Under the pieces are notes generated by a model, which saw only the letters and a program-made list of their open reading frames with translations, was not told the origin of the DNA and did not search any database. A stretch of 61,062 nucleotides of DNA from Bacillota bacterium (GTDB taxonomy: Bacteria > Sysuimicrobiota > Sysuimicrobiia > Sysuimicrobiales > Segetimicrobiaceae): the NCBI GenBank assembly GCA_021324255.1, contig JAJPJL010000109.1, positions 1-61,062 on the forward strand, in the 5' to 3' direction. Made by a program: the position numbers and the translations under genes. Shown here piece by piece: positions 1 to 61,062 of this stretch (position 1 is its first letter; each line of letters starts with the position of its first letter).

Positions 1-1626
1 GATGAGCGGCACCTGCTCGGCGACGATCTCCTGCCACTGGTTGTAGTAGTCCCGCCGGCGATTTTGGTCGACCGTCGTCGCGGCGAGATCGAAGTACCGG
101 TCGATCTCCGCCTCCCACGGCGTCGCCGGCTTGGCCTGCCGCGGGTACCACATGTGCAGGCTGCCTGACGACTTCCACACGTTTTGCCCGTCCGCCGGCT
201 CGATGCCGCCCGTCAGGCCGAGCACCAACGCCTCCCACTTGAACGAGTCGGTGAGCTTGGCCACGAGCGTGTTGAACGCCTCGGGGGCAAACGTCACCTG
301 CATCCCCAGGGCGGTGAGGTCCTGCCGGATGATGTTGCCGATCGCGACCCGGTCCGGGTTGTCCGCGTTCGTCGTGATCACGAACTGCACCGCGTGCCCG
401 CCGGCGTCGCGCAGCACGCCGTCCGTCCCCTTCGTGAAGCCGGCCTCCGCCAGGACCGCGGCGGCCTTGTGGAGATCATACGGGTACTGCATCACGTGCG
501 GATCGAAAAAGAACTTGTCCGCCGGGCTCTCCGGACCGTACTCCGGCACCGCGTGGCCGGCGTAGACCTGATTGATGATCGCCTGCCGGTCGATGGCGTA
601 GGACACGGCCTGCCGGAACTTCTGGGTCTGGAACCACCGCAGCTTGTAGTCCGGCATCCCCGACGCCGGATTTTGATTGAAGGCCAGGAACTCCGAGCCG
701 AAGCTCGGACCGCCGTCGTACACCGTGTAGTTGCCGGCCCTGGCCCCGCGCACGAACTCGGCGTACTCCGCCGGCCGCACCCCGTAGCTGTCCGCCTGGC
801 CGCCCTGGAAGAGGAGCCGCAGCGCGTTCTGGTTCGGCACGATCGTGAGGACGATGTGGTCGATGTACGGCAAGCGCTGCCCGCGCGCATCGACCTTCCA
901 GTAATGCGGATTCCGATCGTAGACGATGCGCTGCGCCGGACGGTACTCGGTGATCCTGTACGGCCCGGTGCCGACGATCTGGCTCGGGGGCGTGTTGACG
1001 CCCCAGGTCTGGTTGAACTGGCCGGCATCGTACGCCCGTCGGAGGACGTGCTCCGGGATCAGGGACGCGTTGCCGATCTCGCGGAGAAACGGCCCGAACG
1101 GTTCCGCGGTGTGGAACTGGACCGTGCGCGCATTGACCTTGGTCACCTCGATCGGCTTGCCGGCCACTTTGAGGACATCGGCGGCGCTGTTGGGGATGCG
1201 CTTGTCGTAGACGACCCGAAACGTAAACAGGACGTCGTCGGCGGTGACCGGCGTGCCGTCGGCCCACTGCAGGCCCTGGCGCAGCGTGAACGTCCACGTC
1301 CGGCCGTCCTTGCTCACGTTCCACGACTCCGCGAGACCGGGTTCGATGTCGGTGGTCTTCCCGTTGGCCTCGACCAGCCCGTCGAACACGTTGGCCAGGG
1401 GACCGGTCGACGAGGTGGAATTGGCGAGGATCGGATTGAACGTGGACGGATCGCTCTGCTGTGAATCGAGAAAGACGCCGCCGTAGCGGCCCGGCTGCCC
1501 GAGCATGACTTTGGGATCGGGCAACCCGGGGAGGCTCGGATGCGGCGCCGTCGCCCCGCCGGTGGCGGCGGGCATGAAGGCCGCGGCGGCGAGCGTCACG
1601 AGCGCGATCAACACGGATCCCCGCAC
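1..1626 (-). CDS. Peptide ABC transporter substrate-binding protein, family 5 (C-terminus cut by window edge)
   Basis: Extracytoplasmic solute-binding protein of the DppA/OppA family. It would capture peptides or similar solutes for an ABC importer. The frame starts at a GTG at 1626, with an AGGAGG ribosome site about 9 bases upstream, and stays open to base 1 (542 codons). The N-terminus is a signal peptide (LIALVTLAAAAFMPAA). Family hallmarks follow: FNPILANSTSSTG near residue 60, the block WTFTLRQGLQWADGTPVTAD near 120, and QIVGTGP near 215. The last visible residues (YYNQWQEIVAEQVPLI) match the usual region about 50-80 residues before the end, so a short C-terminal part is missing. It lies 17 bases after pcrA and no permease is visible. 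Family assignment is secure; the substrate is unknown. Confidence 0.92.
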   Translation of the reverse strand, partial: MRGSVLIALVTLAAAAFMPAATGGATAPHPSLPGLPDPKVMLGQPGRYGGVFLDSQQSDPSTFNPILANSTSSTGPLANVFDGLVEANGKTTDIEPGLAESWNVSKDGRTWTFTLRQGLQWADGTPVTADDVLFTFRVVYDKRIPNSAADVLKVAGKPIEVTKVNARTVQFHTAEPFGPFLREIGNASLIPEHVLRRAYDAGQFNQTWGVNTPPSQIVGTGPYRITEYRPAQRIVYDRNPHYWKVDARGQRLPYIDHIVLTIVPNQNALRLLFQGGQADSYGVRPAEYAEFVRGARAGNYTVYDGGPSFGSEFLAFNQNPASGMPDYKLRWFQTQKFRQAVSYAIDRQAIINQVYAGHAVPEYGPESPADKFFFDPHVMQYPYDLHKAAAVLAEAGFTKGTDGVLRDAGGHAVQFVITTNADNPDRVAIGNIIRQDLTALGMQVTFAPEAFNTLVAKLTDSFKWEALVLGLTGGIEPADGQNVWKSSGSLHMWYPRQAKPATPWEAEIDRYFDLAATTVDQNRRRDYYNQWQEIVAEQVPLI

Positions 1627-1643
1627 GGTGGCAGGCCCTCCTG

Positions 1644-3827
1644 TCACGAGCTGCTGCTTACCGGATTCCCATCCCGCGGCGCCGGGGACAGACGCTCGAG
1701 CGGAGCGTACCCGAGCGCCAGGCGCTTCGTGCCGGCGGCGTCGAACCGCACCGTGACGATCGCGCGCGGCCCGTCCCCGTCCACCTCCAACACGCGGCCG
1801 GCGCCAAACACCTTGTGCCGCACCGCGTCCCCGACGGCCACGGCCGCTACGGGGCGTGCCGTATCCGGCCAGTCTTCGGTGGCGGTACGGGCCGTGACCT
1901 CGCGGACGATGGCGTCCTCGGGGATCTCCGCAAGGAACCGCGACGGCACCCCCGGTCGCGCGGTGCCGTAGACGGTGCGCTGCCGCGCGTACGTCAGGAA
2001 CAGGCGGGACCGGGCGCGGGTCATCCCCACATAGCAGAGGCGGCGCTCCTCCTCCATCCCCGCCGGATCCTCGAGCGCGCGGGCGTGGGGAAACAAGCCC
2101 TCCTCCAGGCCGGCGAGGACGACCGTGGGGAACTCGAGCCCCTTCGCGCTGTGGAGGCTCATGAGGACGACACGGTCGGCGCGGTCGTCCCCCGCGTCCT
2201 CATCGGTCAGGAGCGAGAGGTGCTGGAGGAACATCTCCAGCGACGCATCGCCCGTGCTGTCCTCGACCTCCTGCGCGACCGCCGCGAGCTCATCCAGGTT
2301 CTCCAGCCGCGCGGACGCCTCGTCCGTCCCCTCGGCTTCGAGCAGACGCCGGTAGCCGCTCACCGCGACCGCGCGGTCGAGCACCTCGCGCGCGGGATGA
2401 TCCACGGCGCAGGCCGCGATCTGCTCCACGATGCGCACAAACTCCTCGATGGCCCGCCGCGCGGGCGCGCTGCACCCCGCATCCCCGGCACGCCGGAGGG
2501 CCTCCCACAGGGACACGCCTTCCACCCGGGCCCACGCCTCCAACCGCCGCACCGTCGTGTCGCCGATGCCGCGCCGGGGCACGTTGAGGACCCGCCGCAC
2601 GCTGGCCTCGTCCGCGGGATTGTACGCCGCGCGCAGGTACGCGAGCACGTCCTTGATCTCCGCCCGCTCGTAAAAGCGCAGGCCGCCGACGATCCGGTAC
2701 GGCACCCCCAGGCGGAGGAACATCTCCTCGAACTGGCGCGACTGCGCGTGCGTGCGGTAGAGCACGGCCACCTCGCCGGCCCGGCCCCCCGCCGCGATGT
2801 GCCGCTTGATCCGCTCCCCGACGTACCGGGCTTCCTCGTACCCGTCCCAGGCCTCGAACAGCGTCACCGGGTCCCCCTCGCCGTTCGCGGTCCACAAGAC
2901 CTTGTCGTGCCGGTGAGGGTTGTGCCGGATCACCGCGGACGCCACGCGCAGGATGCGTTGGGTGGAACGGTAGTTCTGATCCAGCGTGACGACCGCCGCC
3001 TCGGGATAGTCGCGCTCGAACTCCAGGATATTGCGCACGTCGGCGCCGCGCCACCGGTAGATCGCCTGATCGTCGTCCCCCACGACCGTCAGGTTGCGGT
3101 GACGACGAGCCAGCAGGCTGACGAAGACGTACTGCGCGTGGTTGGTGTCCTGGTACTCGTCCACGAGCACGTGGACAAAGCGCGCCTGATACTCCGCGAG
3201 CACGGAGGGGTGCTCCCGGAACAACTCGACGGCGCGGCCCAGCAGGTCGTCGAAGTCCAGGGCATGGCACTCGTCGAGCCGGCGCGTGTACGCGGCGTAG
3301 AGCTTCGCGATCACCTCGTGGCGCCGCGACTCGGCCCGCGCCGCGTAGGCGACGTGATCCACGAGATCGTTTTTGGCGCGGCTGATCTCCGCGAGCACGG
3401 CGGACGCCGGGAACTGACGATCGTCCACCCCGATCTCGCGGATGACCTCGCGCATGAGCGCGCGCTGATCGTCGCCGTCGTAGATCACGAACCGGGGATC
3501 CACTCCGAGCGGCGCCCCGGAGAGGCGCAGGATGCGGCTCGCGATCGCGTGAAAGGTCCCGATCCACAACGCCCGCGCGGCGGCCGGCCCCAGCAGCCGG
3601 ACGAGACGCTCCCGCATCTCCCCGGCCGCCTTGTTGGTGAACGTGACGGCGAGGATATGAGACGGCGCCACGCCCCGATCCCGAATGAGCGCGGCGATGC
3701 GATACGTCAAGACGCGCGTCTTCCCGGATCCGGCGCCGGCCAGCACGAGCAGGGGGCCGCCGGGATGGCGCACGGCTTGCAGTTGCCGGGGGTTGAGGAG
3801 GGCGTCGAGGTCGATCGCGGGCGTCAT
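1644..3827 (-). CDS. pcrA: ATP-dependent DNA helicase PcrA/UvrD
   Basis: Superfamily 1A 3'-5' DNA helicase for repair and replication restart. The start is the ATG at 3827, giving 727 aa, the normal size; the frame extends upstream only as arginine-rich sequence. Motifs in order: Q motif (LNPRQLQAV, 11-19), Walker A (AGAGSGKT, 30-37), motif Ia (TFTNKAAGEMR), motif II (DEYQDTN), motif III (GDDDQAIYRWRGAD), motif IV (NYRSTQ), motif V (LMSLHSAKGLEFPTV) and motif VI (CYVGMTRAR). The C-terminus (VRHKVFGAGRVLEVDGDG) is the Tudor-like tail that in PcrA contacts RNA polymerase. It lies 73 bases after guaA on the same strand and is probably the last purine-operon gene or has a weak promoter of its own. 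All key residues are present. Confidence 0.96.
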   Translation of the reverse strand: MTPAIDLDALLNPRQLQAVRHPGGPLLVLAGAGSGKTRVLTYRIAALIRDRGVAPSHILAVTFTNKAAGEMRERLVRLLGPAAARALWIGTFHAIASRILRLSGAPLGVDPRFVIYDGDDQRALMREVIREIGVDDRQFPASAVLAEISRAKNDLVDHVAYAARAESRRHEVIAKLYAAYTRRLDECHALDFDDLLGRAVELFREHPSVLAEYQARFVHVLVDEYQDTNHAQYVFVSLLARRHRNLTVVGDDDQAIYRWRGADVRNILEFERDYPEAAVVTLDQNYRSTQRILRVASAVIRHNPHRHDKVLWTANGEGDPVTLFEAWDGYEEARYVGERIKRHIAAGGRAGEVAVLYRTHAQSRQFEEMFLRLGVPYRIVGGLRFYERAEIKDVLAYLRAAYNPADEASVRRVLNVPRRGIGDTTVRRLEAWARVEGVSLWEALRRAGDAGCSAPARRAIEEFVRIVEQIAACAVDHPAREVLDRAVAVSGYRRLLEAEGTDEASARLENLDELAAVAQEVEDSTGDASLEMFLQHLSLLTDEDAGDDRADRVVLMSLHSAKGLEFPTVVLAGLEEGLFPHARALEDPAGMEEERRLCYVGMTRARSRLFLTYARQRTVYGTARPGVPSRFLAEIPEDAIVREVTARTATEDWPDTARPVAAVAVGDAVRHKVFGAGRVLEVDGDGPRAIVTVRFDAAGTKRLALGYAPLERLSPAPRDGNPVSSSS

Positions 3828-3900
3828 CCTTCTCAGTGTATCATCGCGCCGGCGGCGTCGGACGCGCGGGGCGACGCGGCGGTCCCGCGCGTGTGACGGG

Positions 3901-5511
3901 CTACTCCCACTCGATGGTCGCCGGCGGCTTGCTGCTGATGTCGTACACAACCCGGCTGACGCCTTTGACCTCGCCCGTGATGCGGTTGCTGATGGTCTCC
4001 AAGAGATCCGCCGGCAACCTGGCCCAGTCCGCGGTCATGCCATCCTCGCTCGTCACCGCGCGCACCGCGACGACGTTGCCGTAGGTGCGGGCGTCGCCGG
4101 CCACGCCGACGCTCTGCACGGGCAAGAGCACGGCAAACGCCTGCCAGATGTCCCGGCTGAGCCCCGCGCGGCGGATCTCGCCGGTGACGATGGCGTCGGC
4201 CTGGCGCAGGACGGCGAGCCGCTCCTCCGTGACGTCGCCAAGGACGCGGATCGCGAGCCCGGGCCCCGGAAATGGGTGGCGCCCCACCAGCTCGTCCGGC
4301 AGCCCGAGCGTCCGCGCCACCACGCGCACCTCGTCCTTGAACAGCGTCCGGAACGGCTCGATGAGGCGAAACGGCATCACCGCGGGGAGCCCGCCGACGT
4401 TGTGATGGGTCTTGATCCGCGCCGCGGTGCGGGTCCCGCTCTCGATGACGTCGGGATACAGCGTGCCCTGCACGAGAAACTCCGGGCGGCCGAGGCGCTC
4501 CGCCTCCTCCGCAAACACGGTAATGAACTCTTGCCCGATCAAGGTCCGCTTGTGCTCGGGATCGGCGACCCCGCGCAGCCGGTCCAGGAAACGCGCCCGG
4601 GCGTCGACGTGGACGAGCGGCATGCCGAAGTGATCGCGGAACACGCCCACCACGCGCTCCGCTTCGCCGAGCCGCAAGAGCCCGTGATCCACGAAGACGC
4701 AGGTCAGCCGGTCGCCGATCGCCCGGAACACGAGCGCCGCCGCCGCGGAGGAGTCGACCCCGCCGCTCAGGGCGCAGATCGCGCGCCCGCCGTCGACCTC
4801 GGCGGCGATCTCGCCGGCCGCCTGCTCGACGAACGAGGCCATCGTCCACGACGGCGCGCAGCCGCAGACGTTGTAGACGAAGTTGCGCAGCACCTCGGCG
4901 CCCCACGGCGTGTGGGACACCTCGGGGTGAAACTGCAGGCCGAAGAGCCGCCGCGCGGGATCGGCCACCGCGGCATGGGGCGTGTGATCAGAATGCGCGA
5001 GCGTCTCGAACCCCGCCGGCAGGCGGTGCACCGTATCGCCGTGGCTCATCCAGCAGATCAGCCGCCGCTCCAGGCCGCGAAACAGCCTCCCGTCGCGCTC
5101 CGGCTCGTCCACGAACAACCGGGTTCGACCGAATTCCTTGCGGACCGCCGGCCCGGTCTCGCCGCCCAGCACATGCGCCATGAACTGCATGCCGTAGCAG
5201 ATGCCGAGCGTCGGCACGCCGGTTCCGAACAGCGCCGGGTCGCATCGCGGCGCATTGTCCTCGTACACGCTCGCCGGTCCCCCGGACAGGATGATCCCTT
5301 TGGGCTTGAGGGCCAGCAGGTCCTCGAGCCGGATGTCGAACGGGAGGATCAAGCTGTACACCCGCAACTCGCGGATGCGGCGGGCGATCAGCTGGCTGTA
5401 CTGCGCGCCGAAGTCGAGGACGATGACGAGGTCGTCGACCGGCGGCATCACCTGGGCCGCGGCGCGTTCCTGCGGGCGGGTGCGCTCCTGCTGCACCTGG
5501 GTGCCCGGCAT
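3901..5511 (-). CDS. guaA: GMP synthase (glutamine-hydrolysing)
   Basis: Makes GMP from XMP, ATP and glutamine. An N-terminal class I glutamine amidotransferase carries the nucleophile Cys in GICYGMQ and the His/Glu in [13 protein letters not shown]. An ATP pyrophosphatase domain follows with the P-loop [11 protein letters not shown]. The C-terminal dimerisation domain ends in the canonical KPPATIEWE. The start at 5511 overlaps the guaB stop by one base (TGATG) and has AGGGA upstream, giving 536 aa. An ATG at 5448 would give 515 aa, closer to the family norm, so about 21 N-terminal residues are uncertain. It is translationally coupled to the upstream IMP dehydrogenase, the enzyme that makes its substrate. 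Confidence 0.97.
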
Positions 5512-6668
5512 CAGCGTCCCTGGCCCACGCGCTGCACGATCTGCATCCCCTTGCCCTCGGTCACGAGCGCGGGCGCGATGATGACCTCGGCCTGCTGCAT
5601 CTCGCCGAGCGTGCGGGCGCCGCACATCCCCATGGCCGTGCGGAGCGCCTCCATCAGATTCTGCGAACCATCGTCCACGCGCGCCGGGCCGTGCAGGATG
5701 TCGCGGAGCGTGCCCGTCGTCCGGACCGCGATCCGGGTGCCGCGGGGCAGCGCGGCGTGCGGCGTCGCCATGCCCCAGTGGAACCCGCGCCCCGGCGCTT
5801 CTTCGGCGCGCGCGAACAACGACCCCAGCATCACGGCGTCGGCGCCGCAGGCGATGGCCTTGGCGATCTCGCCGCCGACCGTAATGCCCCCGTCGGCGAC
5901 GATCGGCACGCGCCGGCCCGTCCGGCGCAGGTGCTCCGCCCGCGCCGCGGCGACGTCGGCGATCGCCGTGGCCTGCGGGACGCCGACCCCGAGCACCTTG
6001 CGGCTCGTGCAGGCCGCTCCGGGGCCGACGCCGACAAACACCGCGGCGACGCCCGCCTCGAAGAGCCCGAGCGCCGCCTCGTACGACACGCAGTTGCCCG
6101 CCATCACCGGCAGCCGGGTGGAGGCGGTCAGATCGCGGAGCGATACGGTGCGCCCTCGTTCACTCCGGTGGTGCTCGGTGATGACCGTGGATTGCACGAG
6201 CAGCAACTCCGCGCCGGCCTCCGCCGCCAGCGGCCCGAGGCGCGGCGCGGCGCCCGGCGTCGTGGACACGACGGGCACCCCTCCCCCCTTGCGAATCTCC
6301 TCCACCCGGCGGCCGACGAGGTCGTCCTTGATCGGCTCCCGGTAGGCCTCCTGCATCACGCTCACCACGCGTTCGGGCGCGGCCTCGGCCAGCCGGTCGA
6401 GCACCTCGTCGGGCCGCTCGTACCGGGTCTGGATGCCCTCGAGATTGAGCACCGCCATGCCGCCGAGCTTGGAGAGGGCGATCGCGAGCCGCACATCGAC
6501 GACGCTGTCCATCGCGGCGGCGATCACCGGCAGCGCAAACGTCCGGCCCGCGACTTCCCACGATAGGTCGACGTCCTCCGGATCGATCGTCCCCGACGCC
6601 GGCACGAGCGCGATCTCCTCGAACCCGTAGGTCCGGCGGGCCGGGCGCCCTTTGCCGATGAACTCCAC
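5511..6668 (-). CDS. guaB: IMP dehydrogenase, GuaB3-type (no CBS domains)
   Basis: A TIM-barrel NAD-dependent IMP dehydrogenase/GMP reductase family member, predicted to convert IMP to XMP for guaA directly downstream. At 385 aa it lacks the two CBS domains of classical GuaB (about 490 aa) and resembles the short GuaB3 class known from Actinobacteria and Cyanobacteria. Visible motifs: [17 protein letters not shown] near residue 50, the catalytic Cys loop [17 protein letters not shown] near 235, and [15 protein letters not shown] with [10 protein letters not shown] near 270. The GTG start has a GAGGAGG site 9 bases upstream. Whether it is the organism's main IMPDH cannot be told from this window. 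Family is certain; subclass is inferred from length. Confidence 0.93.
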
Positions 6669-6704
6669 CCAGGGTCACCTCCTCGCAGCGTGTGTCCGCA
6701 TTGG

Positions 6705-6736
6705 CCGGCGCCGCCCTCTCGCGAGGGCGGCGCCGG
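6705..6736 (-). terminator. Perfect 14-bp hairpin between hpt and guaB
   Basis: Inverted repeat with arms at 6705-6718 and 6723-6736 and loop TCGC, beginning 4 bases after the hpt stop codon on the minus strand. No T-run follows, so it is not a classical intrinsic terminator. It may be a partial terminator, attenuator or mRNA-stabilising stem that sets the hpt to guaB-guaA ratio. Confidence 0.6.
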
Positions 6737-6739
6737 GGT

Positions 6740-7300
6740 TCACGTATAGACTTCCGGCTTCAGCACGCAGATAAACGGCAGGTTGCGGTAGATCCCGCCG
6801 TAGTCCAACCCGTATCCGACGACGAACTTGTCGGGGATCTCGAAACCCCGGTAGTCGATCCCAACCCGGCGCCGCCGCCGTGTCACCTTGTCGAGCAGGG
6901 CGCACACGCGCAGGCTCGCGGGATACCGCGCCTTCAACGTTTCGAGCAGGTAATCCATCGTGAAGCCGGTATCGATGATGTCATCGACGATCAGGACGTG
7001 GCGCCCTTCAATGGTCTGATCGAGATCCTTGAGGATGCGCACGATGCCGCTGCCCTCGGTCCCGCTCCCGTACGCGCTCGTGGCCATGAAGTCGAGCATA
7101 CACGGGATCGTGACCTGGCGAATCAGATCGGCGAGAAAGACGGACGCGCCCTTGAGGATGCCGACGAGGAGAGGGGTCTTGCCTTCGTAGTCGCTGCTGA
7201 TCTGTCGACCGAGATCCGCGACCCGAGCCTGCAGCTCGTCCTCGCGGATCAACACTTCCGCGACGTCATCCAATAACGACACTCGGCGCCGATCCTCCAC
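6740..7300 (-). CDS. hpt: Hypoxanthine phosphoribosyltransferase
   Basis: Purine salvage enzyme that converts hypoxanthine or guanine plus PRPP to IMP or GMP. At 186 aa it has the expected size. It carries the PRPP-binding loop VLIVDDIIDTGFTM near residue 103, the flexible-loop region DFMATSAYGSGTEGSG near 70, and the base-binding C-terminus PDKFVVGYGLDYGGIYRNLP. It is the first gene of the minus-strand run hpt-guaB-guaA-pcrA. A consensus promoter lies just upstream with a leader of only about 30 bases, so no riboswitch fits between. Placing salvage next to IMP-to-GMP conversion makes a compact guanine-nucleotide operon. Confidence 0.97.
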   Translation of the reverse strand: MEDRRRVSLLDDVAEVLIREDELQARVADLGRQISSDYEGKTPLLVGILKGASVFLADLIRQVTIPCMLDFMATSAYGSGTEGSGIVRILKDLDQTIEGRHVLIVDDIIDTGFTMDYLLETLKARYPASLRVCALLDKVTRRRRRVGIDYRGFEIPDKFVVGYGLDYGGIYRNLPFICVLKPEVYT

Positions 7301-7338
7301 GGATATCCGGTGTGGCGGCCGTCCGGATAATTAGGCGC

Positions 7339-7367
7339 ATTATAGTACCTACGTTCGCTAGTGTCAA
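7339..7367 (-). promoter_or_regulatory. Consensus sigma-70 promoter of the hpt operon
   Basis: On the minus strand: -35 TTGACA (7362-7367), a 17-base spacer, -10 TATAAT (7339-7344). Both hexamers are perfect. Predicted transcription start near 7332, about 31 bases before the hpt start codon. Confidence 0.85.
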
Positions 7368-7450
7368 ACGACGCGACCGCGTCGCGCGCGGCACGACGCG
7401 CCGCGAGGCGGGATGATCTCCCGCCCCGCGGCCACCTCTACACTGCGGGC

Positions 7451-7816
7451 TCAGTGCGTTGTCGGCTGGTTTGGGGGATTCGCAAGACTCGGCGGCACGT
7501 TCGGCGGCGGCTGCTGGGGCTCCCTGCCGGGCTTGCCTGGAAGCGTCGTGCCGGCCGACTTGACGATCGTCCAATCCCGGCCGTCGAACTTCACGGTGTC
7601 GCCGACCTGGGTCTCATAATAGAAGTTCTCGGGCACCGTGTACCACTCGTCCACGACCTGGATCGTCCACGATTGGTTGTCCCCGGTAGCCGGATACTTC
7701 GCGGAGACGATGCCGTACACGTAACGCTGCCCGCACCCCACCGTGAAATCCGCGGCAAACACGGACAGCGCGAGCAAGAATCCAACGGCGGCTGCGACTC
7801 GGACCGACTTGCGCAA
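7451..7816 (-). CDS. Small secreted protein of unknown function
   Basis: No family recognised. The protein is 121 aa if it starts at the TTG at 7816, which has AGGAGG 8 bases upstream. A GTG at 7843 is in frame but sits at the predicted transcription start and has no ribosome site, so the TTG is preferred. A signal peptide (VAAAVGFLLALSVFAA) is followed by a compact domain with paired motifs WTIQVVDEWYTVPENFYYETQVGD and a proline-rich tail (QQPPPNVPPSLANPPNQP) typical of a flexible surface or periplasmic linker. It has its own promoter and is probably monocistronic. Coding is supported by signal peptide, ribosome site and promoter. Confidence 0.7.
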   Translation of the reverse strand: MRKSVRVAAAVGFLLALSVFAADFTVGCGQRYVYGIVSAKYPATGDNQSWTIQVVDEWYTVPENFYYETQVGDTVKFDGRDWTIVKSAGTTLPGKPGREPQQPPPNVPPSLANPPNQPTTH

Positions 7817-7846
7817 CGCCAGCACCTCCTGCGTATCCCTCACGCC

Positions 7847-7875
7847 AGTATACCGGCGCCGCCGTGCATTAGCAA
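7847..7875 (-). promoter_or_regulatory. Sigma-70-like promoter of the small secreted protein gene
   Basis: Minus strand: -35 TTGCTA (7870-7875), 17-base spacer, -10 TATACT (7847-7852). The predicted start near 7840 lies downstream of the upstream GTG option and supports the TTG start at 7816. Confidence 0.55.
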
Positions 7876-7904
7876 CTCAACGCATCGCGCCAATCGCGCC
7901 GCGG

Positions 7905-8519
7905 TCAGCCGCAGCAGCCGGGCCGAACCCGCTCCGATGCGGGCGCCAGTTGCGTCACGAGCCAGGGCACGGCGGGTGCGAGCGCATTGCGCAGGACGTC
8001 GCGCACGAGCACTTCCGGCACAACGCCGATCGCGGTCCCGGCGGCACTGCGCTCCGCAACGATGCGGCCCTGGCCGGCGTCAAAGACCTGCACCACCACC
8101 GCCGCCTGCGCCAGCCGCACCCCGTTGCCATCGGGAACCATCGGCTCGCTGCCGGCACCCCCCATGCTCAGGGTCCGGATCCACCCGACCACGAGCCGGT
8201 CGGCCCCGGCGGCGCGGGCGAGCGCGCTCAGGCGATCAAACGACAGCGCATCCTGCTCGCGCCACCCCATCGCGCGCTCGGCCTGCGCGACCGTTGCCCG
8301 GGGCACCACGGTCACGCCGTTGCCCGCGCGCGCCAGGAACGCGGACAGTTCGTCGGCGGCGGTGCGCTCGGGGATCACGCTGCCGATCACCGCAAGCGGG
8401 CTCGGCGCGTAGAAGTCCACGACGCCCACGGTGCCTGCGGCCGCCGCGGCGGTTCCCGCCCGGAGCAGCGTCACCGCCATGACGAGTGCGAGCGCCACGG
8501 GTCCGGGCCGGCACCGCAT
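7905..8519 (-). CDS. Secreted protein, possible TolB/CsgG-like N-terminal fold
   Basis: Secreted protein of 204 aa from the ATG at 8519, chosen because GGAGGGG lies 6 bases upstream; earlier in-frame ATGs lack a site. A signal peptide (ALALVMAVTLLRAGTAAAA) precedes VGVVDFYAPSPLAVIGSVIP. The pattern then continues with ADELSAFLARAGNGVTVVPR and AAGADRLVVGWIRTL. A beta strand ending in V-V-D-F, a helix with a degradable-activity-type A-D-x-L, and an R-x-x-x-x-x-A spacing recall periplasmic CsgG/TolB-N/LpoB-like domains that sense or scaffold at the outer membrane. That resemblance is weak inference. It ends in GCCG. It has its own promoter-like site. Confidence 0.72.
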   Translation of the reverse strand: MRCRPGPVALALVMAVTLLRAGTAAAAAGTVGVVDFYAPSPLAVIGSVIPERTAADELSAFLARAGNGVTVVPRATVAQAERAMGWREQDALSFDRLSALARAAGADRLVVGWIRTLSMGGAGSEPMVPDGNGVRLAQAAVVVQVFDAGQGRIVAERSAAGTAIGVVPEVLVRDVLRNALAPAVPWLVTQLAPASERVRPGCCG

Positions 8520-8618
8520 CGAGCCCCTCCGCCGTCCGTGCATCATGATGGCACGTACCTCCCGGGCCCGCCCAATCGGACGATCGGCCGTCCGGGCCGT
8601 CCCGCGGGCCACCTCCAT

Positions 8619-8648
8619 ATTATGGCGAGATTATGGCGGGGGTGTCAC
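8619..8648 (-). promoter_or_regulatory. Possible sigma-70 promoter upstream of the 8519 gene
   Basis: Minus strand: -35 GTGACA (8643-8648), 18-base spacer, -10 CATAAT (8619-8624), five of six matches each. A second CATAAT lies 11 bases upstream of the -10. The leader would be about 93 bases. Confidence 0.45.
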
Positions 8649-8782
8649 ACTCGAGTCACCGGTTCGCATGTCCACGCCCACCGATAAGGCCGGGACACCA
8701 GAGCGACACGCGGAGGGGACCCGTGAACCGGCGGGCGGCCCGCCGCTTTGCGTCCGGCCGGCCAAGCGCGGTAGCGGAGCCC

Positions 8783-9544
8783 CTACGCCCGGGGCCGCGG
8801 CTGCGCGGGAGCGTCTTCGATCTCCCGCAGGACCTCCTCGGCGGCCCGGGCCGGGTCGGGCGCGTGTGTGATCGGCCGCCCCACCACGAGCAGGTCGGCG
8901 CCCGCGCCGGCGGCGGCGCCCGCGGTGCGCACGCGGCGTTGATCGTCCGTTGCGCCGCCCGCCGCACGGATACCGGGGCACACGAGGAGGAACTCGGGGC
9001 CGCACGCCGCCCGGACTGCTTCGACCTCCAGCGGCGATACCACCACCCCGTCGAGCCCCGCGGCCCCGGCGAGATGCGCGAGGCGCAGCGCCACCTCCGT
9101 GGGCGTCCCGGCGGCACCGATCTCTCGGAGCGTCCGCTCGTCGATACTGGTCAGAAGCGTCACCCCGATGACCCGCGCCGGCCCGGCGCCGGTGTCACGA
9201 AACGCGCCATGGGCGGCCTCGCGCGCCGCGCGCATCATCTCGGTCCCGCCCGATGCGTGCACGGTGCAGAGCGCGACGCCGTGCCCCGCAGCCGCCCCGA
9301 CGGCGGCGCCGACGGTCGTCGGGATATCGTGAAATTTCATGTCGAGAAAGACGCGTCCCCGCTGCGCGATCGCGGCGATCGCGCGCGGCCCGGCGGCCGT
9401 GAACAACTGCGATCCGATCTTGAACCAGCGCACCACGCCCCGGAGCCGGTCGGCGAGCGCTTCGGCCTCGTCGAGCGCCGGGACGTCCAGCGCCACGATC
9501 AGCCGGTCGCGCGGATCAGCTCGGGTACCCCGCCGCTCAGCCAT
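8783..9544 (-). CDS. pyrF: Orotidine 5'-phosphate decarboxylase
   Basis: Last step of de novo UMP synthesis: decarboxylates OMP. The protein is 253 aa, the usual short PyrF class. The catalytic array is present as FLDMKFHDIPTTV (Asp-Lys-x-x-Asp) near residue 70. RLIVALDVP at the start and VCPGIRAAGG plus LLVVGRPIT near the end form the phosphate-binding site. It stands alone: no other pyr genes surround it. The ATG at 9544 lacks a strong ribosome site nearby; GTGAGGAG lies about 20 bases upstream. Function is secure. Confidence 0.96.
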   Translation of the reverse strand: MAERRGTRADPRDRLIVALDVPALDEAEALADRLRGVVRWFKIGSQLFTAAGPRAIAAIAQRGRVFLDMKFHDIPTTVGAAVGAAAGHGVALCTVHASGGTEMMRAAREAAHGAFRDTGAGPARVIGVTLLTSIDERTLREIGAAGTPTEVALRLAHLAGAAGLDGVVVSPLEVEAVRAACGPEFLLVCPGIRAAGGATDDQRRVRTAGAAAGAGADLLVVGRPITHAPDPARAAEEVLREIEDAPAQPRPRA

Positions 9545-9584
9545 CGATCATCGCTCGATCCGGGCTCCTCACCGCTGCGTTGCG

Positions 9585-9923
9585 CTACAGGCAGTGATCC
9601 ACGAGCGCCTGCACGGCCGACCCGTTGCCCCCTCCGCCCCACACACCGTCCGCCCAGGAGCGGAAGAGACCGAGCTTGTCGCCGCGGGAGTCCAGGCACT
9701 GGAACAGGGCGAGCGTCTTTTGGCTGCTGATCGATCCACCGCCCTGCGCGACTGCCGCGAACACGGAGACGGTATCGTAGACGCCGGCCGCGTACCCGTT
9801 CTTGAACGAGTCGCTGTCACGTTGAATATCGGCAATACCTTCGAAATACGCTCCCGGCGACGCGACGGCGGCAACGGCGGATCCGGCGACAAACGAGAAC
9901 ACGCATGCGGCGATCAACTTCAT
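9585..9923 (-). CDS. Small secreted protein, Rap1a/Tai-like pattern
   Basis: A 112-aa protein from the ATG at 9923, which has GGGGGGAG 7 bases upstream. The signal peptide is MKLIAACVFSFVAGSAVAAVA. The mature part contains GYAAGVYDTVSVF, a central FQCLDSRGDKLGLF and a C-terminal HC-L. The GY-x-x-GVYD element and two cysteines resemble Rap1a/Tai immunity-like secreted proteins, but the match is by eye and no amidase effector is nearby. It may simply be a small periplasmic protein with one disulfide. It lies 40 bases upstream of pyrF in the same direction. Confidence 0.7.
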   Translation of the reverse strand: MKLIAACVFSFVAGSAVAAVASPGAYFEGIADIQRDSDSFKNGYAAGVYDTVSVFAAVAQGGGSISSQKTLALFQCLDSRGDKLGLFRSWADGVWGGGGNGSAVQALVDHCL

Positions 9924-10347
9924 CGTTGTCTCCCCCCTTGGTCGGGTCCCCAGGCCAGCGTGAACGCGGACGGGCAGAGCAGGCCATGCCCGATGGACTC
10001 CGCGGACGAGAATTCTCCAGGGTGCCCCCCGCTCCTCGGTCGAGTGACGGTGTGCGCCCAGGCGGCATGGCCGGTCTGTTGGGTGTCCGGAATTTGTGGG
10101 GAAAAGTCCAACGTGGCCGTCTATCGCGCTACAATTAGCCACAACGGCCCCATGGAGATCGCGGCGGTTGCCTGTGTCCCTGACGCGGGGGTATTACGGG
10201 CGATCGAGCACCGGCCCGGCAGCGGCACAGGGCTTCGGAGACCGGCGGCGCCGGCAACCCGCCGCGGCAGTTTTGCAGAGACTTCGCGCAACGTTAACGT
10301 GAGCCTGCTATCATGCGATGCGAGGACGCGCGCGGGAGGGGCCCGTC
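9924..10347. other. Divergent intergenic region, 424 bases
   Basis: Lies between the minus-strand secreted protein and the plus-strand membrane protein, so it must hold both promoters. A plus-strand TACAAT at 10130-10135 and a TATCAT near 10309 resemble -10 boxes but neither has a convincing -35 partner. No ORF with a ribosome site, repeat or RNA structure was recognised. Confidence 0.5.
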
Positions 10348-10623
10348 ATGGGCACTGCGTTCGGGCAGCATGTGGCACTGTGGCTCATCGTCGCGGGCCT
10401 TGCGGCGCTCGTGGCCGTCGAACTGGCGCTCATCGCGAGCGGGCTCCTGCGGATTCCCGGGGCCGGCGTAGCGGAGCAAGACCCGTATTTGTGGTCCCTC
10501 TACATGGCGGACGCCGATCCGTACGTGTGGAGCGCGTACGTCGCGCCCGAATACGCTCCGGCGGGGCCGCAGAGTGAACCCGACGCGGACCAATCGCGCG
10601 GGCCGGACCGGATGGCGAGCTAA
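10348..10623 (+). CDS. Small single-pass membrane protein of unknown function
   Basis: A 91-aa protein starting at the ATG at 10348, with GGGAGGGG 7 bases upstream. Residues 7-35 form one hydrophobic helix (ALWLIVAGLAALVAVELALI). The short polar tail holds a doubled aromatic motif: DPYLWSLYMAD then DPYVWSAYVAP. It ends 25 bases before the stop of the convergent drug-exporter gene. No family recognised. The reverse frame here has no ribosome site and looks like a shadow. Confidence 0.6.
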   Translation: MGTAFGQHVALWLIVAGLAALVAVELALIASGLLRIPGAGVAEQDPYLWSLYMADADPYVWSAYVAPEYAPAGPQSEPDADQSRGPDRMAS

Positions 10624-10647
10624 CTCCGGGCCCCCGCCGGCACCGAC

Positions 10648-12219
10648 CTATCCATTCGCGGCGTTGCCGCGTCGCAGGAACACCAGGAGCGGCAGGCACA
10701 GCAGCGAGACGAGGCCGATCACCCCGAACGCGTAGTCGTACCCCACCACGGCCGCCTGCTGATCGAGCACCCGCTCGAGCCATGACAGCGCCTGCCAGTG
10801 GGCCACGCCGGGGGCGCTCCCATGCCGCAGGAAGGTCGCCTCGTAGGTCGCCCACCACCGCACGAACGTGGCATTTGACAATGACGCGTAGCGGATCAAG
10901 TGTGCGCTCGCGGTCGTCGTCCGGTGGTCCACGAGGGTGATCGCAATCGCCGTCCCGAGGCTGCTGCCCAGCTGTCGCAGCAGGCTGTTGATGCCGGTCG
11001 CGCTCTGCATCAACCGGCGGGGGATCGTGGACAGGGACGTGGTCGTGAGCGAGACAAAGACAAACGCGGACCCAAGCCCCTGGATGACTTGCGGCAGGAG
11101 CAGTTGGGCGGGTCCGCTGGCGAGATTGAACCGCGCCATTTGAAAGCAGGACAGCGCGCTGAGCCCGATGCCCACGAGCAACATGACGTACACGCCGACA
11201 CGATTGTACAAGGCCCCCGCGGCCGGCATCACGAGCACCATCGTCAGCGCCCGCGGCATCACGGTCACGCCGGACCGGATCGGACTGTACCCCAGCACGT
11301 TTTGAAGAAAGAGCGGCAGCAGCACCAGGCTCCCGAACCGCGTCAGGCTCACGAGGCCGCCGATCAGGGTTCCCGCGGCAAACGACACATTGCGCAGAAT
11401 CCGCAGATTGACCGCGGGCTCGGCGGTGCGGAGCTCCCACACGATGAACCCGGCGAGCGCCAGGGCGGAGAGCAACGAGAGCGTCACGATGACGTCGCTC
11501 TGAAACCATCCGTCCTGCTCGCCCTGCTCGAGGACGACCTGCATCGCCCCCAACCCGATCGCCATGAGGGCGATCCCGACCGCGTCGAGCCGTCGGAGCC
11601 CCCTGGCCCGCATGTACGGCGGGTCGGTAATGAACTGCGCGCCGAGCAACAGCCCCGCGATGCCCACGGGTACGTTCACAAAGAAAATCCAGGGCCACGA
11701 TTGTGCCTCGGTGATCCAGCCCCCGAGCGTCGGGCCGACCGCGGGGCCGAGCAGGACGATCATGCCGTAGAAGGCCATGGCTTGGGCTTGCTCTTCCACC
11801 GGAAAGGTTTCGCGCATGATGGCCTGCGCCGTCGGCTGCAGCGCGCCGCCGCCCAGCCCCTGGAGCACGCGGAAGGCGACGAGCTCGCCGAGGGTGCGCG
11901 ACAGCCCGCACAGCAGCGAGGCTCCGGCGAAGATGGTGATCGCAGCCAGAAACATCCGTTTGCGGCCGAGGACCGACGACACCCACGCGGTGAGCGGCAT
12001 GGTGATCACGAGCGTGATCAGATAGGAGGTGGTCACCCACGCGACTTCGTGGGTCGTCACGCCGTACGCCGCCTGGATGTGCGGGAGCGATACGGTGACG
12101 ACGCTGGTATCGATGGAGGCCATCATCGAGCCTGAGAGGACCGAGGCGGCGACGACCCACTTGCCGGGATGCGCCCGCGCGCCCTGCCCCGCAGGCGTCG
12201 CGACTACCGCCACTGTCAC
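10648..12219 (-). CDS. DHA2-family MFS multidrug exporter (EmrB/QacA type)
   Basis: Proton-driven drug exporter in the inner membrane, about 523 aa with 14 predicted membrane helices. Motif ASIDTSVVTVSLPHIQ in helix 1 and GRKRMFLAAITIFAGASLLC in loop 2-3 are typical of the DHA2 family, as is the motif C-like MIVLLGPAVGPTLGG in helix 5. The first GTG (12219) follows GAGAGG too closely; the GTG at 12213 has a better spaced site, so the first two residues are uncertain. In diderms such pumps often pair with EmrA-like adaptors, but none is adjacent. Substrate unknown. Confidence 0.93.
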   Translation of the reverse strand: MTVAVVATPAGQGARAHPGKWVVAASVLSGSMMASIDTSVVTVSLPHIQAAYGVTTHEVAWVTTSYLITLVITMPLTAWVSSVLGRKRMFLAAITIFAGASLLCGLSRTLGELVAFRVLQGLGGGALQPTAQAIMRETFPVEEQAQAMAFYGMIVLLGPAVGPTLGGWITEAQSWPWIFFVNVPVGIAGLLLGAQFITDPPYMRARGLRRLDAVGIALMAIGLGAMQVVLEQGEQDGWFQSDVIVTLSLLSALALAGFIVWELRTAEPAVNLRILRNVSFAAGTLIGGLVSLTRFGSLVLLPLFLQNVLGYSPIRSGVTVMPRALTMVLVMPAAGALYNRVGVYVMLLVGIGLSALSCFQMARFNLASGPAQLLLPQVIQGLGSAFVFVSLTTTSLSTIPRRLMQSATGINSLLRQLGSSLGTAIAITLVDHRTTTASAHLIRYASLSNATFVRWWATYEATFLRHGSAPGVAHWQALSWLERVLDQQAAVVGYDYAFGVIGLVSLLCLPLLVFLRRGNAANG

Positions 12220-12395
12220 CCCTCTCGAAACCGCGGGTAGGGTCGGGCAGCCTTGGCGACGCTTCGGCCACGAAACGTGGACAGACCGATGAGCTCAGCG
12301 AGCCGTTCCTAGAGTGTTTTTGGGCGTCGATGACGGCCTCCCCTGCCGCCGGGGGCGCGCGCACCGCGATCCTTAGAGCCGCGGCTGCCGGGAAC

Positions 12396-13232
12396 TCAGG
12401 GGCGGCGGATGGGAGCGTCGGTCGGACGGAGCGGGTTTTGTCCCGCGGGCACGTGCGCCACGCACCCGAACGATGACGCGGCCACGGCATCGACCTCGGT
12501 GGTGACGGCCCGGGTGCGCACCCATGCCGCGAGGCCCACGACGACGCCGCCATCCACCACCGGAGCGCCCGAGTCACCGTTCACGGGCGCCGCGGCGGCG
12601 GGGAAGCGCATCGTGAGGATCGTCGCGCCATCGGGCGCCCTGGCGGTGCCGGTCAAGCGCCCCTCCCGCTCCACCGGGATGGGCGAATGCCCGGCGCGAC
12701 CCCCGAAGCCGACGACGCGGACAGCGCCAGCTCGAGGCGGCGCGGAGGACGTTCGGATCCGCAGCGGGACGGCGGCCAGCGCGGATGTGGCGGGGGCAAA
12801 CCCCCAGAGCGGGAACAACGGGACTTCGGGTCCGACGTGAACGATCGCGACGTCGCGACCGATTGCTCCGGGCGCGCCGAGCATCGCCGGATTCCAGCAC
12901 GCCACCCGCGCGGCATATTCCGCGTGATTCACCACGGCAACCAGCATGACGTTCGTGTCCCGGACCGCATCCGCGACCACGTGCGAGGCGGTGTAGGCGT
13001 CGCCGGACCCATCGAAGAAGAACGCGGAGCCGTACTCGTACGGCTGCCACGTGTGCTTGTCCACGGTCACGAGCAGCACCACCCCGGGTCCGACGCTGGC
13101 CGCCACGGCCGCGGCCGGCCGGTCCGCTGTGCCGCCCGCCGCCGCCGCGAGCGCGACGCATGCCGCGGCACGCAGCGCCACGACCCGGCGGGCGCGCCGG
13201 CTCGGCCGCGGACTGCCCATCGGCCCCGGCAT
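12396..13232 (-). CDS. Secreted trypsin-like serine protease
   Basis: Chymotrypsin-fold peptidase of 278 aa with an N-terminal export signal (VVALRAAACVALAAAAGG). The catalytic triad is visible in order: His in YTASHVVAD near residue 83, Asp in GRDVAIVHV near 127, Ser in NGDSGAPVV near 220. The strand GSAFFFDG before the His is the usual entry. No PDZ domain follows, so it is a stand-alone trypsin-like enzyme and not a full HtrA. It starts 18 bases after the stop of the peptide-binding protein gene and is probably co-transcribed with it, which suggests extracellular or periplasmic proteolysis feeding peptide uptake. Confidence 0.85.
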   Translation of the reverse strand: MPGPMGSPRPSRRARRVVALRAAACVALAAAAGGTADRPAAAVAASVGPGVVLLVTVDKHTWQPYEYGSAFFFDGSGDAYTASHVVADAVRDTNVMLVAVVNHAEYAARVACWNPAMLGAPGAIGRDVAIVHVGPEVPLFPLWGFAPATSALAAVPLRIRTSSAPPRAGAVRVVGFGGRAGHSPIPVEREGRLTGTARAPDGATILTMRFPAAAAPVNGDSGAPVVDGGVVVGLAAWVRTRAVTTEVDAVAASSFGCVAHVPAGQNPLRPTDAPIRRP

Positions 13233-13250
13233 CGGGCGTGGAGACGTCCG

Positions 13251-14810
13251 CTATTTGGCCGAGAGTCTCACCCTCGCGAGCGGATCGCCGCCAAAGAGCA
13301 CGAAGGGTTCATAGTTGTGCACCCGTGCGCTGGTGAGGAAGATCTCCTTTTGCACGTAGTACTCGATCGCCGGGACATCCGCCGCGAACCGCTGCTGGAT
13401 CTCGCGGAGGATCTTGGCCCGCTCCGCCTTACCCGCGACCGTGCGCTGTTGCTCGAAGAGCTGATCGACCGCGGTGTATCGGGGAATGTTGAGCCCGGCC
13501 GGGGGAATGCGGCGGCCGATGAACGACGCGATCTGTCCGTCCGGGTCCGGCGAGAGCGCGTCGCCAATCACCACCGCCGGGGTCGTAGGCAGGATTCGAT
13601 CCTGCACGAGGGTGCCGCGCTCGAGCGGCCGCGGCTGCAGTTCGATCCCGACCTGCGCGAAGTTGGCGGCGAGGAACTGCGCGGCGTTGATGTCCGCGGT
13701 GTCATTGTAGGTGTCAACGAACCCCTTGATCGGCAGTGACACGCCGGACTCCTTGAGGAGCTCCCGCGCCTTGGCGGCGTCGTAGGTGTTCTGCGGATTG
13801 GCGGACGCGTCGTACCCGGTCATCCCCGGCAGGAGCAGCCCCGCGTACCCAGGGGTGCCGAATCCGCGGAGCACCGTCGAGATCAATCCGGGATAGTCGA
13901 TCGCGTACCGCATCGCCTCGCGGACCTTGAGGTTGTCAAACGGCTTCACCGTGGTGTTGAGCTCGAGGTAGTCGATGCGCAGCGCCTGCTTCGCGATCAC
14001 GGTCATGCCGGGGACGTTTTGATACTGTGTCGCGATGATCGGATCGGTGCTCGTGATGTCGACGGCCCCGGTTTTCACCGCCAGCGCGGCCGTTTGGCTG
14101 TCGGCGATCGCCTTGAAGTCGATCTCGTCGATCGCCGGACGGGAGCCCCAGTAGTCGGGGTTGCGCACGATCACGACATCTTGATTGGGGGTGATCGATT
14201 GCAGCATGTACGGCCCGGTCCCGATCGGCGTCTTGTCATAGCCGGCCCGGCCCAGCTTGTCCCACGCCGCCTTCGACATGACCCACCCGGTCGACGGCTC
14301 GACGTTGACGACATTCCAGATAAAACCCTGAAACGGCGCGCTCAGGTGGAACGCCGCCGTGTACGGGTCGGGACACGTCACGCTGTCGACGATGGAGGCC
14401 TGGGTCTGCCAGAATGAGTGATTGGCCGGGTCTTTATTGAAGTCCCACGTGAATTGGACGTCCGCGCAGGTGAACTCGCCGTAGCCCCGCTGCCACTTCA
14501 CCCCCTTGCGCAGGGTAAACGTCCACGTTTTCCCGTCCGGGCTGATCGTGTACGCCGTGGCGAGATCGGGGCCGATCTTCCAGGTTTTGGCGTCGACCTG
14601 CAGCAACGCATCGTAGATCTGCGCCATCACCTCGGTGTCCTCGCCCGTCGTCGTGAACGCCGGGATCTTGCTCGTCCCCGTCGAGATGAGCGCGTACACC
14701 AGCGTCGCGCCGGCCGCTCCCGCGGGCCGGCCCGGCACAGCCGCGGACACGCCCGCGGTCAGGACCAGCAGCAGCACACACCGAAGCAACGCGCTCAGAC
14801 ATCGCCGCAT
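13251..14810 (-). CDS. Peptide ABC transporter substrate-binding protein, family 5
   Basis: Second DppA/OppA-family binding protein, 519 aa and complete. It has a signal peptide (LLRCVLLLVLTAGVSAAVPG), followed by the family block TWTFTLRKGVKWQRGYGEFT near residue 95. It also has TPIGTGPYMLQSITPNQDVV near 185 and the C-terminal ILREIQQRFAADVPAIEYYV. No AAC lipobox is seen, so it is periplasmic or anchored otherwise. It differs clearly from the copy at 1-1626. No permease genes adjoin; the protease gene follows directly. Family sure, ligand unknown. Confidence 0.94.
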   Translation of the reverse strand: MRRCLSALLRCVLLLVLTAGVSAAVPGRPAGAAGATLVYALISTGTSKIPAFTTTGEDTEVMAQIYDALLQVDAKTWKIGPDLATAYTISPDGKTWTFTLRKGVKWQRGYGEFTCADVQFTWDFNKDPANHSFWQTQASIVDSVTCPDPYTAAFHLSAPFQGFIWNVVNVEPSTGWVMSKAAWDKLGRAGYDKTPIGTGPYMLQSITPNQDVVIVRNPDYWGSRPAIDEIDFKAIADSQTAALAVKTGAVDITSTDPIIATQYQNVPGMTVIAKQALRIDYLELNTTVKPFDNLKVREAMRYAIDYPGLISTVLRGFGTPGYAGLLLPGMTGYDASANPQNTYDAAKARELLKESGVSLPIKGFVDTYNDTADINAAQFLAANFAQVGIELQPRPLERGTLVQDRILPTTPAVVIGDALSPDPDGQIASFIGRRIPPAGLNIPRYTAVDQLFEQQRTVAGKAERAKILREIQQRFAADVPAIEYYVQKEIFLTSARVHNYEPFVLFGGDPLARVRLSAK

Positions 14811-14961
14811 AACTCGGGCTCCTCTCCCGGCGGGACCGGCAGATTTCTCGTGCGAATACGCCGCGGGTGATCGCTCCGGGTGCCGCGGCCAAGGCGCGAC
14901 GAGCCGTCGCGGGCGCGCCGCCGCGAAGCGTGCGGCGGCCGGTGTGCCGGGCGGATCTGCG

Positions 14962-15390
14962 TCAGTGCACCGGCAACACGATGTAGGTGCCCGGCGGCAG
15001 CGCGCTCTGCAACAGGGCCGGCAGCATCAGCACCGGGTTCACCCCGCGTACGGGCGCCGGGGGAACGATGACTTGGGGACTGTGCTGGACCACTCCGGGC
15101 AGGGACGATGCCGTGCTCGACGTCGGGATCACGTACGCCCGGCTTTGCCGCTCGGGTTGGAGCAACAGCACAGCGGGCACCGAGGTCGCGGCTGTGCCGG
15201 GCGCAATCGTGCTGCGAATCGTGCCGTTCGGGGGTGCGCCCCCGGAGAGCAACGGAACCGGCGGGCCGGCGAGCGACCCAACCGGGGCGGTGAAGACAAT
15301 GGCGTTTGGCGCGTCGGCCCACGCGGGACCACTGAGCGCCGCCGCCGTGCCGATGCCCAACAGGACAACCGCCGTAACGCGCCCGCGCAT
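14962..15390 (-). CDS. Secreted hypothetical protein
   Basis: A 142-aa protein from the ATG at 15390, preceded by GGAGGGAAGG. The signal peptide is VTAVVLLGIGTAAALSGPAWA. The mature sequence is rich in Ala, Pro, Val and Ser with few charged residues (APVRGVNPVLMLPALLQSAL) and ends GTYIVLPVH, a low-complexity, strand-prone pattern. No family recognised. It is transcribed away from the COG4315-type gene, with about 200 bases between them that should hold both promoters. Confidence 0.65.
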   Translation of the reverse strand: MRGRVTAVVLLGIGTAAALSGPAWADAPNAIVFTAPVGSLAGPPVPLLSGGAPPNGTIRSTIAPGTAATSVPAVLLLQPERQSRAYVIPTSSTASSLPGVVQHSPQVIVPPAPVRGVNPVLMLPALLQSALPPGTYIVLPVH

Positions 15391-15590
15391 GCGCACACCT
15401 TCCCTCCGTACCAGCCCCACTCTGCCATTCCGCGTCGCGACGCGCGTTCCCTCCGGCGATCAGCGGCCGGCTGAAGGACAAGAGCCCCGCGAACGAGCCG
15501 CATGCCGCGCGCGTAGGCAAATGTGTGGGCCTTACGTGGTCGTCGCCACACGGGATCGAATTGACGCAGGGACACGAAGGAGGATCAGCA

Positions 15591-16142
15591 ATGCGACTTA
15601 TGCTTCGCCCCCGGCCGGACTGCCGTCACCCAGAGCTACCGTCGATCGCCACGGCGGTGGCGCTGGCAGGATCGCTGGCGGTGCTCGGAGGAGGCGCGTT
15701 CCAGACTGCTCACGGTGCGGCTACCACCCCGCCGCCGCGGGTCGATCCGGCGCCCTCGGCGCAACCAACGATCGAGGCAGCGCACACGACCCTTGGCGAG
15801 ATCTTGGTGGATGCCAAAGGGATGACGCTCTATCGCTACACGGCGGATCGGAAGGATCTCAGCAACTGCTACGCGGCCTACGGTTGCGAGGCGCTGTGGC
15901 CCATTGTCTCGCCGGGCCCAGGCGGGCGGGTGGTGGCCGGCCCAGGCGCGGTCCACAACGCGCTCGGTGTCATCACGCGGAAGGATGGGAAGAAACAAGT
16001 GACGTATGGCGGCTGGCCGCTCTATACGTACACGGTGGACCGAAAGCCCGGGCAGACGGCTGGCCAGGGCTTCAAGGATGCCCGTGGGATCTGGTTCGTC
16101 GTGTACGCGACGCCGAGCAAGAACCCAGCGCCCGCGTCCTAG
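15591..16142 (+). CDS. Secreted COG4315-type repeat protein
   Basis: Extracytoplasmic protein of 183 aa of the family described as secreted repeat of unknown function (COG4315). The start ATG at 15591 has GAAGGAGG 8 bases upstream. A hydrophobic export segment (ATAVALAGSLAVLGGGAF) is followed by two copies of the family motif: LVDAKGMTLYRYTADRKD near residue 75 and YGGWPLYTYTVDRKPGQT near 145, separated by CEALWPIVSP. The motif Y-x-[FWY]-x-x-D is the family signature. Two cysteines (NCYAAYGC) may pair. Function unknown even in relatives. The small coupled gene pair follows after 17 bases. Confidence 0.88.
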   Translation: MRLMLRPRPDCRHPELPSIATAVALAGSLAVLGGGAFQTAHGAATTPPPRVDPAPSAQPTIEAAHTTLGEILVDAKGMTLYRYTADRKDLSNCYAAYGCEALWPIVSPGPGGRVVAGPGAVHNALGVITRKDGKKQVTYGGWPLYTYTVDRKPGQTAGQGFKDARGIWFVVYATPSKNPAPAS

Positions 16143-16159
16143 TGGCGCATGACTGTCCC

Positions 16160-16333
16160 ATGTCGCGCATCGGTCGCCCCATTCGTGAGGTAACGTACGT
16201 GCCGCTCGAAGAACCCGTGCCCCGCCCCGTGCGGTTACCCGCGCCGCCAGCGGAGCCTGACAGGCCGTTGGAGCCGGCGCGAACGCCGGGCCGGCCTGCT
16301 CCTGCTCCCGAGCAGGCGCCGACGGAACGGTGA
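16160..16333 (+). CDS. Short proline-rich protein coupled to the next gene
   Basis: A 57-aa frame starting MSRIGRPIREVTYVPLEEPV and continuing as a Pro/Glu/Ala-rich stretch (PAPPAEPDRPLEPARTPG). Its stop overlaps the next gene's start in GTGA, which implies translational coupling. From memory, actinobacterial genomes hold similar short 'GRP-R-x-hydrophobic-EP' proteins directly before a gene with the WRLxExPEGLRLLSLxDDxVWP block, and this pair matches that pattern. Function is not known to me. No strong ribosome site is seen, so the exact start is less sure than the pairing. Confidence 0.6.
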   Translation: MSRIGRPIREVTYVPLEEPVPRPVRLPAPPAEPDRPLEPARTPGRPAPAPEQAPTER

Positions 16334-16986
16334 TCTCTCGCGCCACCTGCGTGCTCGCGCCGCTGATCGCGGGGTTCTTTGCGCTCTGGGCCTCCCACGC
16401 CGCGACCGAAATTCTGATCTTTTACGGGGTGTTCATCTGTCAGGGTGCGCTTTGGGCGCTGTGGTGGTTCGAAGCGCGCCCGGACGCGGCCCCGTTCTAT
16501 CACCGCGTGCCCGGGTCGAAGCCGGTGCCGGGATACGTCGAGGGGTGGCGCCGATGGCGGCTGCGCGAGATGCCGGAAGGCCTCCGCCTGTTGTCCTTGT
16601 GGGATGACAGCGTATGGCCGGCCCGAGCGAGGATGGCCGCCCACCGGAGGCTCTCGTGCCATGGGGCGGGCCTGTACGCATATCGCCGGCTCCATCTTGC
16701 GGTGCGCGACGCTACGGCGTTCCAAGGCGCCGGCCCGCGTTCGCTCGCCGGTCCGCAGCCTCAGGTCTTCGGCCGCGTGGCGCTGTGGGGTCGGGTCATC
16801 GAGTGCGAACGCGGCTGGCAGGGAGAGTTTGGGTACCCGCAGGTACTGTACGTGGTCGGGCTGGCGGACGATGTCCGCGACGCGCTCCAGCGCGACTACG
16901 CGATCGAAGTGTACGCCGTGACCGCGAAGGAATTGTGTGACCTCGCGGCTCGCGAGCAGGCGGAGGTCACAGGCGCCCCCGCGTGA
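16330..16986 (+). CDS. Membrane-anchored conserved hypothetical protein
   Basis: A 218-aa protein starting at a GTG inside the overlap with the preceding short gene. Residues 8-45 hold one or two membrane helices (LIAGFFALWASHAATEILIF, GVFICQGALWALWWF). A soluble domain follows with a distinctive block, WRLREMPEGLRLLSLWDD then SVWPAR. Later come HGAGLYAYR, FGRVALWGRVIECERGWQ and FGYPQVLYVVGL. This looks like the partner protein of a two-gene unit seen mainly in Actinobacteria, where the soluble domain occurs without the membrane helices; that recollection needs a search. No enzymatic motif is seen. Confidence 0.72.
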   Translation: MISRATCVLAPLIAGFFALWASHAATEILIFYGVFICQGALWALWWFEARPDAAPFYHRVPGSKPVPGYVEGWRRWRLREMPEGLRLLSLWDDSVWPARARMAAHRRLSCHGAGLYAYRRLHLAVRDATAFQGAGPRSLAGPQPQVFGRVALWGRVIECERGWQGEFGYPQVLYVVGLADDVRDALQRDYAIEVYAVTAKELCDLAAREQAEVTGAPA

Positions 16987-17160
16987 TCAACGTCGCCGGC
17001 AGGCGGCGACGCCGACAAACAATGCCGCGAGCACGGCAGCGGCCTCGCACCCATCGTATCCGCAGCAAGTATGTCTTTTGAGCGCGGTCCCGACGGCGGC
17101 GATGTCGGCGACGTTGGCCCCGGAGATCCCCGAGAAGATGACGGTGGCAACGAGCACCAC
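16987..17160 (-). CDS. Possible small two-helix membrane protein
   Basis: A 57-aa frame from a GTG at 17160: VVLVATVIFSGISGANVADI, then a CCGYDGC cluster, then a second hydrophobic helix (AAAVLAALFVGVAA) ending CRRR. The helix-Cys loop-helix layout with positive end is protein-like, but no ribosome site is seen. It ends one base after the convergent gene's stop and lies 73 bases downstream of the GNAT gene. Treat as tentative. Confidence 0.25.
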   Translation of the reverse strand: MVLVATVIFSGISGANVADIAAVGTALKRHTCCGYDGCEAAAVLAALFVGVAACRRR

Positions 17161-17233
17161 TGGCAGGCGATCGACGCGTCGGTCTTCGGGATCGGAGAGC
17201 GATGTCGTTCCTTCCAGGGGCGGGGATCCCGGT

Positions 17234-18211
17234 TCAGGATACCGCTAGGGTCAGAGGAACCTCGGCTCGGTACAATACGTGCTGCTTCATGGTGACGAAG
17301 CCCTCGCGTTCGTAGATGCGGTGCGCGCCGGTGACGTTCTCCGAATCCACGCCGGATATGCACGAGTCCATGCCCAGATTGCGGCAGGCGATCAAGCCGG
17401 CGCGGGTCAGCGCGACGCCGAGCTTGATGCCGCGCCATCGTGGCCGCACGCCGATGTACCGCATCAAGGAGCGCTTCCTCCCCGACAGCGCGTTCTGCTC
17501 ATCGTTGATCACAAAGTGCCCGAAGCCCGCGATCTCCGCCTTGTCCCAGGCCACCAGGCTGATCTCAGGCTTGAACCACCGGCGGCGCACGTACCGGCTC
17601 CACAGCTCGAGCGACATACCCATAAATCCGCCCCAGTGATCGGCGAAGGCTTCATTGAACGCGCGCACCCACGCTTCCTCGTCCCGGCCCACGCCGTAGG
17701 GCCGCACGGTGATCCCTGGCGGGAACTGCGCCGGCTTGAGGTGATCAAGCGTAGGGCGCAGGATCGTGAGGAGCACGCGTGCCGGCCGCAGTCCCATCGA
17801 TTCGAGGATCTCGATCGAGCGGCGGTCATCCCGGTTGCAGCGCGCCTGCAGAATGCCCCGCCTGGCTCCCCGCTCACGCACGATCTCCCCTGCTCGCGCG
17901 AGCGCGGCGCGAAACACGGCGCGGGCCGCGGCGTTGTCCCTCGCCCCCGGGTGTGTGGCCCCCCACGATTCCAGAATCGGCTCGATCTCGTCTCCACGGG
18001 CCCAGACCCGGACGTCGCGCGCAGCCGCGAGCGCCGCCCCCCCGTCCACGGGGGCCACAAAGAGATCGGTCTCGGGTCGAAACCACGGGTAGTCGAGGAA
18101 TTCCCGCAGGGCGCTGTCGGTCATCGTGCGGTCCGGGGCGGCAGCGGCGTTGATGAGATCACGAAGGGGGCCGAAGTCCTCCGCCTGGTATCCGCGCACC
18201 ACGTCGATCAT
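17234..18211 (-). CDS. GNAT-family N-acetyltransferase
   Basis: A 325-aa protein likely made of two GNAT folds. The C-terminal one has the acetyl-CoA motif A region (RYIGVRPRWRGIKLGVALTR) and motif B (SENVTGAHRIYEREGFV). The N-terminal half is degenerate but keeps the GNAT-like RSIEILESMGLRP. The start ATG at 18211 overlaps the upstream RraA-type gene stop by 4 bases (ATGA), so the two are coupled. As the last gene of a sugar-uptake island it may acetylate an amino sugar or an intermediate, but a general role is equally possible. Substrate unknown. Confidence 0.85.
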   Translation of the reverse strand: MIDVVRGYQAEDFGPLRDLINAAAAPDRTMTDSALREFLDYPWFRPETDLFVAPVDGGAALAAARDVRVWARGDEIEPILESWGATHPGARDNAAARAVFRAALARAGEIVRERGARRGILQARCNRDDRRSIEILESMGLRPARVLLTILRPTLDHLKPAQFPPGITVRPYGVGRDEEAWVRAFNEAFADHWGGFMGMSLELWSRYVRRRWFKPEISLVAWDKAEIAGFGHFVINDEQNALSGRKRSLMRYIGVRPRWRGIKLGVALTRAGLIACRNLGMDSCISGVDSENVTGAHRIYEREGFVTMKQHVLYRAEVPLTLAVS

Positions 18212-18945
18212 CGATGCGTGCGCCCGTCCCGCCGCGCCCGCGGCGGCGTGGGCCACCGAGACACGACGCTATCCCAGACCGCTGCCAGCCGCTTCGGGGT
18301 GAAGGCGGGATCCCGCGTGCACGCGATGATTTCCCTCTCCAGCCGCTCAATCTCGGCCGCCACCCGGGGCAACTCGGGCGCGATCTCTGAGGGAATCACC
18401 AGCACCCCATGCTTGTCCGCGTGGATGAGGTCGCCAGGCGAGACGCTGAGGCGACCGATCTGCACCGGAGTGCCGAAGTCGACGACATGGACGTACGCGT
18501 GCGACACGAGGACGGCCGACGCAAAGACGTGAAACCCGGCCTGGTGCATCTCGTCGAGGTCGCGCACGCCGCCGCGGGTGACCGTGCCCACGGCACCAAG
18601 CGCGCGGTGCACATTGGCGTTGACCTCGCCCCAGAACGCCCCGACCGGTTCCGGGTCGAGATCCTGCACCACCACCACTTTGCGCCCCTCGCTGCCGGCA
18701 ATGTATGACCAGTATGCGAGCGGCGCGCCCGCGTTGCCGGAGGCCGCGTGGCGGTTGGCGGCGATGCGCACGGTGCACGCGTACCCGACCATCGTGCCGA
18801 GCGCGGGAAAGATCGCGCGGATTTCCGGTCCGGCGAACCCCTGATTGTAGGGACGCAGGCCGAACGTTTCAATGGCGTTGGCCAGCGCGGGGGTGCTGAC
18901 GCGGCCCAGCGCCTCGAGCGCTTCTCGAGTCAATCGGGCTGCCAC
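18208..18945 (-). CDS. RraA/HMG-aldolase family protein
   Basis: A 245-aa protein of the RraA-like fold, which includes 4-hydroxy-4-methyl-2-oxoglutarate aldolases, oxaloacetate decarboxylases and RraA itself. Fold markers are LGTMVGYACTVR near residue 50, GGVRDLDEMHQAGFHVFA near 125 (Gly-Gly-x-x-Arg-Asp) and GDLIHADKHGVLVIP near 170. The Arg-Asp pair is the aldolase metal/substrate site, so an enzyme is likelier than an RNase E regulator. Family members were long misnamed MenG; a genuine UbiE-type menG lies 6 kb away. In this island it may cleave a 2-keto acid made from the imported sugar. Coupled to the GNAT gene downstream. Confidence 0.88.
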   Translation of the reverse strand: MAARLTREALEALGRVSTPALANAIETFGLRPYNQGFAGPEIRAIFPALGTMVGYACTVRIAANRHAASGNAGAPLAYWSYIAGSEGRKVVVVQDLDPEPVGAFWGEVNANVHRALGAVGTVTRGGVRDLDEMHQAGFHVFASAVLVSHAYVHVVDFGTPVQIGRLSVSPGDLIHADKHGVLVIPSEIAPELPRVAAEIERLEREIIACTRDPAFTPKRLAAVWDSVVSRWPTPPRARRDGRTHR

Positions 18946-18951
18946 GCTACC

Positions 18952-20124
18952 CTACCTCGGGTCCTGCTCGATCCGGTAGATCGCGCCCTCGACGTACTGC
19001 CGGCCGCTCTCGTCGAACAGGTGGTAGCCGGTAAATACCCGTCCGTCGTCGAGGAGGATCGAGCTTGGATAGCCGATGTGCCAGAGCAGGCCGCGCTGCA
19101 CGACGGAGTTGATCGGCTCACCCTCCCAGGTCGGGAACACCGGCCGTACCTTGGCGGGGTCGTACGCAGCCAGCGTAAACACGTCGTCCTGGGACCACCG
19201 CTCCCCGTCCGGCGACACCGCGATGCGCACCCCCATAGGCTTGGTCCGATAGCTGTACGCGGCGAGGACGGCCCCGTCCGGAAGTGTAATCGCGTCCGTG
19301 GGATAGCCCCAGAGCCTCGTGTTCTTCGGCCAGCTCCACGACATGCCGTCGTCCTCGGAGACCGCAGCGTAGATGTAGCCGCTCGGCGGGCCCATCTGCT
19401 CGCCCGGATCGGCGGGCGACGGCCACCGCTGCGTGCGCATGAGCCCGAGCAGGCGGCCGTCGCGCAGCCGGACCAGTCCCGGCTCGTGGTAGTGAATGAT
19501 CTCGGCCGGATCGTACCCCATGGTGCCGTAGTAATGCCACGTCCGGCCCTTGTTGGGGGACCACAGCACAAACGAGCGCTCCCGCTCAACGCTCGAGATG
19601 TCGGGCATGGTGCGCTGCCACCGGAATCCGTGCAGCGGCATCAGCAGGTCCCCGTTCGGAAGCTCCACGATCGCGTCCCTGACCCGCGCGTTGCGCATCG
19701 GGGCAAAGTTGACGCGCTGGGCGGCGCTCCATGTTAGGCCCGCGTCGGTCGACCGCGTCAGCCAGACGCCGTCGATCTCCGACTGGCCGTGCTGCCGCTC
19801 GATCCTCCCGTGGTCGAGGTACCGCCAGCGGTTGCCGTGCACCAGGAGGGTACCGTCCGACAGCTTGCAGATGGCGGCGACGTTCCATCCGGCATCCTCT
19901 TCCTCCTCCAGCACCACGATCTTGCTGCGCGGGTCCCATGTCACGCCGTGATCCTTGGACCGAACGAGGATAATCGTCCCGGTGTCGGTGTGGACGAGGC
20001 CGCGATTCTGCGCGAAGACCCCGACCAGCTCGCCGCCTCCCAAGTTGGCCACGGAGACCTCCGCGCAAAAGTTCTTCCGATCGCTGTAGACGTGGACACG
20101 CTGGAGATCGACCACACGATACAT
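18952..20124 (-). CDS. Sialidase-fold (BNR repeat) protein
   Basis: A 390-aa six-bladed beta-propeller of the exo-alpha-sialidase family. Four Asp-box-type motifs mark the blades: SKDHGVTW near residue 57, STDAGLTW near 125, SPNKGRTW near 190 and SEDDGMSW near 255. Arg residues of a possible triad occur in the first blade (DRKNFCAEV), in RNARVRDAIVELPNGDLL and in YRTKPMGVRI. Other signs are HEPGLVRLRDGRLLGLMRTQ and WHIGYPSSILLDDGRVFTGY near the end. There is no signal peptide, so the enzyme is probably cytoplasmic and acts on an imported glycoside. True sialidase activity is not established; the propeller also serves other glycosidases. Confidence 0.85.
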   Translation of the reverse strand: MYRVVDLQRVHVYSDRKNFCAEVSVANLGGGELVGVFAQNRGLVHTDTGTIILVRSKDHGVTWDPRSKIVVLEEEEDAGWNVAAICKLSDGTLLVHGNRWRYLDHGRIERQHGQSEIDGVWLTRSTDAGLTWSAAQRVNFAPMRNARVRDAIVELPNGDLLMPLHGFRWQRTMPDISSVERERSFVLWSPNKGRTWHYYGTMGYDPAEIIHYHEPGLVRLRDGRLLGLMRTQRWPSPADPGEQMGPPSGYIYAAVSEDDGMSWSWPKNTRLWGYPTDAITLPDGAVLAAYSYRTKPMGVRIAVSPDGERWSQDDVFTLAAYDPAKVRPVFPTWEGEPINSVVQRGLLWHIGYPSSILLDDGRVFTGYHLFDESGRQYVEGAIYRIEQDPR

Positions 20125-20197
20125 GCAACACTCCCTTCAGATCGTCTATCGTACGCGGCAGCGTCGAGCGCCGCGCCGATGACACGCTTCCGCCGCG

Positions 20198-20374
20198 CTA
20201 GACGCCATGGTACGATTCCTGAATACAGGTCACGCTGTCGGCGCCCTCGTCGGAGTAGGGGGTGAACACCGGGCGAACCAGCACCGACGACGGATAGCCG
20301 CGGGTCGCGTTTGGAAAATCGTCCCGCACCACGACCCGCAAGATGCCGGGATGCGAGCAGTAGAACGGATCCAC
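20198..20374 (-). pseudogene. C-terminal remnant of a second sialidase-fold protein
   Basis: A 58-codon frame that begins GTG directly after the permease stop codon. It reads VDPFYCSHPGILRVVVRDD, then FPNATRGYPSSVLVRPVFTP and ends DSVTCIQESYHGV. RGYPSSVLV..VFT-Y matches the tail of the intact neighbour (GYPSSILL..RVFTGY), yet the protein has no upstream blades and lacks the Asp-Gly turn. It is best read as the leftover end of a deleted paralogue, not a working gene. It separates the permease gene from the intact sialidase-fold gene. Confidence 0.55.
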
Positions 20375-21268
20375 CTATCCCTTGATCCCGGCGCCCGTTG
20401 CGCCCTCGATAAACTGCCGCTGCAGCACGAGAAACGCCACGAGCGTGGGGATGCTCAGCACGGTCATGGCCGCCATCACCGTATCGTACGCGTTGATATC
20501 CGTCGGTCCGCCCCCGATGCCGCCCGGGCTGAAGATCAGCATCCCCACAGGTAGCGTTTTCATGTTGTCCTGAAACGAGATCAGCAACGGCCACAAGAAC
20601 GTGTTCCAGTAGTTCGTGAACAGCAGAATCGAGGCGGCCACCATGGCCGGCCGGGCCAGGGGCACAGCCAAGGCCACGAAAATCCGAAAGCGGCTGGCGC
20701 CGTCGATCGCCGCTGAATCTTCCAATTCAACCGGGAGGGACAGGAAGAAGTTGCGAAACAGGTAGACGCTGAAGGCGCTCGCGACTTGGGGTATGATCAT
20801 CGCCACCCACGTGTCGGCGAGCCCCCGGTTCACCAGACCGGTCCGGAGCGCGCCGATGAACAGCGGCACGATGGTCATTTCGGTCGGGATCATCAGGACG
20901 ATGAGCACGGCCCAAAAGACGAGCCTTCGGCCCGGAAAATGCAGGCGTGCGAGCGCGTACCCGGCCATCGCACCCGTGATCAGGCTCATCACGGTCGACG
21001 TCACCGTCACCACAACGCTGTTCAGGAGCCACTCGAGAACCGGCTTTTTGAAGACGTCGATGTACGGTTGGATCGTGGGATGGACGGGGACCCACGCCAG
21101 CGCGTGGGTCAAGACCTCGCCCGGCGGCTTCAGCGACGTGGAGATCATTTGGACGAGCGGCACTGCCCACGTGAGGGCGAAGGCCATGCCGAGCGCCCAC
21201 AGAAACGCGTCGAGCGTCCCCCGCAGTGGGCGCCGTCGCGTGACGATCGGTAGCCGCGGCATTGTCAT
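20375..21268 (-). CDS. Carbohydrate ABC transporter permease, MalG type
   Basis: Inner-membrane permease of 297 aa with six predicted helices, the second of a pair. The cytoplasmic EAA loop, which docks the ATPase, is ELEDSAAIDGASRFRIF followed by VALAVPLARPAMVA. The N-terminal segment ISTSLKPPGEVLTHALAWVP and the helix NSVVVTVTSTVMSLITGAMA are typical of the MalG/UgpE group. The start ATG has GAGGAGGG 5 bases upstream. No ATPase gene is in the island, so a shared MsmK/UgpC-type ATPase elsewhere is likely. Works with the permease at 21315-22277. Confidence 0.93.
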   Translation of the reverse strand: MTMPRLPIVTRRRPLRGTLDAFLWALGMAFALTWAVPLVQMISTSLKPPGEVLTHALAWVPVHPTIQPYIDVFKKPVLEWLLNSVVVTVTSTVMSLITGAMAGYALARLHFPGRRLVFWAVLIVLMIPTEMTIVPLFIGALRTGLVNRGLADTWVAMIIPQVASAFSVYLFRNFFLSLPVELEDSAAIDGASRFRIFVALAVPLARPAMVAASILLFTNYWNTFLWPLLISFQDNMKTLPVGMLIFSPGGIGGGPTDINAYDTVMAAMTVLSIPTLVAFLVLQRQFIEGATGAGIKG

Positions 21269-21314
21269 CGCCCTCCTCTACGACGGTGCGTCTGTAACAC
21301 GGCTCGAGGCCGGG

Positions 21315-22277
21315 TCAGTGGGTCATCTCCCGGAACACCCGCAGCTGCACCACGGTGACGATCAGAATCGTCACGAACAGCATCATGGAGATGGCCGCTG
21401 CGTAGCCGAGCTGATACTTCCCAAACCCCATCTCGTACACGTAGCCAATCACCGACTGGGATGCGTCCGCGGGGCCGCCGTTGGTCATGATGTAGATCTG
21501 GCTGAACACCCGCAGGCCGGCGATCGTCAGCAACGTCAAACTCAGGCTCAGAGCGGGCCGGAGCAGGGGCAGCGTCACGTGCCACAACGTCTGCGCGTCG
21601 TTGCAGCCGTCGATGCTCGACGCCTCGCGCAACTCCTTGGGGATGTCCTGAAGGCCTGCGAGCAGCAGGACCATAATGAATCCCGCATCCCACCAGATCG
21701 AGGTCGCCGCCAATCCGATGAGAACCCATTTCGGATCGGTGAGCCAGCCGATTGGGGCAATGCCGAAGTAGCCGAGAACCTGGTTCAGTAAGCCATGCTG
21801 CGTCGCCAAGATCCAGACCCACACCACGCCGACAACCGTCACCGAGATCACGTTGGGCATGTAGAATGCCGCGCGGGCCAGCACGTAGCCACGGCGTTGC
21901 CCGTTGACATACAACGCCATGGTCAGCGCGACCAGTAGCGTACCCGGGACGTAGAGCATGGCGTACCGCAACGTGTTGGACCAGGCGCCGACGACCCAGT
22001 GATCGCCCATCGCCTGGGCGTAGTTGCTGACGCCGACCCAGTGGGGCGCCCCGACGATTTGCCAGTCGGTGAAGCTCACAAACACGCCGAACACGATCGC
22101 ACCGAGTACGGTGACCGTGAACGGGAGCAGGAACGGGAGAAGAAAGAGGTAGGCGGACCAATCGATACGCCGGCCGGCCCATCGTGCGTTGCGCACGCGC
22201 CACCACAGATCCCGCCGCGGCAGACCGCGGATTCGGGCGTCCCGCTCCGCCCGTGCGAACCGCCCGATCTGCGCCAT
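21315..22277 (-). CDS. Carbohydrate ABC transporter permease, MalF/UgpA type
   Basis: First permease of the pair, 320 aa with six helices. The large N-terminal region ends in VSFTDWQIVGAPHWVGVSNY, which is the family's usual opening. The EAA loop is ELREASSIDGCNDAQTLWHV followed by TLPLLRPALS. VFSQIYIMTNGGPADASQSV near residue 245 is the signature before the last helices. The start at 22277 is an ATG; GAAAGG lies upstream. It follows the binding protein gene after a 187-base gap that contains a strong hairpin, and precedes the MalG-type permease by 46 bases. Confidence 0.93.
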   Translation of the reverse strand: MAQIGRFARAERDARIRGLPRRDLWWRVRNARWAGRRIDWSAYLFLLPFLLPFTVTVLGAIVFGVFVSFTDWQIVGAPHWVGVSNYAQAMGDHWVVGAWSNTLRYAMLYVPGTLLVALTMALYVNGQRRGYVLARAAFYMPNVISVTVVGVVWVWILATQHGLLNQVLGYFGIAPIGWLTDPKWVLIGLAATSIWWDAGFIMVLLLAGLQDIPKELREASSIDGCNDAQTLWHVTLPLLRPALSLSLTLLTIAGLRVFSQIYIMTNGGPADASQSVIGYVYEMGFGKYQLGYAAAISMMLFVTILIVTVVQLRVFREMTH

Positions 22278-22411
22278 GCGTCACGACCTTTCGATAGAGG
22301 CGCCCCGGGGACGCGCGGCGTCTCTCAGGCGTACCGCCTCTCCTGGGACCCGTTTCGGCGCTCCTCGGGCGCCGGCAACGGCTTCCAACGGACGGGGGCC
22401 GGTCCGCCGAA

Positions 22412-22448
22412 GCGGCACCGGGCCCGGCCGGCTGGCGCCCGGTGCCGC
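22412..22448 (-). terminator. 12-bp hairpin after the sugar-binding protein gene
   Basis: Inverted repeat with perfect 12-base arms at 22412-22423 and 22437-22448 and a 13-base loop, starting 15 bases downstream of the binding protein stop on the minus strand. There is no T-run. In many ABC operons such a stem protects the binding protein mRNA or partly terminates, so the binding protein outnumbers its permeases. Confidence 0.6.
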
Positions 22449-22463
22449 ATCACCACGCACGCG

Positions 22464-23786
22464 TCATCCCGCGTTGAGATCGGCCTGCCACTTCTGGGTA
22501 AGGGAACTGATCGCCGCGCTGGGCGACATCTGCTTGGACCACACCAGATCCATCGTCTTGGCCGGCAGGATGCTGGACCCGTAGATTTCGAAATCGGGCG
22601 CGGCGGCGATCGGGATGTCGGTGATTTGCGCTTCCGCCATCCCTTCAAGGAACCCGCTCTTGTAGGCTGCCGGCCATCCCCCGTCCTTGAACGCGGCGCT
22701 CGCCCGGATGGACTTGCGGGGCGTGTCGACGCGGCCCGTGGTGACCCAGGGGAGGCTGTTGTCCGACAGCCACTTCAGCGCCTCCGCCGTTGCCGCGTAC
22801 CGTCCCTTGTCCTTCTGAACGTACATCTCAACGCCGTCCACTTCGTAATAGCTGGAGCGGTTGTCGCCGATTTTCGGGATGGGGAACGATATGAAGTTGA
22901 GCTTCGCGTCGGCGTAGCCCCTGATAGCCCAGGGCCCCGTGAAGAACATCGCGGCGGCGCCTGCGCCGAATGCCCGATAGCGATCGGAGTCGGCGATGGA
23001 TCGAGTGGAAACCTTATACTTGTCAAACATGTCGAGGACCCACTGCGCAGCCAGGACGCCGGCTGTCGGGTTCAGGCCGGCCTTCTTCAAGTCGGGGCTC
23101 GCACGGCGGAAGCCCATCTGGTATGCGACCACGTTCCAGATTACCAGCGGCAGCGCCCCGGAACCGGTCATCATCCATCCCGACCGCGTGATGGTATCGC
23201 CCTGGCGGACGGTCATCTTCTGCGCCCACTCGATGAGGTCGGCCGCTGTCTGTGGGGGTTTGCTGACGTCCAGGCCGGCGGCCCGCGCATACGGCACGTT
23301 GAGCAGCACCGCCATGGTCGAGACGTCCATCGGGAGCATATGGAGACTCCCATAGTACGTGCACACCTGGAGCGACCGCCGGTCGAAGTCGGACAGATCC
23401 AGCCCCGCCTGCTTGAGTGGACCCTCCATCGCGACGGTCACACCCTGCTTCGCCCACTGCGCGGTGCGGCCGTTTTGCGCGGTCCCAAAATCCGGGGCGT
23501 TGCCGGTGGCCGCCGCCGCGAGCAGTTTCGTGCCGTAGGTGTCATCCGGCACAAACTCGTGGCGAATCTGCACGCCCTTACCCTTGTGGGCTTCGTTGAA
23601 GTTGTCGATGAGTTTGCTCCAGTCCGTATTGTCGGAGGCGGAGTACCAGCTCCAGTGCACGAGCTCGGTCGTCCTCCCTTGCGCGAAGCTCAAGTGAGGA
23701 CTTGCGAGATGGCGTGAGAGAACGGCGCCGCCGGCGGCCGCACCTGCAAGTTTCAGCGCCTTACGACGGGAATATCTGATCGTCAT
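22464..23786 (-). CDS. Tat-exported sugar ABC transporter substrate-binding protein
   Basis: Family 1 solute-binding protein, 440 aa from the ATG at 23786, which has GGAGG 8 bases upstream. The N-terminus is a Tat signal: SRRKALKLAGAAAGGAVLSR, ending near ASPHLSFAQG. The mature protein has ELVHWSWYSASDNTDWSKLI, ATGNAPDFGTAQNG and YGSLHMLPMDVSTMAVLLNV, all standard for this family, and KSGFLEGMAEAQITDIPIAA near the end. The RR pair implies export of a folded protein. An upstream 28-codon frame, probably a truncated copy of this gene's own beginning, overlaps the start codon. Confidence 0.94.
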   Translation of the reverse strand: MTIRYSRRKALKLAGAAAGGAVLSRHLASPHLSFAQGRTTELVHWSWYSASDNTDWSKLIDNFNEAHKGKGVQIRHEFVPDDTYGTKLLAAAATGNAPDFGTAQNGRTAQWAKQGVTVAMEGPLKQAGLDLSDFDRRSLQVCTYYGSLHMLPMDVSTMAVLLNVPYARAAGLDVSKPPQTAADLIEWAQKMTVRQGDTITRSGWMMTGSGALPLVIWNVVAYQMGFRRASPDLKKAGLNPTAGVLAAQWVLDMFDKYKVSTRSIADSDRYRAFGAGAAAMFFTGPWAIRGYADAKLNFISFPIPKIGDNRSSYYEVDGVEMYVQKDKGRYAATAEALKWLSDNSLPWVTTGRVDTPRKSIRASAAFKDGGWPAAYKSGFLEGMAEAQITDIPIAAAPDFEIYGSSILPAKTMDLVWSKQMSPSAAISSLTQKWQADLNAG

Positions 23787-23882
23787 GCCCTCCACCTCCC
23801 CGAATCGGACCGTGCGGATTGCGTCTTCTGCGGTTGCAACGCCTTACGGCGAGAATATCTCGACGCCATGCCGCCCCACCTC
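23751..23882 (-). repeat. Imperfect tandem duplication of the binding-protein gene start
   Basis: Two blocks offset by exactly 83 bases, 23751-23793 and 23834-23876, share about 33 of 43 bases; both include a ribosome site, an ATG and codons for RYSRRKAL. The GGAGGTGG ribosome sites align apart from a one-base shift. The upstream copy loses homology after Leu-11 and is the truncated one. Confidence 0.75.
23783..23869 (-). pseudogene. Truncated Tat-signal leader frame overlapping the binding protein start
   Basis: A 28-codon frame from the ATG at 23869, with a strong CGGAGGTGG ribosome site. It reads MASRYSRRKALQPQKTQSAR and ends SDSGRWRA. Residues 4-11 equal RYSRRKAL of the real protein, so it is a duplicated and truncated gene start. 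Its TGA overlaps the real ATG (ATGA), which would couple translation of the two. It is either a fossil or now a leader that primes the binding-protein start; the sequence alone cannot decide. Confidence 0.6.
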
Positions 23883-23962
23883 CGGAGACGTCTGTCAAGG
23901 CCCTGCCGGCGACCCCACACGGGCCGAGTTCGCGTCCGCCTGCCCGACACGACAAAGTCCGA

Positions 23963-24766
23963 TTAGTTTCGTCTCCCCCGCCGCACCACCCCATCGCCAC
24001 CGCGTCGACTCGCATTCCTATCCCTGGATCGACGCGCGGCACCATGGACACGCTGCGCCGCCGAGTGCTGGGCGTCGATGTCGAACAACTTTCGCATGAT
24101 GTGGATGCGGATCGCTTCGCAGCATCGACCGGGGTCACGCCCCCGCAGTGCATCGAGCAGCTCCCGGTGGCGGGCGTGGAACACCACGCCCCACTGATCA
24201 AACGCAAGCGGGTAGCGCTCCCGGTCGGGAGACCAGGTCAGAAAGGCGAAACCCGCGTTGTACCACAACCGCGACAAATACCGATTGCCGGCCGCGTCGA
24301 TGAGCGACGTATGCCACTGCATGTCGAGCTCGATCGCCGCGATCGCGTCGTCTCGACGTACCGCCTCGTGGATACCGTGCAGTAGGTGTTCGAGCCGTCC
24401 ACAGAGCGCGCTCCACTCCTGTTCGTCCATGCGCTCAAGCGCCTGGCGCACCGCGAGCTCTTCCAGCGACACGCGAACGAGGAGACTGTCCTGAATTTCC
24501 GCCCGGTGGAGCGTGGCGATGTAGGTGCCGTTCTTCGGACGGCTCTCGACCAAGCCTTGTAGCTCGAGGATGCGAATGGCCTCGCGGATCGGCGTACGGC
24601 TCACGCCGAGCTCGTCGGCGAGATCCTGCTCGGGGATCTTTTCGCCGGATCGGAAACGGCCCTGGATGACCGCATCTCGGATGGCGCTGACGATTTGGTC
24701 GCGCAGTGATGCTTGCTGAATCTTACGGAGGCGACTGGAACCCTGTGGCCGCGATCGGATGGCCAT
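23963..24766 (-). CDS. GntR-family transcriptional regulator, FCD (FadR) subfamily
   Basis: DNA-binding regulator of 267 aa, probably repressor of the sugar-uptake island that follows it on the minus strand. The winged helix spans about residues 20-85: SLRDQIVSAIRDAVIQGRFR, then EQDLADELGVSRTPIREAIR and LVESRPKNGTYIA. The FCD ligand domain has DMQWHTSLIDAAGNRYLSRL near residue 150 (Asp and His for metal) and VFHARHRELLDALRGRDPGR, whose His completes the metal site. The start is the ATG at 24766; the frame upstream runs through the promoter. A perfect palindrome TTGTATACAA sits just upstream, the expected operator form for this subfamily, so autoregulation is likely. The ligand is unknown, perhaps an acidic sugar intermediate. 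Confidence 0.93.
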   Translation of the reverse strand: MAIRSRPQGSSRLRKIQQASLRDQIVSAIRDAVIQGRFRSGEKIPEQDLADELGVSRTPIREAIRILELQGLVESRPKNGTYIATLHRAEIQDSLLVRVSLEELAVRQALERMDEQEWSALCGRLEHLLHGIHEAVRRDDAIAAIELDMQWHTSLIDAAGNRYLSRLWYNAGFAFLTWSPDRERYPLAFDQWGVVFHARHRELLDALRGRDPGRCCEAIRIHIMRKLFDIDAQHSAAQRVHGAARRSRDRNASRRGGDGVVRRGRRN

Positions 24767-24783
24767 GATTTGACCGCCAGTTG

Positions 24784-24793
24784 TTGTATACAA
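24784..24793 (-). promoter_or_regulatory. Putative GntR-family operator TTGTATACAA
   Basis: Perfect 10-base palindrome 18 bases upstream of the regulator's start codon, overlapping the end of the -10 box and the predicted transcription start. It fits the T-G-T-x-x-A-C-A core of FadR-subfamily operators. A second half-site (TTGTAT) lies directly beside it at 24795-24800. No such palindrome was seen upstream of the binding-protein gene. Confidence 0.65.
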
Positions 24794-24820
24794 GATACAA
24801 GATGATGACGAGGTAGTCAA
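24792..24820 (-). promoter_or_regulatory. Promoter of the GntR-family regulator
   Basis: Minus strand: -35 TTGACT (24815-24820), 17-base spacer, -10 TATCTT (24792-24797). The operator palindrome overlaps its downstream edge. Confidence 0.6.
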
Positions 24821-24995
24821 GACACACACAAGCGTTTTGAGCGTTTCTGTGGGGGCGAGGTTGTAACAGGTGCTCTCGTGCCGGCTCGTCTAACTACACG
24901 GCGGCCGTGCCCGGCGACCGGCGAAGGTCAAATCGCGCGCTGGCGCACCGCAACAGGATGAACACCTGCCGCGACCCATCGCCAAGAGGAACGCT

Positions 24996-25787
24996 GTGCT
25001 CCTGACGGAAGAGTACGGCGTGATCAGCAGGTGCTCGCGAGGCGCTACGGGCGAATGCGTCGGCCACGGGCTTGCCACTGAAGCCGCCAAAGCGCGGTAC
25101 GTGCGCGGGATGTTCAACGCCATCGCACCACGCTACGATCTCGCCAATACGCTGCTGAGCGCCGGCTGGCATCGGGCGTGGAAACGACACGCCGTGCGGC
25201 TCGTGGACGCGCCCGCTCGGGGCCGGGCGCTGGATCTGTGTTGCGGCACGGGCGACCTCGCGCTGCTCCTCGCCCGCCAGGTCGGGAGCGGCGGAACGGT
25301 CGTGGGCGTCGACTTCAGCGAGGCGATGTTGCGCGTCGGCCGCAGGCGGGCTGTCGCCGCCGGGCTCCATCGGATCTGCCACTTCACGGAAGGCGATGCG
25401 GAGACGCTGCCGCTCGCCGGCGGCGTGTTCGACGTGGCGACCATCGGGTTCGGCATCCGGAACGTCGGCCGCCCCGCCGCGGCGCTCGGTGAACTGCGGC
25501 GCGTCTTACGGCCGGGCGGCCGGCTGGCGATACTGGAATTTGGCCGCCCCGTCAACGCCGCGCTGCGCCTGGTCTACGACGCGTATTCCTTTGCCGTGGT
25601 GCCACGTGTGGGCCGCACGCTTACGGGCCATCGCGACGCCTACCTGTACCTTCCAACGTCGATCCGGCACTGGGCGGATCAGGACCAGTTCGACGACGCA
25701 TTGCGGGGAACCGGGTTTGTCGAGGTCCGGCACGTAAACCTGCTCGCTGGCATTGCCACCATCCACCTTGCCACACGCCCTCGGTGA
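24996..25787 (+). CDS. menG: Demethylmenaquinone methyltransferase (UbiE/MenG)
   Basis: SAM-dependent enzyme that methylates demethylmenaquinone, the last step of menaquinone synthesis. The protein is 263 aa from a GTG with AGAGGA 5 bases upstream; relatives usually start nearer MFNAIAPRYD at residue 39, so the first 20-odd residues are uncertain. SAM motif I is LDLCCGTGDLALLLA near residue 80. The family block TIGFGIRNVGRPAAALGELR then LRPGGRLAILEFGRP lies near 150-185, and YLYLPTSIRHWADQDQF near 215. It is followed at 6 bases by menA, which supplies its substrate. Plus strand, divergent from the regulator. Confidence 0.95.
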   Translation: MLLTEEYGVISRCSRGATGECVGHGLATEAAKARYVRGMFNAIAPRYDLANTLLSAGWHRAWKRHAVRLVDAPARGRALDLCCGTGDLALLLARQVGSGGTVVGVDFSEAMLRVGRRRAVAAGLHRICHFTEGDAETLPLAGGVFDVATIGFGIRNVGRPAAALGELRRVLRPGGRLAILEFGRPVNAALRLVYDAYSFAVVPRVGRTLTGHRDAYLYLPTSIRHWADQDQFDDALRGTGFVEVRHVNLLAGIATIHLATRPR

Positions 25788-25793
25788 CCTGGC

Positions 25794-26711
25794 GTGACCC
25801 TCGGGAGCCCATCCTCCGCCGCCACGGTGCCGCGCGCGAAACTGTTTCGGGTCTGGCTCATCGCGGCACGGATCCCGACGTTGTATGTGGGCATTGCACC
25901 TGTCCTGGTCGGCACGGCCATCGCGATCCATCGTGGCGCGTTCCATCCGTGGGCCGCGCTCGGCGCCTTGATTGTCGCGCTGTGCGTCCAAGTCGGGACC
26001 AACTTCTCCAACGACGCGCTCGATTTCATCCGAGGCGCGGACACGGCGTTGCGCCGCGGCCCGCTCCGGGTCTCGGCGGGCGGCCTGCTCACCCCCGGCC
26101 AGGTGGCGGCGGGAGCCGCCGCGTGCTACGGGGCGGCAAGCCTGGTAGGTCTTGCGTTCGCGCTGCGCTACGGCTGGCCGGTTGTGCTCGTCGGGGTCCT
26201 GGCGATCGCGGCGGGGATCGGGTACACGGCCGGGCCGTGGCCGCTCGGATACCACGGTCTCGGTGAACTCTTCGTGTTCGTGTTCTTCGGGGTGGTTGCC
26301 GTGGTCGGCACCGCCTACGTCCAGACAGGGAGCATCAGCGCGCTCGCGGCGGCCGCGTCCGTCCCCGTCGGCCTGTTGGCGACGGCAGTCTTGGTCGTCA
26401 ACAACCTCCGCGACATCGAGACCGACCGCACCGCCGGCAAACGGACGCTGGCCGTCCGCATGGGGTACCGAGGAACGAAGGTGCTCTATGCGGCCTGCCT
26501 CGTTGGCGCTTTCGCGGCGATCGGCTGCATGCGCGCGTGGGACTTCACGGGACCGTGGTTCTGGCTGCCCTGGCTGGCCGTGCCGCTTGCCGCCTCGCTT
26601 GCCCGCGCGGTGGCGGGATCCGCCGGTGCCCCAGCGCTGAACCTCGCGCTCCGGAAGACCGCGGAGCTGCACCTGTTGTTCGCATTGCTCCTTGCGGCGA
26701 GCGTCCTATGA
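25794..26711 (+). CDS. menA: 1,4-dihydroxy-2-naphthoate polyprenyltransferase
   Basis: UbiA-family membrane prenyltransferase that joins a polyprenyl chain to 1,4-dihydroxy-2-naphthoate. The protein is 305 aa with about eight helices. The two Asp-rich motifs that hold Mg-diphosphate are visible: [14 protein letters not shown] near residue 75 and [20 protein letters not shown] near 205. The start GTG lies 6 bases after the menG stop, so the two form a two-gene operon for consecutive menaquinone steps. Other men genes are not in the window. Confidence 0.95.
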
Positions 26712-26766
26712 GGGATGGCGTCAGGCAAGCCGGCGAGCGCGGCGCTGTTGCTTCACAGACGGGGAG

Positions 26767-27881
26767 CTACGGTGCCGCGGGCCGGAACACCCGATAGCCC
26801 AGCGCATAGGCCACTTCAAAGCTGAGCCCGAACGGGAGCACGGTGTCGTTCCACGCGGTGTAGTTCAAGCACACGGTCATCGGCGGCAGGTGCAGATGTG
26901 GCAGGGCGCCCGTAAACCGCCTCGCCGTGGTCCCGTCGACCCGGCCGAACGCCAGCGGGCTCTGCGCCGGCTCGCCGCGGTCCTGCGACAGCCACGTGAC
27001 GACGTGCAGGGCGCCGCTCACCTGCATCGCCGCGTCGACTTCGTCGAGCAGCGCCGCCTGGGCCGGCGGGGGCGTGCAGTTGATTCCGAGCCGATCTTGC
27101 TTCGCACGCGGCCCGATACCCCCGCTCCGAAACGTAACGGGATCGGTCGCGGCACCGTGAGCGGAAGGGCAAGCACACTGGCGGCGCCGCCGGCCGGCAC
27201 GCGCTGGAGCAATGCCCGCCCGGCGTTGATCGGGACGGCGAGATTGAAATTCTGCGCCCCCGCGACCGAGGCATCCATGATGCCGATGACGTTGCCGTCG
27301 ACGGAAAGCACGGGACCGCCGCTGTCACCCGCGTTGGCGGAGGCGTCCACCTGAATAAACCGGTCTTCCGCCCGCAGGGCGCTGACGATCCCTTGGTCAA
27401 CGGTCACCGCCGGCGCGCTGGGCGACGGGAACGGGTACCCGATGACCACGACCCGCGCGCCCACCGGCACGGCGTCGGAATCGCCAAGCGCAAGCGGCCG
27501 CACCCTGTTATGGGGCAGGCTCGGGACGCGCAGCAGCGCGACATCATGATCGGCGTCGATCGCGATGACGTCCGCGCCGAGCGCGGGATATCCCGGGAGG
27601 GTTACCGTGATCTGGCTGGCCGCAGCGACCACATGCAGGGCGGTGAGCAGCAACCCGTCGCTAGCGGCGACGAATGCCGTCCCGGACTCCACGGGTTGCC
27701 CGCTTTCATCCTGCGCCACCACGAACGCCACCGACGGTGTCGTGGCGCTGACGAGCGGTACGAGATTCAGGGGCTGGGACAGCCCCGGGGAGGTCGCCGC
27801 GAGGACGCACGCCAGCAGTGCCATTGCGGGCGCACCCCGCAGCGCTCGCCGGACTATCGTGAGTGCCGTCGATGGGGCCAC
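26767..27881 (-). pseudogene. Secreted HtrA-like protease with a single-base frameshift
   Basis: Paralogue of the protease at 27932-29020. The first frame (27881 to about 27124) encodes an export signal (MALLACVLAATSPGLSQ) and a trypsin-like domain. The triad is visible: His in LLLTALHVVAA, Asp in DADHDVALLRV, Ser in NAGDSGGPVLS. It then goes out of frame at the C-run 27119-27123. Inserting one G there on the coding strand restores GAGGIGPRAKQDRLGINCTP and leads into the tail frame ending at 26767 (MTVCLNYTAWND, YALGYRVFRP), which aligns with the intact paralogue's tail. So this is a one-base deletion in a homopolymer, real or an assembly error. The start (GTG 27881 or ATG 27824) is uncertain. 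Confidence 0.75.
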
Positions 27882-27931
27882 GATCGCACCACGGTGGCCG
27901 CGCAGCCGGCCCGCACAGCGCTCGGACCGGC

Positions 27932-29020
27932 TCAGTTCGGCGTCGATATGGTGGAGGGCACGTTGAACACCCGGTACACGAGGGTGTACGTCACGTCGAA
28001 CGTGCGCTGTGCGCCGCCTCCGCCGCTATTGTACACGAGATAGTTGAGGCAGACCACGCCGGGCTGCGCATCCACCCGCAAGGGCTGGATGAGCTGTTGC
28101 GGCACCGTGTCGTCGATCAACCCGAACTTGCGCGGATCTTCCGGGGGTAACCCCTGGTCCCACGAGAGCCAGGCGAGCATGTGCAACGGCTTCTGCACGG
28201 CCATCTTGACGCGGATCTCCGCGAGCCGAGCGGCGTTCGGCGGCGGCGGGACGCACGCGGCTCCTTCCCGTTCCTCGTGCGTCCCCGGGCCGATGCCGCG
28301 GCCGGCGTGACCGAGGGTCACCTCGCGGAGTGATGTCAGCGGAAGGGGCAGCGCCGCCAGCGTCGATGCCCGCTGGAGAAGCGGACGGGCGAAGTCGATG
28401 GGCACGGCGAAGTTGACGGCCTGGGCGCCGCGGACGGAGGCGTCGACGACACCGATGACCCGGCCGTCCCCGGTGACAACCGGCCCGCCGCTGTTGCCCG
28501 GGTTGATCGCGGCGTCAATTTGTATCATCCCCGCCTGCTGGCGGAGCGCGCTCACGATACCTTGCGTGACGGTGACATCCGGGTGGTCCGGCAACGACAG
28601 GGGGTACCCCACCACGACGATGCTCTGTCCCAGTTGGACGCCGTTTGAGTCCCCAAGAGCGAGCGGCGCGCGGATTCCCGGTAGACCGCCGGCCCGAAGC
28701 AACGCCAGGTCGTGACCGATATCGATGCCGGCGACGTCGGCGGGCTCTGGCGTCGCGGCCGGGAGCTGGACGGAGAGTTGGTACGCCTCCTGCACGACGT
28801 GCAGCGCCGTCAGCAACAGCCCCGGCGCCACCACAAACGCGCTCCCGCCGCTCATCGGTTTGCCGTCCTGGTCCTTGGCGATCACGAACGCCACCGATGG
28901 GCTGACACGGGTCACCAAATCCACGAGCGGCTGCGCGCGAACGTGACCGGGGAGTGCCCAGACCAGCACACAAACGATCGACGCCAACCCGAGCCGCTGC
29001 CGGATGGTCCTGCTCCGCAT
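27932..29020 (-). CDS. Secreted HtrA-like serine protease with a novel C-terminal domain
   Basis: A 362-aa exported protease. The signal is LGLASIVCVLVWALPGHVRA. The trypsin-like domain has His in LLLTALHVVQEA near residue 75, Asp in IDIGHDLALLRAGG near 104, and Ser in INPGNSGGPVVTGDG near 180. The NPGNSGGP block is the HtrA/DegP form. A PDZ domain is absent. In its place is a roughly 120-residue tail with LHMLAWLSWDQGLPPEDPRK, GVVCLNYLVYNSGGGG and RTFDVTYTLVYRVF, shared only with its neighbour here. The tail may be a beta-sandwich. It is upstream of the paralogue on the same strand, 50 bases apart. Confidence 0.87.
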   Translation of the reverse strand: MRSRTIRQRLGLASIVCVLVWALPGHVRAQPLVDLVTRVSPSVAFVIAKDQDGKPMSGGSAFVVAPGLLLTALHVVQEAYQLSVQLPAATPEPADVAGIDIGHDLALLRAGGLPGIRAPLALGDSNGVQLGQSIVVVGYPLSLPDHPDVTVTQGIVSALRQQAGMIQIDAAINPGNSGGPVVTGDGRVIGVVDASVRGAQAVNFAVPIDFARPLLQRASTLAALPLPLTSLREVTLGHAGRGIGPGTHEEREGAACVPPPPNAARLAEIRVKMAVQKPLHMLAWLSWDQGLPPEDPRKFGLIDDTVPQQLIQPLRVDAQPGVVCLNYLVYNSGGGGAQRTFDVTYTLVYRVFNVPSTISTPN

Positions 29021-29226
29021 TGCGCCCGCTCTCTCTTTCGGATTTCCAGGCCGCCGCCCTCATGTACTGCGCCGGCGCGGCCATTCCCCGCTGGTGCCGC
29101 AGCACCATCTGCGCGGCGCCCACCTCGCTCCGCAGCCCGCCGGCGGCGGCGGGCGCACGCCGGTCGCAACGAGTTCCGCGATGCCGGCCCCCGCGAACAA
29201 CCGGCGACCGGGTGCGAACCCGGAGG

Positions 29227-29266
29227 AAAAGGCGGCGGCCCTCCGAGCCTGCCGGAGGGCCGCCGC
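29227..29266 (-). terminator. Intrinsic terminator of the SLH porin gene
   Basis: A 14-base perfect GC-rich stem with arms at 29232-29245 and 29253-29266 and a 7-base loop, followed on the minus strand by TTTT (29227-29230). It lies about 20 bases after the porin stop and separates it from the protease genes. Confidence 0.85.
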
Positions 29267-29287
29267 GTACGCTAGCCGAGCGCCGCG

Positions 29288-31261
29288 CTAGAAGCTGTAG
29301 TCGATCTGCGCCCGGTACAGCAGGAACTGTTCGGTGTTCGCGATCTGAGCCTCGCGAACCTTGAACGTGATGTTGGCATTCTGTACGAAGTTGTACACAA
29401 TGCCGACCTCATACGTGGACAGGTTCTGGCCGGTCGAGGCGCTGTTGCCGAACGCGCCCACGCCGTAAATCGTCCAGTGGTCGATCGGCGAGATGCTCAG
29501 CCCCACGGTCCAGGCGTTGCCGTTGCCGGGATACAGGAAGTCGTTCTCCTGGATGTCGATCTCGGCCGCGCCGTACGGCGGGTAGAAGTTCTGGCCGAAG
29601 TTCTCGTAGCCGGCGTCCGCCGTGAAGTTGTGGCCGATCCCGGTGAGGGACCCGAGGTCGAGGTGAACGTTGACCTTCCAGCCGTTGTCGCTGGTCCCGA
29701 AGACGGAGTCGTTCCACGTGCCGTACTCGCCGTCGAACGTGATGCCCGGAATGATGTTCCAGTCGAGGTACCCGCTCCAGCCGTTGCCGGATGCCGGGCA
29801 GGCGATGCCCGGACCAGCGCCCGCGGTGGACGTAACCGAGACGCAGTGGAAGCCGCCACTGCTCAGCGAAGCGGTCCCGAGTCCGGGGTTGACGGAGCCG
29901 CCGCCCGGACCGTAGACGTGCCACTGCGCCGCGTTGCCGAACCCACCGGGCCCGGCCGCGTTGTTCGCCGGGGTGATGGTGTTCGCGACGTAGTCTCCGC
30001 CGATGCGGAGCCCGGGCAGGATCCGGATGTTGATGTTCCCGCCGTAGGCGTCCTCACCGAAGACGTACTGGCCGCTGGACAGGGCCGGCAGCGACGAGTT
30101 GAAGGGGCTGCCGTTGTTGCCCTGGATCCGGATGACCGCGAGCTCGAACTGCAGGTCCGCCGCGGCCGGGATGTGGCCCTGAATCCGGAGACCATCGGCG
30201 ACGTTGAACCCGCTGTCGGCCGTCGAGTCTTCCCAGGTGTCCCCGTTGTCGTTCATGACCAGGCCGAAGGGACCCCACTGGATCGGGTAGCATCCGCCGC
30301 CGCACGGGGTATCGTTGCCGAACCGGCCGAGCATGATCTCGAGCGGCAGGCCCCACGCGTTCCGCCAATCGAGAAACGCGCTGTCGATCGTCCCGAACGC
30401 CCCGTTGCCGAACGCCGAGCCGCCCGAGCCGACGCCGAAGACGCCGTTGGACGAGGAAACGCCCACCTGGCCGCTGTTGAAGAAGTTGTAGCCACCGGCG
30501 CTCAGAAGCCCGATGACGTAGTGAATGTCGGGCGTGACGGAACCGTCAAACCCGAGCTTGAACTCGTACCGCGGCCGGTTGAACGTTCCGGCCGAGCCCG
30601 CGTTGATCTGGCTCGTCCGCGGGTTGCCGTTGATGCCGAACGGGCTGCTCGTCCCGTTCTGGAGGAACTGTGCCGTTCCGGCGCCGAGGCCGCTGACCGT
30701 CGCACCGGGCGCCACGGTCCCGAGGTTCTGGGGACCCGAGCTGCCGCCCACGATGGTTTGGGCCGTGCCGGTCGTGTTCGTGCCGGTCGCCGTGCCGTAG
30801 GTGTCGCGCACGATGTCCCAGCGGAACCGGAGGCCGCCCGTGACCCGGACGTTGTCCAGCCGCGCCTTGATCGCGTTGAGCTCTTCCTCGATCGCGGTCA
30901 CGCGCACGCCCAACGCCGCCAACTCGGCCCGGAACTCGTTGATCAGCCGGTTGATGGCGTCGAGGTCCGCCTTGGTCACTTCCGGCGGCGTCGGGGCGGG
31001 GATCTGAATGCTCTCGATCCGCGCCAACAGCCGCGCCACCACCATTGCCATTTCGTACCGCGTCATGGCCCGGTCGCCCTTGAAGGTCCCGTCGGGATAG
31101 CCCTCGATCAGGCCCTTCGCCGCCAGCTCAGCGATCGCGTCGTACGCCCAGTGGTTCGTGGGCACGTCCGCGAACGGCTGCGCGAAGGCGGGAGCGACCA
31201 CGGCAAACACGAGCGCGGCTGCAGCAATAACCGCGACATGCCTCATGTTGCCCAATGTCAT
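29288..31261 (-). CDS. SLH-domain outer-membrane porin (OmpM-like)
   Basis: Large porin of 657 aa predicted to span the outer membrane and hold it to the cell wall. From the ATG at 31261 it has a signal peptide (VAVIAAAALVFAVVAPAFAQ) and one SLH domain near residues 28-85 (PFADVPTNHWAYDAIAELAA, GLIEGYPDGTFKGDRAMTRY). A coiled-coil linker near 100-135 follows (AINRLINEFRAELAALGVRV). The rest is a Gly/Asn/aromatic-rich beta-barrel ending in AQIDYSF; the final Phe is a BAM signal. In Negativicutes and Cyanobacteria such proteins bind secondary cell-wall polymer by the SLH domain. The substrate of the pore is unknown. A promoter about 230 bases upstream and a terminator frame a single-gene unit. 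Confidence 0.9.
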   Translation of the reverse strand: MTLGNMRHVAVIAAAALVFAVVAPAFAQPFADVPTNHWAYDAIAELAAKGLIEGYPDGTFKGDRAMTRYEMAMVVARLLARIESIQIPAPTPPEVTKADLDAINRLINEFRAELAALGVRVTAIEEELNAIKARLDNVRVTGGLRFRWDIVRDTYGTATGTNTTGTAQTIVGGSSGPQNLGTVAPGATVSGLGAGTAQFLQNGTSSPFGINGNPRTSQINAGSAGTFNRPRYEFKLGFDGSVTPDIHYVIGLLSAGGYNFFNSGQVGVSSSNGVFGVGSGGSAFGNGAFGTIDSAFLDWRNAWGLPLEIMLGRFGNDTPCGGGCYPIQWGPFGLVMNDNGDTWEDSTADSGFNVADGLRIQGHIPAAADLQFELAVIRIQGNNGSPFNSSLPALSSGQYVFGEDAYGGNINIRILPGLRIGGDYVANTITPANNAAGPGGFGNAAQWHVYGPGGGSVNPGLGTASLSSGGFHCVSVTSTAGAGPGIACPASGNGWSGYLDWNIIPGITFDGEYGTWNDSVFGTSDNGWKVNVHLDLGSLTGIGHNFTADAGYENFGQNFYPPYGAAEIDIQENDFLYPGNGNAWTVGLSISPIDHWTIYGVGAFGNSASTGQNLSTYEVGIVYNFVQNANITFKVREAQIANTEQFLLYRAQIDYSF

Positions 31262-31665
31262 TCCCCCTTGCGTGCTGTGATGTCCGGGGGCGGGCAGGAA
31301 CCTGGTCGGCTTGAGTATCCGTGTTTTCTCACGCCTCGCAAGCCACCCTGCACGCACCCGCGCTGCACCCGTCCCGGGATCTCACCCTGTCGTGCCGCCC
31401 CCTCCTTTCGGGTGAGCGTCCCGCTCGCAGCATTTTGCCGCTGGAGCGAGTGAGAGCCGGTTCGAATCAAATGAACGACACGAGACACTTCATGCTATTC
31501 GGCGCAATATTCGGTTGTCAACCGGACCACAAACTTTCCGGATTCTTGCTACGACGGGAGCGGATGATTTCCTCCCTAGCGCCAGACAAATCAGACCCCC
31601 CATGACGGCCGTATGTTCGTATCCCGGTCGGTTTTCGCCGGTTTCTCTATCACGAGGCCGCGCGT
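31262..31665. other. Long leader and promoter region of the porin gene, 404 bases
   Basis: Markedly more AT-rich than the surroundings in 31440-31620. It contains the promoter at 31492-31521 and a roughly 225-base leader for the porin mRNA. No protein with a ribosome site, riboswitch or tRNA is recognised; GGTTCGAATC at 31459 has no cloverleaf around it. Confidence 0.6.
31492..31521 (-). promoter_or_regulatory. Putative sigma-70 promoter of the SLH porin gene
   Basis: Minus strand: -35 TTGACA (31516-31521, perfect), 18-base spacer, -10 TAGCAT (31492-31497, four of six). Predicted start near 31485, giving a leader of about 225 bases before the ATG at 31261. Confidence 0.55.
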
Positions 31666-32061
31666 TCATCCCCGGCCGTGCCGTGCGAGGTAGGCTTCCG
31701 CGAGCAGGATCGCCGCATAATCATCGTACGCGACCGGCGGGACCTGCAACGACCTCGGCACGAGCCGCCGCCAGCCGCGGGGGCGGTGCTCGTCGAAATA
31801 GCGCGCCCGCGCCCGGAGGGTGGTGCCGCGCTCCTCGACGGTGACGACGGGGACCGGGACGCCCTGGATCCGCCTCAGGGCGTCCACGCACCCTGTGCGA
31901 TTCCCCACCACGATCACGTCCGCCCCAAACGCCGCGATCCAGTCACGAACGAGGCCCGGGAGCTCTCCCGAGCGGATCACACGATGCGCGAGCACCGCGC
32001 CGGGCGCGCAGACGGCGACGCCGGCCTTGTCCCGGCCCGGATCGACGGCGAGCACCTTCAC
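31666..32061 (-). CDS. YqgF/RuvX-like RNase H-fold nuclease
   Basis: Pre-16S rRNA nuclease or Holliday-junction-like protein of 131 aa with the RNase H fold. Motifs: VLAVDPGRDKAGVAV (Asp and Gly at the start), VIVVGNRTGC near residue 50, VEERGTT near 74, and YDDYAAILLAEAYL near the end (acidic pair). The size agrees with YqgF. It overlaps the upstream DUF3084 gene by 4 bases (ATGA) and is the last gene of the long minus-strand run. It may be a divergent paralogue; another RuvX elsewhere cannot be excluded. Confidence 0.82.
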   Translation of the reverse strand: MKVLAVDPGRDKAGVAVCAPGAVLAHRVIRSGELPGLVRDWIAAFGADVIVVGNRTGCVDALRRIQGVPVPVVTVEERGTTLRARARYFDEHRPRGWRRLVPRSLQVPPVAYDDYAAILLAEAYLARHGRG

Positions 32062-32978
32062 CGAAACGTGAGCTGGACCGGGCCGACGGTGAAGGCGTCC
32101 ACGAGCGCCACGGCCCGGACGGTCACCACGGACCGGCTCGCCTGCACGCGGTCGAGCACCAGCAGAAAGATCGCGGGGTCGATCCGCACGTCGGGCGGCG
32201 ACGACGTGAGCGCAAACGGCGGCGAGATCACGCCGCTCTGCCCGGCCAGGGAGGCGCTCGTCGAGCCCAGGGCCAGCAGCCCCTGCTCAATCTGCTCCCG
32301 CGGGGCGCGGCCGTCGATGCGGGCCGTGGCGATCGTCGCGCCGGCCCGATAGACGCGCACGTTCGGGAACACGATCAGGTTGGCCCGGAGCGGCAGGCCC
32401 CGCACGGTATTCTCGCTGGCGATCAGGCGGACGACCATCGGCTGCGCACGCTCCGCGATGTCCTGCGCCACCGAATCCACGGTCACGCCGGACGGCGAGA
32501 TGTGCAGCAATACGCCGTCCGGTCCGGGCGCGAGCCCGCGCTCGCGCGCGCTCTGCGCCGCGAGGTCCAGGAACGCCTGGAGCCGCTGGCGGATGTCGGG
32601 CAGCGGCGCCTGACCGTCGATCACGGTACGCAGCACTTCCTGGTCGTTCTGGTAGACGACGTCGCGGAACTGGAGGGCGCGAAGCTGCGCTTCCTGCTCC
32701 GCGATCTGGGCGGCGAGCGTGCGCGTTTCCTGCTGCAGGCTCCGGAGATGGAACAGCGCTTGTCGCGCGTCGTTGCTGACCAGGAGGACGACCGCCAGGG
32801 TGACGACCGTGATGAGCATGCCGGTCAGCACCGTGATGACCTGCGCGGTGTAGCGAGGCCGCAGCCCGAGCAGCGTGAGCCGGCGCCGTCCGATGCCGCG
32901 TCCCACCAGGTTGCCGATGAAGGCGACCAGCCCGCTGACGAGGATGAGGGTCGGGATCAGGACGGCCGCGACGTTCAT
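32058..32978 (-). CDS. DUF3084-family membrane protein
   Basis: A 306-aa protein with two N-terminal membrane helices (AAVLIPTLILVSGLVAFIGN, VITVLTGMLITVVTLAVVLL). The motif GRGIGRRRLTLLGLRPRYTA lies between them. A coiled-coil (LRSLQQETRTLAAQIAEQEA, QLRALQFRDVVYQNDQEVLR) follows, then a soluble C-terminal domain with RANLIVFPNVRVYRAGATIA. This is the DUF3084 layout known mainly from Cyanobacteria and deep Terrabacteria. Function unknown; coiled-coil and envelope location suggest cell-envelope scaffolding. Starts at the ATGA overlap with the glycosyltransferase, so it is coupled to it. Confidence 0.87.
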   Translation of the reverse strand: MNVAAVLIPTLILVSGLVAFIGNLVGRGIGRRRLTLLGLRPRYTAQVITVLTGMLITVVTLAVVLLVSNDARQALFHLRSLQQETRTLAAQIAEQEAQLRALQFRDVVYQNDQEVLRTVIDGQAPLPDIRQRLQAFLDLAAQSARERGLAPGPDGVLLHISPSGVTVDSVAQDIAERAQPMVVRLIASENTVRGLPLRANLIVFPNVRVYRAGATIATARIDGRAPREQIEQGLLALGSTSASLAGQSGVISPPFALTSSPPDVRIDPAIFLLVLDRVQASRSVVTVRAVALVDAFTVGPVQLTFR

Positions 32979-33706
32979 CCGGCGGCCCTCGAGCGGCGGC
33001 GCGCGGCCGCCCGGCGCGCCCGGAGGCGCCCCACCAACCGCACGTAGTTGGCGACCTCGCCGCGATCCAGCTTGCTCGTCCCGCCGGCGCGCTCCTCGAA
33101 CCGGTACGGGATCTCCACGATCCGCCGCGCGCACCCGGCCGAGAGGATCTCGAGCAACAGTTTGTACCCGATACCCTCGAACTCCACCCCGTCGAACATC
33201 GCGCGCCGGCAGGCAAAGAAACCGGACATCGGGTCGCACACCCGCACGCCCAGCACCGCGCGCGCAAGCCGGGTGGCGCCCCAGCTCAGGATACGGCGGG
33301 ACACCGACCACCGCGCGATGCCGCCGCCCCTGAGATACCGGGATCCGATGGCCAGGTCGGCGCCGTCCGCGACGGGCCCCAGGAGCGCCGGCACCATCTC
33401 CGGCGGATGCGACAGGTCGCTGTCCATCACCACGATCACGTCTCCCCGGCCGCGCCGCACGCCGTCCAGCACGGCGGAGGCAAGCCCGGCCTTGCCGGGA
33501 CGGCTGACCACGACGACGGGAAGCACGCGGCCCAGCTCGGCCCCGACCGCCGCCGCGGCCGCCGCCGTCCCGTCGGGTGACGAATCGTCCACGACCACGG
33601 CCTCCACGTCCCAGCGGGGCGCCCCCACCGCTTGAGCGAGGCGCCGCAGGAGGACGGGGATCGTTTCCCGCTCGTTGTACGTGGGGACAACGATGCTGAC
33701 ACGCAC
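32975..33706 (-). CDS. Polyprenol-monophosphate glycosyltransferase (GT2, DPM1/ArnC-like)
   Basis: A 243-aa family 2 glycosyltransferase that loads a sugar onto a polyprenyl phosphate at the cytoplasmic face. Motifs: SIVVPTYNERETIPVLLRRL at the start, DDSSPDGTA near residue 40, the DxD-like VVMDSDLSHPPEMVPALL near 92, and EIPYRFEERAGGTSKLD near 195, all as in dolichyl-phosphate-mannose synthase. Membrane helices are absent, unlike ArnC. The next gene upstream encodes an ArnT-like transferase that uses such a lipid-linked sugar, so the two probably form a donor and acceptor pair. The GTG start directly follows the upstream TAG. Confidence 0.93.
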   Translation of the reverse strand: MRVSIVVPTYNERETIPVLLRRLAQAVGAPRWDVEAVVVDDSSPDGTAAAAAAVGAELGRVLPVVVVSRPGKAGLASAVLDGVRRGRGDVIVVMDSDLSHPPEMVPALLGPVADGADLAIGSRYLRGGGIARWSVSRRILSWGATRLARAVLGVRVCDPMSGFFACRRAMFDGVEFEGIGYKLLLEILSAGCARRIVEIPYRFEERAGGTSKLDRGEVANYVRLVGRLRARRAAARRRSRAAG

Positions 33707-35335
33707 CTAGTTCGACCCTCCGCACGTGGCCTCCGCCGGCTTTTCGCGGACGACGAGGCCGTCACGCACGCCGATCACGCTGAATCGTTCGGCGATGCGC
33801 GGCAGGCTCCCCGCCGCCTCCGCGGGGGTCGTCACCAGGTACGCCCGGCCCGGCGCGCACAGCTCCGCCCTCAGCACCGCGGCCTCGTTGACCCACGCGA
33901 CGCGGTGGTCCGTGTAGTACACGAGCGACGCCGGCATGCCGATGCGGTACGCGATGATCCGGTCGCCCGGCTGCAACCGGCGGCGGAGGTCGGCGGCGAG
34001 CGGCGGAATCGGCTTTTGCGCCTCCACCACCGGAAGCGTCACCGCGTACAGCACGGCGATGAACACGGCCATCGTCGCGGGCATCGTGAGAAACGCCCCG
34101 GTATACCGGCGGAGCCCGAACAGGACCGCGGTCAGCGCCGGGCCGACCACGAGCACCGCCACGGCGGCGACGAGCGCGGGACGCACCGCCTCGAACGCCT
34201 CGGGGTACCGGACGGTCACGAACGCCGTCACCGCGAGCCCGAGCAGCACGACGACCCCGATCTGCAGCACAAACGACGTCATGAGCGTGCGGCGGAGCCG
34301 GGCCGCCCCCTCGAAGAGAAACTCCTCCCACAGTCTCGCGATCGCGATCGCGGCGAACGGAAAGATCGGAAAGACGTCGTCCGGCAGCCGGCCGCCGCTG
34401 GCCACCGCCCCGGCAAACGCGATCGCGCACCACAGCAGGCAGAACAAGCTCCCGTCCTGCCAGCGCCGGTGGTAATGGTACACGAGCGCGCCGGGAACGA
34501 ATGCGGCCCACGGGACGGCGCCGAGGACGATCACCGGGACGTCGTAGAGCACGGCGCCGAGGCGGGCCTCGAGCGGCCGGACCCAGGACGCGCCAAACGC
34601 GGCGACCACGAACGCCGCGCCGCCGCGGGCGATCTGCACCGCGTACCAGGGACACGCCAGCGCGAGGTAGATCAGCGCGCCCCACAGCCACGGGATCTCC
34701 CGCCAGCGGCGCAGGGCTCGCCGGTATGCGAGGAACGGGACGAGGACCGCGGCGAGCAGGAGCAGGGTCACGGGGCCGCGCGTAAGCGTGGCCAGGCCGG
34801 CCCACAGGAAGCTGCGGAGATAGTCGCCGCGGGTCCGGTCGCGATAGCCGCGGTAGAAGGCGTGGACCGCGAGCAGCAGAAACGCCACCTCCGCGGCGTC
34901 CAGCACCGCCAGCCGCGAGAGCAGCAGGTACTCCAGCGTCGTGGCGAGGACGAGCCCGCTCAGGATCCCCGTGCGGGGGCCGAACCACTCCCAGCCGAGC
35001 ACGCACGTCACGGCGACTCCGAGCATGCCGAACACCGCCGCCCACGCCCGCATCGCCCACTCCGAGAACCCGAGCACCGCCCCCGCCCCCGCCTGCAGCC
35101 ACATCCATAACGGCGGCGGACCGTACCATGGACGGCCGTCGAGGTGGAGCATCCACGGGTCGTGCGTCGCGAGGATCTCGCGGCTGGCCTGGGCGTAGCG
35201 AGGTTCGTCGAGGTCCCACAGGGTTCCGGCGCCGAGCCGGAAAAAGAACAGCCCGCCGGAGAAGACGAGGACGAGCGCGAGCAGGAAGAGATACCGCCGC
35301 CTTGCCGGCGGTGACGCGCCGTCTGTGGCGGTCAC
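33707..35335 (-). CDS. ArnT-like polyprenyl-phosphate sugar transferase (GT39/GT83)
   Basis: Membrane glycosyltransferase of 542 aa with about 12 helices and a periplasmic C-terminal domain. The large first periplasmic loop has LWDLDEPRYAQASREILATH (Asp-Glu-Pro-Arg is the catalytic element of the family), then MLHLDGRPWYGPPPLWMWLQ. SRLAVLDAAEVAFLLLAVHA follows. In ArnT this uses polyprenyl-linked 4-amino-arabinose to decorate lipid A; the exact sugar here is not known. It starts in a GTGA overlap with the LptF/G gene, which ties it to lipid A export. Surface-charge modification is the plausible role. Confidence 0.9.
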   Translation of the reverse strand: MTATDGASPPARRRYLFLLALVLVFSGGLFFFRLGAGTLWDLDEPRYAQASREILATHDPWMLHLDGRPWYGPPPLWMWLQAGAGAVLGFSEWAMRAWAAVFGMLGVAVTCVLGWEWFGPRTGILSGLVLATTLEYLLLSRLAVLDAAEVAFLLLAVHAFYRGYRDRTRGDYLRSFLWAGLATLTRGPVTLLLLAAVLVPFLAYRRALRRWREIPWLWGALIYLALACPWYAVQIARGGAAFVVAAFGASWVRPLEARLGAVLYDVPVIVLGAVPWAAFVPGALVYHYHRRWQDGSLFCLLWCAIAFAGAVASGGRLPDDVFPIFPFAAIAIARLWEEFLFEGAARLRRTLMTSFVLQIGVVVLLGLAVTAFVTVRYPEAFEAVRPALVAAVAVLVVGPALTAVLFGLRRYTGAFLTMPATMAVFIAVLYAVTLPVVEAQKPIPPLAADLRRRLQPGDRIIAYRIGMPASLVYYTDHRVAWVNEAAVLRAELCAPGRAYLVTTPAEAAGSLPRIAERFSVIGVRDGLVVREKPAEATCGGSN

Positions 35336-36417
35336 CTGGCGGCCCGCGCCAGCAGGATCGTGCCGCCCGCTCCGATCAGCGCGTCGGGGAGCCAGGCGGC
35401 GAGGATGGGAGACACGAGCCGCCCATCGGAGGCGAGCTGGGATGGGATCGCAACGACGTAGTACGCCATCAGCACGAGGATGCTCAACCCGAGGCCCATG
35501 CTTGGCCCGGAGCGGTGCGGGCGGAGGCTGAGCGGGAGCGCGACGAGCGCGAACACGATGCAGCTCGCCGCCGTCGCGAACCGCGAGTTGAGCTCGCCGA
35601 CAAACGTCCGCGCATCGGCGCCCTCACGGTGCAGCGCCGCCACCTGCCGGAAGAGCTGGCGCAAATTCATGTCCGACGGCTGCTCCGGGGGCACCGTGAA
35701 CTCTTGCGGCGACCGCGGGACCGTCACCGCGAGCGTCTCGAACCCGGTGGTCACCACGCTGCCGTGCTGGAACGCGTAGACGTTGCCCCGGTGAAACGTC
35801 CATTCCACGCCGCGGCGATAGGTCGCGCTCTGCGCCTGGATCACCTCGAGCGGCTGGCCCGCGTCGAGATACACCACGGTCACGCCCGCGAGCGTGCGCG
35901 ACCGCGGATCGTAGCGATGCGCGCTGTACAGTGCGTTGCCGTGGGCCGTCGGGGCCTGGAAGAACACGTTGTCCACGGGCCGCAGATCCGGACCGTGCGC
36001 CATGACGTCGTTGAAGACGGTGCGGTACCGCGCATCGCTCAGGCTGACGACGCCCTCGGAGAAGACCAAGGCGCCGACCGTCGCCACGGCGCCGGCGGCG
36101 ACGATCGGCGCGGCCATCCGGTACAGGCTGATGCCCGAGACGCGCAGCGCCGCGATCTCGTTGTGGTCGTTGAGCCGGCCGATGCCGAGCACGGTCGCGA
36201 GCAGCACGCCCATCGGCACGCTGAACGCGACGAAGTACGGGATCTTGTACACCATCAACACGAGCGCGGTCTCGACGGCGACGCCCTGGCCGATCACGAG
36301 GCGGGCCAGGTAGAACAGGTGGTTCATCACCAGGAGCACGCTGAAGAGGCCGAGGCTGAACACAAACGAGGAGCCTACCTCCGCCCACAGCAGACGGTCC
36401 AGCAGGCTCGGTGTCAC
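35332..36417 (-). CDS. LPS export permease, LptF/LptG family
   Basis: Inner-membrane component of the Lpt machine, 361 aa. The layout is three helices, a periplasmic beta-jellyroll (about residues 110-270) and three helices. Visible: SVPMGVLLATVLGIGRLNDH (residues about 68-87), EIAALRVSGISLYRMAAPIV with the coupling helix, and C-terminal FVGELNSRFATAASCIVFAL. A stalk segment GPDLRPVDNVFFQAPT lies between. E. coli uses LptF plus LptG; here only one gene sits in the cluster, so a second copy may lie elsewhere or the protein may homodimerise. It overlaps lptB by 4 bases. Confidence 0.9.
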   Translation of the reverse strand: MTPSLLDRLLWAEVGSSFVFSLGLFSVLLVMNHLFYLARLVIGQGVAVETALVLMVYKIPYFVAFSVPMGVLLATVLGIGRLNDHNEIAALRVSGISLYRMAAPIVAAGAVATVGALVFSEGVVSLSDARYRTVFNDVMAHGPDLRPVDNVFFQAPTAHGNALYSAHRYDPRSRTLAGVTVVYLDAGQPLEVIQAQSATYRRGVEWTFHRGNVYAFQHGSVVTTGFETLAVTVPRSPQEFTVPPEQPSDMNLRQLFRQVAALHREGADARTFVGELNSRFATAASCIVFALVALPLSLRPHRSGPSMGLGLSILVLMAYYVVAIPSQLASDGRLVSPILAAWLPDALIGAGGTILLARAAR

Positions 36418-37169
36418 AGCCGGAACCCCTCCCCCAGGTACAGCCGCCTCGCCTCCGGGCTTTCGAGAAGCTCCTCCGGCTGGCCGCCAAAGAGAATCCG
36501 CCCGCCGTGGATGATCTCCGCGCGATCGGTGATGGCGAGCGTGTCACGGACGTTGTGATCCGTCACGATCACGCCGAGGCCGCGCTCACGAAGGTAGCGG
36601 ACCGTGTCCTGGAGCTCCTGCACCGACCGCGGGTCGATGCCGGTGAACGGCTCGTCCAACAACAAAAACGCCGGGTCGAGCGCGAGGGCCCGGGCGATCT
36701 CCACGCGCCGGCGCTCCCCGCCGGAAAGGGTCCACGCCGGTTGCGCCGCGACGCGGGCGAGGCCGAACTCCGCGAGCAGGTCCGCCGCCTTGTCGCGGCG
36801 GGCCTCCCGGGACAGTTGCGCGCGCTGCTCCAGCACGAGGAGCACGTTTTCCTCCACGGTGAGCCGCCGGAACACGGACGGCTCCTGGGCCAGGTACCCG
36901 AGCCCCCGCCGGACGCGGATGTCGACCGGCTCCGCGCTGACGTTGTGACTGCCAATCCACACCTCGCCCGCGTCCGGCCGGACGAGCCCGACCATCATAT
37001 AAAAGGTCGTCGTCTTGCCGGCGCCGTTCGGCCCGAGCAACCCCACGATTTCCCGGGGCCGCACGGACACCGAGACGCCGTCGACGACGGTCCGCTCCCC
37101 GTACCGCTTGCCGAGCCCCTCGGCGCGGAGCATCCCGCGCGAGCGCTCGAGCGGGATCACGCGGTTCAC
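36414..37169 (-). CDS. lptB: LPS export ABC ATPase LptB
   Basis: Cytoplasmic ATPase of 251 aa that powers lipopolysaccharide extraction with LptF/G. Walker A GPNGAGKTT near residue 46, Q-loop YLAQEPSVFRRLTVEEN near 95, signature LSGGERRRVEIARAL near 150, Walker B FLLLDEPFTGIDP near 175, His loop VIVTDHNVRDTL near 210. DEPFTGIDP and the Q-loop sequence are LptB-specific. The GTG start lies in a GTGA overlap with the lptA stop; a second start (ATG at 37133) is closer to the usual N-terminus. Confidence 0.96.
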   Translation of the reverse strand: MNRVIPLERSRGMLRAEGLGKRYGERTVVDGVSVSVRPREIVGLLGPNGAGKTTTFYMMVGLVRPDAGEVWIGSHNVSAEPVDIRVRRGLGYLAQEPSVFRRLTVEENVLLVLEQRAQLSREARRDKAADLLAEFGLARVAAQPAWTLSGGERRRVEIARALALDPAFLLLDEPFTGIDPRSVQELQDTVRYLRERGLGVIVTDHNVRDTLAITDRAEIIHGGRILFGGQPEELLESPEARRLYLGEGFRL

Positions 37170-38215
37170 GGCGGCGTCCCCTGCTGCCCCTGCTTGGGGT
37201 AGGCGACGATCGTGAACTGCCCGTCCGCGGTCGCGAGGTGCTGCGCCATGTTGACCGTGATGGTGTCCGCGGTGACCACGTCGCGATCCCGCGTCACGCG
37301 CGCATGCCCGGACAGGACCGCCGTCCGGGTGCCGCCGGCGTAGGTCGCGCGATCGGCCGACCCGTGCATGTCCTCGGCCGCGCGATCGAGCACAACATGC
37401 CCCGTGGCCACGGCATCATGCGTGCGGAGATCGGCGGCAATCCGATCCGCCTGCAGCCGATCGCCGCCGCGGGTTGCGACCGCGTCGCCCTCGACCGTGG
37501 CGTGCTGGGCGGCGCGGTCGTAGGTGATCCGGTCGCCCCGCAGCTCGGAGTCCGCGCGCGTCGCCACGACGTGCCCCGTCGCGACGACCTCGCGCTGATC
37601 GGGACGGTCGGTCGCCTCGACCCGGTCCGCGCTCATCGAGGTCCAGACGCCCTCGTCGAGAAAACGCGCATCGACATGGCCCTCGGCGACGAGATGACGC
37701 GACGCCAGCTCGGCCACGATGTGATCCGCGGTCAGCTGTCCCGCCGGGGCCGATACGGTCCCGCGCTCGGGCAACTCGGCCCGCCGGGCGGCCGCGCGAT
37801 ACATGATCACCGGCGCCGCCAAACGTTGGTCTCCGCGCGTGACAACCACCTCGCGCCCGCGAAACGTGTACTCCTCGGCCGCCGCGTCGTAGTCGATCCG
37901 GCTCGCGCCCTGAACGTCGACCGGGACCGGCCGCGGGGATGCCGCCGCGCCCGCAGGACCGCCCGGCGCGGGCGGCGCCGGCTGCGCCCACGCCCGGTCG
38001 AGTCCGACGCCATGGAGCAGAGCGGCCAGCGCCACCAGGACAGCGAGACGCCCGGCGGACGCAGCCGCGCGAACGAACGCGCGCCGGGGGACCACCCGGA
38101 GCGGCCCGGCCTCCGCCCGGCCGGTGAAGCGAGGGGAAGGCCGCCCGCACCCCTCGGCCGGTCGACGAACGGTCCCTCGGGCGACGCCCGTGGCCGGCCG
38201 AGCGGGCATCGTCAA
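37166..38215 (-). CDS. lptA: LptA/OstA-like periplasmic LPS transport protein
   Basis: OstA/LptA beta-jellyroll protein of 349 aa, about twice the length of E. coli LptA. It has a long N-terminal part with a membrane helix (LAVLVALAALLHGVGLDRAW) near residue 55. About eight repeats of the form 'ADRI-x-x-D-x-x-x-x-x-A-x-A-x-GHV' follow: LTADHIVAELASRHLVAEGH, DRVEATDRPDQREVVATGHV, LQADRIAADLRTHDAVATGH. The extra length suggests a longer bridge segment. The TTG start overlaps the lptC stop; the first 40 residues look like shadow sequence and the true start may be a GTG near residue 41. Confidence 0.85.
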   Translation of the reverse strand: MTMPARPATGVARGTVRRPAEGCGRPSPRFTGRAEAGPLRVVPRRAFVRAAASAGRLAVLVALAALLHGVGLDRAWAQPAPPAPGGPAGAAASPRPVPVDVQGASRIDYDAAAEEYTFRGREVVVTRGDQRLAAPVIMYRAAARRAELPERGTVSAPAGQLTADHIVAELASRHLVAEGHVDARFLDEGVWTSMSADRVEATDRPDQREVVATGHVVATRADSELRGDRITYDRAAQHATVEGDAVATRGGDRLQADRIAADLRTHDAVATGHVVLDRAAEDMHGSADRATYAGGTRTAVLSGHARVTRDRDVVTADTITVNMAQHLATADGQFTIVAYPKQGQQGTPP

Positions 38216-38922
38216 CGGACCGTCATGTGCACGTGGCCGAAGAACTGCGTCTCGCCGAGCCTGGTGTCCGAGATCATGCGGTCCGCGTACATGATGACGC
38301 GCTCTTCCACCACGCGGATGTTGCCGGTGCCGGTCACGCGGTCCGTGCCGGGCGTGTAGTTCAGCCGGTCCGCGTACAGCTGGCGGCCGGTTGCGCTCAC
38401 GCCGTGGACGTCGCCGGCCATCTGCACGTCCTTGGTGCGCGTGTCATAGGCGCCGGTGTTGCCCGTCACCGTCATGGCCGTGCCGTCCGGATCGTAGAAC
38501 ACCGCGTGCACGTTGCGGAGCTGCACGACCTGACCGCCGTCCCGGAGCGCGACGTCGTCCGCCGTGATCTGCCAGCGCCGGTGGCCCGACGCGTCCGTCT
38601 CCACAAGGCGCCCCGCGCGGATCTCTCCTTGCGCGGCGCCCGGTCCCGCCGCGCTTCTGCCGGCGGCGCCCGGCGCGGGCGCAGGTGCCGCCTGGGACGT
38701 GCGCGGCTGATCCGGATGGGCCGGGGGCGCCGAGGCCGGCGGCCGCGGCGCGGTCCCGGAGGGCGCCCCTCCCCAGGGGACGAGGCTCCACGCCAGCGCG
38801 GCGAGCAACAGCATCGGGACCGCCCACAGCACGCCGCGGCGTAGGCGCGTCACCGTGAATCGCCCGGCCGGTCTCCGCACCTCGCGCAGCCGCCTGTCGC
38901 TCTCACTCTGAACGGACATCAC
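38212..38922 (-). CDS. lptC: LptC-like LPS export protein
   Basis: A 236-aa single-pass inner-membrane protein: helix at residues 30-48 (GVLWAVPMLLLAALAWSLVP), then a Pro/Ala-rich linker (PHPDQPRTSQAAPAPAPGAA-like), then the LptC jellyroll. Signature strands are VETDASGHRRWQITADDVAL near residue 110 and YDPDGTAMTVTGNTGAYDTR, and VTGTGNIRVVEERVIMYADR near the end. LptC binds LPS from LptF/G and passes it to LptA. The linker is unusually long, about 65 residues. First gene after lpxB in transcription order; overlaps lptA. Confidence 0.88.
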   Translation of the reverse strand: MMSVQSESDRRLREVRRPAGRFTVTRLRRGVLWAVPMLLLAALAWSLVPWGGAPSGTAPRPPASAPPAHPDQPRTSQAAPAPAPGAAGRSAAGPGAAQGEIRAGRLVETDASGHRRWQITADDVALRDGGQVVQLRNVHAVFYDPDGTAMTVTGNTGAYDTRTKDVQMAGDVHGVSATGRQLYADRLNYTPGTDRVTGTGNIRVVEERVIMYADRMISDTRLGETQFFGHVHMTVR

Positions 38923-38998
38923 CCGTCCCTATCGTCCCCTTATAGACATCCGCCGAAGACGCGCGCCATCCACAACGCGGGGGCCCGCGCGGCCCCGT

Positions 38999-40156
38999 CT
39001 ATCGTATCGTGGGCGCCGCCCGCGTGTCCAGCAACCGCGCGACCTCGGCCGCGGCGCGCGCCAGCGCGCCGCCGGGACCGAGGCGGTCGCGCACCTCCGC
39101 GAGGTCGGCGCGCTGCCGCTCCCCGCCCGAGCCGAGGAGCCGCGACAACTCGTCGCGGATGCGCGGGCCCGTGACCTCGCGCTGCAATACCTCGGGGATC
39201 GCCCGGCGACCGAGCACGATGTTGGGGATCGAGAACCCGATCCGATCCATCCCGGGCGCCAGGACAAACCGGCGCGCGATCCACTCCGTCGTCCGGGACA
39301 CGCGATACACGATCACCATCGGCACCCCGAGGCATGCCGCCTGGAGCGGAGCCGTGCCCGACGCGACCACGACGGCGTCGGACGCGGCCATCACGTCGAG
39401 CGCGCGGCCGCCGACGACGACGATGTCGACCCCGGCCGCCTCCGCCGCGGCGGCCACCGCCGGTCCGAGGTGCGGAGCGGCTAGCGGCAGCGCGCACCGG
39501 ATCGCCTGCGACCGGGCGAGATCCCGGACGCCGGCCAGCATCGCCGGCAGGAGGACCCGCACTTCCTGGGCACGGCTCCCCGGGAGCACGCCGACCAGAG
39601 CCGCGTCGCGGACCCCCCACTCGGCGCGCGACGCGTCCCGCGGCGCGGCCGCGGCCGCCTCATCGACGGCCGGATGCCCCACGTAGACGACGTCCGCGCC
39701 GGCGCGCCGGTACGCCTCGGCCTCGAACGGAAACACGGCCAGCAGGCGCACCGCCGCGCGTGCCATGCGCGATGCGGACGCGCCGCGGCGGCCGTACGTC
39801 TGCGGCGGGAAGAAATACGCGATCGGCAGGCGGCCGGAAAACCGGGCGACGAGCTCGCGGTTCATCCCGGGGAAGTCGACGAGCAGGAGCAGCTCGGGGC
39901 GCGTCCGCTCGATCAGCCGAACGACCCGCCAGAACCGCGCCGCGAACACCGGGAGCCGCGCGTACGCTTCCGCGTACCCGATCACGCCCCAGCGCGTACT
40001 GTCGATCAGCACGTCGGCGCCGGCCGCCGCCATCGCCGGCCCGCCGACCGCCGACACGCGGAGGTCCGGGCGGACGCGCCGGAGCGCGGCGATCAACCCG
40101 CCGCCCTGGTGATCGCCCGACACCTCCCCCGCGACGGCGACGATTCGGGCCGGCAC
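38999..40156 (-). CDS. lpxB: Lipid-A-disaccharide synthase
   Basis: GT19 enzyme of 385 aa that joins UDP-diacylglucosamine and lipid X. Motifs: AVAGEVSGDHQGGGLIAALR at residues 8-27, VSAVGGPAMAAAGADVLIDS near 37-56, LLVDFPGMNRELVARF near 95, AYFFPPQTYGRRG near 115, and VVGGRALDVMAASDAVVVAS with GTAPLQAACLGVPMVIVYRV near 250-290. Both are the classic LpxB C-terminal substrate region. The start GTG lies 4 bases after the lpxI stop. Directly follows LpxI, whose product is its substrate. Confidence 0.96.
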   Translation of the reverse strand: MPARIVAVAGEVSGDHQGGGLIAALRRVRPDLRVSAVGGPAMAAAGADVLIDSTRWGVIGYAEAYARLPVFAARFWRVVRLIERTRPELLLLVDFPGMNRELVARFSGRLPIAYFFPPQTYGRRGASASRMARAAVRLLAVFPFEAEAYRRAGADVVYVGHPAVDEAAAAAPRDASRAEWGVRDAALVGVLPGSRAQEVRVLLPAMLAGVRDLARSQAIRCALPLAAPHLGPAVAAAAEAAGVDIVVVGGRALDVMAASDAVVVASGTAPLQAACLGVPMVIVYRVSRTTEWIARRFVLAPGMDRIGFSIPNIVLGRRAIPEVLQREVTGPRIRDELSRLLGSGGERQRADLAEVRDRLGPGGALARAAAEVARLLDTRAAPTIR

Positions 40157-40160
40157 GAAG

Positions 40161-41012
40161 TCAGGGCGGCGGAGTGTGCCCGTCGGGCGCGATCGCGGCC
40201 ACCGCGATCCCCGCCGCGTCCGCCGCCGCCACCAGCTGCTCGCGGTCGAGCACGATGGTGCGGCGGGCCTCGATCGCCAGCGCCGAGGCCCGGGCCGCGC
40301 TGAGCGCCGCCACCGTCCGTGGACCCACGACGGGCAGATCGTACCGCGCGTCCTGCGCGGGACGGCTCACCTTGACGACGACCGCGCCGGGCGCGAGCGC
40401 GCCCGCGCGCCGGATCATCTCGTCCGTACCCTCGGCCGCTTCCACCGCGACGACGACGCCGCGCCGCACCGCCACGGACTGCCCGACGTCCAGCGCGGCG
40501 ACGCCCCGGGCGATCCGCAACCCCAGCGCCGCATCCCTGGTCTCCTCCGGCGTGGGCGCGCGGCCGGTCAAGACGCCCGCGTCCGAGAGCAGGTGTCCGA
40601 CGTAGCGCGCCTGGCTCGCCACCTCGAATCCCGCCTCCTCGAGCACGCTGACGAAGACGCCGAGCAGGCCGGCGTCGCCCCAGTCGGGCGGCCGGCGCAG
40701 GGCGCGGGCGGCCTCGGCATCCGGCCGCGCCTCCCGCATCGCGGCGAGCTTGTCGACCTTGCCCGCGAGCAGCACCTCGCGCACGCCGTGACGGCGCAGC
40801 GTGTCGATGAGATCGGTGAGCGCGCCGAGCGGGATCGCGTAGTGCGCGTCCGCGAGTTCCCGCAACGCGGGATCGGCCGCCAGGACGTCGACGCACACCA
40901 CGCGCCGGCCGAGCCCGCGGGCGCCGCGGGCAATCTCAACCGGCAGCGACCCGGCCGCGGCGATCAATCCGACCGGCGTCGCCCCCGCCGCCGGCCCGCG
41001 CCCCCCGCTCAC
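40161..41012 (-). CDS. lpxI: UDP-2,3-diacylglucosamine pyrophosphatase LpxI
   Basis: DUF1009 enzyme of 283 aa that makes lipid X, replacing LpxH. The N-domain starts PVGLIAAAGSLPVEIARGAR. The LpxI family core is GALTDLIDTLRRHGVREVLL then AGKVDK. The C-domain has TDEMIRRAGALAPGAVVVKV and YDLPVVGPRTVAALSAARAS, with the acidic EGTDEM as metal site. The start is GTG at 41012, whose TGA overlap with the lpxA stop (GTGA) couples the two. The frame upstream of this start is not coding. LpxI is typical of alphaproteobacteria and many Terrabacteria diderms. Confidence 0.95.
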   Translation of the reverse strand: MSGGRGPAAGATPVGLIAAAGSLPVEIARGARGLGRRVVCVDVLAADPALRELADAHYAIPLGALTDLIDTLRRHGVREVLLAGKVDKLAAMREARPDAEAARALRRPPDWGDAGLLGVFVSVLEEAGFEVASQARYVGHLLSDAGVLTGRAPTPEETRDAALGLRIARGVAALDVGQSVAVRRGVVVAVEAAEGTDEMIRRAGALAPGAVVVKVSRPAQDARYDLPVVGPRTVAALSAARASALAIEARRTIVLDREQLVAAADAAGIAVAAIAPDGHTPPP

Positions 41013-41827
41013 CGCGGGAACCCCGCGCCCCGCTCGCGGCTGGCCCGGATAAACTCCAAGAGATGCGCGATCTCGGCGCACGGCTCGATCTCGGCTTCGA
41101 TCCGCGCGACCGCCCGCGCGACGTCGAGCCCCGAGCGCACGAGGAGGCGGTGCGCGCGGCGGAGCTTGTCCTGCGCCGCCCGGGGAACGTTCGCGCGCTG
41201 GAGCCCGACGCGGTTGATCGCCACGGTCCGCGGGGGATTGCCGTTGACGAGCATGTACGGCAGCACGTCCTGGACGATGCGGCTCAACCCGCCGACCATG
41301 GCGAGGGTCCCGATGTGCGCGAACTGGAGGACGCCGACCATGCCGCCCAGCACCGCCCGATCCCCGACCACGACGTGCCCGGCCAGCTGGCAGCCGTTGG
41401 TGATGAGGACGTGGCGGCCGATGCGGCAGTTGTGACCGGCGTGCGCATAGGCCAGGATCTCGGTGTCGTCGCCCACCACGGTCTCGCCGCCGGCGCCGGT
41501 GGCCCGGCTCACGGACACGTACTCCCGGATCGTGACGCGGTCGCCGATCCTGAGAACGGTCGGCTCCCCGGAGAAGTGGTGGTCCTGGGGCGGGCCGCCG
41601 AGGACCGCGTGCGCGAAAATCCGGCAGTCGCGCCCGATCACCGTGCACGGCTCGATCACGACGTGCGGGCCGATCCACGTGCCCTCGCCGATGCGCGCCC
41701 GCGGCGCGATCACCGCATAGGGGCCGACGCGGACGCCGGCGCCGAGGTCTGCGGCCGGATCGACGACCGCGGTGGGATGGATCTCGACGGCTCGCGTCCC
41801 GGACGGCATCGCCGGCTCAGCGGTGCT
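41009..41827 (-). CDS. lpxA: UDP-N-acetylglucosamine acyltransferase
   Basis: First enzyme of lipid A synthesis, acylating UDP-GlcNAc at O3. A left-handed beta-helix of hexapeptide repeats (about residues 15-195): IHPTAVVDPAADLGAGVRVG, RIGEGTWIGPHVVIEPCTVI. The catalytic His lies in YAHAGHNCRIG near residue 125. The helical C-terminus (RAAQDKLRRAHRLLVRSG) is the usual cap. Near 270 aa. The start is uncertain: the GTG at 41827 overlaps the fabZ stop by 11 bases, with AGGCGG upstream; a GTG at 41842 and an ATG at 41809 are alternatives. Substrate chain length cannot be read by eye. Confidence 0.95.
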   Translation of the reverse strand, partial: STAEPAMPSGTRAVEIHPTAVVDPAADLGAGVRVGPYAVIAPRARIGEGTWIGPHVVIEPCTVIGRDCRIFAHAVLGGPPQDHHFSGEPTVLRIGDRVTIREYVSVSRATGAGGETVVGDDTEILAYAHAGHNCRIGRHVLITNGCQLAGHVVVGDRAVLGGMVGVLQFAHIGTLAMVGGLSRIVQDVLPYMLVNGNPPRTVAINRVGLQRANVPRAAQDKLRRAHRLLVRSGLDVARAVARIEAEIEPCAEIAHLLEFIRASRERGAGFPR

Positions 41828-42332
41828 CACTGGCCGCCTCACGGCCGATCAGCTTGCCGCCGGCGAGGACCATGTCCATCTCGTCCATGCTCATCTTCGA
41901 GTAGGTGAGCTCGCCGTCTGCGACCACGGCGCCGGCGACGCGCGACGTCACGGCGACCTTGCCGAACCGGCTGCGGGTCTTGAGCAACACCGCCTCGGTG
42001 ACGAGCTGGTCGCCCGGCCGCACCGGCCGCCGGAACCGCACCCGGTCGATGCCCGCGAAGTACGCGATGTGCCCCGCCGTCCCCGGCAGAAATGAGAAGA
42101 GCACCCCGCCGACCTGCGCCATCGCTTCCACGATCAGCACGCCGGGCATCACCGGATGCCCCGGGAAGTGGCCGGCAAAGAACGGCTCGTTGATCGACAC
42201 GTTTTTCAGGCCGACGATGCGCGTGCCCGGTTCCAGCTCCAGGATGCGGTCGACGAGCAGGAGCGGGTACCGGTGCGGCAGCCGGCGCATGATCTCCTTG
42301 ACGTCCAGCGCTCCCGCATGCTGTCGGTCCAC
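41817..42332 (-). CDS. fabZ: 3-hydroxyacyl-ACP dehydratase FabZ
   Basis: Hot-dog fold dehydratase of 171 aa in fatty acid elongation, sharing 3-hydroxyacyl-ACP with LpxA and LpxD. Active-site His and Glu are in GHFPGHPVMPGVLIVEAMAQVGG near residue 55. The N-terminal substrate stretch is PHRYPLLLVDRILELEPG. KNVSINEPFF precedes the active site. The tail (AGGKLIGREAASEHR) is slightly longer than usual. It starts 2 bases after lpxC ends and overlaps lpxA, the normal fabZ-lpxA order of diderm lipid A loci. Confidence 0.96.
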   Translation of the reverse strand: MDRQHAGALDVKEIMRRLPHRYPLLLVDRILELEPGTRIVGLKNVSINEPFFAGHFPGHPVMPGVLIVEAMAQVGGVLFSFLPGTAGHIAYFAGIDRVRFRRPVRPGDQLVTEAVLLKTRSRFGKVAVTSRVAGAVVADGELTYSKMSMDEMDMVLAGGKLIGREAASEHR

Positions 42333-42334
42333 CG

Positions 42335-43162
42335 TCAGCCCCCTTGAGCCTCGATCGCGCGGGCGAGCGCCACGTGCAGGCGGTGTCCGCCGCGCACGAC
42401 GATCACGGCGCCCAGCACGTCACACCCGAGCAATGCAAGATCGCCGAGCAGGTCCAGCAGCTTGTGCCGCGGCGCTTCGTTTGGGAACCGGGGCGCGTTC
42501 ACAAACCCGGCTCCGCCGACGACGAGCGTGTTCTCGAGCGAGGCGCCGAGCGCGAGCCCGCGCGCCCGCAACGCCGCGGCGTCCCGCTCGTATCCCCACG
42601 TTCGCGCCGGTGCGATCGTCTCCTCGTAGGCGTCGCGGCGCGGGTCGTACGTCGCCGCCTGATCGCCCGGCCCCGGCGGCGCGAGCGTCACCACGTAGGC
42701 CGCCGAGAACGCGGCGGCCGGCAGCGCCGCGGCCCAGGCCTCGCCGTCGCGCACCCAGACCGGCGCGCGGATGGCGACCGTGCGGCGCGGCGCCGCCTGC
42801 GGCCGCAGGCCGGCGGCGCGGAGCGCCGACACGATCGGCAGGGCGCTCCCGTCCAGCCCGGGGACCTCGGGACCGTCGAGCTCCGCCACGCAATTATCCA
42901 AGCCGAGCGCCCAGGCCGCGGACAGGAGGTGCTCCACCGTCTGCACGCCGCGATGGCCGCCGAGCACCACGCGGCCTTCCGTGTCCGTCACCGCGTCGAG
43001 GGCGGCGCGCACGGCGCGGCCGTGGACGTCCGTGCGCCGGAAGACGATGCCGGAGTGGACCGGCGCCGGGTGCAGCGTCATGCGGGCGGGGCGGCCGCTG
43101 TGGAGCCCCACGCCGGACAGCACCGCCGGCGCGGCCAGCGTCTGCTGGCGATCGCCGCACAC
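42335..43162 (-). CDS. lpxC: UDP-3-O-acyl-N-acetylglucosamine deacetylase
   Basis: Zn-dependent committed step of lipid A synthesis, 275 aa. The start is a GTG at 43162, 5 bases after the lpxD stop; upstream sequence in the same frame lies inside lpxD and is not coding. SGVGLHSGRPARMTLHPAPV opens the protein. Zn ligands: His in HRGVQTVEHLLSAAWALGLD near residue 70 and His/Asp in NEAPRHKLLDLLGDLALLGC near 225. Conserved GPEVPGLDGSALPIVSAL lies at 95-112 and LALGASLENTLVVGG near 200. Complete. Downstream is fabZ at 2 bases. Confidence 0.95.
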   Translation of the reverse strand: MCGDRQQTLAAPAVLSGVGLHSGRPARMTLHPAPVHSGIVFRRTDVHGRAVRAALDAVTDTEGRVVLGGHRGVQTVEHLLSAAWALGLDNCVAELDGPEVPGLDGSALPIVSALRAAGLRPQAAPRRTVAIRAPVWVRDGEAWAAALPAAAFSAAYVVTLAPPGPGDQAATYDPRRDAYEETIAPARTWGYERDAAALRARGLALGASLENTLVVGGAGFVNAPRFPNEAPRHKLLDLLGDLALLGCDVLGAVIVVRGGHRLHVALARAIEAQGG

Positions 43163-43167
43163 GCCGG

Positions 43168-44187
43168 CTACGGCGTGCGCTCCAGGCGGGCGACACGGCG
43201 GCGCAGATCCGCGACCTCGCGCAGCAGCCCCGGCACGCGGCGCGCGGCCGCATCCCGGCGGCGCTCCTCCATCCTCGGGCGCGCCGGACGCCCCGCCACC
43301 ACCGCGCCCGGCGGGATGTCGCGCGTGACCTCGCTGCCGCCGAGCACGACGGCGTCGTCGCCCACCGTCACGTGGTCCGCAACCCCGGTCATGCCGCCCA
43401 TGAGCACACGGTTGCCGATCCGGGCGCTGCCGGCGATCCGGCACCCCGCGGCCATCGCCACGTCCTCGCCGATCTGCACGTTGTGCCCGATGTGCACGTA
43501 GTTGTCGAGCTTGGTTCCGCGGCCGATGCGCGTGACGCCGAGCGTGGCCCGGTCCACGGCCGCGTTGGCGCCGATCTCGACGTCGTCCTCCAGCACCACC
43601 ACCCCGACCTGCGGAATGAGCACGTGCCGCCGGCCGGCGTCCTGCGCGTAGCCGAACCCGTCGCTGCCGATGACCGTGCCGCTCTGGAGCACGACGCGGG
43701 CGCCGGCGACGCAGCCGTGCCGCACCGTCACGCGGGGATGCAGCACCGCGTCCGCGGCGATGCGGACGCCGTCCTCGAGGACCGTGTGCGCGCCCACCGC
43801 GGCCCGGTCGCCGATCTCGACGCCGTCGCCCACGACCACGTACGGCCCGAGCGAGACGTCCGTCCCCACGCGGACGCGCGCGCCGAGGACGCAGGTCGCG
43901 TGGATCCCGGACGGGGGCGGCGCGGGCGGGCCGAGCGCCCGCAGGGCGAGCGCGAGCGCGAGGCGGAGATTGGCGATGCGGATCGCCGGCAGCCGCGTGG
44001 GCGGCCCGTCGGGCGCGAGGATGACGGCCGCGGCGACGGCCTCCAGACGGGCGAGCATCCGCGCATCGGACACGACCACGACGGCGCCGGGTCCGGCGTC
44101 GTCCGGGGCGCTCACGCGGACCACCTCCACGTCCGGGTCGCCGTCGAGCCGCCCGCCCACCGCTCTCGCCAGGTCAGCGAGGCGCAC
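43168..44187 (-). CDS. lpxD: UDP-3-O-(3-hydroxyacyl)glucosamine N-acyltransferase
   Basis: Third lipid A enzyme, 339 aa. The N-terminal uridine-binding domain (RLADLARAVGGRLDGDPDVE, VRVSAPDDAGPGAVVVVSDA) is followed by a long left-handed helix of hexapeptides (ARVRVGTDVSLGPYVVVGDG, AVGAHTVLEDGVRIAADAVL). Then comes the catalytic His region NYVHIGHNVQIGEDVAMAAG near residue 235 and a C-terminal helix (LLREVADLRRRVARLERTP) that packs in the trimer. Starts 10 bases after an OmpH-like gene ends, so Skp and lipid A genes run as one transcript. Confidence 0.96.
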   Translation of the reverse strand: MRLADLARAVGGRLDGDPDVEVVRVSAPDDAGPGAVVVVSDARMLARLEAVAAAVILAPDGPPTRLPAIRIANLRLALALALRALGPPAPPPSGIHATCVLGARVRVGTDVSLGPYVVVGDGVEIGDRAAVGAHTVLEDGVRIAADAVLHPRVTVRHGCVAGARVVLQSGTVIGSDGFGYAQDAGRRHVLIPQVGVVVLEDDVEIGANAAVDRATLGVTRIGRGTKLDNYVHIGHNVQIGEDVAMAAGCRIAGSARIGNRVLMGGMTGVADHVTVGDDAVVLGGSEVTRDIPPGAVVAGRPARPRMEERRRDAAARRVPGLLREVADLRRRVARLERTP

Positions 44188-44197
44188 GTCCGCGGCG

Positions 44198-44599
44198 CTA
44201 CTTCAGGAGGTCGATGACTTGCTGCGTGACATCCCGGCCGCCGAGCACCGACGAGCTCTTGACGATGACGAGCCGCAGGCCGTCCTGTCGCGCCACCTTC
44301 GCCGCCGCGTCGTGGAGCTGTTGATTGAGCTGATTCTCGAGATCGCCGCGGAGCTGCGTCAGCTCGGTCATCAGGCTCGCCCGGCGCGCGTTGAGCTCGG
44401 CCGCGCTCACCTGACCGTTGAGCACGGTCAGCTCGGCGACCATCTGCTTCTCCCGGTCGTCGAGCTGCTTCTGGTACTCCAGCGCCTTGACGCTCTCGTT
44501 CAGCACCCGCTGGGTGTCGACCACCCCGATGCGCGGCCCGCAGCCCGCCAGCAGCACCGCCGCCGCCAGGATGAGGGCCGTCCCCCCGAACCGCGACAT
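44198..44599 (-). CDS. Skp/OmpH-like lipoprotein
   Basis: A 133-aa periplasmic chaperone-type protein. The start is the ATG at 44599, with GGGAGG 5 bases upstream. The signal ends in a lipobox (LLAGC, Cys-20), so the mature protein is lipid anchored, unlike soluble Skp. The core opens RIGVVDTQRVLNESVKALEY (the OmpH signature), has a coiled-coil arm (LTQLRGDLENQLNQQLHDAA) and ends LRLVIVKSSSVLGGRDVTQQ. Skp shields unfolded barrel proteins on the way to BamA; here it lies beside bamA and two more copies. Confidence 0.88.
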   Translation of the reverse strand: MSRFGGTALILAAAVLLAGCGPRIGVVDTQRVLNESVKALEYQKQLDDREKQMVAELTVLNGQVSAAELNARRASLMTELTQLRGDLENQLNQQLHDAAAKVARQDGLRLVIVKSSSVLGGRDVTQQVIDLLK

Positions 44600-44615
44600 C
44601 CCGACCTCCCGCATG

Positions 44616-45860
44616 TTACCGTTTGATGCGCGCGATCAGCTCGTCTGTGATGTCCGTCGTGTCGAACGTCGCCACGGTCTGCGTGAGGACGACGTCGTAG
44701 CCGTGTTGCTGCGCCAGCGCGGCCGCCTCGACCCGCAGATCCGCCAGGATCTCCGCCATGAGGCGCGCGCGCTCGGCCTGAGCGTCCCGCAGCTGGGCGT
44801 CGAGGGCCTGGCGCGCCGAGCCGGCGTTGGCCAGCGCCTGCTGCTCGGCGCGCGTGATCTCGGCGCGCGCCCCCTGGACCAGCGCCTGCTGGCGCGCCGC
44901 GAGCTCGGCCTGCAGCTTGGTGTGCATCTCCTGGTTCATCTCGGCCTGCTTCGCCACGAGCGTGTCGTGGAGGCGGTCGTTGAGCTCCTTTTCCTTCTGC
45001 GCCACCTGCTGCTGCGCGCTCTGGTTGAGTTGGGTCTGCAGGTCCTTGAGCTGCTGCGTATACGCCTGGTTCTGCTGCTGTTGGAAGTCCTGCAGCGCCT
45101 GCTCGTTCGCCTTCTCGTGGGCGGCGATCTTGTCGTCGCGTTCCTTGGTCATTGCCTGGATCTGCTGATTGAGGCTCTGCTGCTGCTGGCGGTTGCCGGT
45201 GGTGGCCGCGTCGCGCTTGAGCTGGAGGTTGAGCAGCGGTAGCCGGTACTGTTCCAGGACCTGCTGCTGAAATTGCTCGTTGTCCTTGTCCAGCGCCTGC
45301 TGCTTGTCCTGGATCGCCTTGCTGATCTGGGCCGCAAGCGCCTGCTGCTTGTCGTTGAACTCGGCTTGGGTCGACGCGCGGAGCTGGGCGACGAACGCAT
45401 CCAGCTCCTTCCGCGCCGCGTCCCGCAGCGCCAGCGCCGTCTGGTTGAACTGCTGCTGGTACTGGGGCTTGATCTGCTCGAGCTCCTGCTGCGCCGCGGC
45501 GCGGATCTGGGGCTGCAGGTCGATCTGCGGCATCTGGAACTGTGGGGCCGTCGGCACGGCCAGCTCGGCCTGGAGCCGGCCGATACGGCGGTCGAGCGCG
45601 TCGACGTCCGGCCACCGGGGGTGGGCGTGCAGCGCGCGCGTGAAGTCCACCACCGCGACCTTCGGTCCGACCGGCGTGGTGGCGGCCGGCGGCGGGGCGG
45701 CCGGCCGGGAGCTCGAGGTCCGGCCTTGGCAGGCCGAGAGCGAGGCGGCGAGCACCGCGACGGCGCACGCCCGGCCGAACGCGCCCGCGACGCGGGCGCC
45801 GGAGCCCGGGACGCGGCCGGCCCCGGGCCCTGGGATCACCGGGATGCCACGTCCGCGCAC
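44616..45860 (-). CDS. Extended Skp/OmpH-like lipoprotein with long Gln-rich coiled coil
   Basis: A 414-aa relative of OmpH/Skp, almost three times the usual length. It has a lipobox (LAASLSAC, Cys-44), then the OmpH start KVAVVDFTRALHAHPRWPDV. Residues 90-370 are a nearly unbroken coiled coil rich in Gln and Ala, with blocks EFNDKQQALAAQISKAIQDK, QQQQSLNQQIQAMTKERDDK and QVAQKEKELNDRLHDTLVAK. It closes with the OmpH end GYDVVLTQTVATFDTTDITD. Such long arms would reach far into the periplasm. It starts 6 bases after the next OmpH gene. The true start may be later than 45860, since residues 1-25 are Gly/Pro/Arg rich. Confidence 0.88.
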   Translation of the reverse strand: MRGRGIPVIPGPGAGRVPGSGARVAGAFGRACAVAVLAASLSACQGRTSSSRPAAPPPAATTPVGPKVAVVDFTRALHAHPRWPDVDALDRRIGRLQAELAVPTAPQFQMPQIDLQPQIRAAAQQELEQIKPQYQQQFNQTALALRDAARKELDAFVAQLRASTQAEFNDKQQALAAQISKAIQDKQQALDKDNEQFQQQVLEQYRLPLLNLQLKRDAATTGNRQQQQSLNQQIQAMTKERDDKIAAHEKANEQALQDFQQQQNQAYTQQLKDLQTQLNQSAQQQVAQKEKELNDRLHDTLVAKQAEMNQEMHTKLQAELAARQQALVQGARAEITRAEQQALANAGSARQALDAQLRDAQAERARLMAEILADLRVEAAALAQQHGYDVVLTQTVATFDTTDITDELIARIKR

Positions 45861-45866
45861 GCGCGC

Positions 45867-46322
45867 TTACTTCCCACTGATGAGCTTGATAACCTGATCC
45901 GTGAGGTCGACCCCGCCGTAGAGCACCACCGTGCGGTCCAGCACCACGCTCACGCCCTGCTGCGCGGCGACCTTCTGCACGGCGGCCCGGATGTCTTTGT
46001 CCAGGCCGCCGAGCAGCTCGGCGCGCTTCTGGAGAATTTGCTGGTCGACCTGATTCTGCAGCTGCTGGCGCTGCCCGGGCGACATGTTCTTCATCTTCTG
46101 CTGCGCGTCGGCGATCTGCGCCTGCGCGTAGTCACGGAGCGCCGACTCCGCGGACGCCTTGCCCGGATGGGCGTTGAGCGCCCGCTGCATGTCCACGAAG
46201 CCGATCGTCCCCGCCTGACTGCCGAAGACCGGCCCGGGCCGCGTCGCGACGTACCCCGCCGCGGCCAGCACGACGATCACCGCGACCGCGACCGCAATCC
46301 ACTTCACGTTCCACCGCATCAT
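45867..46322 (-). CDS. Skp/OmpH-like periplasmic chaperone, membrane anchored
   Basis: A 151-aa OmpH-family protein with an N-terminal helix (WIAVAVAVIVVLAAAGYVAT) that has no clear cleavage site and may stay as an anchor. The core opens GTIGFVDMQRALNAHPGKAS, continues through a coiled-coil arm (QQKMKNMSPGQRQQLQNQVD), and ends SVVLDRTVVLYGGVDLTDQV, all as in OmpH. AAGGGGG lies upstream of the start. First of three OmpH-type genes after bamA in transcription order; the sequence shares the 'DVTD-x-V-I-x-L-I' end with the other two. Confidence 0.9.
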   Translation of the reverse strand: MMRWNVKWIAVAVAVIVVLAAAGYVATRPGPVFGSQAGTIGFVDMQRALNAHPGKASAESALRDYAQAQIADAQQKMKNMSPGQRQQLQNQVDQQILQKRAELLGGLDKDIRAAVQKVAAQQGVSVVLDRTVVLYGGVDLTDQVIKLISGK

Positions 46323-46389
46323 CCCAGGTCCCCCTTCTCGCGGCGGCCGGGGGCGCCGGAGCGCGTCCCGCCGCGTGCGCGCCGCACGC

Positions 46390-48366
46390 TCAGAATGTCG
46401 TCCCGGTGGAGATCCACAGCTGCCCTCCCTCCGGGCTCACACCGTAGTCGACGCGGAAGAGCCCGATCGGCGTCTTGGCCGCGATCCCGAATCCGTAGTC
46501 GACCTTGAGGTTCGTCGGCAGCGTCCCGTACGGCTCCGTGTCGCCCGCGTCCGCGAAGACGATGCCGGTGATCCCGCCGATCCCCTTGAGGAACGGGAGC
46601 GTGTTCAGCGGGAAGCGGTACTCCCCCGTCACGATCGCCATGTCGTCGCCGCGAAACCGCCCCGCCGCGTAGCCGCGCAGCGAGCTCTGTCCGCCGAGGT
46701 AGAACTGTTCCTGGATGGGAAGCGGGCCGCTTCCGGCCCCGAGGTGCACGTGGCCGACGATCGTGGCGTTGCCGGTCGGCCAGTACTGGACGAAGTCCAT
46801 CTCGTACTTCTCAAAGTTGAAGTCGCCGGCGATCGCGGACTCGGTGCTGAGCTGGATCTCCTGGCCGCGCGTCGGGTTGATGGGGTCGTCACGGGTGTCC
46901 TGGAGCGCCCCGAGCAGCACCGCGTTGACGGTCCCGGGGGTGAAGACGAAGCCGCTCGGGACCGTCGAGCTGGTCAGCAGCGACGGCCCGAACTGCGTGT
47001 TGACCGACTTGATCCCATACGTGAAATACCGGTTGGGCGCGGTGTGGATCGGCGTGGTGAACGTGACCTGACCGCCCGTCTGGTACATCGTGTACTGGAA
47101 CGAGTTGAACAGGCCGAGCGAGTAGTCGGTCGGGATGGTCGTCTGATTGAACGCCTGAAAATCCATCACCGTGCGCGTCCCCTCGAAGTACGGCTCGTGG
47201 AACGTCAGGGTGAAGTTGTTGCCGTTCAGCACGGTGCTGTCGTACGAGGCCCCCACGGTCTGCCCGTTGCCGCCGAAATCGATGTCCTGCACGCCGACCA
47301 AGCCGGCGAGGCCCGTCACCGTGCTGTAGCCCGCGCCGAAGCTGAGCGTGGCCGTGCGCTGCTCGGTCACCGTGATCGTGACGTCGACCGTATCGGGCTG
47401 CGTGCCCGGCCCCGGATCGGCCTTGACGTCCGAGAAGTACCGGGACGCGAACAGCTTCTTCAGGCTGGCGTTGACCGCGTCGACGTTGAACACGTCCCCC
47501 GGCTTGAACGTCAGCTCCCGGCGGACCACGTAGTCCTTCGTCTTGTGCAGCCCGACGATCTTGATGGCCTCGATCCGCCCCTCCGTGATCGTAACGGACA
47601 GCACACCCTGCTCGTTCACGGAAATGTCGGACACCCGCGCCAGCGCGTAGCCCTTGCTCTGGTACAGGCGCTCCACGGCCTGCGCGCCCTGGCGCATCGC
47701 CACGGTGTTGAGCACTTGACCGGTCGGCACGTTCATCGTCTTGCGGACGTCGTCCGTGGAAATAACGGTGTTGCCCATGATGCGCACGTCGGAGACGACC
47801 GGGTTTTCCGCGACGATGAACACCACGGTGACGCCGTTCGCCGCCGGCTCGAGCCGGAGCACGGCGTCGGCGAAGAGCCCGAGGCCCAAGATCGCCTGGA
47901 CGTCGTTGCGCAGGCGGTCCTCGTTGAGCGGGTCGCCGGGTTTCGTCGAGACGACCTGGAGGATCGTGGCCGTCGGCACGTGCTCGTTACCGCGCACCAC
48001 CACGTCCAGCACCTTCTGCGGCGGGAGCGTCTGCGGGGGCGCGCCGGGAATCGGCTGGAACGGAGACGGCGCCGCGGGGGCCGGCGTGGTGACGGGTGGC
48101 GGGGTGGCGGGCGGGGTGGCGGGCGCCGGTTGCGGCTGACTCGGCTGCGGCTGGGCCGGCGGCGCCTGCGGCGCGCTGGGGGAAGGGATCGGCGACGGAT
48201 TGGGCTGTGCCGGGGGAGGCACGGGCGACGGATTTTGCTGTGCCGTGCGCGGCATCGCCGGTTGCGCCGTTACCCACCCGGAGCCCGGCCACGCCAGCAC
48301 CATGGCCCAGACGAGGCTTCCGGCCACCGCGCGAACGGCTTGCATCAGTCGCTTGGGCACACCCAC
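46390..48366 (-). CDS. bamA: Outer membrane protein assembly factor BamA (three POTRA domains)
   Basis: Omp85 insertase of 658 aa. The GTG start has GGAGG 5 bases upstream. The signal peptide ends near AWPGSGWVTAQP, followed by an unusual proline-rich linker of about 75 residues (SPVPPPAQPNPSPIPSPSAP). Three POTRA domains follow (about 115-345), in contrast to five in proteobacterial BamA: VLDVVVRGNEHVPTATILQV, VVSDVRIMGNTVISTDDVRK, IEAIKIVGLHKTKDYVVRRE. The 16-strand barrel contains the conserved lid-lock motif SLRGYAAGRFRG near residue 575 and ends GGQLWISTGTTF, with a terminal Phe. Chaperone genes lie directly downstream. Confidence 0.95.
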   Translation of the reverse strand: MGVPKRLMQAVRAVAGSLVWAMVLAWPGSGWVTAQPAMPRTAQQNPSPVPPPAQPNPSPIPSPSAPQAPPAQPQPSQPQPAPATPPATPPPVTTPAPAAPSPFQPIPGAPPQTLPPQKVLDVVVRGNEHVPTATILQVVSTKPGDPLNEDRLRNDVQAILGLGLFADAVLRLEPAANGVTVVFIVAENPVVSDVRIMGNTVISTDDVRKTMNVPTGQVLNTVAMRQGAQAVERLYQSKGYALARVSDISVNEQGVLSVTITEGRIEAIKIVGLHKTKDYVVRRELTFKPGDVFNVDAVNASLKKLFASRYFSDVKADPGPGTQPDTVDVTITVTEQRTATLSFGAGYSTVTGLAGLVGVQDIDFGGNGQTVGASYDSTVLNGNNFTLTFHEPYFEGTRTVMDFQAFNQTTIPTDYSLGLFNSFQYTMYQTGGQVTFTTPIHTAPNRYFTYGIKSVNTQFGPSLLTSSTVPSGFVFTPGTVNAVLLGALQDTRDDPINPTRGQEIQLSTESAIAGDFNFEKYEMDFVQYWPTGNATIVGHVHLGAGSGPLPIQEQFYLGGQSSLRGYAAGRFRGDDMAIVTGEYRFPLNTLPFLKGIGGITGIVFADAGDTEPYGTLPTNLKVDYGFGIAAKTPIGLFRVDYGVSPEGGQLWISTGTTF

Positions 48367-48408
48367 GCTGACCTCCGTGCCGCGTGATACTCCCCTGGAA
48401 CCCCGCTC

Positions 48409-48427
48409 CGCGCCCCGGCGGGGCGCG
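48409..48427 (-). terminator. 8-bp hairpin between the sigma-factor pair and bamA
   Basis: Arms CGCGCCCC (48409-48416) and GGGGCGCG (48420-48427) with a 3-base loop, starting 2 bases after the stop of the membrane-anchored protein gene. It lacks a T-run. Weak terminator or stabilising stem. Confidence 0.45.
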
Positions 48428-48429
48428 CG

Positions 48430-49008
48430 CTAGAAAGCGCTGGCTGGACGACCTGGATCTCCAGGCGTGACGAACTCGTCCACTCGCGGTTCGTTCGTGG
48501 AAGTTGGCTTGACGTGTCCAAACTGAGACATCAACTCATCCACCACCCGCGGATCCCCGGGTGCGGTCCCGGCCCCGAAGGACGCCGCGGTATCGGGCGC
48601 ACCGGCCGCGCCCGGCTGCAACAGCGTGAAAAAATCTCCGGCGTCCAGCCGGACGGAAGCCCAGGACTCCCCGGCCGGCCTCAGCGTCACCGCGGGCGTG
48701 TCCGCCGACGCGGCGCGCTCCGAGCCCGAGCCGCCGGCGAGAAACGTCGCGTACGCGGCCGCCGCGACGACGACGGCCGCCGCGACGGCGACGGCCGTCG
48801 CGGCAACGCTGCGGCCCCGGGACGCCCGTGCAGGCGCCTCCCCGGCGCTGTGCGATCCGGCCTCGCGGGCGTGCCGGACCTCCGCCTCCGCCAGCAGGAG
48901 CCGCAGGACGGCGCCGTGCACGTCGCCGTGCCGGTAGTCACTCCGCGCCCAACGCAGCCACTCCTCGGCGTGCCGGAGGTGGCGAAGCAACACGTCCCGC
49001 TCGCGCAT
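48430..49008 (-). CDS. Membrane-anchored partner of the sigma factor (putative anti-sigma)
   Basis: A 192-aa protein. The cytoplasmic N-terminus is helical and charged (RHLRHAEEWLRWARSDYRHG, VLRLLLAEAEVRHAREA). One membrane helix follows (residues 68-90, TAVAVAAAVVVAAAAYATFL) and then a roughly 100-residue extracytoplasmic part (ESWASVRLDAGDFFTLLQPG) ending in a flexible tail. The layout matches anti-sigma factors, and it begins 5 bases after the sigma gene on the same strand. No anti-sigma family (RskA, ZAS) motif such as H-x-x-x-C-x-x-C is present, so the role is inference from context only. No homologue recognised. Confidence 0.75.
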   Translation of the reverse strand: MRERDVLLRHLRHAEEWLRWARSDYRHGDVHGAVLRLLLAEAEVRHAREAGSHSAGEAPARASRGRSVAATAVAVAAAVVVAAAAYATFLAGGSGSERAASADTPAVTLRPAGESWASVRLDAGDFFTLLQPGAAGAPDTAASFGAGTAPGDPRVVDELMSQFGHVKPTSTNEPRVDEFVTPGDPGRPASAF

Positions 49009-49013
49009 CGTGC

Positions 49014-49667
49014 CTATTCGTGGACTCCCTGCGCCCGCAGGCCGCCGGTCACCGGTGCCACCAACTCCCGGATCCGCCCGAGCGCGTGCTTCTGCAGGCG
49101 GTAGAAATGGGACAAACTGATCTTCAGTTCGCCGGCGATGCGGCGCGGTTCCTCCGCCCCGAGAAATGAGCCGTGCAGGATCCGCCGCTCGCGCGCATCG
49201 GGCAGACGGTCGATCGCCGCGACGATCTGCTCGACCAGCACCTCGTCTTCCACCGCGCCGAGCAAGTCCGTGGCCGCCGGATCCGCGACGCGCTCCAGCA
49301 AGGCCTCGTCGTGCCCCGACACGTCCCGCGCCGCCGGCCGCTCGCGCCGGAGCGCGTTGAGGATGCGGCCGCGAATGCGGAACGTCGCGAACGTGCTGAA
49401 CCGCACGCCGCGCGCGGGATCGAACCGTTCCACGGCCTCGATCAGGCCGACGGTCCCTTCCTGGATCATGTCCATGACGATCGTTTCGCGCAGCCGCAAC
49501 TGCATGGCCACCTTGAAGACGAGCGGCTGATACGCCTCGATCAGGCGCGCGCGACTCCGCCCGTCGCCGCGATCCCGGTAGGCCCGCCACAGCCGCGCCT
49601 CGTCGGCCGGCCGCAGCAGCACCACCTTTTGCAGTTCCCGCAGATATTCTCCGAGCAACCGGATCAC
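49014..49667 (-). CDS. Sigma-70-family RNA polymerase sigma factor
   Basis: A 217-aa sigma factor with regions 2, 3 and 4. The start is the GTG at 49667, with GGGAG 4 bases upstream; sequence upstream is not convincing. Region 2.1-2.2: EAYQPLVFKVAMQLRLRETI, then MDMIQEGTVGLIEAVERFDP (core-binding). Region 2.3-2.4: GVRFSTFATFRIRGRILNAL (promoter -10 recognition). Region 4.2 is the helix-turn-helix AGELKISLSHFYRLQKHALG. It is larger than ECF types (it has region 3) and closest to the FliA/WhiG/SigF-like alternative group. It sits between tamB and bamA with a membrane-bound partner, so envelope control is likely. Confidence 0.92.
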   Translation of the reverse strand: MIRLLGEYLRELQKVVLLRPADEARLWRAYRDRGDGRSRARLIEAYQPLVFKVAMQLRLRETIVMDMIQEGTVGLIEAVERFDPARGVRFSTFATFRIRGRILNALRRERPAARDVSGHDEALLERVADPAATDLLGAVEDEVLVEQIVAAIDRLPDARERRILHGSFLGAEEPRRIAGELKISLSHFYRLQKHALGRIRELVAPVTGGLRAQGVHE

Positions 49668-49762
49668 GCTCCCATCCCTACAGTATCCGCGCCGCGCGCA
49701 CCGGACTCTCCTCATGGCACACGGGCGGGCGGCTCGGTGGGCGATGGTCGAGCGACCGGGCG

Positions 49763-52700
49763 TCAGAACGGAAAGCGCGTGAGCAGGAATACGCCGCTCT
49801 CGCCCAGGCTGTCCACATTATACGTCAGCGACACGCTCGGGCTGAGGTAGTACTGAATGCCGAGGACCGTGTACGGCTGGCCCGACGGGTTGAGCGGCGC
49901 GAGGCTGCCGATCGAGGGCAGCGTCGTCACCGACGAGCGGCCGATCACCTCGCTGAGTGACAGGTAGACGTTCTTGAAGATGTACTTGCCGATCTGCAGC
50001 GTCAACGGGCTCTGCGTGTCGTAGGAAATGGTGAGGGTGTCGAGACGAAGCGCCTGCTGCAGCGTCTGCGTGATCGAGCCCAACACCATCTGGCTGAGGA
50101 ACGCCGTGGGCGACCCGCCGGACGCGCCGCTCGTGCCCGCGACGAGCGCCAGAATCTTGTCCTGGGCCATGGGTGGGTCGGAGCTCCACGTGATCGCCGG
50201 CGAGGGGAGCACGCCGTTGATGTCGAGGAACACGCGCGTGTCGCCGTACATCGCCTGCGCATGCGCGGAGATCTGGGGGTTCAGGCCGCTCGCCTCGGAG
50301 AACACGACGCTGCCGTCCGTGACCGTGTAGGGCGTGCCAAACAGCGCCAGCGTCCCGTTGAGCGCGCGGATCTCGCCGGACAGCGCGGGACGCGCCAGCG
50401 TGCCGCCGACGTGGATGCCGCCGCTGAGCTCCGCCCGCACGGGACCCTGCGCATACGCGACGTTGTCCCCGAGCTTGACGGCGACGTCGAGGCCGACCGG
50501 AATCGGCCCGCCCCCGCCGGCCGCGGGCGATGCGGCCAGCGCAACCTGGCCGTGGGACACGGTGACGTCGCCGGCCAGCGTCGGCTGCGTCGCAGGACCC
50601 CCGAGATGCAGCGTGCCGTCGAGGCCGCCCGAGTACAGGCCCGGTATCTGCAGGGTCACCCCCTTGGCGGCGAGGTCGAGCGCCACGGTGCTCGGCTGCA
50701 GGTTCTTGATGCCGATCGTGCCCTGCGTCTCCATGGTGCCCGCGCCGACCGTCGCCGACAGGCTCCGCACGAGGATCTCGGACTGGGAAAACGCGATGTC
50801 CGCATTGACGTTCTCGATGGGCGTCGCCACCGGGGCAAACCGGAAGCGACCGCCGTGCGACTCGACCGTCCCGCTCATCAGGGGGGCGGCCACCGTACCG
50901 CCGATCGACACCTGCCCGGCCACGGTTCCGCTCGCGTCCTGGATCTCGGGCGTGAACAGCGTCAGCAGGCTGAGATCGGCGTCCTCCAACGACACCTGCA
51001 CCTTGAGCGGTCCGTCCGGCGCCGGCGTGAACCGGCCGGGGACGAGCGGGACGGTGCCCGCGACGAGGAGCTTGCGCGCCCCCTTCTCGATGGTGCCCGT
51101 CTCGATCGTAACGATCCCGTCCTTGTAGAAGGCGACCGATGCCATGCGGTCGGCGGTCGCACCCGGAATGCCCGCCCCGAACGCCTCCATCGACAGGCCG
51201 GCCGTGGGATTATCGGTCGGCCCCGTCCACTGCATCGTGAAGTTCAGCGAGCCCGCGAGCGTCTGGGTGGTATGGAAAAACGGGCGCAGCACGTTGGCGT
51301 CCAGGTTTTGGCCCGAGACCTCCACGTCGCTCGTGCCCCGCAGCTCGACGCGACCCTGTGCCGCGAGCTGTCCCTGAGCGGGGGAGAGCACGAGCTTCCG
51401 GATGTCCACGGTCCCGTGGGTCAGCGTGAGGTCCGCGGTGCCGGTGCCGACGGGCACCCCGCCGACTTCGCCGTCGTGCATGGACAGCGCGAGGTGCGCC
51501 GCGGGATCGGACAGCGGCCCCTGCAGGCCCACGGTGCCGTCGATCGTGCCGCGGACCGAGATCGCCGGGGTGATGCCGGCCGCGGCCACGACGGTGTCGA
51601 TGCGGCCGCGCTCGACGCTGAACGTGAGATCGGCGGCGGGCCGCGGGCCGTCGTAGACATGCCCCGTGACGCGGTACCGCTGATCACCCTGCGAGAGCTG
51701 GAGCGGCGAGAGCGTGAGCGTGTGGCCGCGGTAGTCCACGACGCCGGACGCCTCGAACGTCTGGCCGTGAATCGAGAGGTTCGGGGACACGAGCGTGCCG
51801 GAGAGGTCGGGGTCGCGAAGCGTGCCCGTCACCGCGCCGGACAAGCTCACCGTCCCGTCGGGGGCGAACCCGAGCGTGCCGATGGACGGAATATCGGCGA
51901 GCCGTACGCCGTCGGCGCTGAGGCTCAGGTCGAGCGCCCCGGAGAGATCGATCGTGCCCGACGCGTTGAGCCGCGAGTTGTGGATCCGCGCGGTGGCCGT
52001 CTCGATCCGGATGCGCCGCCCGTCGCCCGTGAACCGCGCGCTCATGCCATCCACCGGCTGGCCGCTCACGGTGCCGCCTGTGAGGGAGACATCGCCGGAG
52101 ACGGCCGGGTGTGCCAGCGGGCCGTTCGCGGCGAGCCGTCCGGAGACGGTGCCCGCAATGCCGACTCCCGGCGCCAGCGCGCGCACCCACGGCGCCAGCG
52201 CCACTCCCTGCATCTCTATGGAGAGATTCTGCGCCACCGGCGGATCGAACGCGATGCCGCCGTGGACCCGGTACGCGGTCGCCGCATCCACCACGGCGAG
52301 CCCGGACGTCTCCGCGGTGCGGGGCCCGATCACGAGCGCGCCGGACGCGAGGTCGAACGGCGCGGGGCCGATGTGGCCGTCCCACGCGACGACGTCGCCG
52401 GAGAGGACGGGCGCGCGGAGCGTGCCGCCGAGGCGGCCACTGAGGTTCGCCACGCCGGCCACGGACAGCGGGGGGCGCGCGGCGCTCGGCAGACCGGCCC
52501 ACCCGGGCGCCTGATCGAGCGGAATCCCGTACGCGGAGAGGCTCAGGTCGAGCCCGCCCCACGGCGCGATGGTGCCCGAGGCATAGACGTCCGACGCACC
52601 CTTTCGCACGCCGAGGAAGTCCAGGGCGACCGACCCGCCGTCGTCCCACACGAGGGTGTTGAGGTCCTGAAATGTCACGCCCCGGATCGACCCGGCGGGC

Positions 52701-54187
52701 ATCGAGACCGCGGCGAGCACCTGCACGCGTCCCCCACTCTGCACGCCCGCGATCGCGCCCGAGGCGCGGCCCGTGAGATCTCCGATCGGCGGGAGCCCCA
52801 GGGCGGGGAGCGCCGCGACGTCGATCCCGGACGTCGCGGCCGTAAAGGCGTAGGACCCCGCGCCGCCGGACACGCCGACGACGCCGTCACCCGTGATGCG
52901 CCCGCCGCCGATGCTCGCCGTGAGCCCGCGCAGGGCCAGCACACCGGCGCCGTATTGAAACCGGGCGCGGAGGTCCGCAAAGGCTTCCCGGTTCAGGCGG
53001 CCCCGGGCCGACGTGACGTCGCCGTCGAGATAGGGCGCGCTCACCGGGCCCGTGATCCAGAGGTGTCCGCTGGCCTGCCCCGCGAGCCCGAGACGGGCGG
53101 TGGGAAAGAACAGGCTGCGGACCATTCCAAGATCGAGCCGCGGGGAGGCGACGACGAGGTCGAGCCACGTCGCGGCGCCGCTGGGATAGTTGACGTCCCC
53201 CCGAAGCCGCACGGCGGATCCGTTCGCGTCAAAGGACAGCCCGGGCGTCGACACACGCCCGTCACCGAGGATCAGCTCGCCGGACACCCCCCGCAGCGCG
53301 ACGTGGCCGGGCAGATATTCGGCCGCGGCGTCGCGGAGCTGAACGGTCCCGCCGTAATCGAGCGTCATCCCGTCTGCCATGGACGTGATGAGCAGGTGGA
53401 CACGCCCATCGAATCGTCCCCCGGCCCACCGCACCTGGCGCAGGCGCACGATGTAGTTGCCCCACCGGCGCGCGTCGCCGTTCGTTGCCGTCACGTCGAG
53501 GTCGTAGATACCGTCGCTCGGCAGGTACCGTCCGCGGCACGCGACGTCCTCCCCCTCGGCGCTCCTCGCCGTGAGGTTGAACGCGATCTCGTGGCTGCGG
53601 CCGAAGTCGAGCGCGCCGGCGACGCGCGAAAACTTCGATACAAAGGGCGTGGCGGGCGACTCCCAGCCGTCGCTGTACCCGACGAGACCGTCGTCGATCA
53701 CGATGCGGCCGCCGTATCCGGGGCCGAGGGGCCCGGCCTGCTGACTCGCCAGCAGGCCGGCGAGATTCCACGCGCCGGAGCCGTTCCGCGACACCGTGAG
53801 CCGTGGACGCCGGAGACGCACCTCCGTCACTGCCTGGAGCGGATTGTCGGGGTGGCGCACAAACGCGGCGAGGTCGAGCGTTACGTGGACGCGGTCCGCG
53901 GAAAAGATCACGCCGCGGCTGAACCCGCCGGGCTCCGCGATCACGAGATCGCGCAGGTCGATCCCGCGGATCAGGTCCCCGCCGACGCCGCCGAGCGCGA
54001 CCGGCCGGCGGAGCGTCTCCTGAAGGCGGGCCACGAGGATCTGCCGCACCTGGCCTGCGATCCAGCCGCTCGACACGAGGATGACCCACGCCGCGGCCGC
54101 GGCGGCGAGCACCACGGCCGCGGCGATCGCGCCGGCCCGCCAGCGGGCGCCGCGTGTTCGGCCCGGCCGGGGCGATCCCGGCGCCAC
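49763..54187 (-). CDS. tamB: Translocation and assembly module protein TamB
   Basis: A 1474-aa protein of the AsmA/TamB bridge family. One N-terminal helix (GAIAAAVVLAAAAAAWVILV) anchors it in the inner membrane. A beta-groove follows, built of about 40 repeated strands such as VSGDVSLTGGTVSGQPVDGM and LSGTLVSPNLSIHGQTFEAS, which can carry lipids between membranes. The C-terminal DUF490 core has VAYAQGPVRAELSGGIHVGG, LARPALSGEIRALNGTLALF and ILALVAGTSGASGGSPTAFL. It ends ESGVFLLTRFPF with a final Phe. TamA (Omp85) is not here; BamA may serve. Starts 6 bases after the S55 gene ends. It is the largest gene in the window; an equally long frame on the other strand is only its shadow. Confidence 0.94.
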   Translation of the reverse strand: MAPGSPRPGRTRGARWRAGAIAAAVVLAAAAAAWVILVSSGWIAGQVRQILVARLQETLRRPVALGGVGGDLIRGIDLRDLVIAEPGGFSRGVIFSADRVHVTLDLAAFVRHPDNPLQAVTEVRLRRPRLTVSRNGSGAWNLAGLLASQQAGPLGPGYGGRIVIDDGLVGYSDGWESPATPFVSKFSRVAGALDFGRSHEIAFNLTARSAEGEDVACRGRYLPSDGIYDLDVTATNGDARRWGNYIVRLRQVRWAGGRFDGRVHLLITSMADGMTLDYGGTVQLRDAAAEYLPGHVALRGVSGELILGDGRVSTPGLSFDANGSAVRLRGDVNYPSGAATWLDLVVASPRLDLGMVRSLFFPTARLGLAGQASGHLWITGPVSAPYLDGDVTSARGRLNREAFADLRARFQYGAGVLALRGLTASIGGGRITGDGVVGVSGGAGSYAFTAATSGIDVAALPALGLPPIGDLTGRASGAIAGVQSGGRVQVLAAVSMPAGSIRGVTFQDLNTLVWDDGGSVALDFLGVRKGASDVYASGTIAPWGGLDLSLSAYGIPLDQAPGWAGLPSAARPPLSVAGVANLSGRLGGTLRAPVLSGDVVAWDGHIGPAPFDLASGALVIGPRTAETSGLAVVDAATAYRVHGGIAFDPPVAQNLSIEMQGVALAPWVRALAPGVGIAGTVSGRLAANGPLAHPAVSGDVSLTGGTVSGQPVDGMSARFTGDGRRIRIETATARIHNSRLNASGTIDLSGALDLSLSADGVRLADIPSIGTLGFAPDGTVSLSGAVTGTLRDPDLSGTLVSPNLSIHGQTFEASGVVDYRGHTLTLSPLQLSQGDQRYRVTGHVYDGPRPAADLTFSVERGRIDTVVAAAGITPAISVRGTIDGTVGLQGPLSDPAAHLALSMHDGEVGGVPVGTGTADLTLTHGTVDIRKLVLSPAQGQLAAQGRVELRGTSDVEVSGQNLDANVLRPFFHTTQTLAGSLNFTMQWTGPTDNPTAGLSMEAFGAGIPGATADRMASVAFYKDGIVTIETGTIEKGARKLLVAGTVPLVPGRFTPAPDGPLKVQVSLEDADLSLLTLFTPEIQDASGTVAGQVSIGGTVAAPLMSGTVESHGGRFRFAPVATPIENVNADIAFSQSEILVRSLSATVGAGTMETQGTIGIKNLQPSTVALDLAAKGVTLQIPGLYSGGLDGTLHLGGPATQPTLAGDVTVSHGQVALAASPAAGGGGPIPVGLDVAVKLGDNVAYAQGPVRAELSGGIHVGGTLARPALSGEIRALNGTLALFGTPYTVTDGSVVFSEASGLNPQISAHAQAMYGDTRVFLDINGVLPSPAITWSSDPPMAQDKILALVAGTSGASGGSPTAFLSQMVLGSITQTLQQALRLDTLTISYDTQSPLTLQIGKYIFKNVYLSLSEVIGRSSVTTLPSIGSLAPLNPSGQPYTVLGIQYYLSPSVSLTYNVDSLGESGVFLLTRFPF

Positions 54188-54192
54188 CGTGC

Positions 54193-56067
54193 TCAGTGAG
54201 GTTCTCCCGTGATCAGAACCGGAATCTGGACGCGGCCCGCGAGCACCCAGGGCGTCGCGGCGGTCGCCACGGGCCGGCCCGCTTCCGGCCCCGCGGCCGT
54301 GTCGGAGGGCGCCGACCTGCCGCCGGCGAGCTCGACCACGAGGTCGGTGTGCTGCTCCTGGTGCTCGAACGTGGACACCGCTTCGAGCAGGGTATGCGCG
54401 GTCTCCGGCGGCGGGGTGAGGCCCACCGCCGCGGTCCCGGCCCCCGGCGTGGCGGCGGGCGGGACGCCGGCGCGGCCGGCGCGGACGACCAGCAATGCCG
54501 GCCCGGGCACGAACGTCGAGGGGACGGTGAGATCCACATCCCGCGCGGTGGCTTCTCCGCGGAACGGGCGGATGCTCACATGCACATGGATCGTGCTCCC
54601 CGCGGCGATGGTATGCTCCGCCACATCGGCGGCGATGATCACCGCCGTCTCCTGCTCGCTCGTGACCCGGACGTCCATGTCCATGTCCATCGGTTGCAGG
54701 TCAGCAAAGTCGTTGTCGAAGAGCAGCCGCATCGCGTCCGGCATCTCGGTAAGCGCCCGCGCGGCGATGTCCGTTCCACTGTAGAAGCGATTGCCGCGCA
54801 CAATCGCCCGGTCGAGGCCGCGGGCGCGGAGGGTCATCCGCACGTCCGCGGTGCCGGCGCCGGATCGGTTGAGCGCCCGCTCGATGGCGGACTGCGCGCC
54901 GACCGTCACCAGTTTCGGCACCAACTCCTTGTCCGGCACGACCTGGAAGGTGAACTGCCGGCTCACCCCCGTCTCCCCGTCCGTGACGCGCACGCGCACG
55001 CCGAACATGCGGGGCAGGCTCCCGACCATGCCGGCGATGGCGGCGGGCCGATCCTCGGAGATGACGCCGACCGGCGCGCCGGCGGCGCCTACCTTTATAT
55101 TCCGCTCCATACCGCGCACGACTTGCAAAATCGACGCGTTCGTGAGGAGGTACCGCGCGGGCCCGACATTCGCGAACGGGTGGCCGAACGCCAGGATCCG
55201 GTCGCCGTCGCGGTACGTGAGCGTCCCCACCGCGTACTGGCCGATATCCCCGCGCATCAACGCCACGGCGATCGCGCTGCCCGGTTCGAGTGGAAGCGAC
55301 GCGGGAAGGTCGATCGACGACCCGCCCGTCATGGGCACGATGTCCATGGGCGCCAGGTACTCCGCGAGCTCGGCTTGCTCGCGCGCGCCGAGCCCGGAAA
55401 CAAACAGCGGGGTGGCCGCGGGAACCGCGACGAGGGTGCCGGGTGCGGGGCGGGGCGCGCCCCTTCGGGAGGCCGCCACCGTGATGCGGCGGATCACCGT
55501 GCCGCCGACCTCCACGGGCGAGATCGCCGCCATCCGCGGCGCGCCGGATCCGGCCGCGCGCCGCGGCAGATCGCGCATCATGTCCGCGACCGGCGTAAAC
55601 AGCCCCACCATCGGGTCGGAGCCCTCGAGCGAGTAGCTAAACGCCCCGGCGAGGCGGCCGCCAAAATAGATCGGGCTCCCGCTCATGCCCGCGGCGAGCC
55701 CGCCGACACTCCGGATCGCCGCGCCGGAGGCCCGAAACAGGACCAGGTCGCCGGCTGGTCCACCGTTGCGGAGGATCCCGAGAACCCGTACCTGAAACTC
55801 GGTGATGCGCGTCCCCAGGAGCACCGTCTTACCGACGCCGGTCATCCCGGTGCGAATCGCGCTCTCCGGGTATAGCAGCGCCCCTGTGCCTGCGGCGCAG
55901 GGTCCGCCGATCCGCGGCGCCGGGGGCAAGGGGGCGCAGCCGGCCGGCGCCGGCGGTGCGGCCAGGGCGCCGGCTCCCGCCCCCACCGCCACCGCGGCGG
56001 CGAGCACGGCAGATCGCGCGAGCCCCGCGAGCCCGGGCGATCCGCCACGCGGGCGACGGCGGCCCAC
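54193..56067 (-). CDS. SpoIVB-like S55-domain secreted protein, copy 2
   Basis: A 624-aa exported protein. The start GTG at 56067 is 2 bases after the upstream paralogue ends; an in-frame ATG at 56121 would overlap it. A signal helix (SAVLAAAVAVGAGAGALAAP) precedes IRTGMTGVGKTVLLGTRITE (the S55 opening), then GLAAGMSGSPIYFGGRLAGA (Ser near residue 130). RDGDRILAFGHPFANVGPAR (His near 296) follows. A long C-terminal half of immunoglobulin-like strands ends PWVLAGRVQIPVLITGEPH. The Ser and His motifs come in the reverse order of SpoIVB, so protease activity should not be assumed. No PDZ domain. Linked to tamB. Confidence 0.88.
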   Translation of the reverse strand: MGRRRPRGGSPGLAGLARSAVLAAAVAVGAGAGALAAPPAPAGCAPLPPAPRIGGPCAAGTGALLYPESAIRTGMTGVGKTVLLGTRITEFQVRVLGILRNGGPAGDLVLFRASGAAIRSVGGLAAGMSGSPIYFGGRLAGAFSYSLEGSDPMVGLFTPVADMMRDLPRRAAGSGAPRMAAISPVEVGGTVIRRITVAASRRGAPRPAPGTLVAVPAATPLFVSGLGAREQAELAEYLAPMDIVPMTGGSSIDLPASLPLEPGSAIAVALMRGDIGQYAVGTLTYRDGDRILAFGHPFANVGPARYLLTNASILQVVRGMERNIKVGAAGAPVGVISEDRPAAIAGMVGSLPRMFGVRVRVTDGETGVSRQFTFQVVPDKELVPKLVTVGAQSAIERALNRSGAGTADVRMTLRARGLDRAIVRGNRFYSGTDIAARALTEMPDAMRLLFDNDFADLQPMDMDMDVRVTSEQETAVIIAADVAEHTIAAGSTIHVHVSIRPFRGEATARDVDLTVPSTFVPGPALLVVRAGRAGVPPAATPGAGTAAVGLTPPPETAHTLLEAVSTFEHQEQHTDLVVELAGGRSAPSDTAAGPEAGRPVATAATPWVLAGRVQIPVLITGEPH

Positions 56068-56069
56068 CG

Positions 56070-57887
56070 CTACCGGTCCCGCACCGTCATCGGAATCTGG
56101 AACTTGCCGAGCACGACCCACGGCGTCGGCACGGACGTGCCCGCCGGAAGCTCGAACCCCGGGTTTGCGTTGTTCCCCACTGCGGTCAACACGCCCTCGG
56201 GCACCAGTTCCACGAGAATCTCCGTGTTTTTGCCCGTGTTCTCGAAGTCGTCGATGGCCTCTTTGAGCGATGCCGTGCCCAAGGGCGTACCCTCCTGCTG
56301 CACGAGCGCCTGGAACTGGTCGGCGGGCGACGCGCCGTTTGCATTGTTCAGCGTGCCCGCGGTGCCGACGAGAAGGAACGCGGGCCCGGACGGGAACGTC
56401 GCCGGCACGGCAAACTGGACGACGCGGTCGATGCGCTCGCCGTCCCCGTAGGGCTGGAGCGCGACCGCGACGCGCACGGTGTCCCCCGGTTTCACGGTCT
56501 GCGTGTCCGGATGCGCGATGACAAGCAGCGCCGTGTCGGGGTGGCTCGTCACGGTGACGTCGACCGACATGTCCACGGGATCCATGTTTTGGAAGAAATT
56601 CCCGAACAAGAGCTGCGTGGCCACCGGCACATCCAGGACCGACGCGGTCGCGATGTCGCCGATGTCGTACGCGAGATCCCGGCGCACCATCGGCTTCGAC
56701 GACTTGCCCGCCCGCAGCGTGATCTGCACCTGCGACGATCCACCGGCGACCCGGTCGAGGCCGCGCTGGACGAGACTCAGCACGGCCGTGGGGACGAGCG
56801 TCTCCGCGAGATCGGGCCGCGGCACGATCTGCGCGCCGAGCGTCTCAGAGCCGCCGGTATCGGCGTCGCGTATCCGGACACGCACGTCAAAGGTCCGCGG
56901 AAACCGGTGGACCGTGCCGGACACCCCGACGCCTCGATCCTGGTTCAGCGTGCCCACGAGGGGGCCGAGACTCCCCTCCTTGAACGGCTCGTCCAGCGCG
57001 CGCACGATGGCGTCGATGTACGCGCTCGACAGGAACATCGATGTCGCGCCGGCGTTGAGAAACGGGTGCCCAAACCCCAGGATCTCGTCGCCCCGCCGGT
57101 ACGTCACCGTGCCGATGGCGCCGACGTCGGCGTCCCCACGCACGAGCTCCACGCCAAAGGCGCTGCCGGGCTCGAGCGGCGGCGCCTTGAACGTGGCGAC
57201 CCCGCCATAGTGCTGTTGCGGAATCACGTTGTAGCGGCGGAACGACCGCGACAGGATCTCAAAGGCCCTCGGGGTCATCCCCGACGCGAGCAGCGGCACC
57301 GCGGCGGGCGCAACCGCCGCGGTGCCGGGCAAGGGGTGCGCGTTGTACGCCGCGGCGTCCGCGGCCGACGGCATCAGCACGACCTGCGACAGCGGCCCAG
57401 CCGAGGTGGCGATGGGCCGATCGGCACGATACAGACGCACGGCCGGCCCCGCCGCCGTCTGCGCCGCGACCGGTTTCAGAACTTTGAGCATCTCGTCGAT
57501 CGGCGTCGCGAGGCTCAGGTCGGCATCCGGGCCCGGAAACTGATAGCCGTAGCTCAGCGCGCCCACCAGGCGCCCTCCGACGTAGATCGGGCTGCCGCTC
57601 ATGCCGGCGGCGTTGCCACCGGCCTGCTCCATGGCGTGGCCGCTTGCGCGGAACAGGATCAGGTCGGTCGGCGGGGCGCCGCCGCCGTGGAGGATCCCGA
57701 GGATCTTCACGTCAAACCGCTGCACCGCCGTCCCGTGGAAGACGGTGAGCCCGTACCCCACCATGCCCGGGCGCACGGCGGCCAGCGGCATCGTCGGCGG
57801 TCCCTGCGCGGGCTGCGCGGCCCCGAGAGGGAGGGCCCCTCCGAGCGCTAGGACCGCGATGATGGCCGTCGTCCACACTTTGGGCAC
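56070..57887 (-). CDS. SpoIVB-like S55-domain secreted protein, copy 1
   Basis: A 605-aa paralogue of the next gene. Start GTG at 57887, with GAGGGGGGA upstream. The signal helix is TTAIIAVLALGGALPLGAAQ. S55 motifs: VRPGMVGYGLTVFHGTAVQR near residue 40, GGNAAGMSGSPIYVGGRLVG (Ser near 97-99), RRGDEILGFGHPFLNAGATS (His near 274). The rest has many beta strands and ends TPWVVLGKFQIPMTVRDR, matching the copy 2 tail. The two share domain order from end to end, so they arose by tandem duplication. A terminator-like hairpin and a promoter-bearing small gene lie upstream. Peptidase activity is a family-based guess. Confidence 0.88.
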   Translation of the reverse strand: MPKVWTTAIIAVLALGGALPLGAAQPAQGPPTMPLAAVRPGMVGYGLTVFHGTAVQRFDVKILGILHGGGAPPTDLILFRASGHAMEQAGGNAAGMSGSPIYVGGRLVGALSYGYQFPGPDADLSLATPIDEMLKVLKPVAAQTAAGPAVRLYRADRPIATSAGPLSQVVLMPSAADAAAYNAHPLPGTAAVAPAAVPLLASGMTPRAFEILSRSFRRYNVIPQQHYGGVATFKAPPLEPGSAFGVELVRGDADVGAIGTVTYRRGDEILGFGHPFLNAGATSMFLSSAYIDAIVRALDEPFKEGSLGPLVGTLNQDRGVGVSGTVHRFPRTFDVRVRIRDADTGGSETLGAQIVPRPDLAETLVPTAVLSLVQRGLDRVAGGSSQVQITLRAGKSSKPMVRRDLAYDIGDIATASVLDVPVATQLLFGNFFQNMDPVDMSVDVTVTSHPDTALLVIAHPDTQTVKPGDTVRVAVALQPYGDGERIDRVVQFAVPATFPSGPAFLLVGTAGTLNNANGASPADQFQALVQQEGTPLGTASLKEAIDDFENTGKNTEILVELVPEGVLTAVGNNANPGFELPAGTSVPTPWVVLGKFQIPMTVRDR

Positions 57888-57962
57888 GCGCGTCCCCCCT
57901 CGTCGCTCCCGGCCCGGCCCGTGGGAATACAGGGCCGGGGCGCCGGCCGCTGCCGCCGCGTC

Positions 57963-57993
57963 AAAAACAGCACGAGGGGCACCTCCGCCCCTC
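57963..57993 (-). terminator. Possible intrinsic terminator after the lipoyl-like gene
   Basis: Stem GAGGGGC/GCCCCTC (57974-57980 and 57987-57993) with a 6-base loop, followed 6 bases later on the minus strand by TTTTT (57963-57967). It lies 37 bases after the stop of the gene at 58030 and before the first S55 gene. Confidence 0.6.
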
Positions 57994-58029
57994 ACACGCC
58001 TCTCCTCGTGCGATCCCGCCGGAGGTTGC

Positions 58030-58350
58030 TCAGCGCGGCGCGATCGCGACGACCGCGTCGCCAATGTGCACGAAATCCCCCGGTCCGACCATGACCTGCA
58101 CGACCTGCCCGTCCACGGGCGCCACAGCCGCAGGCACCGCGCCGCCCGTGGTCGTCTGCACGAAGACGAGCGGATCGCCGTGCCTGACCGTTTGCCCCGT
58201 GGTGGCGAGGCGCAGCGCGATCACCTGGCCGGATAGGACCGAGCGCACCACGAGCGGAGCGTTCTGCGCCCGGCCGGCCGCCACCCCGAGGCTTCCCGCC
58301 AGGATGACCGCCGCGAGACTCGCGACCGCAACCTGCCGCCATCGCACCAC
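58030..58350 (-). CDS. Secreted single-hybrid-motif (lipoyl/biotinyl-like) protein
   Basis: A 106-aa exported protein: signal helix (VAVASLAAVILAGSLGVAAG), then two lipoyl-type half motifs, LVVRSVLSGQVIALRLATTG with QTVRHGDPLVFVQTTTG, and APVDGQVVQVMVGPGDFVHI with GDAVVAIAPR. The fold is the beta-hammerhead of membrane-fusion-protein hinges and biotin carriers, but the AMKM lysine is replaced by QTTTGG, so it is not modified. The start GTG at 58350 fits GAGG 8 bases upstream. Its role is unknown; the fold could form an adaptor in the periplasm. Promoter directly upstream. Confidence 0.75.
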   Translation of the reverse strand: MVRWRQVAVASLAAVILAGSLGVAAGRAQNAPLVVRSVLSGQVIALRLATTGQTVRHGDPLVFVQTTTGGAVPAAVAPVDGQVVQVMVGPGDFVHIGDAVVAIAPR

Positions 58351-58376
58351 GCGCGCCACCTCGCTCAAATCACGAT

Positions 58377-58406
58377 ATTATAGGCATTGGCGATTCTCAC
58401 TGTCAA
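58377..58406 (-). promoter_or_regulatory. Consensus sigma-70 promoter inside the wecB stop codon region
   Basis: Minus strand: -35 TTGACA (58401-58406), 18-base spacer, -10 TATAAT (58377-58382), both perfect. The TGA stop of wecB is part of the -35 hexamer. The predicted start is near 58370, about 20 bases before the GTG of the lipoyl-like gene. Confidence 0.8.
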
Positions 58407-59557
58407 ACGGCGAACTCGCGTGGAAGGTTCGCGGGGAGTCCCAGATACCGCCGGAGCGCGGCGACGATGCGCTCCGAGGCGTGGCCGTCGCCGTAGGGGT
58501 TGCGCGCGCGCACCATGCGCGCGTACGCCCGCTCGTCCGTGAGCAACTCGGAGGCCGCGGCCACGACCGCGGCCGGCTCGGTGCCCACGAGCCGCGCCGT
58601 TCCAGCGTCCACGCCCTCCGGGCGCTCGGTGGTGTCCCGCAGGACAAGCACCGGCCGGCGGAGCGCGGGGGCTTCCTCCTGGATACCGCCGGAGTCCGTC
58701 AGGATCAGCCTGGCCGCCTGCATGACGCGAACAATGGAGGCGTAGTCGAGCGGCGGCACGAGATGCGCGCGCGGGTGCGCGCCCAGCGCGGACCGCGCCG
58801 GTTCGGCGACCACCGGATTGAGATGCACCGGAAAGATCACCTCGAGATCCGTGAACCGGTCCAGCAATTCGCGGACGGCGCGAAAAATGCGCCGCTGGGG
58901 CTCCCCCCAGTTCTCCCGGCGGTGCGTGGTGAGCAGGACGAGTCGCGGCGCCCGCCGGAGCACGTCGCGCAGCGAGGGATCGACGGCCACGCCGTCGCGC
59001 CCGGCGACGTCGAGCAGCGCGTCGATGACGGTGTTGCCGGTGACCGTGATCGCCGCGGCGGGCACGCCCTCGCGCTCCAAGTTGGCGCGCGCCGCGGGCG
59101 TGGGCGCGAAGTGGAGGTCGGCCAGCACGGAGGTCATCCGGCGGTACATCTCCTCGGGAAACGGGCGGTACTTGTCCTGGGTGCGAAGCCCGGCCTCGAC
59201 GTGGGCCACGGGAATCTGCCGGTAGAACGCGGCCAGCGCGCCGACGTAGCTCGGGGCCGCGTCGCCCTGAACCACGACGATCGCCGGCGCCTCCTCCCGG
59301 ATGACATCGTCGAGCCCGCGCAGGGTGCGAATCGTGATGTCCGCGAGCGACTGCCCGCTCGTCATCACGTTCAGATCGTGGGCGGGCTCGATCGCGAACA
59401 GCCGCAGCACCTGGTCGAGCATCTCGCGGTGCTGCGCCGTGGCGACGACGATGGGGCTCACCTCGGGGTGTTGCCGCAGGGCGCGGACGACGGGCGCCAG
59501 CTTCAGCGCGTCAGGGCGGGTCCCGACCACCACCATGACGCGCCGGCGATCGGTCAC
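58403..59557 (-). CDS. wecB: UDP-N-acetylglucosamine 2-epimerase (non-hydrolysing)
   Basis: Converts UDP-GlcNAc to UDP-ManNAc for polysaccharide synthesis, 384 aa. The start GTG at 59557 overlaps the wecA stop (GTGA), so it is coupled to it. Motifs: MVVVGTRPDALKLAPVVRAL at the start, GDAAPSYVGALAAFYRQIPV and AHVEAGLRTQDKYRPFPEEM near 95-125, LLTTHRRENWGEPQRR near 205 (His and Arg), and ILTDSGGIQEEAPALRRPVL near 280. All known active-site segments are present, though the usual HGD becomes QGD. The longer upstream frame is not coding. Confidence 0.95.
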   Translation of the reverse strand: MTDRRRVMVVVGTRPDALKLAPVVRALRQHPEVSPIVVATAQHREMLDQVLRLFAIEPAHDLNVMTSGQSLADITIRTLRGLDDVIREEAPAIVVVQGDAAPSYVGALAAFYRQIPVAHVEAGLRTQDKYRPFPEEMYRRMTSVLADLHFAPTPAARANLEREGVPAAAITVTGNTVIDALLDVAGRDGVAVDPSLRDVLRRAPRLVLLTTHRRENWGEPQRRIFRAVRELLDRFTDLEVIFPVHLNPVVAEPARSALGAHPRAHLVPPLDYASIVRVMQAARLILTDSGGIQEEAPALRRPVLVLRDTTERPEGVDAGTARLVGTEPAAVVAAASELLTDERAYARMVRARNPYGDGHASERIVAALRRYLGLPANLPREFAV

Positions 59558-60684
59558 CGGGGCATGCTCCCGGGGCCCGGCCCGACCGCGGCGCCGGCGC
59601 CGCGCGCCGCGAGGAACCCGATCCGCCGCGCGCCGACTGCGAGCACGATGAGCAGCACCGCGAGCACCGCGATCAGGTCGAAGCGGTGAATGCCGCTCAG
59701 CACGAGCGCCCCGGCTCCGAGCACCGCCGTGACGAGGTAGAGCACCGTGACCGTCTGGCGCTGGCTGAGCCCCTGCCGCAGCAGATGGTGGTGGAGATGG
59801 CCGGTGTCGGCCTGAAAGATCGGCCGGCGGCTCCGCCACCGGCGCGCGATGGCGAGCGCCGTGTCCGCAACCGGGACCCCGAGGGCGGCAAGCGGCACGA
59901 GCAGCGACAGCGCGGTGTAGCTCTTGTACGTGCCGAGGACCGAGAGCCCGCCCAGGATGTATCCGAGCAGCATCGACCCGGTGTCGCCGAGGAAGATCCG
60001 CGCGGGATTGAAATTGTACGGCAGGAACCCCAGCGTCGCCCCCATCAACCCGGCGGCGATGATCGCCGTCCCGACGTCTCCGCGCAGGTAGGAGGCGACG
60101 AGCAGCGTCGCGCCGGCAATCGTGGCGATGCCGGCCGCGAGGCCGTCGACGCCGTCGATCAGGTTCATCACGTTGCACAGCGCGACCAGCCAGGCCACGG
60201 TGACGACCGCGCCGAGCGGCCCCACGAAGAACATGCCGCCGAACGGGTTGCTGAGCACGTCCATGCCGACGCCGAACGGCAGAATCACGACGGCCGCCAG
60301 CAGCTGACCCGCCAGCTTCGCGAGCGGCGAGATGCCGCGAATATCGTCGAGCGCGCCGGTCAGGGTGATCAGCGTCACGCCGAGCAACAGGCCGATGATC
60401 GGCCGGTCGATCGCCGGCGTGTAGGGAATCGTGATGAGAAGCTGGTGCGCGCCCGCGGCGACGTGGATCGGCCGCTCCACCGGAAGCCCGACGAGTACTG
60501 CGGCCACGAACGCGATGTAGATCGCGAGGCCGCCGAGGCGCGGCACGGGGCGCGCGTGGATGTGGCGCCCGCCCGGACGGGCTAGGACGCCGAACTGGGT
60601 GGCGATCCACTGCACCGCGGGGGTGAGCAGGTAGGCGGCGGTGAGCCCGAGGATCCCCGCAACGAGCAGCGGCGAGATCGTCAC
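59554..60684 (-). CDS. wecA: Undecaprenyl-phosphate sugar-1-phosphate transferase (WecA/TagO family)
   Basis: Membrane enzyme of 376 aa with 10-11 helices that moves a sugar-1-phosphate (likely GlcNAc-1-P) to undecaprenyl phosphate. Motifs: GALDDIRGISPLAKLAGQLL near 105 (Asp-Asp), LCNVMNLIDGVDGLAAGIAT near 165 (metal), NPARIFLGDTGSMLLGYILG near 215, and FQADTGHLHHHLLRQGLSQR near 285, the last being the HxHHH loop that marks this family. Next to wecB it suggests synthesis of surface polysaccharide on a GlcNAc anchor. It follows prs directly. Confidence 0.95.
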   Translation of the reverse strand: MTISPLLVAGILGLTAAYLLTPAVQWIATQFGVLARPGGRHIHARPVPRLGGLAIYIAFVAAVLVGLPVERPIHVAAGAHQLLITIPYTPAIDRPIIGLLLGVTLITLTGALDDIRGISPLAKLAGQLLAAVVILPFGVGMDVLSNPFGGMFFVGPLGAVVTVAWLVALCNVMNLIDGVDGLAAGIATIAGATLLVASYLRGDVGTAIIAAGLMGATLGFLPYNFNPARIFLGDTGSMLLGYILGGLSVLGTYKSYTALSLLVPLAALGVPVADTALAIARRWRSRRPIFQADTGHLHHHLLRQGLSQRQTVTVLYLVTAVLGAGALVLSGIHRFDLIAVLAVLLIVLAVGARRIGFLAARGAGAAVGPGPGSMPR

Positions 60685-61062
60685 TTAGCCGCCTTCGGTC
60701 GCCGGCTGCATCACGCGGGGAGCGCTGAACAGTTCGCTCACGGACTGCTCTCCGTGAATGCGCTGAATCGCCTCGCCGATCAGCCCCGCGACCGAGATCA
60801 CCGTCAGCTTCGACGTCCGCTTCTCCGGTGGGACGGGGATGCTGTCGGTCACCACGAGTTGGGCGATCGGCGACCGCTGGATGCGCGCCATCGCGGGCGG
60901 CGACAGGATGGCATGCGTGCAACAGGCGTAGACCGCGAGCGCCTGGCGCTTCATCAGCGCCTCCGCCGCGCTCACCAGCGTCCCGCCGGTGTCGATGATG
61001 TCGTCCACCAGGATCGCCGTCCGCCGGTACACCTTGCCGATCACGTGCACGACTTCGGCGAC
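60685..61062 (-). CDS. prs: Ribose-phosphate pyrophosphokinase (5' end beyond the window)
   Basis: C-terminal 125 residues of PRPP synthetase. Visible: VAEVVHVIGKVYRRTAILVD then DDIIDTGGTLVSAAEALMKR (the PRPP loop), and the allosteric tail with PIAQLVVTDSIPVPPEKRTS and SVAGLIGEAIQRIHGEQSVS. The frame runs open to base 61062. The sequence ends LFSAPRVMQPATEGG. It makes PRPP, the substrate of hpt at the other end. The stop directly abuts the wecA start. Confidence 0.95.
   Translation of the reverse strand, partial: VAEVVHVIGKVYRRTAILVDDIIDTGGTLVSAAEALMKRQALAVYACCTHAILSPPAMARIQRSPIAQLVVTDSIPVPPEKRTSKLTVISVAGLIGEAIQRIHGEQSVSELFSAPRVMQPATEGG

Follow-up and report, generated by a model that had tools for sequence, protein, structure and literature searches.

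What are a sigma factor and a membrane-anchored protein doing in the middle of a gene cluster for the outer membrane? We addressed this question on a 61-kb contig of Candidatus Sysuimicrobiota, a phylum formerly named CSP1-3 that takes in CSP1-3 and ANGP1 metagenome genomes; the window is this whole stretch of DNA (61,062 nucleotides). In the openly licensed literature that we searched, there is no description of how outer-membrane assembly is sensed and regulated in diderm Firmicutes and related bacteria. We consider it probable that the pair is a module of a sigma factor and a membrane-anchored regulator, dedicated to outer-membrane assembly and regulating itself.

The pair and its surroundings

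The sigma-70 family factor (217 aa, 49014..49667, stop codon at 49014-49016) and its partner (192 aa, predicted single-pass, 48430..49008) lie on the reverse strand, as do all the genes of the cluster given here, and the gap between them is 5 bases. Upstream of the pair lies tamB (49763..54187; PF04357, 162 bits) and downstream lies bamA (46390..48366). For bamA, the TIGR03303 match of 259 bits is below the cut-off of 297, yet the POTRA and Omp85 domains are present. On the 3' side of bamA, profile matches identified three OmpH/Skp-like genes (45867..46322, 44616..45860, and 44198..44614) and lpxD (43168..44187), followed by the remaining lipid A genes. The coordinates and the 5-base gap given for the pair in the initial annotation were confirmed, and the domain matches bore out its placement inside an outer-membrane locus flanked by tamB and bamA.

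The same locus was described as the "diderm cluster" of Negativicutes and Halanaerobiales, with tamB, bamA, Skp/OmpH genes, and lpx genes (Antunes 2016, PMC5007114; Poppleton 2017, PMC5491611). The searched texts of these two studies do not mention the sigma factor and the partner as a pair. In the openly licensed literature, we found no paper that mentions this sigma factor in connection with Negativicutes or diderm Firmicutes; a description may exist elsewhere.

The sigma factor matched region 2 of the sigma-70 family with a clear margin (Sigma70_r2, PF04542: 72.7 bits against a cut-off of 24), and TIGR02937 matched residues 38-201 with 93.8 bits (cut-off 42.9). For region 4, the PF04545 (Sigma70_r4) score of 18.2 bits was under the cut-off of 24.1; the TIGR02937 match extends over this region, and the predicted model has four confident helices there. 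Residues 7-40 can be aligned with region 1.2 of RpoS/SigA, which gives the protein a region-1.2-like N-terminus; a full sigma2 follows, then a short linker replacing sigma3, and sigma4. The given start is GTG at 49667, and an alternative TTG at 49658, aligned with the start in relatives, is possible.

We considered known classes for this protein. A plain ECF sigma factor (group 4) lacks sigma3, as this one does, but the region-1.2-like N-terminus does not belong to that class. The initial annotation had called it FliA/SigF-sized; this holds for the size but not for the family, since the models for FliA/WhiG (TIGR02479, 75.3 against 189.6 bits) and SigB/F/G (TIGR02980, 78.6 against 234.35 bits) scored far under their cut-offs. 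Besides the sigma70-ECF superfamily model, only the sporulation sigma factors SigK/SigE aligned over most of the protein, with scores far under the cut-offs (for SigK, 66 against 252 bits) and a genomic context of the pair that is not related to sporulation. In a tree, all 52 members formed one group against 27 other sigma factors with low branch support (0.41), so we base orthology on synteny and similarity instead of tree topology.

For the partner, we found one hydrophobic segment, flanked by a net charge of +3 N-terminally and 0 C-terminally (medians over 95 family members), which predicts a cytosolic N-terminus and a periplasmic tail. In the window, the predicted span covers approximately residues 67-93 (48730..48810, reverse strand; from the sequence and family hydropathy and charge). 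This prediction agrees with the single-pass protein with an extracytoplasmic tail proposed earlier. The best-kept part of the protein is not the periplasmic portion but a cytosolic stretch of about 55 residues, predicted confidently as a helical hairpin, in which W-L-x-x-A is invariant and L.L.LA.AE.....E conserved (family motif A..WL..A......G.L.L.LA.AE.....E). The tail after the span, periplasmic by prediction, has 73-191 residues and is Pro/Ala-rich. Most partner families terminate in a conserved peptide like DLIDLVLAAERSLRG, with the C-terminal motif DLI.LV..AER.LRG; this motif is lost in the window's family. Several partners of that family end in a terminal phenylalanine (SAF, PRF, or PTF; window 48430-48450, reverse strand, and loci L040, L217, and L218).

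No known anti-sigma motif had been seen in the partner, and Pfam likewise gave no match in any of the 23 members searched, including the zinc anti-sigma, FecR_N, RsgI_N, and RseA domains. An NCBIfam "antisigma" match in 1 of the 23 members (E 4e-4) is too weak for use.

When modeled by AlphaFold with the cytosolic domain of the partner, the sigma part rose from a pLDDT of about 79 alone to about 87, and the pTM from 0.48 to 0.60; the alignments differed between the two runs, the stop codon is read as glycine in the joined chain, the joined alignment includes seven in-frame read-through rows, and the comparison rests on the confidence of the sigma residues, not on interface scores. Thus read, the joined model backs a contact between sigma factor and partner only indirectly.

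Pairing and distribution

The sigma factor was found in 35 of the 43 genomes of the window's phylum (matches with E < 1e-40) and, always as a single copy, in 98 of the 120 sampled Negativicutes, the class of Pelosinus. It was also present in other diderm Bacillota and in five of the seven genomes of a UBP15-like phylum, where it adjoins tamB only and bamA is not adjacent. By sequence comparison, the recurrence of the order tamB-sigma-partner-bamA across phyla is far above chance expectation. At E<=1e-8, the genomes of Veillonella (G045) and Megasphaera (G048) each yielded no more than one or two sigma matches, that of the pair included.

The check that the initial annotation named on the presence of the partner beside the sigma gene in related genomes came out in its favour. 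At all 97 untruncated sigma loci, the partner lies 3' of the sigma gene on the same strand (three of these partners were missed by the gene caller and recovered by a six-frame search), and it is absent where the sigma factor is absent. At one locus (L195), a 3.2-kb insertion parts the two genes, and the partner still adjoins bamA.

Among 299 Bacillota, the 19 genomes with the sigma factor were all positive for Omp85/bamA, and none of the 223 Omp85-negative genomes carried it (Fisher P 8e-13). In all 19, an Omp85 gene is on the same contig, a few kb from the sigma gene. The remaining 57 of the 76 Omp85-positive Bacillota manage without the pair, and the bamA locus of 20 Omp85-positive genomes lacking the sigma factor showed no remnant of the sigma gene or the partner gene. 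Neither gene was found in three Sysuimicrobiota genomes (G035, G036, and G042), where tamB directly adjoins bamA. This joint absence at an otherwise retained locus indicates that the sigma factor and the partner are gained or lost together. A locus from the class of Pelosinus (L176, genome G295) keeps the Negativicutes-type order before tamB, has neither gene, and has tamB directly adjoining bamA; it is a natural comparison for loss of the circuit.

A promoter-like box and its targets

In the window, the gap between tamB and the sigma gene contains a promoter-like box, GGATACTGTA (49679..49688, reverse strand), 11 bases before the sigma start codon, and a like box is present in 11 of 11 family members. 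A candidate -35 element, GAGAGT (49705..49710, reverse strand), was located by eye 16 nt before the box, with similar elements in other family members. The partner gene directly follows sigma in this family, and the box precedes the sigma gene in 11/11 genomes and never lies at the junction of the two genes. In 19 of 22 genomes from other Sysuimicrobiota families, GGATA[CT]TA is found at the junction, where it overlaps or adjoins the stop codon of the sigma gene. The numbers expected for these two placements are 0.2 and 0.03, and no genome shows both. Many of the junction-box sigma proteins end in Gly-Tyr-stop, probably as a side effect of the DNA sequence of the box.

In Negativicutes, GGATAnTA recurs in the gap between sigma factor and partner, about 35-45 nt before the partner start. 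Over 79 non-redundant loci, leaving out the window's family, GGATA.TA preceded the partner in 23, against 0.96 expected (largest shuffle 5), and it was found before 21 of 89 partner genes as compared to 6 of 730 other genes at the same loci (P 1e-16). Genomes from the same family do not count as independent, and within families the significance is therefore overstated by the shuffle-based figures; the recurrence of the box across phyla escapes this kinship problem. The position of the box shifts with the gene arrangement, and thus it heads whichever transcription unit holds the partner.

In 16 Sporomusaceae genomes of 3-5 Mb, a 31-nt form, ACCAnAATCTGGCCTCTTnnCAnGAnTATAT, occurs exactly once per genome and always in the gap between sigma factor and partner. 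The box region of the Sporomusaceae gaps (L290-L305) also has the palindrome CCAGAATCTGG together with a conserved spacer, which suggests a possible second DNA-binding regulator. The Veillonella loci L057, L062, L064, L067, and L068 share a strictly conserved leader some 90 nt ahead of the partner start; within it, CCTTTCTTAC is able to base-pair with GTATGAAAGG across the ribosome-binding site. This leader may be an RNA switch for translation of partner and bamA.

Regarding targets, the pair had been proposed as a possible envelope-stress circuit with its own neighbours as regulon. Such a regulon is supported for the unit of sigma factor, partner, and bamA, which has the conserved promoter-like box, and not supported for the S55 genes, which are boxless; a promoter shared by bamA, the porin, and the S55 genes was not recovered, as neither bamA nor the S55 genes have an exact box in the window. 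The porin fits weakly: it has a one-mismatch site, GGATACTCAA, and relatives show GGTCACT or GGACACT inside a conserved GAGAAAACACGG element, so we did not count this near-match, which is not kept. That element, GAGAAAACACGG-[AT][TC]ACTC, is located 60-100 nt upstream of the SLH-domain porin gene (window ~31300-31335, reverse strand; L352, L353, and L354). Sites upstream of bamA in the window's family (GGAGTAT/GGATTAT) were too few and were dropped after the box before sigma was found.

A search for a wider regulon in 10 genomes found no enrichment of GTTnnA-N17-GGATAnTATA over the reversed control, and GGATACTNTA occurred three times in the window's genome versus six for its control. In two genomes of the window's genus, a secreted-protein gene is preceded at 60-82 nt by a second conserved GGATACTATA (L341 and L342; G000:C103:30389 and G026:C108) and is a possible second target.

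The window also has a housekeeping promoter, TTGACA-N18-TATAAT, with 12/12 consensus positions (58377..58406, reverse strand), at the start of a same-strand gene run with a lipoyl-like gene, two S55-like genes, tamB, the sigma factor, the partner, and bamA. Thus, in the window's organism, tamB and bamA need not depend on the sigma factor of the pair.

Regulatory readings of the pair

Obligate pairing, a fixed place, joint absence, the predicted topology of the partner, and a box heading the partner's unit are all read directly from the genomes. Obligate pairing, joint loss, this topology, and a box that is always before the partner are the pattern expected of a feedback pair of sigma factor and membrane regulator. 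Moreover, the partner has two features of a membrane-anchored anti-sigma factor: gene adjacency and co-inheritance with sigma (97/97 loci, joint absence) and, as predicted over 95 members, a cytosolic N-terminus, one span, and an exported tail.

In the mechanism we propose, the cytosolic hairpin of the partner would hold the sigma factor at the inner membrane, its Pro/Ala-rich tail would extend into the periplasm, and in most families the conserved C-terminal peptide would read the state of envelope assembly. Upon a signal, the sigma factor would be set free to transcribe from GGATAyTA-type promoters; we infer from the placement and co-occurrence of the box that it is recognised by this sigma factor. 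The free sigma factor would raise its own brake, the partner, together with bamA further downstream. Such a loop would therefore be small and self-limiting, with very few targets.

The box could instead be read by a different sigma factor, for instance as part of a housekeeping promoter, or serve as operator for another regulator, in which case the pair would not regulate itself. The conserved Sporomusaceae spacer and palindrome go beyond what a sigma factor alone explains, the Veillonella site has a TATAAT-type promoter, and the -35 elements vary between lineages. We regard this as unlikely, however, because GGATAyTA differs from TATAAT, follows the position of the partner's transcription unit, and is almost absent before bamA in genomes lacking the sigma factor (1/20). 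The partner itself could be a positive transmembrane regulator of the FecR kind, required to activate sigma once a protein of the outer membrane or periplasm engages its periplasmic tail. FecI/FecR also combines a sigma factor with a single-pass membrane regulator of the same topology, the conserved C-terminal periplasmic peptide of most families would suit contact with an outer-envelope protein, and joint presence and absence fit equally well. Unlike FecR, none of the 23 partners has a Pfam match, FecR-type domains included; no TonB receptor is adjacent, bamA being the only neighbouring candidate for a receptor; the sigma architecture is different; and autoregulation of the regulator is equally typical of anti-sigma feedback. 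Altogether, this makes a FecR-like role distinctly unlikely.

It is very unlikely that the partner has a structural or accessory role in TamB/BamA assembly, for example as a periplasm-spanning inner-membrane adaptor, and that the sigma factor is merely its operon-mate. The partner's span and Pro-rich tail resemble VirB10-type adaptors (weak, composition-type matches), and it adjoins bamA even with 3.2 kb between it and the sigma gene (L195). Despite this, none of the 20 sigma-less loci checked has a partner, and conservation is strongest in the cytosolic hairpin, not in the periplasmic part.

Returning to the self-regulating module, its best reading by analogy is a functional parallel, from unrelated parts, of sigma-E (RpoE)/RseA of Escherichia coli, where the rseP-bamA-skp-lpxD genes are sigma-E targets. 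Both have a sigma gene beside the gene for a single-pass regulator with a periplasmic tail, and the proposed wiring from sigma factor to bamA is alike. Here, the sigma factor differs by its region-1.2-like N-terminus, the partner has no RseA domain match, the pair is inside the tamB-bamA cluster, and no RseB-like gene was seen. SigI/RsgI of Bacillus and Clostridia likewise joins a sigma factor with an adjacent single-pass membrane protein with an exported tail; unlike RsgI, the partner has no RsgI_N match and a short tail without carbohydrate-binding domains, and in the sampled genomes the pair is present only alongside an outer membrane. Lacking a defining anti-sigma domain, the pair was not filed under the sigma-E/RseA, FecR, or RsgI families.

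A broader proposal, which we hold only tentatively, is that diderm Bacillati (here Sysuimicrobiota, Negativicutes, other diderm Bacillota, and UBP15-like bacteria) have in this pair a hitherto undescribed sigma/anti-sigma system for the envelope, deeply conserved and seated in the operon of tamB and bamA. It would use a promoter class to itself (GGATAyTA) and have essentially no target beyond its own locus. It would be an independent counterpart of the Proteobacteria sigma-E and possibly ancestral, dating back to a diderm ancestor that these lineages have in common.

At least three lineages carry the pair and a common promoter-like box, in what looks like an undescribed switch adjusting outer-membrane assembly. 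A sigma/regulator pair inside the core outer-membrane cluster is a testable entry point in the cultivable Veillonella, Pelosinus, and Megasphaera, and its distribution bears on shared regulatory as well as structural ancestry of the outer membranes of these lineages.
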